Part shown: positions 1-45,247 of the stretch, one piece after another
How positions within the stretch are numbered: position 1 is the stretch's first letter
Layout: the number at the start of each line of letters is the position of its first letter
Assembly: GCA_028714235.1 (NCBI GenBank)
Contig: JAQTMQ010000005.1
Location: forward strand, 1-45,247
Direction of reading: 5' to 3'
Length of the DNA stretch: 45,247 nt
DNA from: Candidatus Iainarchaeum sp.
Lineage (GTDB): Archaea > Micrarchaeota > Micrarchaeia > Burarchaeales > Fermentimicrarchaeaceae
Program-made: the position numbers and the translations under genes
The notes under the pieces: generated by a model
What the model was told of the DNA's origin: nothing
What the model saw: only the letters and a program-made list of their open reading frames with translations
The model's database searches: none

Positions 1-2
1 GC

Positions 3-1286
3 GTGGGCATCGGCAACGTTTCGGCAACGGCGTCGGCCCTCGGCGCAGGGGTTTTGGGCCTGGGCGCGAGCGTGTCCCAGCTGGACGTGGAAAGCGTTTC
101 CGGCGGCCCGGGCGAGGGAATGGCCATCGGGCTTTACATTATCGGGGAATACGGGCCCAACAGCCTGACCGGCGTATCCATCGGCGAAGTGAGCCACGAA
201 AACGGCACGTCGGGCGGAATAGCCTGCGTCGGATCCGGGCAGTCGGTCGAGGACGCGGAAGTGGAGGGGGTCAGCGGGAACGCGTCCTACGGGCTCATGC
301 TCGGCTACTTCGAAGGGGCCGAGGGAAACGAGCTCCACCGGGTTTCAGTGGGCCCGGTGAACGGGACGACGCTCGCCTCATGCATTTACGGCCTCGACGC
401 ACAAAACGACTTGGTGGAACGGCTCGACTGCTCGGGGATAAGCGGCAGCGACCAGCGGGCGGCGTTTTTCGAAAACACGAACGGCGAACTGCTTGCGAAC
501 TCAACGCTTCCGGCGGTCGGAGACGGCAATTATTCGGTTTACGTGAGCGGGGGGAACGCGACGCTCCTGAATACCACGCATGAAAGCTCGAAGGTGTTCG
601 TTGAATCCGCCCTCACCGTGGAATGGTATTACGACGTCCTCGTCCTCATGGCAGGCGGGCAGCCGATAGGCAACGCCGCGGTCACCGTCAAATACGCGGA
701 CGGCAGCACGGCATGCTCGGACGTGACGCGTTCCGACGGCAAGACGGGCAGGCAGGTAGGCATAGAGTCCGTAACCAGCGAGTCCGGCACGGAATACTTC
801 ACCCCGTACCGCATAACCGCCTCGAAGTACGGGTATTCCACGAAAACGTCGAGCGCGAGCCTTACGGAGTCCGTCACGCTGCCCATCTCCCTTTCCCTTT
901 CCCCGCCCCCGTCAGGCGGCGGCACGTACAGCGGCGGATACACCCCCCCGAAGACGCCCACCCCGACCCCGCGGCCCACCGCGACTCCGAGCCCGACGCC
1001 TTCGCCCGCACCCGGGCCGGAGCCGACTGCCGGGCCCATCGTTGTGCCCACGGCGACGCCTTCGCCCACTCCCACACCCGCGCCCACCCCTACTCCAACG
1101 CCGCAGAGGACGCCCACGCCGGCGCCCGCGGTTTCGCCGAGCCCCACTCCCGCAGCGCAGCAGGGATTGTGCGGCTCAAGCTGGCTCCTGGCAATCGCGC
1201 TAATCGCAATCGTCCTGGTCGCGCTCGTCGCGCTTTTCGGGGGAATCGGCGGGCTGCTTGCGGCCATCGGGCTCGGGCGGAAATGA
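3..1286 (+). CDS. Cell-surface protein, C-terminal part (beta-helix-like repeats, Pro/Thr stalk, C-terminal TM anchor); probably continues 5' of window
   Basis: ORF open to the window edge; Gly/Ser/Val repeats, PTPTP low-complexity stalk, terminal hydrophobic segment [33 protein letters not shown]. Confidence 0.75.
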
Positions 1287-1393
1287 GCGGGGACGCGGGC
1301 TCGCCCGCGCGGCATCCGGGTTTAGCGCGAGCTTGGGCTCACGCCATGTTTTTTAAGGTTCGGGCAGAAATCTAGTCGGGAGGTGTTCGGGCA

Positions 1394-2509
1394 ATGGGCA
1401 AGACTACGGTGAGCTTGATTAAGGCGGACGTGGGAAGCGTTCCCGGTCACGCGGTAGTGCATGAAAAGATTCTGGAAACCGAGAGGAAAGCGCTCGAGGA
1501 GGCGAAGAGATCAGGGCTGCTCATAGACTACTACGTGACCAATTGCGGCGACGACTCCGAGCTCATAATGACGCACCGGGAAGGCGTGGACTCCCCGAAA
1601 ATCCACAAGCTCGCGTGGGACGCGTTCATCGCGGCGGCCAACGCCGCCAAGGAGCTGCACCTTTACGGCGCGGGCCAGGACCTCCTGAAGGACGCGTTCT
1701 CCGGGAACGTGAAGGGCATGGGGCCGGGCGTCGCCGAAATGGAGTTCACGGAGCGGAGAGCCGAGCCCGTCTTATTCTTCATGATGGACAAGACCGAGCC
1801 GGGCGCATTCAACCTTCCCACATACAAGTGCTTCGCCGACCCCTTCAACACCGCGGGGCTCGTCATAGACTCCTCGTGCCACGCGGGCTTCAGGTTCGAA
1901 ATCTGGGACATAATAGAGCACAAGAAGGTGTTCATGGAGTGCCCGGCCGAGCTTTACGACATGCTCGCCCTGGTTGGCGCGAAGAGCAGGTATGTAATCA
2001 AGCGCGTTTACCCAAAGCCGGGCGGAAAGCTGCCTGAAAACGAGCCGGTCGCATGCATTTCCACGGACAAGCTTTACCAGATTGCGGGCGAATACGTGGG
2101 CAAGGACGACCCGGTCGGAGTATTCCGCGCGCAAAGCGGGCTTCCCGCGGTGGGCGAAGTCCTTGAGGCGTTCTCGTTCCCGCACCTCGTGAGCGGCTGG
2201 ATGCGCGGCTCCCACAACGGCCCCCTGATGCCGGTCGCGCAGAAGAACGCGAAATGCACGCGCTTCGACGGCCCTCCCAGGCTCGTCTGCCTCGGCTTCC
2301 AGCTCGCGGACGGGAAGCTCGTGGGCCCGACCGACATGTTCGACGACCCGGTGTACGACTTCCAGAGGAAGGAGGCGGCGAAGATTGCCGACTACATGCG
2401 CAGGCACGGCCCGTTCGAGCCCCACAGGCTGCCGCCCGAAGACATGGAGTACACGACGCTACCCAAAGTGCTCAAGGGCCTCGAGCCGAGGTTCAAGAAA
2501 ATAGAGTGA
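1394..2509 (+). CDS. fbp: Fructose-1,6-bisphosphate aldolase/phosphatase (archaeal, class V FBPase)
   Basis: MGKTTVSLIKADVGSVPGHAVVH N-terminus, GAGQDLLKDAFSGNVKGMGPGVAEMEF, and FNLPTYKCFADPFNTAGLVIDSSCHAGFRFEIWD are characteristic of the family. Confidence 0.96.
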   Translation: MGKTTVSLIKADVGSVPGHAVVHEKILETERKALEEAKRSGLLIDYYVTNCGDDSELIMTHREGVDSPKIHKLAWDAFIAAANAAKELHLYGAGQDLLKDAFSGNVKGMGPGVAEMEFTERRAEPVLFFMMDKTEPGAFNLPTYKCFADPFNTAGLVIDSSCHAGFRFEIWDIIEHKKVFMECPAELYDMLALVGAKSRYVIKRVYPKPGGKLPENEPVACISTDKLYQIAGEYVGKDDPVGVFRAQSGLPAVGEVLEAFSFPHLVSGWMRGSHNGPLMPVAQKNAKCTRFDGPPRLVCLGFQLADGKLVGPTDMFDDPVYDFQRKEAAKIADYMRRHGPFEPHRLPPEDMEYTTLPKVLKGLEPRFKKIE

Positions 2510-2596
2510 GGAGCCAGCGAAACCAAGCTGGGGGGAGGCGAGGGGAAAATGCCCCTGTCCTTCCCCCGTTCTCCCTTTTTTTCCCGCTTTTCGCGC

Positions 2597-4066
2597 TTAG
2601 CGGTTTTGCTGGGCCACCGCGTTGAAGTTGAGGCGCGCGTGCCACGTGAAGTTGTAGTTCGTCACGCTGTCGCGGTAGGAATAGAAAATCCTTCCCGCGA
2701 ACTGGTCGCCCGGAGTGAAGTTGAGCTGGATTCCGTCCGGGCCGTAGCAGGGCATCGTGCCGTTGCCGACCACGGCTACCTGGCCCGGGGAAAGCCTGGC
2801 TTCAAACGGCGCGTAGGTGGAAATGTCGGGGTGGTCTTCCTGGCTGCATTTGACCCCTTCCAGTATGACCGTGTCGTTGGCGCCGATGCCGGAGTTCTTC
2901 AGGGACAGGGAGAGGCCGGCGGGCGACAGCCTGAACGCGTGGCAAACCATCGTGAAGTCTATGAGGCCGCTTTCCTCGGAGGTCGTCCTGCACGAGGACG
3001 GGTGCGGGCAGTCGTCCACGCACCACTGCTCGTATTCGCCGAGCCCTGGCTCGCACGCCGAGTTGTGGTTGCACGAATAATAGGAGGGGACCAGGTCCTC
3101 TACGAGCGTGCCCACGAGCGCGCCATCCTGCCTGAAGTCGTCCACTTCGATGTACGCGTTCGTGGAGCCGTCAATCACCTCGATGACCCCCTGCTTTCCC
3201 TTCAGGTCGGCGGTGTCCCACGCGACGCGGGTGAAGCGGGCGAACGGCGCGATCAGGGAGTTCGGAGTGAAATACCTGACCGTGCTCGGGTCGTTCTGCA
3301 TCGTGGCGCAGCTGCCGTCAAAGTTGGTGTCCGCGATCTTCAGCCCGACGCACATTTCCCTGTCCTCCGCGCCGATGGCGAGGAAGGAAAGGTGGTCCAT
3401 CGTGATGTTGAAGCGCCTGGAAACGAGGCCGCCCGTCGTCCTCCTGTCCGGGTAGCCGGAGGCGGCATACCTTCCCTGGAACCCTGAATACGGCTCCTCG
3501 TAATACGCGCCGGGAACGTGCCGCGTTTGGTTGACGTAGCCCGGCCCGGTCCCGTTGTTGTCAAGGACGGTGACGTTGATGTCGTATCCGCTGTTCGACA
3601 AAATCATGTCTTTGGGCCCGCCCCTGTTGAACTCATGGCCCATGAATTCGGTGAAAGCGTTCCCGTAAGTGTCCCAGCCCGCGTAAGTCCCGGTCTCGAA
3701 ATCCGTGTTGTTCATTGGAATGTTTTCGCTGATGACCCTGCACTTCGTCGTTCCGGGCTCGCAGCCGTTCAGGCAGTTGGGCGAGCAGACCGGGTTTTTG
3801 CAGTTGGTGGTGCCCGGTTCGCAGCCGTAAAGGCAGTAGCCCGGGCACTGGATTGGCGTCGGGGGCTCTTCGGGCGTCGGGCTGGGCGTTGGCGTCGGGC
3901 TCGGGCTGGGCGTGGCCGGAGGCGTCGGCGAAGGCGTCGCCGTGGGCACAACCGTCGGCACCGGCGTCGGTGTGGGGCCCGGGCCCGGGATTATGCAGCC
4001 GGAAGCAAGCACGCAAACGAGGAGGAAGGCCGCGGCCGCCGCCATGAAACGCTCCATGCAATCCAT
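2597..4066 (-). CDS. Predicted surface lipoprotein with PTP stalk and duplicated Cys module
   Basis: Signal peptide plus lipobox-like ASGC; PTPTPSPTP stretch; repeated C-x-x-GCEPGTT(N/K)C motif. Confidence 0.75.
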   Translation of the reverse strand: MDCMERFMAAAAAFLLVCVLASGCIIPGPGPTPTPVPTVVPTATPSPTPPATPSPSPTPTPSPTPEEPPTPIQCPGYCLYGCEPGTTNCKNPVCSPNCLNGCEPGTTKCRVISENIPMNNTDFETGTYAGWDTYGNAFTEFMGHEFNRGGPKDMILSNSGYDINVTVLDNNGTGPGYVNQTRHVPGAYYEEPYSGFQGRYAASGYPDRRTTGGLVSRRFNITMDHLSFLAIGAEDREMCVGLKIADTNFDGSCATMQNDPSTVRYFTPNSLIAPFARFTRVAWDTADLKGKQGVIEVIDGSTNAYIEVDDFRQDGALVGTLVEDLVPSYYSCNHNSACEPGLGEYEQWCVDDCPHPSSCRTTSEESGLIDFTMVCHAFRLSPAGLSLSLKNSGIGANDTVILEGVKCSQEDHPDISTYAPFEARLSPGQVAVVGNGTMPCYGPDGIQLNFTPGDQFAGRIFYSYRDSVTNYNFTWHARLNFNAVAQQNR

Positions 4067-4089
4067 TTTTGCCGCGGTATTTAATTAGA

Positions 4090-5259
4090 TTATAGTCGCC
4101 GCGCCCGCTTGGCGCGCCTTCCCTTGGCCGCGAGCTTGGCCACCGCATTCTCCACTTCGCTTTTCGGGGCGTCGGTCTTGACCGAGTTATGGCGGAAATG
4201 CGTGCCCGCGCAGGCGAAGCCCTTCCGTTCAAGCATTCGGCACACGGATTCAGGCTTCACGGCGCCGACCGAAAGCCTTTTCGCCATCAGGTGAAGCTCG
4301 AAGTAAAGCGGGGGGAGCCGGGCTTCGGCAAGCAGGGCGGAAGCGGTTTTTTCCACGCCCTTGTCCCTTCCCCGGTCGATTGAAAGGATTTTCGCGAGCA
4401 GCGCCCCGTCCTGAATCCGCCCGAGCCAAAGCGGGCCCGCGTACTCCGGGGACTCGCCGCACGCCGCGCATTTCTGCGGGAGCGCGTTCGCGACGCCTTT
4501 CCTATACACCGTTTCAAGGCACTTGCTGCAGTGCGCGACGAACCCGAGCTCCCTCACCGATTCCACAGCGCGCTCCGCGCCCTCGGACAGGGCGACGAAC
4601 GCCTTGAAGTAATGCTTGTGCGAAAGCGTGAAAAGCGGCGCGATCCCGAAATTGAATTCGCTTGCCGTCCGCGCGATTTTTCCGAGGAGAATCCTCGCCC
4701 CGACCTCGTGGCAGCAGCACGCGTTCAGCGGCTTCGCCTGGTAGTTCTTGAGGCACGCCTTCGGGTGAGCGCCGCACAGGACGGCGGCGTCGGTTGCCGT
4801 TACCGACAGGATCGTGCCGTCCCGCGACAGCCTCGCCGCGTCGTGCAGGAACGGGACGGGCGAGCCGAACGGGTCCAATTCGATGAAGCCGAAGCCTTTG
4901 CGCGCCGCGTCCGAGCACGCGAACCTCTGGAACGCGTTGTTGGCGACCTTTCCCTTCACGCCGTTCAGCTTCAGGTTTCTTCTCGTCGCGGCGGCGGCCC
5001 TCCGGTTCACGTCAACCAGGAACAGCTCTCCGACCGCGCCTCCGGCTTCCTTGGAATACCGTATCCCGCGCACCCCGGTTCCGGCCGTGGCGTCAACCGC
5101 GCGCACCTTTTTCCCGGCAAGCGCCGCCTTCAGGGCGAGCACGGAAAAGTCGCGGCAGAGCCTCATCTCGGAGTTGAAGAAAACGCCTTTGGGCACGAGG
5201 ATTCGCGCGCTTCCCTCGGCCACGGCGGCTCCCGTCACCCGCTCACTCAAGCGCGCCAT
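4090..5259 (-). CDS. trm1: tRNA (guanine(26)-N(2))-dimethyltransferase Trm1; supplied ORF opens at 5352 but MARLSERVTGAAVAEGSARILVPKGVFFN is the more likely start
   Basis: ATAGTGVRGIRYSKEAG, VDVNRRAAAATRRNLKLNG, ELDPFGSPVPFLHDAARL, VTATDAAVLCG motifs; C-terminal CSKCL...CAAC Zn motif. Confidence 0.93.
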   Translation of the reverse strand: MARLSERVTGAAVAEGSARILVPKGVFFNSEMRLCRDFSVLALKAALAGKKVRAVDATAGTGVRGIRYSKEAGGAVGELFLVDVNRRAAAATRRNLKLNGVKGKVANNAFQRFACSDAARKGFGFIELDPFGSPVPFLHDAARLSRDGTILSVTATDAAVLCGAHPKACLKNYQAKPLNACCCHEVGARILLGKIARTASEFNFGIAPLFTLSHKHYFKAFVALSEGAERAVESVRELGFVAHCSKCLETVYRKGVANALPQKCAACGESPEYAGPLWLGRIQDGALLAKILSIDRGRDKGVEKTASALLAEARLPPLYFELHLMAKRLSVGAVKPESVCRMLERKGFACAGTHFRHNSVKTDAPKSEVENAVAKLAAKGRRAKRARRL

Positions 5260-5494
5260 ACCCTTCAAGCCCCATTCCTTCCCGCACCGCGTCGAGCAGC
5301 CCGTGCGCGTAGTTGATGGTGCCCCACGCCGTGAAAACGTCGCCCTTTTCAAGGAAGAATCTGCTGTCCGAATAATAGCTTTTCGCCCTTTCCAGCGCCT
5401 TTTGCAGGCCCGGGGGAACCTTTTTTCCCTCCACTTCGCGAAGGCTTTCCGAGAACTCGCGCAAATCCTTCTCTATGCGGGCACGCCCGTCCAT
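5243..5494 (-). CDS. DUF357-type small helical protein, overlapping trm1
   Basis: ALERAKSYYSDSRFFLEKGDVFTAWGTINYAHGLLDA resembles the archaeal DUF357 family. Confidence 0.75.
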   Translation of the reverse strand: MDGRARIEKDLREFSESLREVEGKKVPPGLQKALERAKSYYSDSRFFLEKGDVFTAWGTINYAHGLLDAVREGMGLEGYGALE

Positions 5495-5539
5495 GAAACG
5501 GTTTGGGGCGGGTTGGAATAAAAGGGGCGCGCCTTTCCC

Positions 5540-7624
5540 TCAAATCCTTTTCCGCCGCAAGAGCAGGGCGTTCGCGACCACTATTATGCTTGAGGCGGCC
5601 ATCGCGAGCGCGCCCCATTCCGGCTTCAGGTCAAACCCGAAGCCGTGAAGAATCCCGGCCGCGAGCGGTATCGCGACCACGTTGTACGCGGTTGCCCACA
5701 CGAGGTTCTCGTTCATTTTCTTCATCGTCATCCCGCTCAGGCGCATGAGCCGGGTGACGTCCCGGGGGTCGTTTTTCACGAGGACGACCTGCGCGGACTG
5801 GGCCGCGACGTCGGTTCCCGAGCCGATTGCTATCCCCACGTCCGCGCGCGCGAGCGCGGGCGCGTCGTTCACGCCGTCGCCGACCATTGCGACGACCTTG
5901 CCTTTTTCCTGGAGCTCGCGGACCGCCTTCTCCTTGTCCCCGGGCCTCACGCCGGCGAAATACGAGGTCAACCCGAGGCTTTTTGCGACGTGCGCCGCGG
6001 TTTCCCTCCTGTCGCCGGTGAGCATGTAGACTTCGATGCCGCGCGACTTCAGCGCGTCCACCGCCTCCCGGGATTCGGGGCGGACCGAGTCCGAGAGGGC
6101 AATCACGCCCTTCAGCTTGCCTCCGGCCGCCACGAAGACGACGGTTTTCCCCTGGGAGGCGAGCTCGCCCGCCTCTTTTGACTCGGTCGCGATTCCGTTG
6201 CGCGCCATGAACGAGGCGCTTCCGACCAGGACGTCCTCGCCGGAAACCTTCGCGGCCGCCCCTTCGCCCGCAAACGACTTGAACCCGGGCGCGGCCTCGA
6301 GCTTTACCCCCTCCTCTTCCGCCTTCTGCACTATCCCCTTGGCAATCACGTGCTCGGAATTCGCTTCCACAGAGGCCGCGAGCGCGAGAAGCTCCTTTTT
6401 CCCGGTTTTCCCGGCTCCGGCGACGTCCGTAACCCCGAAGTCGCCTTTCGTGAGCGTGCCGGTCTTGTCGAAGATGACGGCGTTGACGCGGCCCGCGGTT
6501 TCGAAGGCCTGCGCGTCCCTCACGAGAATCCCGGCCTGCGCCGCCGCGGAAGTGGAAATCAGCGTGACCGTGGGAATCGCGAGGCCGAGGGCGTGCGGGC
6601 ACGCGACCACGAGAACCGTTACCGCCGCGGTCACCGCGAACAGCAGGGTTTCGGAGCCCAGCGACGCCCAGTACGCGAACGCGAAGGCCGCCACGGTAAT
6701 CGCGATTATCGTGAGCCACTGGGCGGCGCGGTCAGCGAGCACCTGAACCGCGGGCTTGGATTTCTGGGCTTCCGTGACGAGTGCCATTATCTGCGAAACC
6801 GCGGTTTCCTTTCCCGTCTTCGTCACCCTGACGCTGAGCGCGCCGTCAACGTTGAGCGCGCCCCCGACCACCAAGTCCCCCATCCTCTTGGGCACGGGCC
6901 GCGACTCGCCGGTGACGAGGGACTCGTCCACGTGGCTTGAGCCGAATACGACTTCTCCGTCCACCGGGATTTTTTCGCCGGGCTTCACGAGGACGACGTT
7001 CCCCTTCTTCAGCGAGGCGGTTTCCACGACCGTCACCGTGCCGTTGCCCAGGAGGTTCGCCTTGGGGGGAACGAGCCTTGAAAGCGCCTTCAGCGCGCTT
7101 CCCGCGCTCGACATGGCGCGCATCTCCATCCAGTGCCCGAAAAGCAGGAACACGGTGAGCGTCGCAACCTCCCAGTAAAAGTAGTAGTCGTGGGACGGGA
7201 GCAGGAAGGTCGCGCCCACGCTGTACGCGTAGCCGGCAAGCAGCGCGAGGGACACGAGGACGTCCATCCCGAGCTTTCCTGACGAGAGCTCCCTGCGCGC
7301 GCCCGAGAAGAAGAACGCGCCCCCGTAAACGAATATCGCGGTCGCGAGGGCGAACAGGACGAATTCGCGCCCGGGGAACGTGAACGAGACGCCAAGGAGC
7401 GACTGGACGGCCGGCGAAATCGCGAGCAGGGGCACGGTGAGGGCAAGGCAGACCGCAAAGCGCTTCGCGAGCTCCCGCTCCATTTCCTCGCTGTGGCCGG
7501 CCGCGGAATCGCAGCACGCGCCGTGGCCTCCCGGCGAATGCCTTCCGCCCACGTGCCTCGCCGGCTCCGGTTCGCCCCCCGTCATCATCCAGACCACCAG
7601 GCAGGATTTGGCGCGGGAGCCCAT
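5540..7624 (-). CDS. copB: Heavy-metal (copper/silver) P1B-type ATPase, CopB-like
   Basis: [11 protein letters not shown] phosphorylation motif, [14 protein letters not shown], membrane CPH motif ([11 protein letters not shown]), His-rich N-terminus; start may be the internal MMTGGEPEP. Confidence 0.92.
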
Positions 7625-7671
7625 TTAAATTTTATCCCCCCACAATTACGCTTGGGGAGAGGTGAAGGCCG

Positions 7672-8055
7672 ATGAAGGAGATTAGCATAATCGCCCAAAA
7701 CCGCGTGGGCGCGGTCGCGGACGTTGCCGAAGCGCTCGGAAAGGTGGGCATCAACATAAAGACCATCATGGCGATGGGCTCGGACGAAACCGCGGTCATC
7801 AACGTGATAACCGAGGACGTCACGAGCGCGAAGAAGGCGCTTGAGAAGGCGGGCATGAATCCCCGCGTCGGCGAAATCCTCCTCTTGAGCATGCGCGACA
7901 GGCCGGGCGAGCTCGCGAAAATCCTGCGCAAGCTCGCGGTTGCCGGGGTCGACCTCGAATCGGTGTACATCGCCGGAAGGACGGGAAACGGCGAGGTCGA
8001 GGTTGCGGTGAAGCCGGACAGCGTCGCGAAGGCGCGCGCAGCCCTAAAGAAATAA
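7672..8055 (+). CDS. ACT-domain protein (tandem ACT)
   Basis: MKEISIIAQNRVGAVADVAEALGKVGINIKTIMA...RDRPGELAKILRKLAVAGVDLESVYI, two ACT-like halves; RBS GGGGAGAGGTGAAG. Confidence 0.85.
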   Translation: MKEISIIAQNRVGAVADVAEALGKVGINIKTIMAMGSDETAVINVITEDVTSAKKALEKAGMNPRVGEILLLSMRDRPGELAKILRKLAVAGVDLESVYIAGRTGNGEVEVAVKPDSVAKARAALKK

Positions 8056-8148
8056 ATACGGCCGGAGCCAAAAGGCTTGCAGACGGGAAGCAGGTCGCAG
8101 CGGAGGCTTGCGAGGCGAAGGCTTTTTCTCGTTGGGAGTTGAAGGTGG

Positions 8149-8361
8149 ATGGGATTCGGACGGTTTGACAGCGCGCCCAAGCCAATAAAAGTCGGGGACG
8201 AGGTCCAGGTGACAATAGAGGCAATCGCGGCCAAGGGGGACGGCATAGCCAAGGTCGAAGGGTTCGTGGTCTTCGTCCGCGGCGCGAGGCAGGGCCAGAC
8301 CCTCAAGGTCAGGATAACTGACGTGAAGAACAGGTACGCAACAGGCGAAATGGTCGCTTAA
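8149..8361 (+). CDS. TRAM-domain small RNA-binding protein
   Basis: VGDEVQVTIEAIAAKGDGIAKVEGFVVFVRGARQGQTLKVRITDVKNRYATGEMV is a typical archaeal TRAM protein. Confidence 0.92.
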   Translation: MGFGRFDSAPKPIKVGDEVQVTIEAIAAKGDGIAKVEGFVVFVRGARQGQTLKVRITDVKNRYATGEMVA

Positions 8362-8376
8362 CGGCAACCATCCCAC

Positions 8377-8414
8377 TTTTTTAATAACTTTTTTGCTCTT
8401 CCCCAATTTTTTTG
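8377..8414 (+). terminator. Poly-T tracts after TRAM gene, archaeal-type termination region
   Basis: Three successive T runs (ACTTTTTTAATAACTTTTTTGC...AATTTTTTTGG) directly after the stop codon. Confidence 0.6.
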
Positions 8415-8481
8415 GTCAGGATTTACCCACCCGCTTTTATATTTGAATGTCGCAAGCGGCGCCTGGAGGTGTGCGGTCGGG

Positions 8482-8910
8482 ATGTCCTCATTGCGCCAGA
8501 GCAATAGGGTTACCCATAAACCCGAGGTTACAAACCCTTTCAGGCAGCTTGCGGAAACCGGGCTTTCCTCGAAAAAGCACGTGGGTAACGTGGTTTTCGT
8601 TTTAAGGGACTGCAGGGCCCTTGCGGGGAAATACCCCGACGCGCTCACGCCCGCCGAAAAGCAGCGCCTCATGAAGGCCTACAGGGAGCTGGCCGACTCC
8701 GGCGCCTTCAGGATTCACGTGACGACCGCGGCAAAGCTGGAGGAAAGGGGCGAACACGAGAAGGCGCGCTCATGGTGGGAAACCGCGGAAACCTCGATTT
8801 TTGCGAAAGAGAACGAGGGCAGGATTCGCATACTCCTGGAGATTCACAACAAGCTCAGCGGCTGGGGCCCTGAAGCCGTCGCGGTAAAAAAACAGAAAAA
8901 GCAGCGTTAG
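8482..8910 (+). CDS. Hypothetical helical protein
   Basis: ATG at 8482 preceded by GGAGGTG and TTTTATAT; supplied ORF begins at 8443. Confidence 0.6.
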   Translation: MSSLRQSNRVTHKPEVTNPFRQLAETGLSSKKHVGNVVFVLRDCRALAGKYPDALTPAEKQRLMKAYRELADSGAFRIHVTTAAKLEERGEHEKARSWWETAETSIFAKENEGRIRILLEIHNKLSGWGPEAVAVKKQKKQR

Positions 8911-9021
8911 CCCGGGGCTTCCCGCAATTCCCGCCGCTTTCGGCTTTTCCGCTTGCTTTAATAACTTCCGCCCGCGAATAATTCCAACTTGTTTTGCGTT
9001 CGTTTCAGCTAAGGTGGTCAG

Positions 9022-10611
9022 GTGTCCGGTTTGGGAGGTTCAGGGAACGTTTCTGTCAAGCGCGCGCTGGTCAGCGTTTCGGACAAGGCGGGAATCGCAG
9101 AGTTCGCTGGCGCGCTCCAGTCCGGTTTCGGGGTTGAAATAATATCCACGGGCGGCACGGCCAAGGAGCTGAAGTCCGCCGGAGTGAAGGTCGAGGACGT
9201 TTCGGATTACACCGGGTTTCCCGAAATGATGGGCGGCCGCGTGAAAACGCTTCACCCGAGAATCCACGGCGGAATCCTCGCGAGGCGCGCAAATCCCGGC
9301 GACGCCCGCGAAGCGGCAGAACGCGGAATCGGCTTCATAGACCTGGTCGCGGTAAACCTTTACCCGTTCGAAAAAACCGTGGCAAGCCCGCACGTGGCGC
9401 TTGCCGACGCGGTCGAGCAGATTGACATCGGCGGCCCGTCCATGGTGAGGAGCGCCGCCAAAAACTTCGAGAGCGTCGCGGTGGTGACGAACCCTTCGAG
9501 CTACGCGGGAATCATTGCCGAACTCAAATCCAACTCCGGGGCGCTTTCGCTTGAAACCCGGAAAAGGCTCGCCCTCGAGGCGTTCGCGCACACGGCGAGG
9601 TACGACGCCGCAATCTCGAACTACCTTTATTCCGCGTTTTCCGGGACCGCGGAAAAGTTTCCCCGCTTCCCCCCGTTCTCTTTCGAGAAGGCGGCGGAGC
9701 TGCGTTACGGGGAAAACCCGCACCAGCAGGCCGCACTCTACCAATCCATCCCGCGCGCTGCCGGGCCGTGCATGGCTAACGCAACCCAGCTCCAGGGCGG
9801 GAAGGGCATAAGCTACAACAACGTGCTTGACGGCGACTCCGCGCTCGGGCTGTTGCGCGAGTTCAGCGATTCCACCGCGGCCGTCATAGTGAAGCACAAC
9901 AACCCCTGCGGGGTCGCGACCGGCAAAACCCTGCGGGAGGCGTTCCTGAAGGCGCGCGCAACCGACCCGGACGCCGCATTCGGAGGAGTCGTCACGCTCA
10001 ACGAGACGGTTGACGGGGGCACGGCAGGGGAAATAATCACGCAGCTCACAGACGTAATCGTCGCGCCCGATTATTCGCCGGAAGCCCTGCGGGTTTTCGC
10101 GCAGAAAAGGAACCTGCGCATAATGCGGGTTGGCGAAATCAAGGCCGCGGAAAGGAAGCCGAGGCTCGAGTGCAGGTCCGTCGTGGGCGGGCTCCTCGTG
10201 CAGGACTCGGACGGCCTGCTCTGGAACGAGTTCAAGGTGGTGACGAGGCGCGCGCCGACCAAGGAGGAGATTGAGGGGCTCGAGTTTGCGCTGAAAGTGT
10301 GCAAGCACACGAAGTCCAACTCCATCATCTACGCTTTTTCGGACAGGACGGTGGGCATCGGGGCGGGGCAGATGAAGCGCTCGGATTCGTCGAAGCTCGG
10401 CGCGATGAAGGCGAAGGAGTCGCTGAAAGGGGCTTCGGCCGCGAGCGACGCGTTCTTCCCGTTCAGGGACGGCGTGGACGTGATTGCCGAAACCGGGGCG
10501 ACCGCTATTGCGCAGCCGGGCGGCTCCATCCGCGACGCGGAAGTCGTCGCCGCCGCGGACGAGCACGGGATGGCCATGGTTTTCACGGGCGTCCGGCACT
10601 TCAAGCACTGA
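9022..10611 (+). CDS. purH: Bifunctional AICAR transformylase/IMP cyclohydrolase PurH (GTG start)
   Basis: ALVSVSDKAGIAEFA, STGGTAKELKSAGVKVEDVSDYTGFPEMMGGRVKTLHPRIHGGILAR, ELRYGENPHQQAALY, VKHNNPCGVA, RDAEVVAAADEHGMAMVFTGVRHFKH. Confidence 0.97.
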   Translation: MSGLGGSGNVSVKRALVSVSDKAGIAEFAGALQSGFGVEIISTGGTAKELKSAGVKVEDVSDYTGFPEMMGGRVKTLHPRIHGGILARRANPGDAREAAERGIGFIDLVAVNLYPFEKTVASPHVALADAVEQIDIGGPSMVRSAAKNFESVAVVTNPSSYAGIIAELKSNSGALSLETRKRLALEAFAHTARYDAAISNYLYSAFSGTAEKFPRFPPFSFEKAAELRYGENPHQQAALYQSIPRAAGPCMANATQLQGGKGISYNNVLDGDSALGLLREFSDSTAAVIVKHNNPCGVATGKTLREAFLKARATDPDAAFGGVVTLNETVDGGTAGEIITQLTDVIVAPDYSPEALRVFAQKRNLRIMRVGEIKAAERKPRLECRSVVGGLLVQDSDGLLWNEFKVVTRRAPTKEEIEGLEFALKVCKHTKSNSIIYAFSDRTVGIGAGQMKRSDSSKLGAMKAKESLKGASAASDAFFPFRDGVDVIAETGATAIAQPGGSIRDAEVVAAADEHGMAMVFTGVRHFKH

Positions 10612-10695
10612 CTATCCTACTGGAAAGCGGGCGTTCCGCAAGGCGGAATAGGGCGCAACCGGACACTTAATCGCGCTTTTTGCACGCAACGTTTT

Positions 10696-10715
10696 TATAT
10701 ATCAAATGATATATA
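10696..10715. promoter_or_regulatory. Perfect inverted repeat TATATATCA-AA-TGATATATA overlapping TATA-like sequence of the downstream two-gene operon
   Basis: 9-bp perfect arms with a 2-nt spacer, ending 7 nt before ATG at 10723. Confidence 0.6.
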
Positions 10716-10722
10716 CAGGGCG

Positions 10723-11001
10723 ATGGCCAAAAACGGGGTTTTCAAGAGCAAGGTCTTGCGGTATCCGCGCCTGGACACGGTTCTCATGGTGGAAGATGCA
10801 ATACGCGCCTCGAAGGGGGACAAGACTTCGACTGCGGTTTGGAAATCGCTTCGCAAAAAAGTCATGTGGCAGACGTTTCGCACCATACTCGACTATCTCG
10901 AGTATTCCGGGAAAATCCTTATGTCCCGGGATAAGCGCATTGTATGGATAGGCAACGAGCGGCTTCTTTCAAAGGTCAGGAAGCACGGAGTGGAAGCGTG
11001 A
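10723..11001 (+). CDS. Small winged-helix-like protein, candidate antitoxin
   Basis: SKGDKTSTAVWKSLRKKVMWQTFRTILDYLEYSGKILMSRDKRIVWI looks wHTH-like; GTGA overlap with the next gene. Confidence 0.55.
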   Translation: MAKNGVFKSKVLRYPRLDTVLMVEDAIRASKGDKTSTAVWKSLRKKVMWQTFRTILDYLEYSGKILMSRDKRIVWIGNERLLSKVRKHGVEA

Positions 11002-11351
11002 CCTACGGTGGGCGGGCGCTTGGCGTCAGGTTTGTCGATTCCCGGCTTTACGAAGCGTATGCGGAGCTGGCGAACGGGACCCGCGAGGACAAAGCACTGC
11101 GCAACTCAATAGAGAAGGCCATCCAAAAGCTCAAGGAAAACCCTGTTTGCGGAAAGAGGATTCAAAGCGGCCTGTGGCCAAAAGAATATGTCCGCCGCTA
11201 CGGAATCAACAACCTTTGGAAGTGTAACCTGCTCGGGGGCTGGAGGCTTGTCTACACCGTCGTTGGCGACAAGGTGGAGATAATCTCGGTCCTGCTTGAA
11301 TGGATGAGCCACAAGGAATACGAAAGGCGGTTTGGCTACAAGCCGGGATAA
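10998..11351 (+). CDS. RelE/ParE-superfamily-like protein, candidate toxin
   Basis: EKAIQKLKENPVCGKRIQSGLWPKEYVRRYGINNLWKCNLLGGWRLVYTVVGDKVEIISVLLEWMSHKEYERRFGY; GTG start at 10998 overlaps the upstream TGA (supplied ORF opens at 10944). Confidence 0.65.
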   Translation: MTYGGRALGVRFVDSRLYEAYAELANGTREDKALRNSIEKAIQKLKENPVCGKRIQSGLWPKEYVRRYGINNLWKCNLLGGWRLVYTVVGDKVEIISVLLEWMSHKEYERRFGYKPG

Positions 11352-11362
11352 TACGTGATTGC

Positions 11363-11497
11363 ATGAAAAAAGTGCGTTGCTCCGGTTCGTGCCCGAAGGC
11401 GACGAGGAAGGGGGGGTACGCGGATGCGTTCCGCCTCGGCATGGTGCGGGCAAGGCTTGACGCGGCCAAGGGGCGGGTTCACGTCACGCCGAAGTAA
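11363..11497 (+). CDS. Possible 44-aa small basic protein
   Basis: MKKVRCSGSCPKATRKGGYADAFRLGMVRARLDAAKGRVHVTPK; in-frame ATG just after the toxin-like gene. Confidence 0.3.
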   Translation: MKKVRCSGSCPKATRKGGYADAFRLGMVRARLDAAKGRVHVTPK

Positions 11498-11595
11498 AGA
11501 GGCGCATGGGGGAAAAAGCTGGGCAACAGGAAACCGGACTTCAAGCACTAGGGTTTGGGCGTGCAAAATTCCAAGGCGCCATGACGCCGTCCGCC

Positions 11596-11611
11596 TTGGT
11601 TTCGAAACCAA
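11596..11611. promoter_or_regulatory. 16-bp perfect palindrome TTGGTTTCGAAACCAA upstream of wHTH regulator
   Basis: Direct reading; followed by AT-rich ATAAAT, 41 bp before the start codon. Confidence 0.55.
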
Positions 11612-11651
11612 TAAATGCGGCAAAGCGCAATAGCTCCGCTTGAGGCAGGTT

Positions 11652-12062
11652 ATGGGGCTAAAGCCGGGTTTGCCCCCTTGGGAGATGGCGACTCTCGAGG
11701 CGATTTGGTTTCTTTGCAGGAGGAGCGGGCGCGCTGAAAACCGGCTAATCCGCGACTATTTTGAGGGCGGCTGCGGGGCGGTGCTCGATTTCTCCGTCCC
11801 ATTCGCGCCATTCAGCAAGCGGAAGAAGGTCCACCAAAAAACGGTTTACCGCAACGTTTTGCGGCTTGAATCCGCCGGGCTGGTGCGGGTTGAAAGAAAA
11901 ATGCTTGGGAAAAGGCGCCTGGACCATTACAGGATTACGCCCGCGGGAAGCGAAAAGCTCAAGCTCGAGCGCGTGAAAAGGCGCGTTTCACGGGTCCTTC
12001 CCGCGTTTTTTGACGTGCTGCAGGCCCCGGCGGGCGGCAACTTGTGGGCGGCCCTGGAATGA
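11652..12062 (+). CDS. Winged-helix transcriptional regulator (PadR/MarR-like)
   Basis: KKVHQKTVYRNVLRLESAGLVRVERKMLGKRRLDHYRITPAGSEKLKLERVKRR has HTH plus wing pattern. Confidence 0.7.
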   Translation: MGLKPGLPPWEMATLEAIWFLCRRSGRAENRLIRDYFEGGCGAVLDFSVPFAPFSKRKKVHQKTVYRNVLRLESAGLVRVERKMLGKRRLDHYRITPAGSEKLKLERVKRRVSRVLPAFFDVLQAPAGGNLWAALE

Positions 12063-12118
12063 CGCGCCCGCCCGTCTGCCGCGAATGGTTTTAATTCTTT
12101 GAGGGACAATCTCTCTCC

Positions 12119-13078
12119 ATGCCCTTCAATCCAGAAAAATTCGTTTCGCAGGCAATCGCCGACATCAAGGCGCAGGTCGGCGAAGGGAAAGCGGTCATCG
12201 CGGTTTCCGGGGGCGTTGATTCCACGGTCACCGCCGTGCTGATGGGGCGCGCGCTCGGCGAGAACTGCGTCGCCGTGTTCGTCGACACGGGGTACATGAG
12301 GAAAAACGAGCCGGAGACAATCAGGGGCGTCGCGAAAAAAGCCGGCATCAACCTGCGCTTCATTGACGCCAAAGCCGAGTTTTATTCCGCGCTGGAAGGC
12401 GTAACCGACCCCGAGCGGAAGCGCAAGGTCATCGGCGAAAGGTTCATCCGCATTTTCGAGAAGGTCGCGCGCGAGGAGAAGGCGAAGTTTTTGGGGCAGG
12501 GGACGCTCGCCCCGGACTGGATTGAGAGCGGCAGCGGCCTGCGCGCGACCATCAAAAGCCACCACAACGTGGGCGGGCTTCCCAAGGACATGGACTTGAA
12601 GCTCGTGGAGCCCGTGCGGGAGCTTTACAAGGACGAGGTCAGGCAGGTGGGAAAGGCGCTCGGGCTTCCGGCGGAGGTTTACGGGAGGCAGCCCTTCCCG
12701 GGCCCGGGCCTTGCCATCAGGATAATGGGGGAAGCGACCCCCGAGAAAGCGGAAATCATCCGTGAGGCGTGCGCAATCGTGGAAGAGGAGGTGGAGAAAG
12801 CGGCGCGGGAAGGCAGGATGGAGCTTCCCTGGCAGTATTTCGCCGTCATCCTGCCCGTGAAAAGCGTGGGGGTTCTCGGGGACGCGCGCGCGTACGGGTG
12901 CACGGTCGCCGTGCGCGCGGTGGAAAGCGTTGACTGCATGACCGCGAAGGCGAGCAGGATTCCGCCGGAAGTCCTGGAAAGGGTCGCGGACAGGATTACG
13001 AGGCAGCTGAAGCATTGCGTGAACCGCGTGGTCTACGACGTAACGTCGAAGCCGCCGGCGACAATCGAATGGGAATGA
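12119..13078 (+). CDS. guaAb: GMP synthase, ATP-pyrophosphatase subunit B
   Basis: AVSGGVDSTVTAVLMGRALG, FVDTGYMRKNE, SHHNVGGLPKDMDLKLVEPVRELYKDEVR, GRQPFPGPGLAIRIMGE, C-terminal TSKPPATIEWE. Confidence 0.97.
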   Translation: MPFNPEKFVSQAIADIKAQVGEGKAVIAVSGGVDSTVTAVLMGRALGENCVAVFVDTGYMRKNEPETIRGVAKKAGINLRFIDAKAEFYSALEGVTDPERKRKVIGERFIRIFEKVAREEKAKFLGQGTLAPDWIESGSGLRATIKSHHNVGGLPKDMDLKLVEPVRELYKDEVRQVGKALGLPAEVYGRQPFPGPGLAIRIMGEATPEKAEIIREACAIVEEEVEKAAREGRMELPWQYFAVILPVKSVGVLGDARAYGCTVAVRAVESVDCMTAKASRIPPEVLERVADRITRQLKHCVNRVVYDVTSKPPATIEWE

Positions 13079-13139
13079 GATTTTGACGGAGCTGTTTTCG
13101 CGGAGAAAACTCGCGCCGGCGGCAATCGAATGGGAATGA
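13054..13139 (+). repeat. 25-bp direct repeat (24/25 identical), copies at 13054-13078 and 13115-13139
   Basis: GCCGGCGACAATCGAATGGGAATGA and GCCGGCGGCAATCGAATGGGAATGA. Confidence 0.85.
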
Positions 13140-13148
13140 TGATACAAG

Positions 13149-13445
13149 GTGGTTTGCATGATGTCGGAAATACCAGCAAAAATCGTGAAACTGGAGCAGA
13201 AGGAGACGGACAAGGAAATCCTGCGCGCGGGAATAATCGCCGAGCTTGACGCGGTGAGCCTCTACGAGCAGATGGCGGCCATGACGAGGGACCCTAAAAT
13301 CAAGGCGGTCCTCATGGACATCGCGAAGGAGGAGAAGACGCACGCCGGCGAATTCCAGGCGCTCCTCGTCCAGCTTGACCCGCAGCAGGGGCAGGAGCTC
13401 GCGGCCGGCAAAAAAGAGGTTGACAAGCTCGCGGGCGAGCTTTAG
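13149..13445 (+). CDS. Small ferritin-like (rubrerythrin / encapsulated-ferritin-like) protein
   Basis: ELDAVSLYEQMAAMTRDPKIKAVLMDIAKEEKTHAGEFQALLVQLDPQQGQELAAGKKEV, with E...EExxH spacing. Confidence 0.75.
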   Translation: MVCMMSEIPAKIVKLEQKETDKEILRAGIIAELDAVSLYEQMAAMTRDPKIKAVLMDIAKEEKTHAGEFQALLVQLDPQQGQELAAGKKEVDKLAGEL

Positions 13446-13461
13446 GCGGTCGCGGATTCGC

Positions 13462-14028
13462 ATGCAAGTCGCCATAGTGGATTTCGGCTCGCAGTGGACG
13501 CACCGCATACTGCGCACCCTCAAATACCTTGACGCGGAAGCGGAAATCGTCCCGGTTTCCACCCCGTTTGAGGACGTCAGGCACGCTTCCGCCCTGATTT
13601 TCTCGGGTGGCGCGATAAGCATCGCCATGGGCGACGCGGACCAGACGGGCAACGCGCGCGGGTTCCTCGACCGGTTCGAGGGCCCGGTTCTCGGCGTTTG
13701 CGCGGGACAGCAGTTCATCGGCATGCATTTCGGGGGGAAGGCGCGCCCGTCCGCGGGCCCTGAATTCGGCAAGGTGGAAGTCGTCGTTGACGACAAGGAC
13801 GAGCTGTTCCAGGGGCTTCCGGACAGGTTCACCGCCTGGGCGAGCCACAACGACGAGGTGGTGGACACCCCGGGCTTCAGGATTCTCGCGCATTCGGCGG
13901 ACTGCTCGAACCACGCCTTCAAGTGCCTCTCGCGCCCAATTTACGGGACGCTGTTCCACCCGGAAGTGGAGCACACCGAGCACGGGGAAGAGATTTATGC
14001 CAACTTCCTCAAGCTGTGCAAGCGGTAA
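13462..14028 (+). CDS. guaAa: GMP synthase, glutamine amidotransferase subunit A
   Basis: MQVAIVDFGSQWTHRILRTL, PVLGVCAGQQFIGMHFGG, ASHNDEVVDTPG, GTLFHPEVEHTEHGEEIYANF. Confidence 0.95.
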   Translation: MQVAIVDFGSQWTHRILRTLKYLDAEAEIVPVSTPFEDVRHASALIFSGGAISIAMGDADQTGNARGFLDRFEGPVLGVCAGQQFIGMHFGGKARPSAGPEFGKVEVVVDDKDELFQGLPDRFTAWASHNDEVVDTPGFRILAHSADCSNHAFKCLSRPIYGTLFHPEVEHTEHGEEIYANFLKLCKR

Positions 14029-14080
14029 GCCGCCCAAGCACGATCGTGAATGCCGCGAACGCGAATTCCGTAAGCGGCAA

Positions 14081-14126
14081 AAGCGAATCCTCGACTCCGG
14101 GGACTTCGTCCCCCCTCGACTCGCTT
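14081..14126. repeat. Imperfect inverted repeat with perfect inner hairpin GGGGAC-TTC-GTCCCC
   Basis: AAGCGA (14081-14086) / TCGCTT (14121-14126) outer arms; inner hairpin 14099-14113; flanking direct repeat CCTCGACTC. Confidence 0.55.
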
Positions 14127-14207
14127 TGAGCTTCCCGGCTCGGGCGGGGGTTCGCGCCGTTTAAAATAAGCGAAATATTATAGTTTCCGCTGCAAAACAG
14201 GGTTCGC

Positions 14208-15470
14208 ATGTTCGAAGAGTTCCTGCTCATCGGCCTCGTGCTCTTCGCGGGCTTCGTCGCGCAAATAGTGTTCGCGAAGACGAAAGTGTCCCAGGTGCTG
14301 ATACTGGTCGCGCTCGGGTTCGCGCTCGGCCCGATTTTCGGAGTCGTCGACGCCTCCGAGGGCTCCCTCCTCGCGGGCCTGACGCCGTTCGTCGCCACCC
14401 TCGCGCTAATCATCCTCCTTTTCGACGGAGGCATATCGCTCAACGTCTTCGAGGTACTGCGCGTGCTCCCCCGCGCCACGGCGTTCACCGTCCTCGTCTT
14501 CTGCGCTTCGGTCGCCTGCACCGCAGTCCTTGCAATCGCATTCTTCGGCTGGGGACTCCTTGAAGGCGTGCTCCTCGGCGCGGTGATTGGCGGCACCAGT
14601 TCGGCCATCGTGCTCGCCTTCGTGGAAAAAAGCCGCGCGTCGGCGGACTCCAAATCGCTTCTCGCCCTCGAATCCACGCTCACGGACTCGCTTTGCATAA
14701 TAACCGCTTTCGTGGTCCTCCAGCTCATCCAGTCAAACGTGCCGGTGGAAGCAACGGCCGTCCTGAACCTCCTCGCCGGCTCCTTTTCCATCGCCTTGAC
14801 TGGCGCCGCCCTCGCCGCGCTCGCGTGGCTCGTCGCGCTGAGGAGGATGAACAGCAACGGGTTCCCGGCGTACATGCTCACCCTCGCGACCGTGTTCCTG
14901 CTTTACTCTCTCGTGGAGGCGGCGAAAGGAAGCGGCGGGGTGGCGGTTTTCACGTTCGGCCTAATCCTCGGCAACGCGAAAAGGGTGGAGGAAGCGCTCA
15001 AGGTCCCCTCCGACTACGCGCTCGCCCCGCAAATCGCCTCGGTGCAAGGCGAGGTGACATTCTTCACGCGGACGTTCTTTTTCGTCTTCCTCGGCGCAAT
15101 CCTCGACTTGAGCGGAATCACGCAAAACCTCGCCGCATTCTCGCTTGCAATCGTGGTCCTCTTCTTCGCGCTCAGGTGGCTTGGTTGCGCCGTCATGCTC
15201 CCGGGCAGCAAGGACTGCCGCTTCATCGCCTCCATGCTTCCCCGCGGCCTCGCCGCAGCCGTGCTCGCGAGCATCCCGGCAACCGAGGGCCTCAGCCTCC
15301 CCGGCTTCAGGGAAATCGCGCTGCTCGTCATAATCCTCACCAACATCATCGCCACCGCAGGCGTCCTCCTCTACAAGCCTTCCGGCGAAGCCGAAACGCC
15401 GCCGGCCCAAGGCGCGCAGGCGCCACCCGCCGGCCCGGACAAGCGCGCGGCGGCGCGCACAACCGTTTAA
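14208..15470 (+). CDS. Kef/NhaP-type cation:proton antiporter
   Basis: About 12 hydrophobic segments; ILVALGFALGPIFG, LILLFDGGISLN, GAVIGGTSSAIVLAF, MLPRGLAAAVLASIP. Confidence 0.9.
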   Translation: MFEEFLLIGLVLFAGFVAQIVFAKTKVSQVLILVALGFALGPIFGVVDASEGSLLAGLTPFVATLALIILLFDGGISLNVFEVLRVLPRATAFTVLVFCASVACTAVLAIAFFGWGLLEGVLLGAVIGGTSSAIVLAFVEKSRASADSKSLLALESTLTDSLCIITAFVVLQLIQSNVPVEATAVLNLLAGSFSIALTGAALAALAWLVALRRMNSNGFPAYMLTLATVFLLYSLVEAAKGSGGVAVFTFGLILGNAKRVEEALKVPSDYALAPQIASVQGEVTFFTRTFFFVFLGAILDLSGITQNLAAFSLAIVVLFFALRWLGCAVMLPGSKDCRFIASMLPRGLAAAVLASIPATEGLSLPGFREIALLVIILTNIIATAGVLLYKPSGEAETPPAQGAQAPPAGPDKRAAARTTV

Positions 15471-15506
15471 ATTCTTGCCTCCAGCAATACTCCCCAGGCA
15501 TCACTC

Positions 15507-15738
15507 GCAGGGGTGGCAGAGCCAGGTCGGGCCCTTTTCGGTTGCTTCATCCTCGCTTGCGCTCGGATTCGCACATCCTAAAAGCGCCCGCGGAAAAGCA
15601 AGAACCGGCACGGGCCCCTGAAAAATGCGACGGACTCAAGTCAAATCCCTTTCTTGGAAAGAAAGGTCTTTGAGAGCCCCAAAGAAAGGAGAAATCCGTT
15701 GCCTTAGGGCTGCGTGGGTTCAAATCCCTCCCCCTGCA
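15507..15738 (+). tRNA. tRNA-Leu(CAA) with two putative introns: about 15529-15622 (D-loop) and about 15641-15693 (after anticodon)
   Basis: Acceptor GCAGGGG (15507-15513)/CCCCTGC (15731-15737) plus A73; GGTTCAAATCC T-loop; ACGGA-CTCAAG...A-TCCGT anticodon arm; removing the two insertions gives an 85-nt class II tRNA. Confidence 0.88.
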
Positions 15739-15751
15739 CTCAGCCTAAAAG

Positions 15752-16246
15752 TCATCGTTTTGCAGGCCTGAGGTTTTTCGGGAGTCGCCTGGACCGCCAC
15801 CCTTTCCATGCCGGCCTGAGGGGTTCTGGAAGGCGGCGGGTTTGCCACTTCAGCTCTTTCGAGATTCTAGCCTCGGCGTCGGCAGGGTTGGCTGCCGCAA
15901 CTGCTTTGAGGGCGTAGTAGGCAGCGCCGAAGGCGTGTTCGGCAACGTGCGCGGTTGCCACCGCCTGGCCTGCCGCATGCGCGGCAAAGCACGCGGCGCC
16001 ATTTTCTTTCGCAGCTTTTGCGGCCGCGTGGGCTGAAAGCGAAGCCCCGCGGATATCCGCCATCCTGAACACGTCCGTGCGAACCCAGGTTCGGCCCGCG
16101 TCTATGGCTTTCCGGGGCCGGTCGTCCTTCGGGTATGCCTTCTCGAAAAATGGAATCACCCGTTCGGCGCAGTCCGCAGCCCAGACTGCCAGCAGCCTCT
16201 GGTCCCGCTTGCTAATTTTTCCCATCGCTTTTTCTTTAATCCCCAA
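15752..16246 (-). CDS. Putative immunity protein, Imm-5-like family
   Basis: KRDQRLLAVWAADCAERVIPFFEKAYPKDDRPRKAIDAGRTW...AAGQAVATAHVAEHAFGAAYYALKAV. Confidence 0.75.
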   Translation of the reverse strand: MGIKEKAMGKISKRDQRLLAVWAADCAERVIPFFEKAYPKDDRPRKAIDAGRTWVRTDVFRMADIRGASLSAHAAAKAAKENGAACFAAHAAGQAVATAHVAEHAFGAAYYALKAVAAANPADAEARISKELKWQTRRLPEPLRPAWKGWRSRRLPKNLRPAKR

Positions 16247-16341
16247 TTTTTTAAGCTTATTCAGCCGCCTTTTTTGGGCCCGGGCGCGGGTCAGGGCCCG
16301 GGCAGAAGCTTTTTATTGAAGCCAGCCCAAGTTCGCTGCGG

Positions 16342-16713
16342 GTGGTTTTGATGAGGTTTGTGTTGCATGCATTCGTTCTTGTCCTGGCCGCATCAACGGT
16401 TTTCGCGCAGGGCGGGAGCGTCGTGGACTCGTCCGGTTGCGCCTCGGGCATGGTCGAGGACCCGCAATGCGCGGCGCAATGCTGCGGGAACAATGGCGGG
16501 CAATACTCTTTCGCGGAGCACACGTGCACCGTGGCGTCCGGCGAGCAGTCGAGCCTGGTCCAGTCCTGCAAAACGGTCCTGAACTGCTGCAAGCCCTCGG
16601 CAGGCAACCCGACCTGCAGCAGCGGCGCAGCCCTGGTCTTGGCGGCCCTGGCGGCTTGCGCAATCCCGGTCGGATACGCGTGCAAAACACGGTGCCAAAG
16701 GCCGCGGGAGTAA
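16342..16713 (+). CDS. Small secreted/membrane Cys-rich protein
   Basis: N-terminal signal segment ending VFAQ, multiple cysteines, C-terminal hydrophobic segment; start GTG 16342 or ATG 16351. Confidence 0.55.
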   Translation: MVLMRFVLHAFVLVLAASTVFAQGGSVVDSSGCASGMVEDPQCAAQCCGNNGGQYSFAEHTCTVASGEQSSLVQSCKTVLNCCKPSAGNPTCSSGAALVLAALAACAIPVGYACKTRCQRPRE

Positions 16714-16762
16714 GCGCAACAAAAAAGCCATGCGGCTGAATTGACGGCGGGAGGGGATTTGG

Positions 16763-17479
16763 TTGGCATTTTCAGGAAACCCGGAAAAGAATTCGGCGAT
16801 AATCTGGCTCGTCATCTCGGCAGGCGCGCTAATGCTTGCGCTCCCTTTCTCGCTGTTCCTCGCCGGCCACTTCACTTTCGGCAGGTTCTTTCCGGTCCTC
16901 CTCCTGCCGCTACTCACTTTCTTGGGGCTGATAATCGCAATCGCGTTGTTCTGGAGCTCGAGGAAACTTGACGCGATTCTTTCGGGAAAGGAGTTGCTCG
17001 CGCGCTGGAATTACGCGCCTGAAGAGATAGCGCCTTACGCGGCCGGAGAGCGGAAGAGACTCAGGAAGGCGAAATACCTCATCCTCGGCACCTGCCTGTT
17101 CATCCTCATCCTTAGCGCGCTGTTCGCCTACGACAAGAACGGCTGGGACTACGTGGCCGTATTGATGGACGCGGCATTGCTGCTGGTTGTCGTCATCTTC
17201 CTGTTCTTCGCGCTGCCCCTCATGGGTTACGGCAAGTCAAGCGCGAACGAGTTTTACCTTGCGAGGGACGGCGCGCTTTTCGCGGGCAAAGCCCATTTCT
17301 GGCGGATGTTCAACGCGCGCCTTGAAGCGGTTGATTTCAGGGAGAACCCGGCGACGATTGAAATCGCTTACGTCGTCCATTCGGAATACGGCCCCAAAAG
17401 AATCGGCTTGAGCGTTCCGGTTCCGAAGGGAAGGGAAAAGGAGGCGTCGGATGCGGCCAAGAGGCTGGGCGGGAGATAG
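16763..17479 (+). CDS. Hypothetical membrane protein (4 predicted TM)
   Basis: Hydrophobic segments IIWLVISAGALMLALPFSLFLAG, FFPVLLLPLLTFLGLIIAIALFW, YLILGTCLFILILSALFAY, VAVLMDAALLLVVVIFLFFAL. Confidence 0.65.
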   Translation: MAFSGNPEKNSAIIWLVISAGALMLALPFSLFLAGHFTFGRFFPVLLLPLLTFLGLIIAIALFWSSRKLDAILSGKELLARWNYAPEEIAPYAAGERKRLRKAKYLILGTCLFILILSALFAYDKNGWDYVAVLMDAALLLVVVIFLFFALPLMGYGKSSANEFYLARDGALFAGKAHFWRMFNARLEAVDFRENPATIEIAYVVHSEYGPKRIGLSVPVPKGREKEASDAAKRLGGR

Positions 17480-17544
17480 CGCCGGGCACGCGGAAACGCA
17501 CCCGAGCGCCAAAACCTCGGCCGGGCGCCGGGATTCCTTGGGCG

Positions 17545-18159
17545 TCACATCCCCAGCATCGCGTTGTATTTCGAATAAACCTCTTTTATCAGCTCGCCGG
17601 ACTTGGGGTTCGCCCAGTCGTGCATCCATTCCGAGACAAGCGATATCAGGGTGATTGGCACCACTTCCGCCTGCAGCATGCGCTTTACGCCGTATTTGTG
17701 GGCGTCCAGCGAAGCGTCTCCGGCAGCGTCAATCAGGCCGTAGACCTCGAACCCTTCGCGCAAGGCGTGAAGCGCGGTGTAAGCGAAGCACATGCTCGTC
17801 CACAAGCCGGAGATGACCACTTTCTTGCGCCCGGTTTTCCTGACCGCTTCCAGCACGCGCTCGTCCTCGAAGGCGTCGAAGCTGGGCATCTTGCGCGCAA
17901 AAACCTCCTGTCCGGGGAACAGGCCCGTGATTTCCTTTAGAAACTCGCCGTTTCCCTGCGGGTAAATCGAAGTCAGGACTACCGGCACTTGCAGGATGCT
18001 TGCCGCTTTTGCCGCGGAAACGGCAGCGCTCTTGATGGTGGTCCTGTCGCCTGAACCTATTCCCTTGAACATGCCGGGCTGGTAGTCCACCAGCAAAAGC
18101 ACGCTGTTCTTGGCCGTCAGCAAGTCCAGTTTCGCGTTCTTCATGTCCGCCACCCCCAA
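17545..18159 (-). CDS. Isochorismatase-family cysteine hydrolase
   Basis: LLLVDYQPGMF (Asp), FARKMPSFDAF (Lys), VISGLWTSMCFAYTALHAL (Cys): D-K-C triad. Confidence 0.9.
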   Translation of the reverse strand: MGVADMKNAKLDLLTAKNSVLLLVDYQPGMFKGIGSGDRTTIKSAAVSAAKAASILQVPVVLTSIYPQGNGEFLKEITGLFPGQEVFARKMPSFDAFEDERVLEAVRKTGRKKVVISGLWTSMCFAYTALHALREGFEVYGLIDAAGDASLDAHKYGVKRMLQAEVVPITLISLVSEWMHDWANPKSGELIKEVYSKYNAMLGM

Positions 18160-18276
18160 GTATCTGCTGTTTCCGGGGATATAAAAATGTTCATTTCCTA
18201 GGCGGCCAGTTGCCGCCAGGTTTTAATGGGCGCGCCGGGCTAACGTTTATACGCCCGGGTTTTGCAAACGGGTGGC

Positions 18277-19263
18277 ATGCGCGCAATAGCCGTCCTCCTC
18301 GCTTCAATTCTTCTCGCGGGATGCTGCGGCATTTTCGGGGAAGAGGCGCCGCCGCCCGCGTTGAACCTGACGATTACGGAAGCTCTCGACCCGAATGTCG
18401 AAGTTTTCGTGATGGACAAGTACGAGAAAAACGTCACGTCCATTGACTCCATAGAATACTTTTACCCCGTGCAGAAAGGGCTCGCAGAGGGAACGGAATA
18501 CGGCTTCAGGATTAAGGGCCCGACCTTCATGCCCGTGAACGAGAAATTCGTCGCAAAGAGGCCGCCCCAAATTTACCGCGAACTCGGGGTCCAGCAATAC
18601 CACGGCTACCAGCCCGGGCGCTATGACATCGAGCTGGTAGAGATTCAGGGAAACCGCGGGTTCGTGCGCGCGAAAACCATTTTCACGGTTTACACCCGGG
18701 AGTCGCGAGCCGACGATGCGGCCGGCCGCATCCGCGCCAACTGCTCCGGATTCATCGGGGCCGCGCCGTACGAGACGAGGGACGGGAACGCGGGCAGGCT
18801 CTACGATTGCGCGCGCGACCTTGCCGTGGCAGCGCGCGACCCGGACGTCTGCTTAGGGCTGGGCAAGTTCTTCGCGGACAACCAGAGCGCGTTCCTGGTC
18901 GGGGATTGCAGGACGGATTACGCGGTGGCGACAGGAAACGCCTCGTTGTGCGACGAGAGCTCCATGCCGAAAGGGCGCGGCTTTTGCAAGGCGATGGTGG
19001 CGAGCGACCCCGGGGAATGCATGCGAATCGAATGCGACTTCTCGTGCTACATGGAGAGCATTGAAACCCAGCAGGACCTCTGCCTCCAATGGTACGGCAT
19101 AGCGAAGGGCAACAACACCGTCTGCCTCATGGTGAGGAACGAGGAGTACAGGAACATCTGCAGCGGCCTCGTGCTCAACGACGAGAGCGTCTGCCAGCGC
19201 ATCCAGGACCCCCAGGCGCGCGAGAGCTGCGTCAACCACGCGAGAAACACGCCAAGGGGATGA
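18277..19263 (+). CDS. Predicted lipoprotein, Cys-rich C-terminal half
   Basis: MRAIAVLLASILLAGCCG lipobox (internal Met of the ORF opening at 18262); many Cys. Confidence 0.7.
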   Translation: MRAIAVLLASILLAGCCGIFGEEAPPPALNLTITEALDPNVEVFVMDKYEKNVTSIDSIEYFYPVQKGLAEGTEYGFRIKGPTFMPVNEKFVAKRPPQIYRELGVQQYHGYQPGRYDIELVEIQGNRGFVRAKTIFTVYTRESRADDAAGRIRANCSGFIGAAPYETRDGNAGRLYDCARDLAVAARDPDVCLGLGKFFADNQSAFLVGDCRTDYAVATGNASLCDESSMPKGRGFCKAMVASDPGECMRIECDFSCYMESIETQQDLCLQWYGIAKGNNTVCLMVRNEEYRNICSGLVLNDESVCQRIQDPQARESCVNHARNTPRG

Positions 19264-19348
19264 ATGGGCGCCATTCATCCGGACCCGCCGTCCCGCTTCC
19301 AGCCACGCATTTATTAATCCGCCGCGAAAATAGCTTTCGGGTGGGCAA

Positions 19349-19843
19349 ATGACTGGCAGGCTTTTCAGGGCATCCGCGCTCGCGTTCCTTTTCATCCTGT
19401 TTTCAGGCGCCTGTTTCGCGTGGGATTGCGCCTCCGACGCTTATTCCAACTCGTGCCGCGCATGCACTTTTGACGGCGCCGGCAAAATGCTCGGCTCGTG
19501 CAGCGACTACTGGACGGGCTACGGGAAGAGGTGCATCTCGGAAAAGCGCCCGATGCTTGCCTGGATGTACTCGAATGGGGGGTGCTCCGAGGTTGACGCG
19601 TGCGCGGCGGAATTGACGGCGTGCAAGGAGGCGGTGAGCGTCGGGAGCGACCAGCTGGACTGCGTCAACCCGGCCGTAATGCAATGCTTCATGCAGTCCG
19701 ATGAATGCGTGGCGAGGGCGGACAGGACGTGCAACAACGATTTGGGGAATTTGGTTGACGTCATCGCGGACTTGTGCCCAATCCCGATCCTCATGCTGCT
19801 CGGGCTTCCCCTGCTTGCGCTTGCATTCGCGGGGAAGCGCTAA
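19349..19843 (+). CDS. Cys-rich secreted protein with C-terminal TM anchor
   Basis: Signal peptide FLFILFSGACFAW; numerous Cys; terminal PIPILMLLGLPLLALAFAGKR. Confidence 0.6.
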   Translation: MTGRLFRASALAFLFILFSGACFAWDCASDAYSNSCRACTFDGAGKMLGSCSDYWTGYGKRCISEKRPMLAWMYSNGGCSEVDACAAELTACKEAVSVGSDQLDCVNPAVMQCFMQSDECVARADRTCNNDLGNLVDVIADLCPIPILMLLGLPLLALAFAGKR

Positions 19844-19900
19844 ACCGGGGCCGCCTCCCGGCCCACAAAATTATAAGCGGGCGGAGCGGAAAAGCAGCCC

Positions 19901-20488
19901 ATGGCAAAGCTGAAGGTTCTTGTCGAGGGGTATGCCCGGAAAACGGCGGGGGGATGGGAAGCTTCCAGCACCGCTGTTTTGCTCGAGGATTCGGGGAAGA
20001 GAATCGTCGTTGACCCGGGCTGCAACGAGAGGATGCTTCTTGAAGCTCTGGGGAAGGAAATGGTTTCGCCGGGCGACGTCGACCTCGTTTTCCTGACGCA
20101 CTGCCACCTGGACCACCTCCTCAACGTGCGGCTGTTTCCCGGGGTTGACGTGGCGGACGCGAGGAACGCGTATCGCGGGGATGAGGAATTCGCGTTGAAG
20201 GGAAGGATTCCCGGGACGGGCATCAGGATAATCGACACTCCGGGCCACGTGAGGGAGCATTCGGCGCTCCTCGCAGAAACGGGTGACGGGGTCGTCGCCG
20301 TGGCGGGGGACCTGTGGTGGTGGAGGGAAGGAATGCAGCCGGAAATGCCGGGCGAGGCCGAGCTGCTTTCTCTCGAGGACCACATCGCGGAAGACAAGGA
20401 AATGCTTGTCGCGAGCAGGAAGGCAATCCTTGCAATGGCGGACTTAATAGTCCCGGGCCACGGGAAGCCGTTCCGGGTGGAAAAATAG
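19901..20488 (+). CDS. Metallo-beta-lactamase-fold hydrolase
   Basis: FLTHCHLDHLLNV (HxHxDH-type variant), IIDTPGHVREHSALL, VAGDLWWW, IVPGHGKPF. Confidence 0.88.
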   Translation: MAKLKVLVEGYARKTAGGWEASSTAVLLEDSGKRIVVDPGCNERMLLEALGKEMVSPGDVDLVFLTHCHLDHLLNVRLFPGVDVADARNAYRGDEEFALKGRIPGTGIRIIDTPGHVREHSALLAETGDGVVAVAGDLWWWREGMQPEMPGEAELLSLEDHIAEDKEMLVASRKAILAMADLIVPGHGKPFRVEK

Positions 20489-20535
20489 GCGCCTTGGGCG
20501 CGAGTTTTTTATTGCCGAGCCGCGGAATCTGGTGC

Positions 20536-21255
20536 ATGCAGGCGGTGCAGGCGCGCGGCGGGGGGGAAGCGTTCGGCTCCCGGTTCATGCGGAAAACCTA
20601 TTCCGAAATCTACAGGAGGTACAAGGGAGAGGATTCCCCCGAGACTGCTAAAAACAATGCGAGGAGGATGCTCCGCAGGCTCGCGTCCGCCCTTCCCGAC
20701 GGCAGCAATTACCTTGGAATCGGCGCCGGAAGCGGGTTCACCGAAGCCGGAATGAAGGATGCCTTCAAGAAATTCGGCTCGGTCACGATTCTGGATATTG
20801 CGAAAAGGAAGCCCAAGATGGGCGTGGGGCGGGGGCAGGCGAACGTGCTGAACGTCGAAGCGGACGCCCAGCTCCTCCCGGTAAGGCCGAACTCGATGGA
20901 CCTCGTTTCGTGCCTCATGTCCCAAGACTTTTACGCGGACCGCGACAAGGCGACGAAAGACATGTTTCGCGTCATGAAGCCGGGCGCGCACGCGGTCGTT
21001 TTCCTCCACCACCCGGAAATGATGCGCCGCAACCTCGAGGCGGGGAGGCTTGAAACCGCGCAGGCGGCGTTCACGGCGCACCTGCTTGGAAGGCAAGGCG
21101 TCTTCGCGGACGAGGAGGCGCTCAAGAGCCACTACTCCCGGCACGGTTTCAAGGTTGAAAGCGTCCACGAGCACGTGCCGGGAAGGTTGGAGCCCAAGGG
21201 CGACTACTGGTGGGAAGTCGTGCTCAGGAAGCCTGAAGCCGTGAAGGGTCGCTAG
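20536..21255 (+). CDS. SAM-dependent methyltransferase-like protein
   Basis: YLGIGAGSGFTEAGMKDAFKKFGSVTILDIAKRK, LLPVRPNSMDLVSCLMSQDFYADRDKATKDMFRVMKPGAHAVVFLHH; upstream part of the 20314 ORF overlaps the MBL gene. Confidence 0.8.
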   Translation: MQAVQARGGGEAFGSRFMRKTYSEIYRRYKGEDSPETAKNNARRMLRRLASALPDGSNYLGIGAGSGFTEAGMKDAFKKFGSVTILDIAKRKPKMGVGRGQANVLNVEADAQLLPVRPNSMDLVSCLMSQDFYADRDKATKDMFRVMKPGAHAVVFLHHPEMMRRNLEAGRLETAQAAFTAHLLGRQGVFADEEALKSHYSRHGFKVESVHEHVPGRLEPKGDYWWEVVLRKPEAVKGR

Positions 21256-21265
21256 GGCAGCCCGC

Positions 21266-22138
21266 TTACGTGGTTTTGTCGGCTTCCTCCACCGCGAGGT
21301 AGCCCGTCTCCGTTATCATGCCGTCCTCCACCTTCACGGTGTAGCCGTAAGGCCAAGCGTTCGAGAAGCGGTAGGTCGCGACCGGCTCGTAATCGCTGTT
21401 CAGGAGGCGGAGAATGACGTCGCGCCGCTCCGGCCCCCCGGAAGTCACCGTCCTCCTCCATTGCCACAAGTCGTCGTAGTACAGGTAAGGGATTCGGATG
21501 ACGACCGCGCGCGGAGTGCCCGTGGGCCCGTTCGAAAGGAAGAGCGCGTCCGGGTCTGCCGCGTCCAGCCGCTCGCCCGGCGAAACGACGACGCCGACGC
21601 GGTCGAAATTGTCGATGCGGATCATGCCCGTTTCCATGACGAAGCCCCAATAGCCTGCCCCGGAGTAGTCGAACCAGACGACGTTTTCGGGCGCGTCACC
21701 TTCACCGCCGCCGGAAAGGTGTGGCGTGGGCGTCGGCGTGGGGGTCGGAACCGGCGTGGCGGTCGGCTCGGGAGTCGGAACGGGGGTTGCAGTGGGGGTC
21801 GGAGTGGGCGTGGCGGTGGGCTCGGGAGTCGGGGTAGGGGTGGGCGTTGGCTCCGGAGTGGGAGTCGGAGTGGGCTCGGGGGTTGGCGTGGGCGCTTCCG
21901 TGGGCTCGGGCGTGGCGGTGGGCTCGGGAGTCGGGCAGGGCTCGAACTCGCAGCCGGGCGGAATCCGCCCAACCCAGGTCCCGTCAGGGCAAACCCTCGC
22001 CTCCATCGTGCATATCACTGGGGTGGGAGTGGGTTCTGGTTCAGGGGTTGTTTCCCGCGGGAAGCTGATGCCGATGCAGCCGGAAAAGAACAGAAGGGAC
22101 GCGAGAAGCGCGATTATGGCGAAGTCAAAGGTTTTCAT
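21266..22138 (-). CDS. Lipoprotein with PTP stalk and C-terminal phage tail-tube (gp19)-like domain
   Basis: Lipobox [25 protein letters not shown] module; stalk; [45 protein letters not shown] resembles the gp19/tail-tube pattern LWxWxxxV..G..ERR..I.LL......V.....NAWP..Y. Confidence 0.65.
21720..21945 (-). repeat. Low-complexity (E/A)PTPTP-encoding repeat
   Basis: Imperfect hexamer-type repeats GGAGTC/GGGGTC/GGCGTG on + strand. Confidence 0.85.
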
Positions 22139-22147
22139 TGCAATCCC

Positions 22148-22636
22148 TCAGGTTTCAAGGTCCCTTTCAAAGCTGTTGTAAGTGAGATTGTACGTTGCGT
22201 ATGTTATGCCTCCCTTGCTCGAGATTTTCCGCGAGGCTGGGAACACCCTGTAAAACAGGTACATCGCCTGGGTGTTGCGCTCGCCGTCATAAATCCGGAT
22301 AATCGCGTCCTTCGTCTTGTAAGCCAAATCCTCGTCTTCGTACCATGAATTGAGGTTCACGTTGCTGTGGTCGAATAATGTGTCCGTGGTTGGAACCTTG
22401 ACGAGGAGGTCCTCGTAAGTCGTCACGCCCGGGGATTTGCGGGTGACGAGCGCGCCGCCGGGACGCGTTTCCACGACTTGGGTGAAGCTCGAGAACTCGA
22501 AGGCGTTCATGGGAGTCGCCTGAATCCTGCCGTCATACTGGAGTACGGCGGAAAACGGGCCGTCGGGGTAGGGTTCGGATGCGGCCGAAAGGCAGGAGAA
22601 GAACAGCAAGGCGAATGCTGCCGAGGCAAGTTTCAA
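22148..22636 (-). CDS. Exported protein with tail-tube (gp19)-like fold signature
   Basis: Signal peptide FALLFFSCLSAASE; PFSAVLQYDGRIQATPMNAFEFSSFTQVVETRPGGALVTRKSPGVTTYEDLLVKVPTTDTLFD...IIRIYDGERNTQAMYLFYRVFPAS. Confidence 0.55.
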   Translation of the reverse strand: MKLASAAFALLFFSCLSAASEPYPDGPFSAVLQYDGRIQATPMNAFEFSSFTQVVETRPGGALVTRKSPGVTTYEDLLVKVPTTDTLFDHSNVNLNSWYEDEDLAYKTKDAIIRIYDGERNTQAMYLFYRVFPASRKISSKGGITYATYNLTYNSFERDLET

Positions 22637-22752
22637 TGCACCACCGGAAATGATTTGGGGGAAAGTATTTTAAGTAATATGGGCAGGCCGGGGGCGCGGC
22701 GCGCGCTTCCCCAACAACGTTTTTTAAGGTGCCGCAAGCCAAACCGTGGAGC

Positions 22753-23373
22753 ATGGAGGGCGCGGAAGAGAACGCGATGGAGCGGCTTGGCAAAAGAAGG
22801 CTTGAGAACATTACGGACGCGATTTTCGCGTTCGCGATGACGCTCCTCGTCCTGAACATCGAAGTTCCGGAGCAGGTTTCCGCAACAGGAGGGGAAAACC
22901 CCGTTTTTCCGCTGCTGGCAAGCCTATTGCCCGACTTTTTCCATTACTTCACCGCTTTCCTCGTCCTCGCGGCCTTCTGGTTCGTGCACCACTGCTATTA
23001 CGAGAGATTCGTCAAGCTTGACAGGACCGCGCTGTGGCTGGGAATCGGCGCGCTCCTGATGATTGCGCTGATTCCGTTCACGACAAACCTTGCGGATACC
23101 TACATCGGCTACGGCTTGTCGGCGGTAGTGTTCGAACTGAATATCGCCGTGATCGGGCTCTTCTTTTACCTGCAATGGGTTTACGCCGAAAGCAGGGGCG
23201 GGCTCCTGAAAGGGAACGTTGGGCCGAAGGTCAGCGCGCAAATCGTCAGGAGCATCCTCGTAATCCCGTTGGCCTCCGTCATCGCGATCGCGCTGTCCCT
23301 CATGGGATTCACCTGGAGCGCGCTCGTGCTGTTCGTCGCGCTGCCCATTTCCGTGCTATTTTTTTACGGCTAG
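22753..23373 (+). CDS. TMEM175/DUF1211-family membrane protein (potassium-channel-like)
   Basis: RRLENITDAIFAFAMTLLVLNIEVPE near N-terminus resembles the TMEM175 RxxxFSDxxxAxxxTLLxLxI motif; 6 TM pattern. Confidence 0.8.
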   Translation: MEGAEENAMERLGKRRLENITDAIFAFAMTLLVLNIEVPEQVSATGGENPVFPLLASLLPDFFHYFTAFLVLAAFWFVHHCYYERFVKLDRTALWLGIGALLMIALIPFTTNLADTYIGYGLSAVVFELNIAVIGLFFYLQWVYAESRGGLLKGNVGPKVSAQIVRSILVIPLASVIAIALSLMGFTWSALVLFVALPISVLFFYG

Positions 23374-23375
23374 CG

Positions 23376-24638
23376 TCACTCGTACCTGAGCGCTTCCACC
23401 GGCGGGACCGACGCCGCGTTGCGCGCGGGAAGAAGCCCGGAAACCGCGCCGATGGCGAGCGAGAACCCCAGGCCGAGGAGCACGAGGTCGAAGGAAATCC
23501 TTGACGGGAGGCCGAAATTCGCGAGGACGGCCGAGCCCGCGAAGGAAAGCAGGATTCCGAACACGCCTCCGATGAGCCCCACCATGCACGCCTCGAAAAG
23601 GAAGAGCTTGAGGACGGCGCGCCTCCTCGCGCCGAGCGCTTTCAGCAGGCCGATGAATTTCGTCTGCTCGAGCACGCTCGTGAACATGGCGTTCGCCACC
23701 CCGACTCCGCCTACGACGAGCGAGATGGACGCTATTCCGCCGAGGAAGAGGGCGAGCGTGTCCGTCATGCTGGTGATGGACTCGGAGAGGGACGAGGCCG
23801 TGGCGACGCTGAAGTCCTCCTCGCCCGCCTCGAGGCGGTGGATGGAGTCGAGCTTTTCCGTCAAGGCGGCGGCAACGGTTTCGGGGTCGCTGTCCGTGGA
23901 TGCGACCACCACGATTGAGCTCACGTTCTGGCTCTGGTTGAAGAGCGTCCTTGCCGCGCGCTGCGAGATGAAGATGCTGTTGTCCGGGCCGGAAAACGAC
24001 GCGCCGGACTCGTTGAGTACTCCGACCACCCTGAACGCCACCCCGTCGATCCTGATTTGCTTGTTGAGCATGCTGTCGTTGAACGTGCTTGCGGCAACGG
24101 AATATCCGAGGACCGCGGACTTTAGGTCGCCCGAGCCAAGCGTCCTGCCTTGCGCTATCACGGTGCCGGTGCTCTCCGGGAACGCGGAGGGCTCGGTGCC
24201 AACTATGGTGAGCGAGGTGTTCTTGTCCTTGTACGCCACCGTCGCCCTTTCCGAGAGCCGCGCATCAAGCGTTTCCACGCCGCTGACCCTCCTCAGCTGC
24301 TCCGCCTCCGTGAAAGTGATGCGTGGGGATTCTTCGTCCTGGTTGAACCCCTGCATCCCGCCGGGCGGGCCTCCAACGCGGCCTCCCGCGGCTCCCCCGC
24401 CAACGCCGAACATCATGGCCATCCTTTCCGCGCGCGGGCTTCCGGGCGTAATCGTGATTATGTTTGCGCCCAGTCCGCTTAAGCGGCTCTCGATTTGGTC
24501 GTTCATGCCGACGCTGATGGAGATTAGGGAAATGATTGAGGCGACGCCAATCACTATGCCCAGTATCGCAAGCCAGCTTCTCAGGCTCCTGTAGCGGAGC
24601 GAGTTGAAGGCGATTTGCGCGAGTTCGCGGTTTTTCAT
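23376..24638 (-). CDS. MacB/FtsX-type ABC transporter permease
   Basis: SLRSWLAILGIVIGVASIISLISI N-terminus, large extracytoplasmic domain, three C-terminal TMs, LLPARNAASVPPVEALRYE C-terminus. Confidence 0.92.
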   Translation of the reverse strand: MKNRELAQIAFNSLRYRSLRSWLAILGIVIGVASIISLISISVGMNDQIESRLSGLGANIITITPGSPRAERMAMMFGVGGGAAGGRVGGPPGGMQGFNQDEESPRITFTEAEQLRRVSGVETLDARLSERATVAYKDKNTSLTIVGTEPSAFPESTGTVIAQGRTLGSGDLKSAVLGYSVAASTFNDSMLNKQIRIDGVAFRVVGVLNESGASFSGPDNSIFISQRAARTLFNQSQNVSSIVVVASTDSDPETVAAALTEKLDSIHRLEAGEEDFSVATASSLSESITSMTDTLALFLGGIASISLVVGGVGVANAMFTSVLEQTKFIGLLKALGARRRAVLKLFLFEACMVGLIGGVFGILLSFAGSAVLANFGLPSRISFDLVLLGLGFSLAIGAVSGLLPARNAASVPPVEALRYE

Positions 24639-26164
24639 TTCGCCTTCCCCGCAATGAACCGGCGGTATCCCATGTACGCGCCGGCCGCAACGATGATGGC
24701 AGCGGCAGCCAGCATGATTGTGCCGTACGGGATGCCCGCGATGCCCGCCTGCTGCTGGAACCTGCCCGCGCCAGCGAAGCCCGTCATGTTCGTCGCGTTG
24801 GTAGAGAACACGGCGCTCGTCGCGTCAATGGCCTTCGTGAGGACGTGCTCCGCGTTGTTCGTGTCGCGGAAACGGATTTCGACCTCGATGGCGTTGCTGG
24901 ATGCGGGGCCGAATCCCATTGAAGGCATGTCGAGCGTCGAAAAGTCGTCGACGTTGAGGGTTCCCATGAAGCTTTCCGAGGTGCCGCCTGTCGAACCCGC
25001 CGGCCGGGCAATCACGTACACGCTGCGCACCGCGGAATTTCCGGTGTTCGCCACCTGAATCAGCGAGCCGACGATGCTCACCGTTATCTCGGGGGTGGCG
25101 ACGACCGGGATGCCCGCGTTGAAAACGCTTGCCTTCCCGCCGTCCGGGGTGAAGGAGAGCGGGAGCGTGTAGTATCCCGGAGTGGAAGTGGATATGCCGA
25201 TTGAGATGTTCCTGGACTCGGAGCTCCCGGCAGGCACGGAAGTGAAGTAAATGCGCTGTATTCCGAGGGGCGTCAGCACGTCCGTGGAGTTTATGTCCAC
25301 CACGCCGGAAACCGGGGACGAGCCCGCGTTTTCCAGCGTCAGCCTGAACGCGGCGTCCGAGCCGATTTCAACGGGCCCCAAGGCCTCAAGGGTTATCCGG
25401 GTCTGCGTTGAGGTGTCGAGCACGCTTATCGGGCCGATTGGAAGCGTTTCCGAGGTGGGCTGCTTGAGCGCGTTCTGGTAGGTGAACTCAACCGGGATGC
25501 CGTAAGCCCCGAGGGAGGCGGAGGAAGAGGAGACGAGCGTGATGGACACGCTTTCCGTGCCGTTCGCCTCGATGTTCCCCACGCTTTTCTGCGACGCGCC
25601 GTCAAGCGAGAAAGAGGAGTTCGCGGGAAGGGAGATGACGAGGTTGTCAACAGTGCCTCCGGTATTCCTGATTTCGAGCGTGAAAGCGAGCTTTTCGCCC
25701 GGGGAGATTGACGCCTTGTCCATCGAGACGGTGCGCACCTCGAGCGGCTTGTACTGCTCGACTACCAGCGGGATTGAGAGCGAGGTTTTTTTGGACGAGT
25801 AATCGTTCCCGGACTTGTGCGAGTAATACACGTCAATGTCAATCAGCTGGATGGTTCCGGACGAGTCCTCCCCCACCTTGAAGGGCACGAGGACCTGCGC
25901 GGTCGAGCCGGCCACTACCTCGCCGAGGTACGTCGAGGACTCAGCGCCCCTGTAAAGGTAGTTTGCCGTGACCGACTGCGCGTTCGCGTCGCCCGTGTTC
26001 TCCAGGTTGATTTGGATGTACCCGGAAGCCCCTGGGTACACCTCCCCGGGAACCGTGGAATACCCGGTTATCCCGAGTATCGGCCCCTCGGCGAAAGCTA
26101 AAAGCGTCAAGGCGAGCAGGAACAGCCCCGCGGCCACGAAATTTCTCCCTTCAAACAGCTTCAT
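24635..26164 (-). CDS. Extracellular Ig-like (CARDB/COG1361-type) protein with C-terminal TM
   Basis: Signal peptide; repeated beta-sandwich-like segments (ISPGEKLAFTLEIRNTGG, EIGSDAAFRLTLENAGSSPVSGVV); C-terminal TM; 4-nt overlaps with flanking transporter genes. Confidence 0.8.
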   Translation of the reverse strand: MKLFEGRNFVAAGLFLLALTLLAFAEGPILGITGYSTVPGEVYPGASGYIQINLENTGDANAQSVTANYLYRGAESSTYLGEVVAGSTAQVLVPFKVGEDSSGTIQLIDIDVYYSHKSGNDYSSKKTSLSIPLVVEQYKPLEVRTVSMDKASISPGEKLAFTLEIRNTGGTVDNLVISLPANSSFSLDGASQKSVGNIEANGTESVSITLVSSSSASLGAYGIPVEFTYQNALKQPTSETLPIGPISVLDTSTQTRITLEALGPVEIGSDAAFRLTLENAGSSPVSGVVDINSTDVLTPLGIQRIYFTSVPAGSSESRNISIGISTSTPGYYTLPLSFTPDGGKASVFNAGIPVVATPEITVSIVGSLIQVANTGNSAVRSVYVIARPAGSTGGTSESFMGTLNVDDFSTLDMPSMGFGPASSNAIEVEIRFRDTNNAEHVLTKAIDATSAVFSTNATNMTGFAGAGRFQQQAGIAGIPYGTIMLAAAAIIVAAGAYMGYRRFIAGKAK

Positions 26165-26904
26165 GCAAATCTCCTCCTTTCACCCTTTTTCCTTGCCTCG
26201 GGCGCAATCCGCCCGTCAACGATGCGCACAATCCTGTCCGCCATCCCGGCGAGGTTCTGCTCGTGCGTGACGAGTATCACCGTAAGGCCCCGGTCCCTGC
26301 AGAGGCTCGAGATGTGGTCCATGACCTCCCGGCTTGACTTGGTGTCGAGGTTTCCCGTCGGCTCGTCCGCAAGGATTACTTTCGGGTTGTTCGCGAGCGC
26401 GCGCGCGATTGCGACGCGCTGCTTCTGCCCTCCTGAAAGCTGCCAGGGCATGCTCCCCGCCTTGTCCGTCAAGCCGACCGTCTCGAGGTTGCGGGAAACC
26501 GTTTCCTGCCTTTCCTTTTGCGGCACGCCCCGAATCATGAGGGGCAGCTCCACGTTCTTGAAAACGTTCAGCGTGGGGGCGAGGTTGAATGCCTGGAAGA
26601 CGAAGCCGATGGTGTCGCGGCGGATGTCCGCCACCCCGTCGTCGCTCATCGCGGATAGCGGCTTTCCCTGCACGAATACCTCGCCGCCCGTGGGCCTGTC
26701 CAGGCAGCCGAGCAGGTGGAGAAGCGTGCTCTTCCCGCTCCCGGACGGGCCTATGATGGAGATGAACTCGCCTTCCCTGACGTCGAGGCTCACCCGGTCC
26801 AGCGCGAGGAAAGGCGTCGCACCGTCGTAAAGCTTTGAAACCTCGACCAGGCTCAGGAGCGGCTCTGGCTTTCCAATCACGGGAAAGGGTGTGAAATCCC
26901 CCAT
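26161..26904 (-). CDS. LolD/MacB-type ABC transporter ATPase
   Basis: GPSGSGKSTLLHLLG Walker A, LSGGQKQRVAIARAL signature, VILADEPTGNLD Walker B. Confidence 0.96.
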   Translation of the reverse strand: MGDFTPFPVIGKPEPLLSLVEVSKLYDGATPFLALDRVSLDVREGEFISIIGPSGSGKSTLLHLLGCLDRPTGGEVFVQGKPLSAMSDDGVADIRRDTIGFVFQAFNLAPTLNVFKNVELPLMIRGVPQKERQETVSRNLETVGLTDKAGSMPWQLSGGQKQRVAIARALANNPKVILADEPTGNLDTKSSREVMDHISSLCRDRGLTVILVTHEQNLAGMADRIVRIVDGRIAPEARKKGERRRFA

Positions 26905-26962
26905 TTAAATTGAATCTCCGACTTTCTACCCAAATTGAGCCGTATTCCGTCAGGGGGCGGCG

Positions 26963-27445
26963 CTACTCGTTGCTGAGCTTCACGAAGATTACGAGGCCTA
27001 TCGCGCTGAAAAGCATGGGGACGAACGAGAAAACGTTCGCGATTCCGAAGGGCCCGAGAAGCATGTGCACCACCGGGAGGGACGAAAGCGCGTACATGAG
27101 GAACGAGAACAGGAACGCCACGAGCCCGAGGGTGAAGCTGGATTTGAGCCGCAAGTAGTCCTTCACGTACACGAACAGCAGGTACACTACGAGGACGACG
27201 TTCAGCACCGAAAGGGCGAGCCGCAGGGTGAAAAAGTCGCCGAGCTCGGGCTGGGGCGCGCCGAAAGGCGGGGTCGAACCCCTCGCCCCCGCGCCCCCCC
27301 AGTCGCGGGCGCCGAGCCCGGGCAGCAGGAAAGACGACGCGGACATTACCGCGAACGCGGCCAGGATAAGGGCCAGCGTGTAAACGGCAGCGCGGCCCCC
27401 GTTGCCGTTTCCGTCACCTTTTGCCTTTCTTGCCATTCTTATCAC
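26963..27445 (-). CDS. Hypothetical membrane protein (4 TM)
   Basis: Four hydrophobic segments; overlaps wHTH gene by 32 nt. Confidence 0.6.
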   Translation of the reverse strand: MIRMARKAKGDGNGNGGRAAVYTLALILAAFAVMSASSFLLPGLGARDWGGAGARGSTPPFGAPQPELGDFFTLRLALSVLNVVLVVYLLFVYVKDYLRLKSSFTLGLVAFLFSFLMYALSSLPVVHMLLGPFGIANVFSFVPMLFSAIGLVIFVKLSNE

Positions 27446-27716
27446 CCTTCAAAATCCCCATGAATCCGGGCTGGGAGAGAACGCTTTCGGAAACAAAATA
27501 CACCCTCCCGTAGTCTCCGCCCTCCGACTCCAGGATGGAATTCTTCGCAAGCATCTGCACGTGGTGCTCCACGGTCTTGTAATCGAGCTTCGCCTCCCTC
27601 GCCAGCCGGTTGAGGTTCATCGGCTTGCGCAAGAGGATGGAAAGCAGCTGTATGCGGGTGGGGCCGCCCTTCGTCCCCTCCAGAAGCCAGTAAAGAAGGC
27701 GTTTCATTGGTTCCAT
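27414..27716 (-). CDS. ArsR-like winged-helix transcriptional regulator
   Basis: RIQLLSILLRKPMNLNRLAREAKLDYKTVEHHVQMLAKNSILESEGGDYGRVYFVS. Confidence 0.85.
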   Translation of the reverse strand: MEPMKRLLYWLLEGTKGGPTRIQLLSILLRKPMNLNRLAREAKLDYKTVEHHVQMLAKNSILESEGGDYGRVYFVSESVLSQPGFMGILKGDKNGKKGKR

Positions 27717-27892
27717 CCAAATCGCACATTCGTTTTAGGCCCGGCCGGGTTATTAACATTTTGGCGCCGCTATCCGCGCACGCGCGCAACCCCCTGAAAC
27801 CGCATCATGCTTGTTTCCAATCCACAATAAATGCGTAATCCGGAATACGGCCCAACTATTGCCCAAATCGCGAGCCGAAGAGAAGCAGGCGG

Positions 27893-28963
27893 CTAAGCCC
27901 GCGCGATTACTCCGCCGCCAAGGCAGGCGTCGCCCGAATAAAGCGCGCACACCTGGCCGGGAGTCACGGCTTCAACCGGTGCCTTGAACCGCACCTCAAT
28001 CCCCCCCTTCCCGGGCTGCCCGACTACCGCTTCAACCGGTGCCTGGTGGGACCTCACCTGCGCCAAAACCTTGAATCCGTTTTCGGGCGGGATTCCCGAA
28101 ACGAAGTTGCAGTCCCGCAAAACGGCGGATTCCGTTCCCGCGCCGCTTTTCTCTTTCGCGACCACGAGCGTGTTCGTTCCGGGGTCAAGCGACTTCACGT
28201 AATACTGGCCGGTTAAGCCGAGTCCGCGCCTCTGCCCGACCGTGTAAAAGTGGAGGCCGCGGTGCCTTCCCAGAACTTTTCCTTCCCCGTCGCGCACGGG
28301 CCCCGGGTTTTTGCCGAGTTTTTCCTGCATGAATCCCGGAAGGTCCGTCCCCGAGACGAAGCAGAGGTCCTGGCTCTGCTTTTTCTTCGAGAAAACAGGG
28401 AAGCCCTCCCTTTCGGCGAGCGAGTATACCTCGGATTTCAGCAAATCGCCGAGGGGGAAGACGACGCGCGCGAACGTTTCCCCTGAAACCAGGCACATGC
28501 CGTAAGTCTGGTCTTTCCCTAGGTCTTTCGGCCGCAGGAGCCCGGTTTTCCCGGTTTCCGGGTTGATTCTCGTGCGCGCGTAATGCCCTGTCGCGATGAA
28601 GCCAATCCCGCGCGCTTGGGCGAACTCCAGCAATTTGCTGAACTTCAGGTCGCGGTTGCAGTAAGCGCAAGGGTTCGGCGTTATCCCGCTGGACAGGCCT
28701 GAAACGAACGGCTCAATCACTTTCTCCCGGAAGTCTTCGCGCGCATCGAGCGCGTGGTGTTCCACGCCAAGCCGCCTGCACACGCTTTCCGCCGTTTCGA
28801 GGGCTTCCTTCGTGCAGCACGCGTTCTCCTTCGTTCGCGCGCCCTCCCAGTGGGGAAGGATGAGGGTTACGCCGACCGGCTCCCAGCCCTGCCTTTTCAG
28901 CAGCAGGAGCGCCATGGACGAGTCCACTCCCCCGGACATGCCGACGACCATGCGTTTTTCCAT
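27893..28963 (-). CDS. mnmA: tRNA-specific 2-thiouridylase MnmA
   Basis: VVGMSGGVDSSMALLLLKRQGWEPVGVTL, NPCAYCNRDLKF, ATGHYAR, KDQTYGMCLV, SQDLCFV, HRGLHFYTVGQRRGLGL. Confidence 0.96.
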   Translation of the reverse strand: MEKRMVVGMSGGVDSSMALLLLKRQGWEPVGVTLILPHWEGARTKENACCTKEALETAESVCRRLGVEHHALDAREDFREKVIEPFVSGLSSGITPNPCAYCNRDLKFSKLLEFAQARGIGFIATGHYARTRINPETGKTGLLRPKDLGKDQTYGMCLVSGETFARVVFPLGDLLKSEVYSLAEREGFPVFSKKKQSQDLCFVSGTDLPGFMQEKLGKNPGPVRDGEGKVLGRHRGLHFYTVGQRRGLGLTGQYYVKSLDPGTNTLVVAKEKSGAGTESAVLRDCNFVSGIPPENGFKVLAQVRSHQAPVEAVVGQPGKGGIEVRFKAPVEAVTPGQVCALYSGDACLGGGVIARA

Positions 28964-29164
28964 TGCGCATTATTGGCGAAGGCAAGGCTTTTTTATGCCG
29001 CACCCGAACCGGGCTCCGGCGCTCCTGCCCGCGTTGCGGCCTCGACGGGGACGGGCATGATGGTCGCCGGCGTCCTGCCCGCGGCCGGCGCGGTTTCCTC
29101 AAAAGCAAGGGTTATCTAAAAGCTCCTGCCAAACAACACCGGACATCGCCGGGGTGGTGGGGGA

Positions 29165-30112
29165 ATGAAGGCTTACATAAGCGATTTGAAGGAAGGCTTC
29201 CCTGTTGACTCGCTTTTCAGCGTGAAGTACAAGCGCGGCGTCATTTCGTACCAGAACGGCTGGAGGTTCGCGTTCGGCGCGTCCGACAAGACCGGCGAAA
29301 TCGAGGTCAGCTTCTGGGGCGGGAGGGACAGGGATTCCGTCCAGAAAGCGCACGATTCCTTCAAGGAAGGCGACGTAGTGCACGTAATAGGGTTCGTGAG
29401 CGTCTACAAGGACAAGGCGAAGATTGACGTGAACGAGGGCAAGGGCTCCATTTCGCGCGCGACCAGTTTCGACCTCGAGGACTTCCTGCCCGAAAGCGAG
29501 AAGGACCTTGACGGGCTGTATTCCGAGCTTCTCGCGATGGTGGATTCGGTCAGGGAGCCCGGCCTGAAATCGCTGCTGGACGCGTTTTTCCGCGACGAAA
29601 AGCTTGCCGCGGAATTCAGGCGCGCGCCCGGCGCGATGTACCTGCACCACGCATGGCTCGGCGGGCTCCTCGAGCACACGGTGTCGGTCGCGAGAATCGC
29701 GCGCGAAGCCGCGAAATGCTGCGGCGCGGACGTCGACCTCGTCACGGCAGGCGCGCTTCTCCATGACGTGGGGAAAATGCGCGAGCTCGAGGTTTCCACG
29801 AACATAAAAATCGGGGAGGAAGGCATGCTGAGGGGGCATACCGTGCTCGGCGAGGAGATGGCGAGGGAGAAGGCGCGGGGCGTGGGGCTTGACGAAAAGC
29901 TGCTGCTCAAGCTTTCGCACGTGATTCTGTCCCACATGGGCGAAATGGAGAACGGCGCGCCCAAGAAGCCGATGTTCGTCGAGGCGGTCATCGTCCATTA
30001 CTCGGACGAGCTGGACACGCGCGCGAGCCAGTTCGCGAAAATAAGGAGGGAGACGACGACGGAAGACTTCCGCGTCTACGAGCGGCACGTCGGCGAAGTC
30101 TACCTGAAATAG
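29165..30112 (+). CDS. OB-fold plus HD-domain nuclease (YhaM/CBF1-like 3'-5' exoribonuclease)
   Basis: N-terminal OB-like strand pattern, then LHHAWLGGLLEHTVSVARIA...GALLHDVGKMREL...ILSHMGEMENGAPKKPMFVEAVIVHYSDELDTR. Confidence 0.88.
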   Translation: MKAYISDLKEGFPVDSLFSVKYKRGVISYQNGWRFAFGASDKTGEIEVSFWGGRDRDSVQKAHDSFKEGDVVHVIGFVSVYKDKAKIDVNEGKGSISRATSFDLEDFLPESEKDLDGLYSELLAMVDSVREPGLKSLLDAFFRDEKLAAEFRRAPGAMYLHHAWLGGLLEHTVSVARIAREAAKCCGADVDLVTAGALLHDVGKMRELEVSTNIKIGEEGMLRGHTVLGEEMAREKARGVGLDEKLLLKLSHVILSHMGEMENGAPKKPMFVEAVIVHYSDELDTRASQFAKIRRETTTEDFRVYERHVGEVYLK

Positions 30113-30154
30113 CGTGACGGTTGGCCTCCTGCCCCGGTGCGCCGGGCGCCTTCC

Positions 30155-30730
30155 TCACCGGCAGGTGCCGTGCGGGACCTGGAAGGATTCGGGTATGCTG
30201 CCCGAAACGAATTTCGCCTCCTGCCTGATTGCGGTGGTCTTCCCATCCTTTGCGATTTCGGCAAGGAGCGCAGAGTTGCCCTCCGCCCATGCGAGGTGTA
30301 TCGCGTCCGACACCTTCTTGCGGTCGCTTGAAGTGAGCGCAAACTGCCTGACTACCTCCCACTTGCCTTTCCACGCATTCTTTTCAATGGATTCCTCCAT
30401 GACCTTGTGCGCGACTTTCGCTGGAGCCAGGTTAATGACTTCCATCGCGGCCCTGAACCTGTCGGAAACGTCCGTGATGGCGAAAAGGCTTTTAGCCAGG
30501 CCCCATTCAACCGGCGATTCGCAAACGATTTCCACGAGCTTGCCGAGGTTGGGCTTGACCTCCGCCGTGTCCCCCCGGTTCACCCTGTCCATCGCCAAGC
30601 CGAACTCCCGGCGTGTCCTCTCCTTCTCCTCCTCGCTGCGCGGGACGAGCGTGCCGGGCCTCTTCCAATAAAGGAACGGGCGCATGACGAGCCTTTCCGG
30701 TTTGTTCTTGACCGTCTCCATCAGGACCAC
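30155..30730 (-). CDS. Hypothetical alpha-helical protein
   Basis: Open ORF with helical repeat-like composition; converges on the HD gene. Confidence 0.55.
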   Translation of the reverse strand: MVLMETVKNKPERLVMRPFLYWKRPGTLVPRSEEEKERTRREFGLAMDRVNRGDTAEVKPNLGKLVEIVCESPVEWGLAKSLFAITDVSDRFRAAMEVINLAPAKVAHKVMEESIEKNAWKGKWEVVRQFALTSSDRKKVSDAIHLAWAEGNSALLAEIAKDGKTTAIRQEAKFVSGSIPESFQVPHGTCR

Positions 30731-30780
30731 CTGGGATAGCCCGCGCGCTTCAGGTATATTAACCCTAATCAGGGGCGCTT

Positions 30781-31503
30781 TCAGCCCGGCGCGCGCGAAT
30801 CCATTCCCCTGAGCGCCTTGCCCGCGTGCTGCTTTATCGCCTCGGTTTTCCCGCTCCTCTCCGCGGTTTTTACCACGCCGCGCATGCCCGTTCTCGCCGC
30901 GAGGTCGATGGCGCGCTTGGCCGTGTCGTCGGGCGCGTAATGCGCAATCGCCGTGAGCGCTTCCACCAGCTGCCCGCGCTTTTCGCCTTCGGCCTGGTTG
31001 AGCAGCGCGATTATGGAGTTGAGCGCGTAATCCCGGGTCTTGTGCTTCGCGTATTCGCCCAGGTAAGCGAGCTTTCCCGGGCTGAAGCCCCGCTTGCCGG
31101 AAAAGTAGTCCACGGCATGGAAGCCGAACTTGTCCGAAACGGTTCCCACGGACAGGATTGTCTCCGCGTCCTTGTCCTCAACCGCCTGCCTGAACCGCCC
31201 GGAAAGCCGCTCGCTCGCGAAATCCCTTGCCTCGTTGAGTTTCGTCCTGTCGCCTATGTTCAGGGCCGTTTCGTACCGCGCATGCCCGATTGCCGCGAGA
31301 ATCGCCTTCTTTGCGACGGACGCGTGCATCGTGGAGGCGCCCAAGTCCGCCACCTCTTCCCAGCGGCCCCGGTCAACGGCGAGACCGAGCCTCGCGGGCT
31401 CGAGGACCTTCTCGGAAAGCCAGCCCGCTACGGACGCATTCTCCCGGCTTGCGGGCAGCGCGCACTGCTTTTCGGTGTAAGCCATCAAAACCGCCTGCCC
31501 CAT
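30781..31503 (-). CDS. Hypothetical alpha-helical (solenoid-like) protein, possibly related to 30155-30730
   Basis: C-terminal AIDLAARTGMRGVVKTAERSGKTEAIKQHAGKAL resembles AIHLAWAEGNSALLAEIAKDGKTTAIRQEAKF of the neighbour. Confidence 0.55.
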   Translation of the reverse strand: MGQAVLMAYTEKQCALPASRENASVAGWLSEKVLEPARLGLAVDRGRWEEVADLGASTMHASVAKKAILAAIGHARYETALNIGDRTKLNEARDFASERLSGRFRQAVEDKDAETILSVGTVSDKFGFHAVDYFSGKRGFSPGKLAYLGEYAKHKTRDYALNSIIALLNQAEGEKRGQLVEALTAIAHYAPDDTAKRAIDLAARTGMRGVVKTAERSGKTEAIKQHAGKALRGMDSRAPG

Positions 31504-31649
31504 ATTTGGGGTCCCAGAATATTAAATCTGCGCCGCGCCCCCGTATTTTCCGGCGAATGCCGCCACAATTAAATCCTATACGTCCAGATAGTTGACGCAC
31601 TCGCCGAAAACGCTTTTATAGCAAATATGCCAAAACTCGTTGGTAATCG

Positions 31650-33374
31650 ATGCAGATACTGAGAACAATGCTTATTCTAGTATTCCTTGGCTATCTAGTT
31701 AGCGCCTCGATTAATTTAACTGAAGCTAAACATATTTGTATATCAAATCTCAATGAAATCGAAGTATACAATAACCACCCAATTCAATTCACACACTCTA
31801 GTCCGAGTTATATCCTACAACTTTGCGGCGAGACCTTTTCGAATTGTTCAGCCGAAGGCTCAGCCGAATCTATCGGCGTATTCAAAACAGCTTATGCGTA
31901 CTGCAAAAATATCGGAAAAATGTGGTACACCCATTATGTTAACGAAGGCGACTATCAAAGGGCGATAGACAGCATTGAGCAAATTTCAGAAGATGTGAGG
32001 CATTTCGGTGGACTTATTTGGGTAAACGACACCGAAAATTTTACACCATATTACTGGACTGCGATTGACGATGAAATCGCAACATTACGGTCTAATGCTA
32101 GGGATGAAGCATACTCCTGCGTGTATCTGGAGCACGCAACCAACCTATCCGCCCGAAAATTAGCCGGATTCGGATCTCCTGCATTAACAAATAATTGCTT
32201 GTGCGACGTTGCTCTCGAAAATGTAAACGACACTATGAGATTAGCGGATATGTGCGTGGCCGCTTGTGAGAATTATACCCCCTCTCCATGCTTTGCACTT
32301 AGGGCACAAGTTGCGGATATGTACGCCTATCGGTTATATAACTACTCGGACCAAAAAAGAATTTTGGGCGAATACTACGAAGACGCATACAATAAATTAG
32401 CGGAACAAAGATCTGATGAAAGTGCGTATTACGCAAACATCTCTGCTGGCAATTATCTCGCTTACGCCGAGTACATCGCTACGATCGCGCAAGGCACTCC
32501 TCCTCTTCAACTGGATTTGACAACATTAATTGATTATTTCCGCGGTCAGGATGCCGCATCAAACAATTGGACCCAAGCAAAAAAATATCTTCAAAAATCT
32601 GCAAGTTTGTTCCAACAGGCAAACGAAAAAACCCGGACCGCAGAAGCACTTACAGATTACATATATGTTTCGCGGGATTTGGTGATATTCCATGCTATAC
32701 GGGATCAACTAATCTTGCTAATTTGCTTCGTTTGCGTCATCATTATCTTATCCAGTTTGGGGGTAGCACATGTTTTTTATCCATCCCGCATCCCGAAAAT
32801 TGGTATACAGACAGGCAAAATTGATTCGGTGTCCAAGACATTATTACTCTTCACGGTAACACTTTGGGTAGGAATGGCATTTTCGAGTTCCTCGATTGAC
32901 AATACATTTATCCAAATAGATGAGGTTGTCATCAACCTGAATAATCTTTCGGATACTGGTTTTTCTGTCCCCGCGTTTATTGAACGAATCGAGATCTTAA
33001 ACAATAATTTGCATGCTTCAATAATCGCTAATCTCTTTGCGATCATTGCGATGTTTTGTATTCTGGGGGCGTATCTAACACTGGCCATCTCAGTAAGAAA
33101 TCGTCAAATACAAGATATGATAGCGACGATAGCTGTCAATATAGGACTTTTTTCAATTCTTATCTCTATGCTATTTTTGACTTGGCGGTATTCCCACGAT
33201 ATCCTATTCTTATTGGCACTCTATGCACTTATCGCTATAGCCGCAGTATTGATTTCGAAAAAAGCCAAGAACGTTACAAATCCAGTAGATATGAATACTA
33301 GCGAGAAAGATCTCCCGTCAATGCCACAGCAGCAAACGAAAAAAGGAAGACGGCGCACTCCAAAAATTCAATGA
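31650..33374 (+). CDS. Orphan exported/membrane protein in AT-rich island (soluble N-terminal domain, C-terminal multi-TM)
   Basis: Signal peptide MQILRTMLILVFLGYLVSA; several C-terminal TM segments; TTTTATAG promoter-like sequence at about 31614. Confidence 0.75.
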   Translation: MQILRTMLILVFLGYLVSASINLTEAKHICISNLNEIEVYNNHPIQFTHSSPSYILQLCGETFSNCSAEGSAESIGVFKTAYAYCKNIGKMWYTHYVNEGDYQRAIDSIEQISEDVRHFGGLIWVNDTENFTPYYWTAIDDEIATLRSNARDEAYSCVYLEHATNLSARKLAGFGSPALTNNCLCDVALENVNDTMRLADMCVAACENYTPSPCFALRAQVADMYAYRLYNYSDQKRILGEYYEDAYNKLAEQRSDESAYYANISAGNYLAYAEYIATIAQGTPPLQLDLTTLIDYFRGQDAASNNWTQAKKYLQKSASLFQQANEKTRTAEALTDYIYVSRDLVIFHAIRDQLILLICFVCVIIILSSLGVAHVFYPSRIPKIGIQTGKIDSVSKTLLLFTVTLWVGMAFSSSSIDNTFIQIDEVVINLNNLSDTGFSVPAFIERIEILNNNLHASIIANLFAIIAMFCILGAYLTLAISVRNRQIQDMIATIAVNIGLFSILISMLFLTWRYSHDILFLLALYALIAIAAVLISKKAKNVTNPVDMNTSEKDLPSMPQQQTKKGRRRTPKIQ

Positions 33375-33440
33375 TGCTCCAGAGGAATATTGAGAAAATC
33401 AATTAGTGTTAAATCCAGAAGATGGCAAAAGAAATTTAAT

Positions 33441-34895
33441 ATGCGCATCCTCGACACGACTCTCCGGGACGGCGAGCAGACTCCCGGGCTTTCCTTCAAC
33501 GCGGACAAGAAGGCCTTGATAGCCGAAAAGCTCGACGAGGTCGGCGTCCAAACAATAGAGGCGGGAAGCGCGTGCGCAAGCGTTGGGGAGAAGGAGGCGA
33601 TAAAGCGGATTTGCGGCCTCGGGCTCAAGGCGGAGATTTCCTCTTTCGCCCGCACCGCGGCAAAAGACGTGCAGGACGCCCTCGACGCGGAAGTGGGGCG
33701 GGTGAGCCTCGTAGTTCCCACGAGCGACCTGCACATGCAGAAGAAGCTGAACATGACCAAAGAGAAGCTTGGCGAGAGGATGGCCGCGTGCATCACGCAG
33801 GCGGTTTCCGCGGGCGCGAAAGTGGAAGTGCTCGCCGAGGACGGGAGCAGGACGCCCGTCCCGCAACTGTCCTGCTTCTTCAATTCCGCGCTGTCCCACG
33901 GCGCGGACAGGGTTTGCGTCTGCGACACGGTCGGCGTCTTCAACCCGGAGAGGACGAAGGCGGTCATGTCCGCGCTGAAGCGCGAAGTGAAGGGAGGGCT
34001 TGCCTTCCACGGGCACAACGATTTGGGCCTTGCCGTCGCGAACTCGCTTGCCGCGTTCGAAGCCGGGGCGGAGGAACTGCATTGCACGGTGAACGGCCTC
34101 GGCGAACGCTGCGGGAACGCCGCGCTCGAGGAGGTGGCGGCGGGGTTGCAGTATTTTTACGGCGAAAAGACGATTGCGCTCGGCAAGGCTTACGAGCTTT
34201 CCAAGCTCGTGGAGGGCTTGAGCGGAATCCGGATTGGCGCGCTCAAGCCGCTTGTGGGCAAGAACTCGTTTTCGCACGAGAGCGGAATCCACGTTGACGG
34301 GATAATGAAGTGCGCGGAAACGTACGAGGGCGTGCAGCCCTCGCTTGTCGGGAGGTCGCGCTCCATTTCCGCGGGAAAGCACAGCGGCAGGAAAGCGGTT
34401 GAAGGCAAGCTTGCCGAGTTCGGCCTGAAGGCCGAGGGCGGGGGGCTGGAGGCCATCCTGCGGAAGGTGAAGGAGATTGGCGACCTCGGGAAGGAGGTTA
34501 CGGACGCGGACCTCTACACGATTGCGATTGACGTGCTCGGGACTGCGAAAGAGGCGAAGATTGCTCTTGAAGAGCTTCTCGCGGTCACGGGAAACAAGAC
34601 CACGCCGACCGCAAGCGTGAGGATGAAGGTGAACGGCGCGAGCGTCATAACCGCGGGGACCGGGGACGGGCCGGTTGACGCGGCGGTGAACGCGATTGAG
34701 CGCGCGCTCGGCGGGACGGGAATAAAGCTCATCGAATACGAGGTGGACGCAATCAGCGGGGGCGCGGACGCCCTCGTCAACGTGAAGGTGAGGATGCAGA
34801 AGAATGACCGCGTCGTCAGCGCGTCGGCGGCGGGAACCGACATCGTGCTGTCCAGCGTGGAAGCCATGCTGAAAGGGATAAACCTGCTGCTTTGA
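33441..34895 (+). CDS. 2-isopropylmalate synthase / (R)-citramalate synthase family (HMGL-like with C-terminal regulatory domain)
   Basis: MRILDTTLRDGEQTPGLSFNADKK, GHNDLGLAVANSLAAFEAGAEELHCTVNGLGERCGN, SFSHESGIHVDGI, C-terminal dimer/regulatory domain; exact acyl acceptor unresolved. Confidence 0.9.
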   Translation: MRILDTTLRDGEQTPGLSFNADKKALIAEKLDEVGVQTIEAGSACASVGEKEAIKRICGLGLKAEISSFARTAAKDVQDALDAEVGRVSLVVPTSDLHMQKKLNMTKEKLGERMAACITQAVSAGAKVEVLAEDGSRTPVPQLSCFFNSALSHGADRVCVCDTVGVFNPERTKAVMSALKREVKGGLAFHGHNDLGLAVANSLAAFEAGAEELHCTVNGLGERCGNAALEEVAAGLQYFYGEKTIALGKAYELSKLVEGLSGIRIGALKPLVGKNSFSHESGIHVDGIMKCAETYEGVQPSLVGRSRSISAGKHSGRKAVEGKLAEFGLKAEGGGLEAILRKVKEIGDLGKEVTDADLYTIAIDVLGTAKEAKIALEELLAVTGNKTTPTASVRMKVNGASVITAGTGDGPVDAAVNAIERALGGTGIKLIEYEVDAISGGADALVNVKVRMQKNDRVVSASAAGTDIVLSSVEAMLKGINLLL

Positions 34896-34922
34896 CAGGT
34901 TTGATTAGACCGCATTGACACG

Positions 34923-34941
34923 TGTTAAGACCATATTAACA
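34923..34941. promoter_or_regulatory. Inverted repeat TGTTAA-GACCATA-TTAACA adjoining TATA-like ATTTAAATAC
   Basis: 6-bp perfect arms, 7-nt spacer, about 50 bp upstream of the heat-shock-cluster regulator. Confidence 0.5.
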
Positions 34942-34992
34942 TTTAAATACTTGCCGGCGCATAATAAGGGCGGGTGTTTTTGGTTGCTTTTC

Positions 34993-35406
34993 ATGGCTTC
35001 AACGGAGGAGGCCGTCCAGCGCCAGCGCGAGCGGCCTCCCGCGCTCCGGAGGCGCGCCTCCGATGACGGGTTTGCCGAGCTCTGCAGGCTTTGCGGCGCG
35101 CTCTCGCAGCGCGACACGGACGGGACGGTCGTCCGCGTCTTCAGGGTCGTCGTAACGAGGACCGGGGACGGGAGGACGATCGGCTCGAGCGAGCTCGCCC
35201 GCCTCGGGAGAATCAACCGCCTGACCGCGCTCCACCACCTGAACCGGCTCGAAAAATTCGGGCTTGTGGAAAAGGAGGGGATGGGCAGGTTCAGGATGCG
35301 CGACTTTGACGAAATCTTCGACGAGCTCGAGGCGCACGCGCTCGAGTCCCTTAAGCGGGCGAGGGGGATTGCGCGAAGGCTTGGGGAGGAGTACGCACAG
35401 GAGTGA
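34993..35406 (+). CDS. wHTH transcriptional regulator heading the grpE-dnaK-dnaJ cluster
   Basis: GSSELARLGRINRLTALHHLNRLEKFGLVEKEGMGRFRMRDFDEIFDELE. Confidence 0.75.
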   Translation: MASTEEAVQRQRERPPALRRRASDDGFAELCRLCGALSQRDTDGTVVRVFRVVVTRTGDGRTIGSSELARLGRINRLTALHHLNRLEKFGLVEKEGMGRFRMRDFDEIFDELEAHALESLKRARGIARRLGEEYAQE

Positions 35407-35412
35407 TTTTTT

Positions 35413-35919
35413 ATGCCTGGTGAAGGATGCAGATGCAACGAAGGCGGGGCCGGAGAGGCGCGCGGCGAAAAGGGCGGGGAATGCGTTTCCGCGGAGTCGT
35501 ACAAGCGGCTTGCCGCCGATTTCGAGAATTTCAGGAGGCATTCGGAGAGGCAGCTCGCCCGCGCTCGGGACGACGGGAAATCCGAGGTGATGCTTGCGCT
35601 TCTCCCGGTGCTTGACGGCCTCGACTCGGCTGCGGCGCATTATTCCGGCAACAAGGAAGCCTTCGAGGGGTTCGCGGGGTTGAGGAAGGAGCTTCTTTCG
35701 GCCCTCGGTGCGCAGGGCCTCAAGGAACTCCCCTCATGCGAGGGCGCGAAATTCGACCCGCATTTCCACGAGGCGGTCAAGTCGTCGGGCGAGGCTCCGG
35801 CGGGAATCGTGGCGAAGGAGCTGCGCAGGTGTTACGCTTTCAGGGGGCAGGTGCTCAGGCACGCCCTCGTGATTGTCGGCTCGGCCGAAAGCCGGGAGGA
35901 AGGCGGCGGAAAGAAGTGA
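35413..35919 (+). CDS. grpE: Nucleotide exchange factor GrpE
   Basis: [19 protein letters not shown]...[13 protein letters not shown]...[43 protein letters not shown]. Confidence 0.92.
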
Positions 35920-35944
35920 CGCTTTTGGGGGAGAGGTGAAGCGA

Positions 35945-37843
35945 ATGGGAAAAATAATTGGCATAGACTTGGGAACCAGCAATTCCGCGGCTTCGGTGAT
36001 GCAGGGCGGGAGGCCGATAATAATTCCGAGCGCCGAAGGCGCGACAGTGGCGGGGAAGACCGTCCCCTCCGTCGTCGCTTTCACGGCTGACGGGCAGCTG
36101 CTGGTGGGCGAGCCGGCGAGGAGGCAGGCCGCGACGAACCCGGCGGGAACGGTTGTGGCCGCGAAGAGGAAGATGGGGAGCGGGCACGTATACCGGGTTA
36201 ACGGGAGGGAGTACACCCCGCAGCAGATTTCGGCTTACCTGCTGCAAAAAATAAAGAAGGATGCCGAGGCGTTCCTTGGCGAGCCGGTTACGAAGGCGGT
36301 GATTACGGTGCCCGCCTACTTCAACGACAACCAGAGGCAGGCGACGAAGGACGCGGGCACGATTGCCGGCCTTGAGGTCATGCGGCTTGTTCCCGAGCCG
36401 ACGGCAGCGGCGGTCGCGTACGGCCTTGACAAGGCGGGGAAGGACTTGAAGATAGTGGTTTTCGACCTTGGGGGAGGCACGCTTGACGTCACCGTGATGG
36501 AGCTGGGCGGGGGCGTGTTCGAAGTCAAGGCCACCAGCGGGGACACGCAGCTCGGCGGAACGGACATGGACAACGCGCTCGTCCAGCACGTTATCGACGA
36601 GTTCAGGGCGAAGAGCGGGGTTGACCTCGCCGCGGACAGCTCGGCGATGGTTCGGCTCCGCGAGGCGGTTGAAAAAGCCAAGATTGAGCTTTCAACCGTC
36701 ATGGAAACAGAGCTCAACGTCCCCTTCATAGCGGTTGATGCCGCCGGAAAGCCTATACACCTGCAGATGCGGCTCTCGCGCGCAACGCTTGAGCGCGTGG
36801 TCAAGCCCATCGTGGAGCGGTGCCGCTCGCCCTTGTTGAAGGCGCTTGAGGACGCGAAGGCGACTCCCGAGAAGGTGGACAAGATAATCATGGTGGGCGG
36901 CCCCACCCGGATGCCCATCGTGCAGCAGTTCGTTGAAAGCGTGATGGGAAGGAAGATTGAGCGCGGGATTGACCCGATGGAGTGCGTCGCGCTCGGCGCG
37001 GCGGTGCAGGGAGGCGTGCTTTCGGGCGAGGTGAAGGACCTCGTTTTGCTTGACGTGACCCCGCTCTCGCTCGGAATCGAGACGCTTGGCGGGGTTTTCA
37101 CGAAGCTCATCGAGCGGAACACGACGATACCCACGAAAAGGAGCCAAATCTTCACGACCGCGGCGGACAGCCAGCCGGCGGTCGACATCCACGTTTACCA
37201 GGGGGAGAGGCCGCTTGCGCGCGACAACGTGGAGCTCGGGAACTTCCAGCTTTCCGGGATACTTCCCGCGCCCAGGGGCGTCCCGCAAATCGAGGTCGCT
37301 TTCGACATAGACTCGAACGGGATTCTCCAGGTTTCCGCGGTTGACAAGGGAACCGGGAAGAGGCAGGAAATCCGCATAAGCGCGCCCAACAAGCTCTCCA
37401 AGGAGCAGGTGGAGCAGGCGGTGAGGCAGGCGAAAGAGCACGAGGACGAGGACCGCAGGAGGGTAGAGGACGTGAGCCTGCGGAACGAGGCCGACTCGCT
37501 GGTCTGGTCCGCCGAGAAGACGCTCTCCGAGTACAAGGACAAGGTTCCCGAAGCCGCGCGCGAGAGCGTCACGCGCCTAATCGGCGAAGTGAAGGACGCT
37601 CTCCAGAAGAACGACCCCGCCTTGCTCAAGCCCAAAGTCGAGGCGCTGCGGAAAGCCGTCATGGAGATGGGCGAGTCCGTCTACAAGGCGCAGGGGCAGG
37701 GGGCGGGGCCGGGAGGGCAGCAGGCAGGCCAGCAGGGCGCCGGGCCGGGCGAAGGCCCCGGAGGCCCTGAAGCCGGCGGGAACGCGGGCCCGGGCCCGCA
37801 GGGCGGCGATGACGTGATTGACGCGGAGTTCAAGAAGAAGTAG
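35945..37843 (+). CDS. dnaK: Molecular chaperone DnaK (Hsp70)
   Basis: [76 protein letters not shown] track start 35873 too long. Confidence 0.98.
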
Positions 37844-37857
37844 GGAGCTGAATCCCG

Positions 37858-39039
37858 ATGGCTTCCCGCGACTATTACGAGGTGCTCGGAGTAGCGAAGG
37901 GAGCGAACGCCGAGGAAATAAAGTCGGCTTACAAGAAGCTTGCCTTCCAGCTCCACCCGGACAGGAACAAGGACTCCGGAGCCGAGGCCAGGTTCAAGGA
38001 GCTCAGCGAAGCGTACGCCGTCCTTTCTGACGACAGGAAGAGGAGGCTGTACGACCAGTACGGGAAGGAAGGCTTCTCGCAGCAGTTCACGCAGGAAGAC
38101 ATCTTCAGGGGCTCGGCGGGAACGTTCAGGCAGACTTTCTCGGACGAGGACATGGAGTCGTTCGGCGACCTCTTCTCATCGTTTTTCGGCGGCGGGTTCG
38201 GTGGCTTCTCGGGCGGGAGGGGGAGGCGCGGGCCTTCGCGCGGAAGCGACCTGCAGGCCCACGTCGAGGTCTCGCTCGAGGAGGCGTTCAGGGGAACCGA
38301 GAGGGAACTGCGCTTCACGCGGCTTTCGGCATGCCCGAAGTGCAAGGGGAGCAAGGCCGAGCCCGGAAGCGAGGTCAGGAAGTGCCCGGACTGCATGGGC
38401 TCTGGGCAGGTTAGGCGCTCGCAGCGCATCGGCTTCTTCCAGTCGATAGTTATGACGCCGTGCAGGAAGTGCGCCGGGACGGGGAAGGTTGTTGAAGCGG
38501 AGTGCAGGGGTTGCCGCGGAGCGGGGGCCGTTGAATCAAACGAGAACATCGCGGTCAAGATTCCCGCGGGAGCCTATGACGGGCTCACGCTTCGCCTGCG
38601 CGGGGAAGGCGAGGCGAGCAGGGAAGGCGGTTCGCCGGGAGACCTTTACGCGGTAATCTCCGTCCTGCCGCACCCGGAGTTCGCGGTTGATGGGCGTGAC
38701 CTGCGCCTTGAGAAAAGGATTTCGTTTTCAACTGCCGCGCTGGGAGGCAGGATTTCCGTGCCGACCATTGACGGCGGGAGCGCGGAAGTCAGGATTCCGG
38801 AGGGCACGCAGACGAACACCAGCTTCAGGCTGCGCGGCCAGGGCATGCCCGAAGTCGGCGGAGGGAGGCGCGGTGACGAAATCGTGCGCGTCCTGGTTGA
38901 AACGCCCCGCAACCTGACCTCGCGTCAGAGGGAACTGCTCGAAGAGCTGGAAGGCGGAAGCGGCCCGGGACTGGAAGCCAAGGAAAAGAAGGGGAAAAGG
39001 CGGACGAAAAAGGAGGGGCTGCTCGGCCTTTTCGGCTGA
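37858..39039 (+). CDS. dnaJ: Chaperone DnaJ (type I Hsp40)
   Basis: [35 protein letters not shown]-domain, GF-rich region, CxxCxGxx zinc repeats. Confidence 0.97.
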
Positions 39040-39053
39040 GGCTTGAGCGCGCC

Positions 39054-39359
39054 CTAGCGCTTCTGGGTTGCGTCCTCGCGCATGAGGAATTTCACTGCCG
39101 CGAAAACGACGAGCGCTATTATCAGGAAATCGATGAGCGCGCCCGCGAAGTCGCCCACGAGGAATTTGACCGGCCCGACGCCAAGGGCCGCCGCGCGCCA
39201 GTCGCCTCCGGGAATGAGCGCGCCGACCATGGGCATCACGATGTCGGTCACGAGGGCGGTGACGAGCTTTGTTGAGGCCGCGCCGATTATGAATGCGATC
39301 GCGAGCCCGACCACCTGGTATTTCTTGATGAAATCCGCGAATTCATGCACGAATCCCAT
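39054..39359 (-). CDS. mscL: Large-conductance mechanosensitive channel MscL
   Basis: FADFIKKYQVVGLAIAFIIGAASTKLVTALVTDIVMPMVGALIPGGDW...FLIIALVVFAAVKFL. Confidence 0.92.
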   Translation of the reverse strand: MGFVHEFADFIKKYQVVGLAIAFIIGAASTKLVTALVTDIVMPMVGALIPGGDWRAAALGVGPVKFLVGDFAGALIDFLIIALVVFAAVKFLMREDATQKR

Positions 39360-39439
39360 GGCATCACCCTCTATTACATGAATGGGAGGGGTATAAAAAC
39401 AATAATAACCTTTGCGCCAATTGTTGGGAGGGTGGTCGA

Positions 39440-40699
39440 ATGCGCGATGTCTACAAGGGCTACGTTACCGGGGAGAAGCCCAATCCCGACACGCACGTAA
39501 TCGCCTCCTTCCGGTTCCATGCCCGGGACGCGGCGAACGCGGCGCAGGCGATTGCCGCGGAGTCGTCGGTCGGGACGTGGACCGAGCTTTCCACGATGAA
39601 GCCGAGAATCAGGAAGCGCCTCGCGGCGAAAGTGTTCCGCCTCGACGCGAAAAACGGGGCCGCGGAAATCGCGTACCCCCTCGCCCTCTTCGAGCCGGGA
39701 AACGCGCCGCAGCTGCTTTCCGACGTCGCGGGCAACGTTTTCGGGATGCGCGAGCTCGACTCCCTGCGCCTCGAGGATTTGCAGGTGCCCAAGGCGTACG
39801 CGAAATCCTTCAAGGGCCCGGCAGTCGGGCTTGAAGGCGTCCGGAAAATGCTTGGGACCGGGAAAAGCAGGCGGCCGCATTTCGGGACCATTGTGAAGCC
39901 CAAGGTGGGCTTGACGCCGAAGGAGAACGCGGAAGTCGGCTTCGAGTCCTTCGTCGGGGGAATGGACTTCCTGAAGGACGACGAGAACCTTTCCAGCCAG
40001 TCCTTTTCGCCTTTCGAGGAGCGCGTTGTCCGGATGCTTGAGTCCGTTGACCGGGCGGAATCCGAGACGGGCGAGAGGAAGATGTACGCGCCGAACGTCA
40101 CGGCCGAAACCGGGGAAATGGTGAGGCGCGCCGAATTCGTGAAAAGCCAGGGGGGAACCTGCATAATGGTTGACATCGTCACCGCGGGGTTCAGCGGCCT
40201 GCAGAGCGTGAGGAACGCGGGATTGAAGCTGCCCATCCACGCGCACCGGGCGATGTACGCGGCGTTCGCGCGCAACCCGGACCACGGAATCTCGATGATG
40301 GTGCTCGCGCGCCTCGCGAGGATGGTGGGCGTGGACCAGCTCCACACGGGCGCAATCGTCGGGAAGATGGAGGGCTCCAAGCACGAGGTTCTCGGGCTGA
40401 ACGCGTGGCTGCGGGACAAATGGCATTCGTTCAGGCCCGTGTTTCCCGTGGCTTCCGGGGGCATAGACCCGCTGCGGGTTCCCTCGCTTCTCGCAATCGC
40501 GGGAACCGAGCTCGTGATCAACGCGGGCGGCGGAATCCACGGCCATCCGGACGGGACGCGCGCGGGAGCGATGGCGTTCAGGCAGGCGTACGACGCGTGG
40601 CGCATGGGAATCCCGCTCGAGGAGTACGCGAAAGGGCACAAGGAGCTCGCCGCGGCTTTCCGGAAGTGGGGCGGAAGGAGAATCGGGGTCACCGAATGA
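39440..40699 (+). CDS. rbcL: Ribulose-1,5-bisphosphate carboxylase, form III
   Basis: GTIVKPKVGLTPKE, GGMDFLKDDENLSSQSF, HAHRAM, HTGAIVGKMEGS, ASGGIDP, NAGGGIHGHPDG catalytic motifs all present; no obvious II/III insertion. Confidence 0.95.
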   Translation: MRDVYKGYVTGEKPNPDTHVIASFRFHARDAANAAQAIAAESSVGTWTELSTMKPRIRKRLAAKVFRLDAKNGAAEIAYPLALFEPGNAPQLLSDVAGNVFGMRELDSLRLEDLQVPKAYAKSFKGPAVGLEGVRKMLGTGKSRRPHFGTIVKPKVGLTPKENAEVGFESFVGGMDFLKDDENLSSQSFSPFEERVVRMLESVDRAESETGERKMYAPNVTAETGEMVRRAEFVKSQGGTCIMVDIVTAGFSGLQSVRNAGLKLPIHAHRAMYAAFARNPDHGISMMVLARLARMVGVDQLHTGAIVGKMEGSKHEVLGLNAWLRDKWHSFRPVFPVASGGIDPLRVPSLLAIAGTELVINAGGGIHGHPDGTRAGAMAFRQAYDAWRMGIPLEEYAKGHKELAAAFRKWGGRRIGVTE

Positions 40700-40724
40700 A
40701 AAAAGCGTGAAAAGTATTATATGA

Positions 40725-40745
40725 ATGGCTGAGTAATTCAGCCAT
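40725..40745. promoter_or_regulatory. Perfect inverted repeat ATGGCTGA-GTAAT-TCAGCCAT overlapping the DHS start codon
   Basis: 8-bp perfect arms; TATA-like AGTATTATATGA just upstream; DHS ATG at 40744. Confidence 0.6.
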
Positions 40746-41892
40746 GGCAATTGGCGATGGAGACGGCACCGCGAGGATGCACGGAAGGCTCGGCGACGGG
40801 TTTTCCGACGGCTTCGTGCCCGTGGAGCCCATCGATTTGGACAAGTGCAAGACCGTTCGCGACCTGGTTGAAGCGATGGGGAAGACTTCGCTCACGGCCC
40901 GGAGCATCGGCGACGCGGCCGAACTCCTTTACGACATGGCGACGAACAAGGACTGCCACGTCGTTCTCACCATCTCCGGCATCATGACCGTGGCAAAGCA
41001 GGGGCTCATAATCACGGATTTGATTGACAGGGGGATAGTGAACGCGGTGGTCGCGACAGGCGCCCTGATCACGCACGGCTTCGTCCAAACCGCGGGGTGC
41101 GCGCACTTCAAGTACGTGAAGGGGCAGATGGGGGACAAGGAGCTTTTCGAGCGCGGGTACGACCGGGTTTACGACACGCTCGAGCTCGAGAAAAACCTGG
41201 ATTACGCCGAAGCGATAGTCTCGAAGGTGTTTGACTCCCTGCCTACCGACAAGCCCCTCGGGAGCCACGACCTGTGCAGGGAGTTCGGGAAATACCTGCA
41301 CGAAAACGTGGAAGGAAGGGGGATACTCGAGTCCGCCTACGAAAAAAACGTGCCCGTCTACATCCCGGCATTCACGGATTCCGAGCTCGGCCTCGACTTC
41401 AGCATATACAACAGGCGGAGCAGGAGGAACGGCAAGCCCGAGCTCAAATACGACGCTTTCGCCGACCTCGAGAAATTCGCGGCCGACATCGAGCAGATGA
41501 AGTCGCACGGCATCTTCACCATCGGCGGCGGGGTTCCGAGGAACTGGGCGCAGCAGGTCGCGCCGTACTTGGACATCCTCCTTGACCGGGGCGCGCAGGA
41601 GCGCGTGAGGTACGTGCGCTACAAGTACGGCCTCCGCATCTGCCCGGAGCCGGTTGAATGGGGAGGGCTTTCCGGCTGCACCTACTCGGAAGGCGTTTCA
41701 TGGGGGAAGTTCATGCCCGAATCCGAGGGCGGAAGATACGTGGAAGTGCTCTCCGAGGCGACCGCGGTCCTCCCGCTCATCGTGAAGGCGGTGTTCGAGC
41801 GCCTTGACGCGGAAGGCGTGAAAATCGAGAAGAACCCGCGCCTCACCGAATCCGAGCTCTCGAAGCTCCGGGAGCCGAAGAAAAGGAAATGA
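40744..41892 (+). CDS. dys: Deoxyhypusine synthase
   Basis: LTISGIMTVAKQGLIITDLIDRGIVNAVVATGALITHG, FTIGGGVPRNWAQQ, SGCTYSEGVSWGKF (catalytic Lys motif). Confidence 0.93.
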   Translation: MAIGDGDGTARMHGRLGDGFSDGFVPVEPIDLDKCKTVRDLVEAMGKTSLTARSIGDAAELLYDMATNKDCHVVLTISGIMTVAKQGLIITDLIDRGIVNAVVATGALITHGFVQTAGCAHFKYVKGQMGDKELFERGYDRVYDTLELEKNLDYAEAIVSKVFDSLPTDKPLGSHDLCREFGKYLHENVEGRGILESAYEKNVPVYIPAFTDSELGLDFSIYNRRSRRNGKPELKYDAFADLEKFAADIEQMKSHGIFTIGGGVPRNWAQQVAPYLDILLDRGAQERVRYVRYKYGLRICPEPVEWGGLSGCTYSEGVSWGKFMPESEGGRYVEVLSEATAVLPLIVKAVFERLDAEGVKIEKNPRLTESELSKLREPKKRK

Positions 41893-41911
41893 GGGGGGGG
41901 AGGGAATCCAG

Positions 41912-43429
41912 ATGCTCAAGCCCGTTGTCCGGCTCGTAGCCTTCACGCCCAAGCCTTACGACCTTGCCGTCGCGAGCGCGCGCACGTGCTATTCGCCGAA
42001 AGCCGTCCTGCCCGCCGAGGTCACGGAAGGGCAGCGCGAGCGCGTCGGGCCCGCGGTTTGGGCCGGCGGCCACCACACCACCTTCCAGCACGCGACCTTC
42101 ACTTTCGCGATTGAAAACGTTTCAAGGCAATTCGTGTGGAGCTTCCTCCACTCCCACCCCTACTACAACTCGGACCAGAGCTCGCAGCGCTACGTGGCCA
42201 TGGGCGAGGCGAAGGCGGTCGTCCCGGACCTCGAAGGCGAGGCGTCAAGGGCGTACTCCGATGCCGTGGCGTCGGCCTGGGAGGCGTACGCGCGGCTTTC
42301 CGCGGGGCTGAAGGAAAAAAACCGCGCGCTGATGGCCGCAATCGGCAAGGTGAAAGGGCAAAGCGGGAAGCATGCCGACCTTGAAGCCGAAAGGAAGTCC
42401 ATCGAGATGGCGCGCTACGTTTTGCCTGTTTCGGCGTGCACGTCCCTCGTCCACACCGTTTCAAGCCTCGTGCTCATGCGGTACGCGCGCATGGTGGAAG
42501 CGTGCGACTGCCCCACCGAAGCGAAAACGGTCGTGTCCGAAATGCTCGCCGAGGCGGCGAAAGCCGACCCCGAGTTCGCAAGGTTCGTTTCGGTCAAGCC
42601 GCTTCCGCGCGACAAGGCGCTCCCCGGATTCGCGCGCGCGGACGCGGATTCCGGCTTTGCACGGGAGTTCGACGCAAGGCTTGAAGGGCATCTCTCAAAG
42701 CTCGTGTCGTTCGACCCGGGCGCAGAAGCGGCCGTTGCGGACGCGGTTCGCGAAACGCTCGGGAAAACCAGGGCCGGCCTCGGCGACGGCGAGGCGATAG
42801 AGCTCGCCGTGAACCCCTCCAAGAACCCGGCCCTGCAGGACACGCTCAACGTGATGCAGCATTCCCCCGTAAGCCGCGCGCTCAACCTCGTTTCCTACCG
42901 GTTCATGAAGAGGATAAGCCACGCCTGCGACTCGCAGGACCAGAGGCACAGGACCACCCCGGCGGCGCGCCCGCTCCTGACCTTGACGCATGCAGGGAAG
43001 CCGGATTTCATTACTCCGGGAGTCATCGCCTCGGATGCCGGCCTGAAAAAAACCTACGATGACGCAATGGGCGCGCTCTGGGAAGCGAAGAACCGGCTCA
43101 TCGAACTCGGGGTGCCCGACGAATTCGCAGTATATTTGCTGCCGAACGCGACCGCGTTGCGGTTCAGCGAAACCGGGCGCGTCATCGACCTGATGCACAA
43201 GTGGCGCATGAGGACGTGCTTCAACGCGCAGGAAGAGATTTTTGACGTTTCAATGGACGAGCTGAAGCAGGCGAAGGAAGTGCATCCCCGCCTGGCGGGA
43301 TACATCGGGCCGCCATGCTATTTCAGGCAAGGCATGAAAGAAGGCGGGGAGACGCCCTGCCCAGAGGGCGCGCGCTGGTGCGGAATAGAGGTCTGGAGGA
43401 ATTTCCCGAAAGTCAAGAGGCCGTTCTGA
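41912..43429 (+). CDS. Double-length ThyX-like flavin-dependent thymidylate synthase family protein
   Basis: First half ASARTCYSP...GGHHTTFQHATFTFAIENVSRQFVWSFLHSHPYYNSDQSSQRYV; second half RFMKRISHACDSQDQRHRTTPAARP...LPNATALRFSETGRVIDLMHKWRMRTCFNAQEEI. Confidence 0.85.
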   Translation: MLKPVVRLVAFTPKPYDLAVASARTCYSPKAVLPAEVTEGQRERVGPAVWAGGHHTTFQHATFTFAIENVSRQFVWSFLHSHPYYNSDQSSQRYVAMGEAKAVVPDLEGEASRAYSDAVASAWEAYARLSAGLKEKNRALMAAIGKVKGQSGKHADLEAERKSIEMARYVLPVSACTSLVHTVSSLVLMRYARMVEACDCPTEAKTVVSEMLAEAAKADPEFARFVSVKPLPRDKALPGFARADADSGFAREFDARLEGHLSKLVSFDPGAEAAVADAVRETLGKTRAGLGDGEAIELAVNPSKNPALQDTLNVMQHSPVSRALNLVSYRFMKRISHACDSQDQRHRTTPAARPLLTLTHAGKPDFITPGVIASDAGLKKTYDDAMGALWEAKNRLIELGVPDEFAVYLLPNATALRFSETGRVIDLMHKWRMRTCFNAQEEIFDVSMDELKQAKEVHPRLAGYIGPPCYFRQGMKEGGETPCPEGARWCGIEVWRNFPKVKRPF

Positions 43430-43445
43430 TTCCGGTTTCCAGGGG

Positions 43446-44639
43446 TTAGGCGAGCAGGTTGGGCGCGAACAGGAGCATGAGGCCCAGGAAGAGGAGGATT
43501 ATTCCTCCGGCAATCTTGCTGAAGGAAGCGTACTTTTCGCCCATGCCGCCCGACACCGCGAACGCGGCCATGCCGAAGATTATCATGTCGTCGAACATGA
43601 AGAAGAAGTCGTAAAGAAGGATGTAACCGTAATGCTCGATTGCGGAAAGGCTGCTCATGGCGAGCACCTGCGTGAACACCGCGGGAATGGCCGCGGAGCA
43701 GACGAACTCAACGGAATTCACCGCGAACGCGAGCGCGACGACGCCGAGAATCGTTGCCCAGGTGAGGGGCGCGCCCGCGAGCTCGTTAATCCGCCCCATG
43801 GTCGCCTTCTTCGACTCCGCGTCGACCACCTTGCAGGCCACTTTTCCCCTGCTTTCCACGTAGTCCTTCACCGAAAGGATTCCGCCGCCAAGCGCGACCA
43901 GGCCGATGATTGTCGTCACGAGGCGGATGTAGCCGAGCAGGAGGAACGCGTTAAGCCACGCGGTCATGAAAAGGAAGTAGAGCGCGCCCGAAGCGAACAG
44001 GAACGAGCCGACAATCAGCCAAACCCTCCGCTTGTCGTTCAGCTCGGCGATTACCGCGATGAGGTAGACGAGCACCCACATCGCGCAGGGGTTGAAGCCG
44101 TCTATGAGGCCGAGCACTACGGCCAGGACCGGAAGCGAAAAGGCCGTGAGGTTCGTTTCCCCGAGGAAAGGCAGGCCGAATTTCGTGACGTCCGGCTTGA
44201 CTTCGGCGGTCGCGTTCTGGTTCCTGCAGGCATCGACGCACGACTGCAGCTGCGCCTCAAGCTCGGCCTTTGGATGCACCCCCTGGAAACTCTTGTTCCC
44301 GATGAGGGTCACTGGCACCGCGGACGGCTCGAAGCCGTGCTCCTGCGCGGTCTTCACGAAAAACATCATCTCGTCCTGCTTGCTCACGTCGTGAAAGCCG
44401 AAGAAGACCTGGGGGTATTCCGCCTGCAGCTCGTCTATTATCGGGCGCTCCTCGTGGCAGTGGGGGCACGTGGGCAAGTAAAAGAAGTGGACCGACACGT
44501 TTGCGCCCGTCCCCTCCTGTACGCCGCTCGGCTGGGAAAAGTAAACGGCAGCCCCGAGGACGAGAAGCGCGACCACTAGCCCGAGATTGAACTTGTCGCC
44601 AAGAAAGCCCCTGACCGAATTGACCGCGCCCTTAATCAT
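43446..44639 (-). CDS. Thioredoxin-domain (CPHC) fused to CcdA/DsbD-like membrane domain
   Basis: VHFFYLPTCPHCHEERPIIDELQ; TM domain with DGFNPCAMWVLVYLIAVI and VEFVCSAAIPAVFTQVLAM. Confidence 0.85.
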   Translation of the reverse strand: MIKGAVNSVRGFLGDKFNLGLVVALLVLGAAVYFSQPSGVQEGTGANVSVHFFYLPTCPHCHEERPIIDELQAEYPQVFFGFHDVSKQDEMMFFVKTAQEHGFEPSAVPVTLIGNKSFQGVHPKAELEAQLQSCVDACRNQNATAEVKPDVTKFGLPFLGETNLTAFSLPVLAVVLGLIDGFNPCAMWVLVYLIAVIAELNDKRRVWLIVGSFLFASGALYFLFMTAWLNAFLLLGYIRLVTTIIGLVALGGGILSVKDYVESRGKVACKVVDAESKKATMGRINELAGAPLTWATILGVVALAFAVNSVEFVCSAAIPAVFTQVLAMSSLSAIEHYGYILLYDFFFMFDDMIIFGMAAFAVSGGMGEKYASFSKIAGGIILLFLGLMLLFAPNLLA

Positions 44640-44674
44640 CGCATGACCGCTTTCCCTTTCAATTGTTTTCTGCG

Positions 44675-45247
44675 CTAGCCTTTAATATACGAAACCCTCC
44701 TGCCTTCGATTGCGAACCTTCCCTCGGCGAACATCTGCACCGCCTTCGGGAGGCCGGCGTGCTCGCGCGCAAGGATTTTCGCCGCCACCTCGTCCGCGCT
44801 CCTGCAGTCCGAGACGTCCACCGCCTCCTGCGAGATTATCGGGCCCCCGTCGAGGGCGGCGGTCACGAAATGGATAGTGTAACCCGAAACCTTGGCCCCG
44901 GCCTCGAACGCGTCCCTTTGCGCGTGCGCGCCCGGGAAGGCGGGCAAAAGGGAGGGGTGGATGTTAATCATCCTGCCGTGGTATGCGGAGAGAAGGGAGC
45001 GGTCGCGGATAATCCGCATGTAGCCCGCGAGGACCACCAAGTCGGGCGACACCTTGTCAAGCTGCCGCTTGATGGCCGCGTCGCATTCCTCGCGCGTGGC
45101 GAACTGCAGGACCGCAAACGGTATCCCGTGCTTTTTCGCCCTCTCTATCGCCTTCGCCCCGGGGTTGTCCGTCAAGAGCATGACGAGCTCGGCGTCAACC
45201 TCGCCCCGCTCCACCGCGTCTATCATGGACTGGAAGTCCGAGCCCCT
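44675..45247 (-). CDS. purN: Phosphoribosylglycinamide formyltransferase PurN (N-terminus outside window)
   Basis: GSDFQSMIDAVERGEVDAELVMLLTDNPGA, VVLAGYMRIIRD, INIHPSLLPAFPGAHAQRDAFEAGAKVSGYTIHFV; frame open to the edge. Confidence 0.94.
   Translation of the reverse strand, partial: RGSDFQSMIDAVERGEVDAELVMLLTDNPGAKAIERAKKHGIPFAVLQFATREECDAAIKRQLDKVSPDLVVLAGYMRIIRDRSLLSAYHGRMINIHPSLLPAFPGAHAQRDAFEAGAKVSGYTIHFVTAALDGGPIISQEAVDVSDCRSADEVAAKILAREHAGLPKAVQMFAEGRFAIEGRRVSYIKG

Follow-up and report, generated by a model that had tools for sequence, protein, structure and literature searches.

A tRNA-Leu(CAA) gene of a Micrarchaeota genome with two introns, the first of which carries a copy of a dispersed, structured element

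Introduction

How does a tRNA gene come to be interrupted twice, and can it still be functional? This question is raised by positions 15507-15738 (forward strand) of the window, as the whole analysed stretch of 45,247 nt is called here, which read as a single tRNA-Leu(CAA) gene with two introns of 94 and 53 nt. Transposition of tRNA introns is known in Thermoproteales from work of 2010, as far as this is rendered in later papers (PMC4090602, PMC4033280). Its mechanism in archaea has been stated as unknown (PMC4090602), and snapshots of tRNA intron insertion events have been called for (PMC4033280).

Structure of the gene and its introns

Splicing in silico joins the three exons (Table 1) to 85 nt, the mature length predicted in the initial annotation, and the product is called tRNA-Leu(CAA) by ARAGORN. 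The acceptor strands and the positions of helices and bulges given in that annotation all match the sequence, and its description of a good bulge-helix-bulge motif (BHB) at the D-loop intron was borne out by RNAfold, whose minimum-energy structure for intron 1 with its flanks is exactly this BHB. An equally good motif appeared in 2 of 20,000 dinucleotide shuffles of intron 1 (exons fixed) and at 6 of 45,153 window positions. Intron 1 fulfils two structural criteria of archaeal BHB introns, namely two 3-nt bulges around a 4-bp helix and restoration of a standard tRNA on removal. The second insertion had been placed at about 15641-15693, at site 37/38, and this position stands; the motif needs correction, because the minimum-energy fold, with CTC/GAG as central helix and AAA as 3' bulge, lacks a 5' bulge of 3 nt and the motif is only relaxed. 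The sister gene tRNA-Leu(CAG) has an intron at the same D-loop site, with AACC/GGTT as BHB helix against GGCCC/GGGCC in Leu(CAA), a compensated difference.

No tRNA was called by ARAGORN, with or without introns allowed, on the raw window; Rfam gave no match there at the gathering threshold, and only chance-level matches at the locus at a permissive one. These misses of the raw gene are to be expected, as it is doubly interrupted. A group I or group II intron is not indicated, as Rfam detected no catalytic core of this kind at the gathering level in the window.

Table 1. Features of the tRNA-Leu(CAA) locus (window positions)
Feature	Position	Strand	Basis
Exon 1: acceptor 5' strand, D-stem 5' strand, D-loop up to C20a	15507..15528	+	sequence; ARAGORN on spliced form; contiguous orthologues
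Intron 1, 94 nt, D-loop, non-canonical; harbours dispersed element	15529..15622	+	fold, element model, orthologues, shuffles
Exon 2: D-loop end, D-stem 3' strand, anticodon stem 5' strand, anticodon CAA, G37	15623..15640	+	spliced tRNA; orthologue comparison
Intron 2, 53 nt, 37/38, relaxed motif	15641..15693	+	fold; site comparison in relatives
Exon 3: base 38, anticodon stem 3' strand, variable arm, T-arm, acceptor 3' strand, discriminator A	15694..15738	+	spliced tRNA; orthologue comparison
BHB central helix, exon strand CAGG	15523..15526	+	sequence; RNAfold
5' bulge TC^G, predicted cut after 15528	15527..15529	+	sequence; RNAfold
BHB intron helix, 5' strand GGCCC	15530..15534	+	RNAfold
BHB intron helix, 3' strand GGGCC	15612..15616	+	RNAfold
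BHB central helix, intron strand CCTG	15617..15620	+	RNAfold
3' bulge AA^A, predicted cut after 15622	15621..15623	+	RNAfold
Element copy (GGGCCCTTTTCGG...CCTAAAAGCGCCCGCGGAAAA); 5' end = 5' splice site	15529..15597	+	held-out R1 match
Site-specific 3' adaptor of intron 1, from element tail to 3' splice site; gives 3' BHB strands	15598..15622	+	segment varies between copies
Element bases 1-3, GGG, complementary to tail triplet CCC	15529..15531	+	triplet rule
Tail triplet CCC	15587..15589	+	triplet rule

Orthologues in related genomes

Relatives within the same GTDB family were searched with the predicted mature tRNA. An uninterrupted 85-nt tRNA-Leu(CAA) with 87-88% identity is present in four of them (G001, G005, G006, G007). 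The gene of G003 is contiguous over bases 1-71 and then has a T-loop intron only, and that of G002 is contiguous over bases 1-40, followed by an element copy (see below) at 37/38 and then a T-loop intron. As all six are contiguous there, the D-loop site is empty in 6/6, and the 37/38 site of intron 2 is empty in all except G002. These empty D-loop sites and the call on the spliced form support the doubly interrupted tRNA-Leu(CAA) which had been proposed from the window alone.

A dispersed element in intron 1

The initial annotation missed the membership of intron 1, as a diverged copy, in a family of dispersed elements. Introns of other tRNAs in the same genome have common ends, AACCCTTTTCC and GTAAAAGCGTTAACGGAAAA, and a search for the 20-nt 3' end that allowed up to 3 mismatches gave 14 occurrences in the genome (reversed control 0). 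A covariance model, R1, built from 13 copies with the window copy left out, matches intron 1 at 15530-15597 with 44.1 bits (E 2.3e-8 for the genome, 1e-9 for the window). Intron 2 was also considered as a copy and rejected, having no R1 match. The element consensus can be written as NRRCCCTTTTCC-(variable hairpin)-GGTAAAAGCG-Y-NN-R-CGGAAAA.

By our own reading the genome has about 17 clear copies, of which 14 are introns, two directly follow tRNA 3' ends (tRNA-Ala(CGC) and tRNA-Leu(CAG)) and one lies 4 nt after RNase P RNA, itself identified by an Rfam match. Among the intron positions are the D-loop (Leu(CAA), Leu(CAG)), the anticodon arm and loop, and the T-loop (Ser(UGA)). Two criteria for transposed tRNA introns of the Thermoproteales kind are fulfilled, namely similar intron sequence across different tRNAs and positions, and empty orthologous sites in relatives.

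Ends of the element

Among 60 distinct matches, drawn from three genomes, the triplet ahead of CCCTTT is the reverse complement of the one that follows AAAAGCG in 55. When partners are shuffled, 10.2 matches comply on average and never more than 21 in 10,000 rounds. The tail base next to the triplet equals the third of the triplet bases in 57/60. Kinship among copies is left in by this shuffle; about a dozen different triplets obey the rule, and so does the window copy. In the wider phylum it is kept in 13 of 20 loci retrieved by the tail pattern, several of the others being chance matches. On viral contigs none of the 80 loci retrieved with an 18-nt tail pattern has a matching 5' half (triplet rule 0/80); these matches are therefore regarded as chance and serve as a control.

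At first the covarying triplet was taken for exon sequence of the target; this was abandoned, because in clean cases it consists of intron bases 1-3. In the clean splicings (Leu(CAG) twice, Ser(CGA), Pro(CGG), Thr(CGU), the window Leu(CAA) and G002 Leu(CAA)) the intron starts with the element NRRCCC, and in the Ser(UGA) T-loop intron the start is one base earlier. The exact junctions in Val(CAC), Glu(CUC), Leu(GAG) and Asp(GUC) are uncertain, since their hand-spliced forms, with junctions that are probably off by one, were not cleanly called by ARAGORN. An element-like start is found within the first bases after the 3' end in 9 of 34 tRNAs of the genome, Gly(GCC) and Glu(CUC) being weak cases, against a background of 1.7%. 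Intron starts and tRNA 3'-end starts together indicate that the 5' end of the element tends to coincide with RNA processing ends.

Copies in relatives and outside tRNA genes

The R1 model has 41 matches in G002, 15 in G003 and none in the five genomes of genus g2. Many of the G002 copies are intergenic or placed after genes. Three of them are flanked by direct duplications of 25, 33 and 49 bp, with edges 0-4 nt from the element and duplication scores of 25-34, versus a best score of 14 among 494 mismatched flank pairs; insertion signatures are nevertheless sparse, as adjacent flanking duplications were seen in only 3 of about 20 non-tRNA copies examined. Most G003 matches are mini copies of 36-40 nt, and those inspected lie inside tRNAs. 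Of 295 phylum genomes, 36 contain the tail pattern; its distribution is patchy, some families having several copies, and its control gave at most one match per strand in any phylum genome.

Origin and spread of the family

The likeness of the introns could have arisen by gene conversion or duplication among tRNA genes, in which case the family would consist of vertically inherited introns and not of a mobile element. The D-loop site common to Leu(CAA) and Leu(CAG) is in keeping with such an origin, as is the location of most copies of this genome in tRNAs. It is nonetheless improbable, given that copies are found in unrelated tRNAs at the D-loop, 37/38 and T-loop, begin immediately behind tRNA 3' ends more often than background, follow RNase P RNA, lie in intergenic DNA of G002, and occupy sites that are empty in sister genomes. 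We infer instead that the family is or was mobile and has spread by transposition.

The element, which starts at the 5' splice site, contributes the first strand of the BHB helix on the intron side (RRCC), and the site-specific stretch 3' of it contributes the second. The means of spread are likewise a matter of inference. The coincidence of the element 5' end with 5' splice sites and mature tRNA 3' ends hints at a route at the RNA level, in which free element RNA is joined to 3' ends of stable RNAs or to 5' exons and copied back into DNA, as an archaeal counterpart of introners, a mobile element that would give rise to tRNA introns. This is put forward only tentatively and we hold it to be rather unlikely; the long duplications and the lack of any known transposase or other mobility enzyme leave the route undecided.

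Function and splicing of the gene

With considerable confidence the locus can be regarded as a functional, apparently single-copy tRNA-Leu(CAA) gene, the introns of which are most likely cut by an epsilon2 endonuclease and the D-loop intron of which is an element copy; splicing in the cell is inferred, without RNA data. The gene might instead be a dead pseudogene whose function is supplied by another one, and a T50-T64 mismatch in the T-stem, together with the failure of ARAGORN and Rfam on the raw gene, could be read in this way. The same mismatch is, however, present in G002, and exon differences from the orthologues keep compensatory pairs (against G001, as read from the alignment, in the D-stem, A12-T23 to G12-C23, the anticodon stem and the variable arm). 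By our own reading, two dozen or more further tRNAs in this genome also contain interruptions, and no other CAA gene was found, which leaves a pseudogene very improbable.

By its own terms, an intact tRNA-Leu(CAA) elsewhere, with this locus unexpressed, would have refuted the initial annotation. RNA-family, element and similarity searches of the genome recovered no such second gene; it is not strictly excluded, because the assembly is estimated to be 91.8% complete. Five leucine tRNAs were found, with one gene each for UAA (L011), UAG (L021), CAG, GAG and CAA, the last in the window. An assembly or sequencing artefact, conceivable in a draft of 43 contigs, is hardly credible when the ends of the insert form a BHB that restores the exact orthologous tRNA and further copies of the element lie on many contigs as well as in other genomes.

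As to the enzyme, a splicing endonuclease of broad specificity had been named as something to look for, and one of epsilon2 type with conserved catalytic and ARMAN-specific-loop residues is indeed encoded. The sole PF01974 protein of the genome (388 aa) aligns along nearly its full length with 4fz2, the endonuclease of ARMAN-2 (E 6.7e-137); Y235, H250 and K281 align with catalytic Y236, H251 and K282, and Y159/K160 with the ARMAN-specific-loop residues Y160/K161. The catalytic and loop residues are those given in PMC12397907, where the loop residues are linked to a broad substrate range. The Micrarchaeota epsilon2 type is known to cut non-canonical BHBs. Such an enzyme would excise both introns, and the exons would presumably be joined by the usual archaeal ligase. 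The epsilon2 endonuclease is present in 8/8 genomes of the family, including five that are free of the element, so the enzyme alone does not account for the element.

Other tRNA inserts and neighbouring genes

Several further inserts were noticed. A tRNA-Ser(UGA) gene (L036, contig C6, about 38.5-38.8 kb) reads as a three-intron gene (anticodon arm, 37/38, T-loop); its spliced form is Ser(UGA) by ARAGORN and its T-loop intron is an element copy. T-loop introns occur at nine further loci, in Lys, Gly, Arg, Ala and Asp tRNAs of this genome and in Leu(CAA) of G002 and G003, and some have hairpins, e.g. GCGATTTGCGCTTCGGCGCAAATGCGCC, in common with loops of dispersed element copies. Another repeat family (ACCCCCGATGC...GCGTCGGTTCCGATACCTCCG) lies beside or inside tRNA genes (L091, L092, and the 3' sides of L021 and L011), with tandem copies after Leu(UAG). 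The tRNA-Leu(CAG) of relatives (L132 in G002; L202) has an insert after about position 8 (GCAGGGGT-AATGCGG...CCCGAAC-GCC), an unusual intron site, and an initiator tRNA-Met (L015, contig C12, 17.6 kb) has an apparent insert near position 8, between acceptor and D-arm.

Elsewhere in the window, a ParE-type toxin-like gene (Pfam PF05016) is located at 10944-11351, and a small ORF upstream of it may be an antitoxin. GMP synthase (12119-14028) is split over two genes, one for the ATP-pyrophosphatase/C-terminal part and one for the glutamine amidotransferase, and a third ORF separates the two. For a flanking protein, the relatives that bear a name come mostly from Candidatus Micrarchaeota MAGs. Directly downstream of tRNA-Leu(CAA) and convergent with it lies a gene for an Imm5-like putative immunity protein (15752-16246, minus strand; PF21805, E 3e-40).

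Relation to known systems and significance

The archaeal non-canonical BHB tRNA introns of ARMAN-1/2 and Thermoproteales are like those described here in their junction BHB, their positions in the D-, anticodon and T-arms, the occurrence of several introns per gene and the broad-specificity endonuclease (PMC4033280, PMC12397907); the difference is that the intron here belongs to a family of dispersed elements with conserved sequence and structure. The transposed introns of Thermoproteales, as far as they are portrayed in the later papers cited above, share similar introns at different positions and tRNAs and gain after lineage split. On the same partial basis the present family differs in belonging to another phylum, in having copies also outside tRNA genes (RNA 3' ends, intergenic), and in its defined core and covarying ends. 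For Caldiarchaeum, too, the gain of an intron has been described, as has a 5' fragment of tRNA-Thr close to a mobile element (PMC3293823). A 19-nt tRNA-Thr 5' fragment followed by an element copy and a complete tRNA-Thr gene in G002 (L128:617-735) may be compared with this. The proposal for Caldiarchaeum concerns a 1.8-kb recombinase-encoding element (PMC3293823), whereas the elements here are 36-140 nt long and without evident coding capacity.

MITE and REP palindromic repeats are also short, non-coding, palindromic and dispersed. In contrast to them the present elements serve as tRNA introns, and neither a link to a transposase nor a short target duplication has been shown; as to terminal inverted repeats, the ends pair as a covarying stem, but there are a conserved C-C mismatch and an extra 3' tail. 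In titles and abstracts of the open-licence literature on Micrarchaeota tRNA introns no such element is reported. Transposition of tRNA introns is known in Thermoproteales, and what is new is a structured Micrarchaeota family that lives also outside tRNAs.

In this small-genome lineage most of the identified tRNA genes depend on splicing, and the case of tRNA-Leu(CAA) shows the reason why gene finders miss such genes. The covarying end structure offers a target for mutation. With its diverged copies, empty sister sites, and copies in tRNAs, at RNA 3' ends and in intergenic DNA, the family provides snapshots of insertion and a tangible starting point for studying the spread of tRNA introns in archaea.
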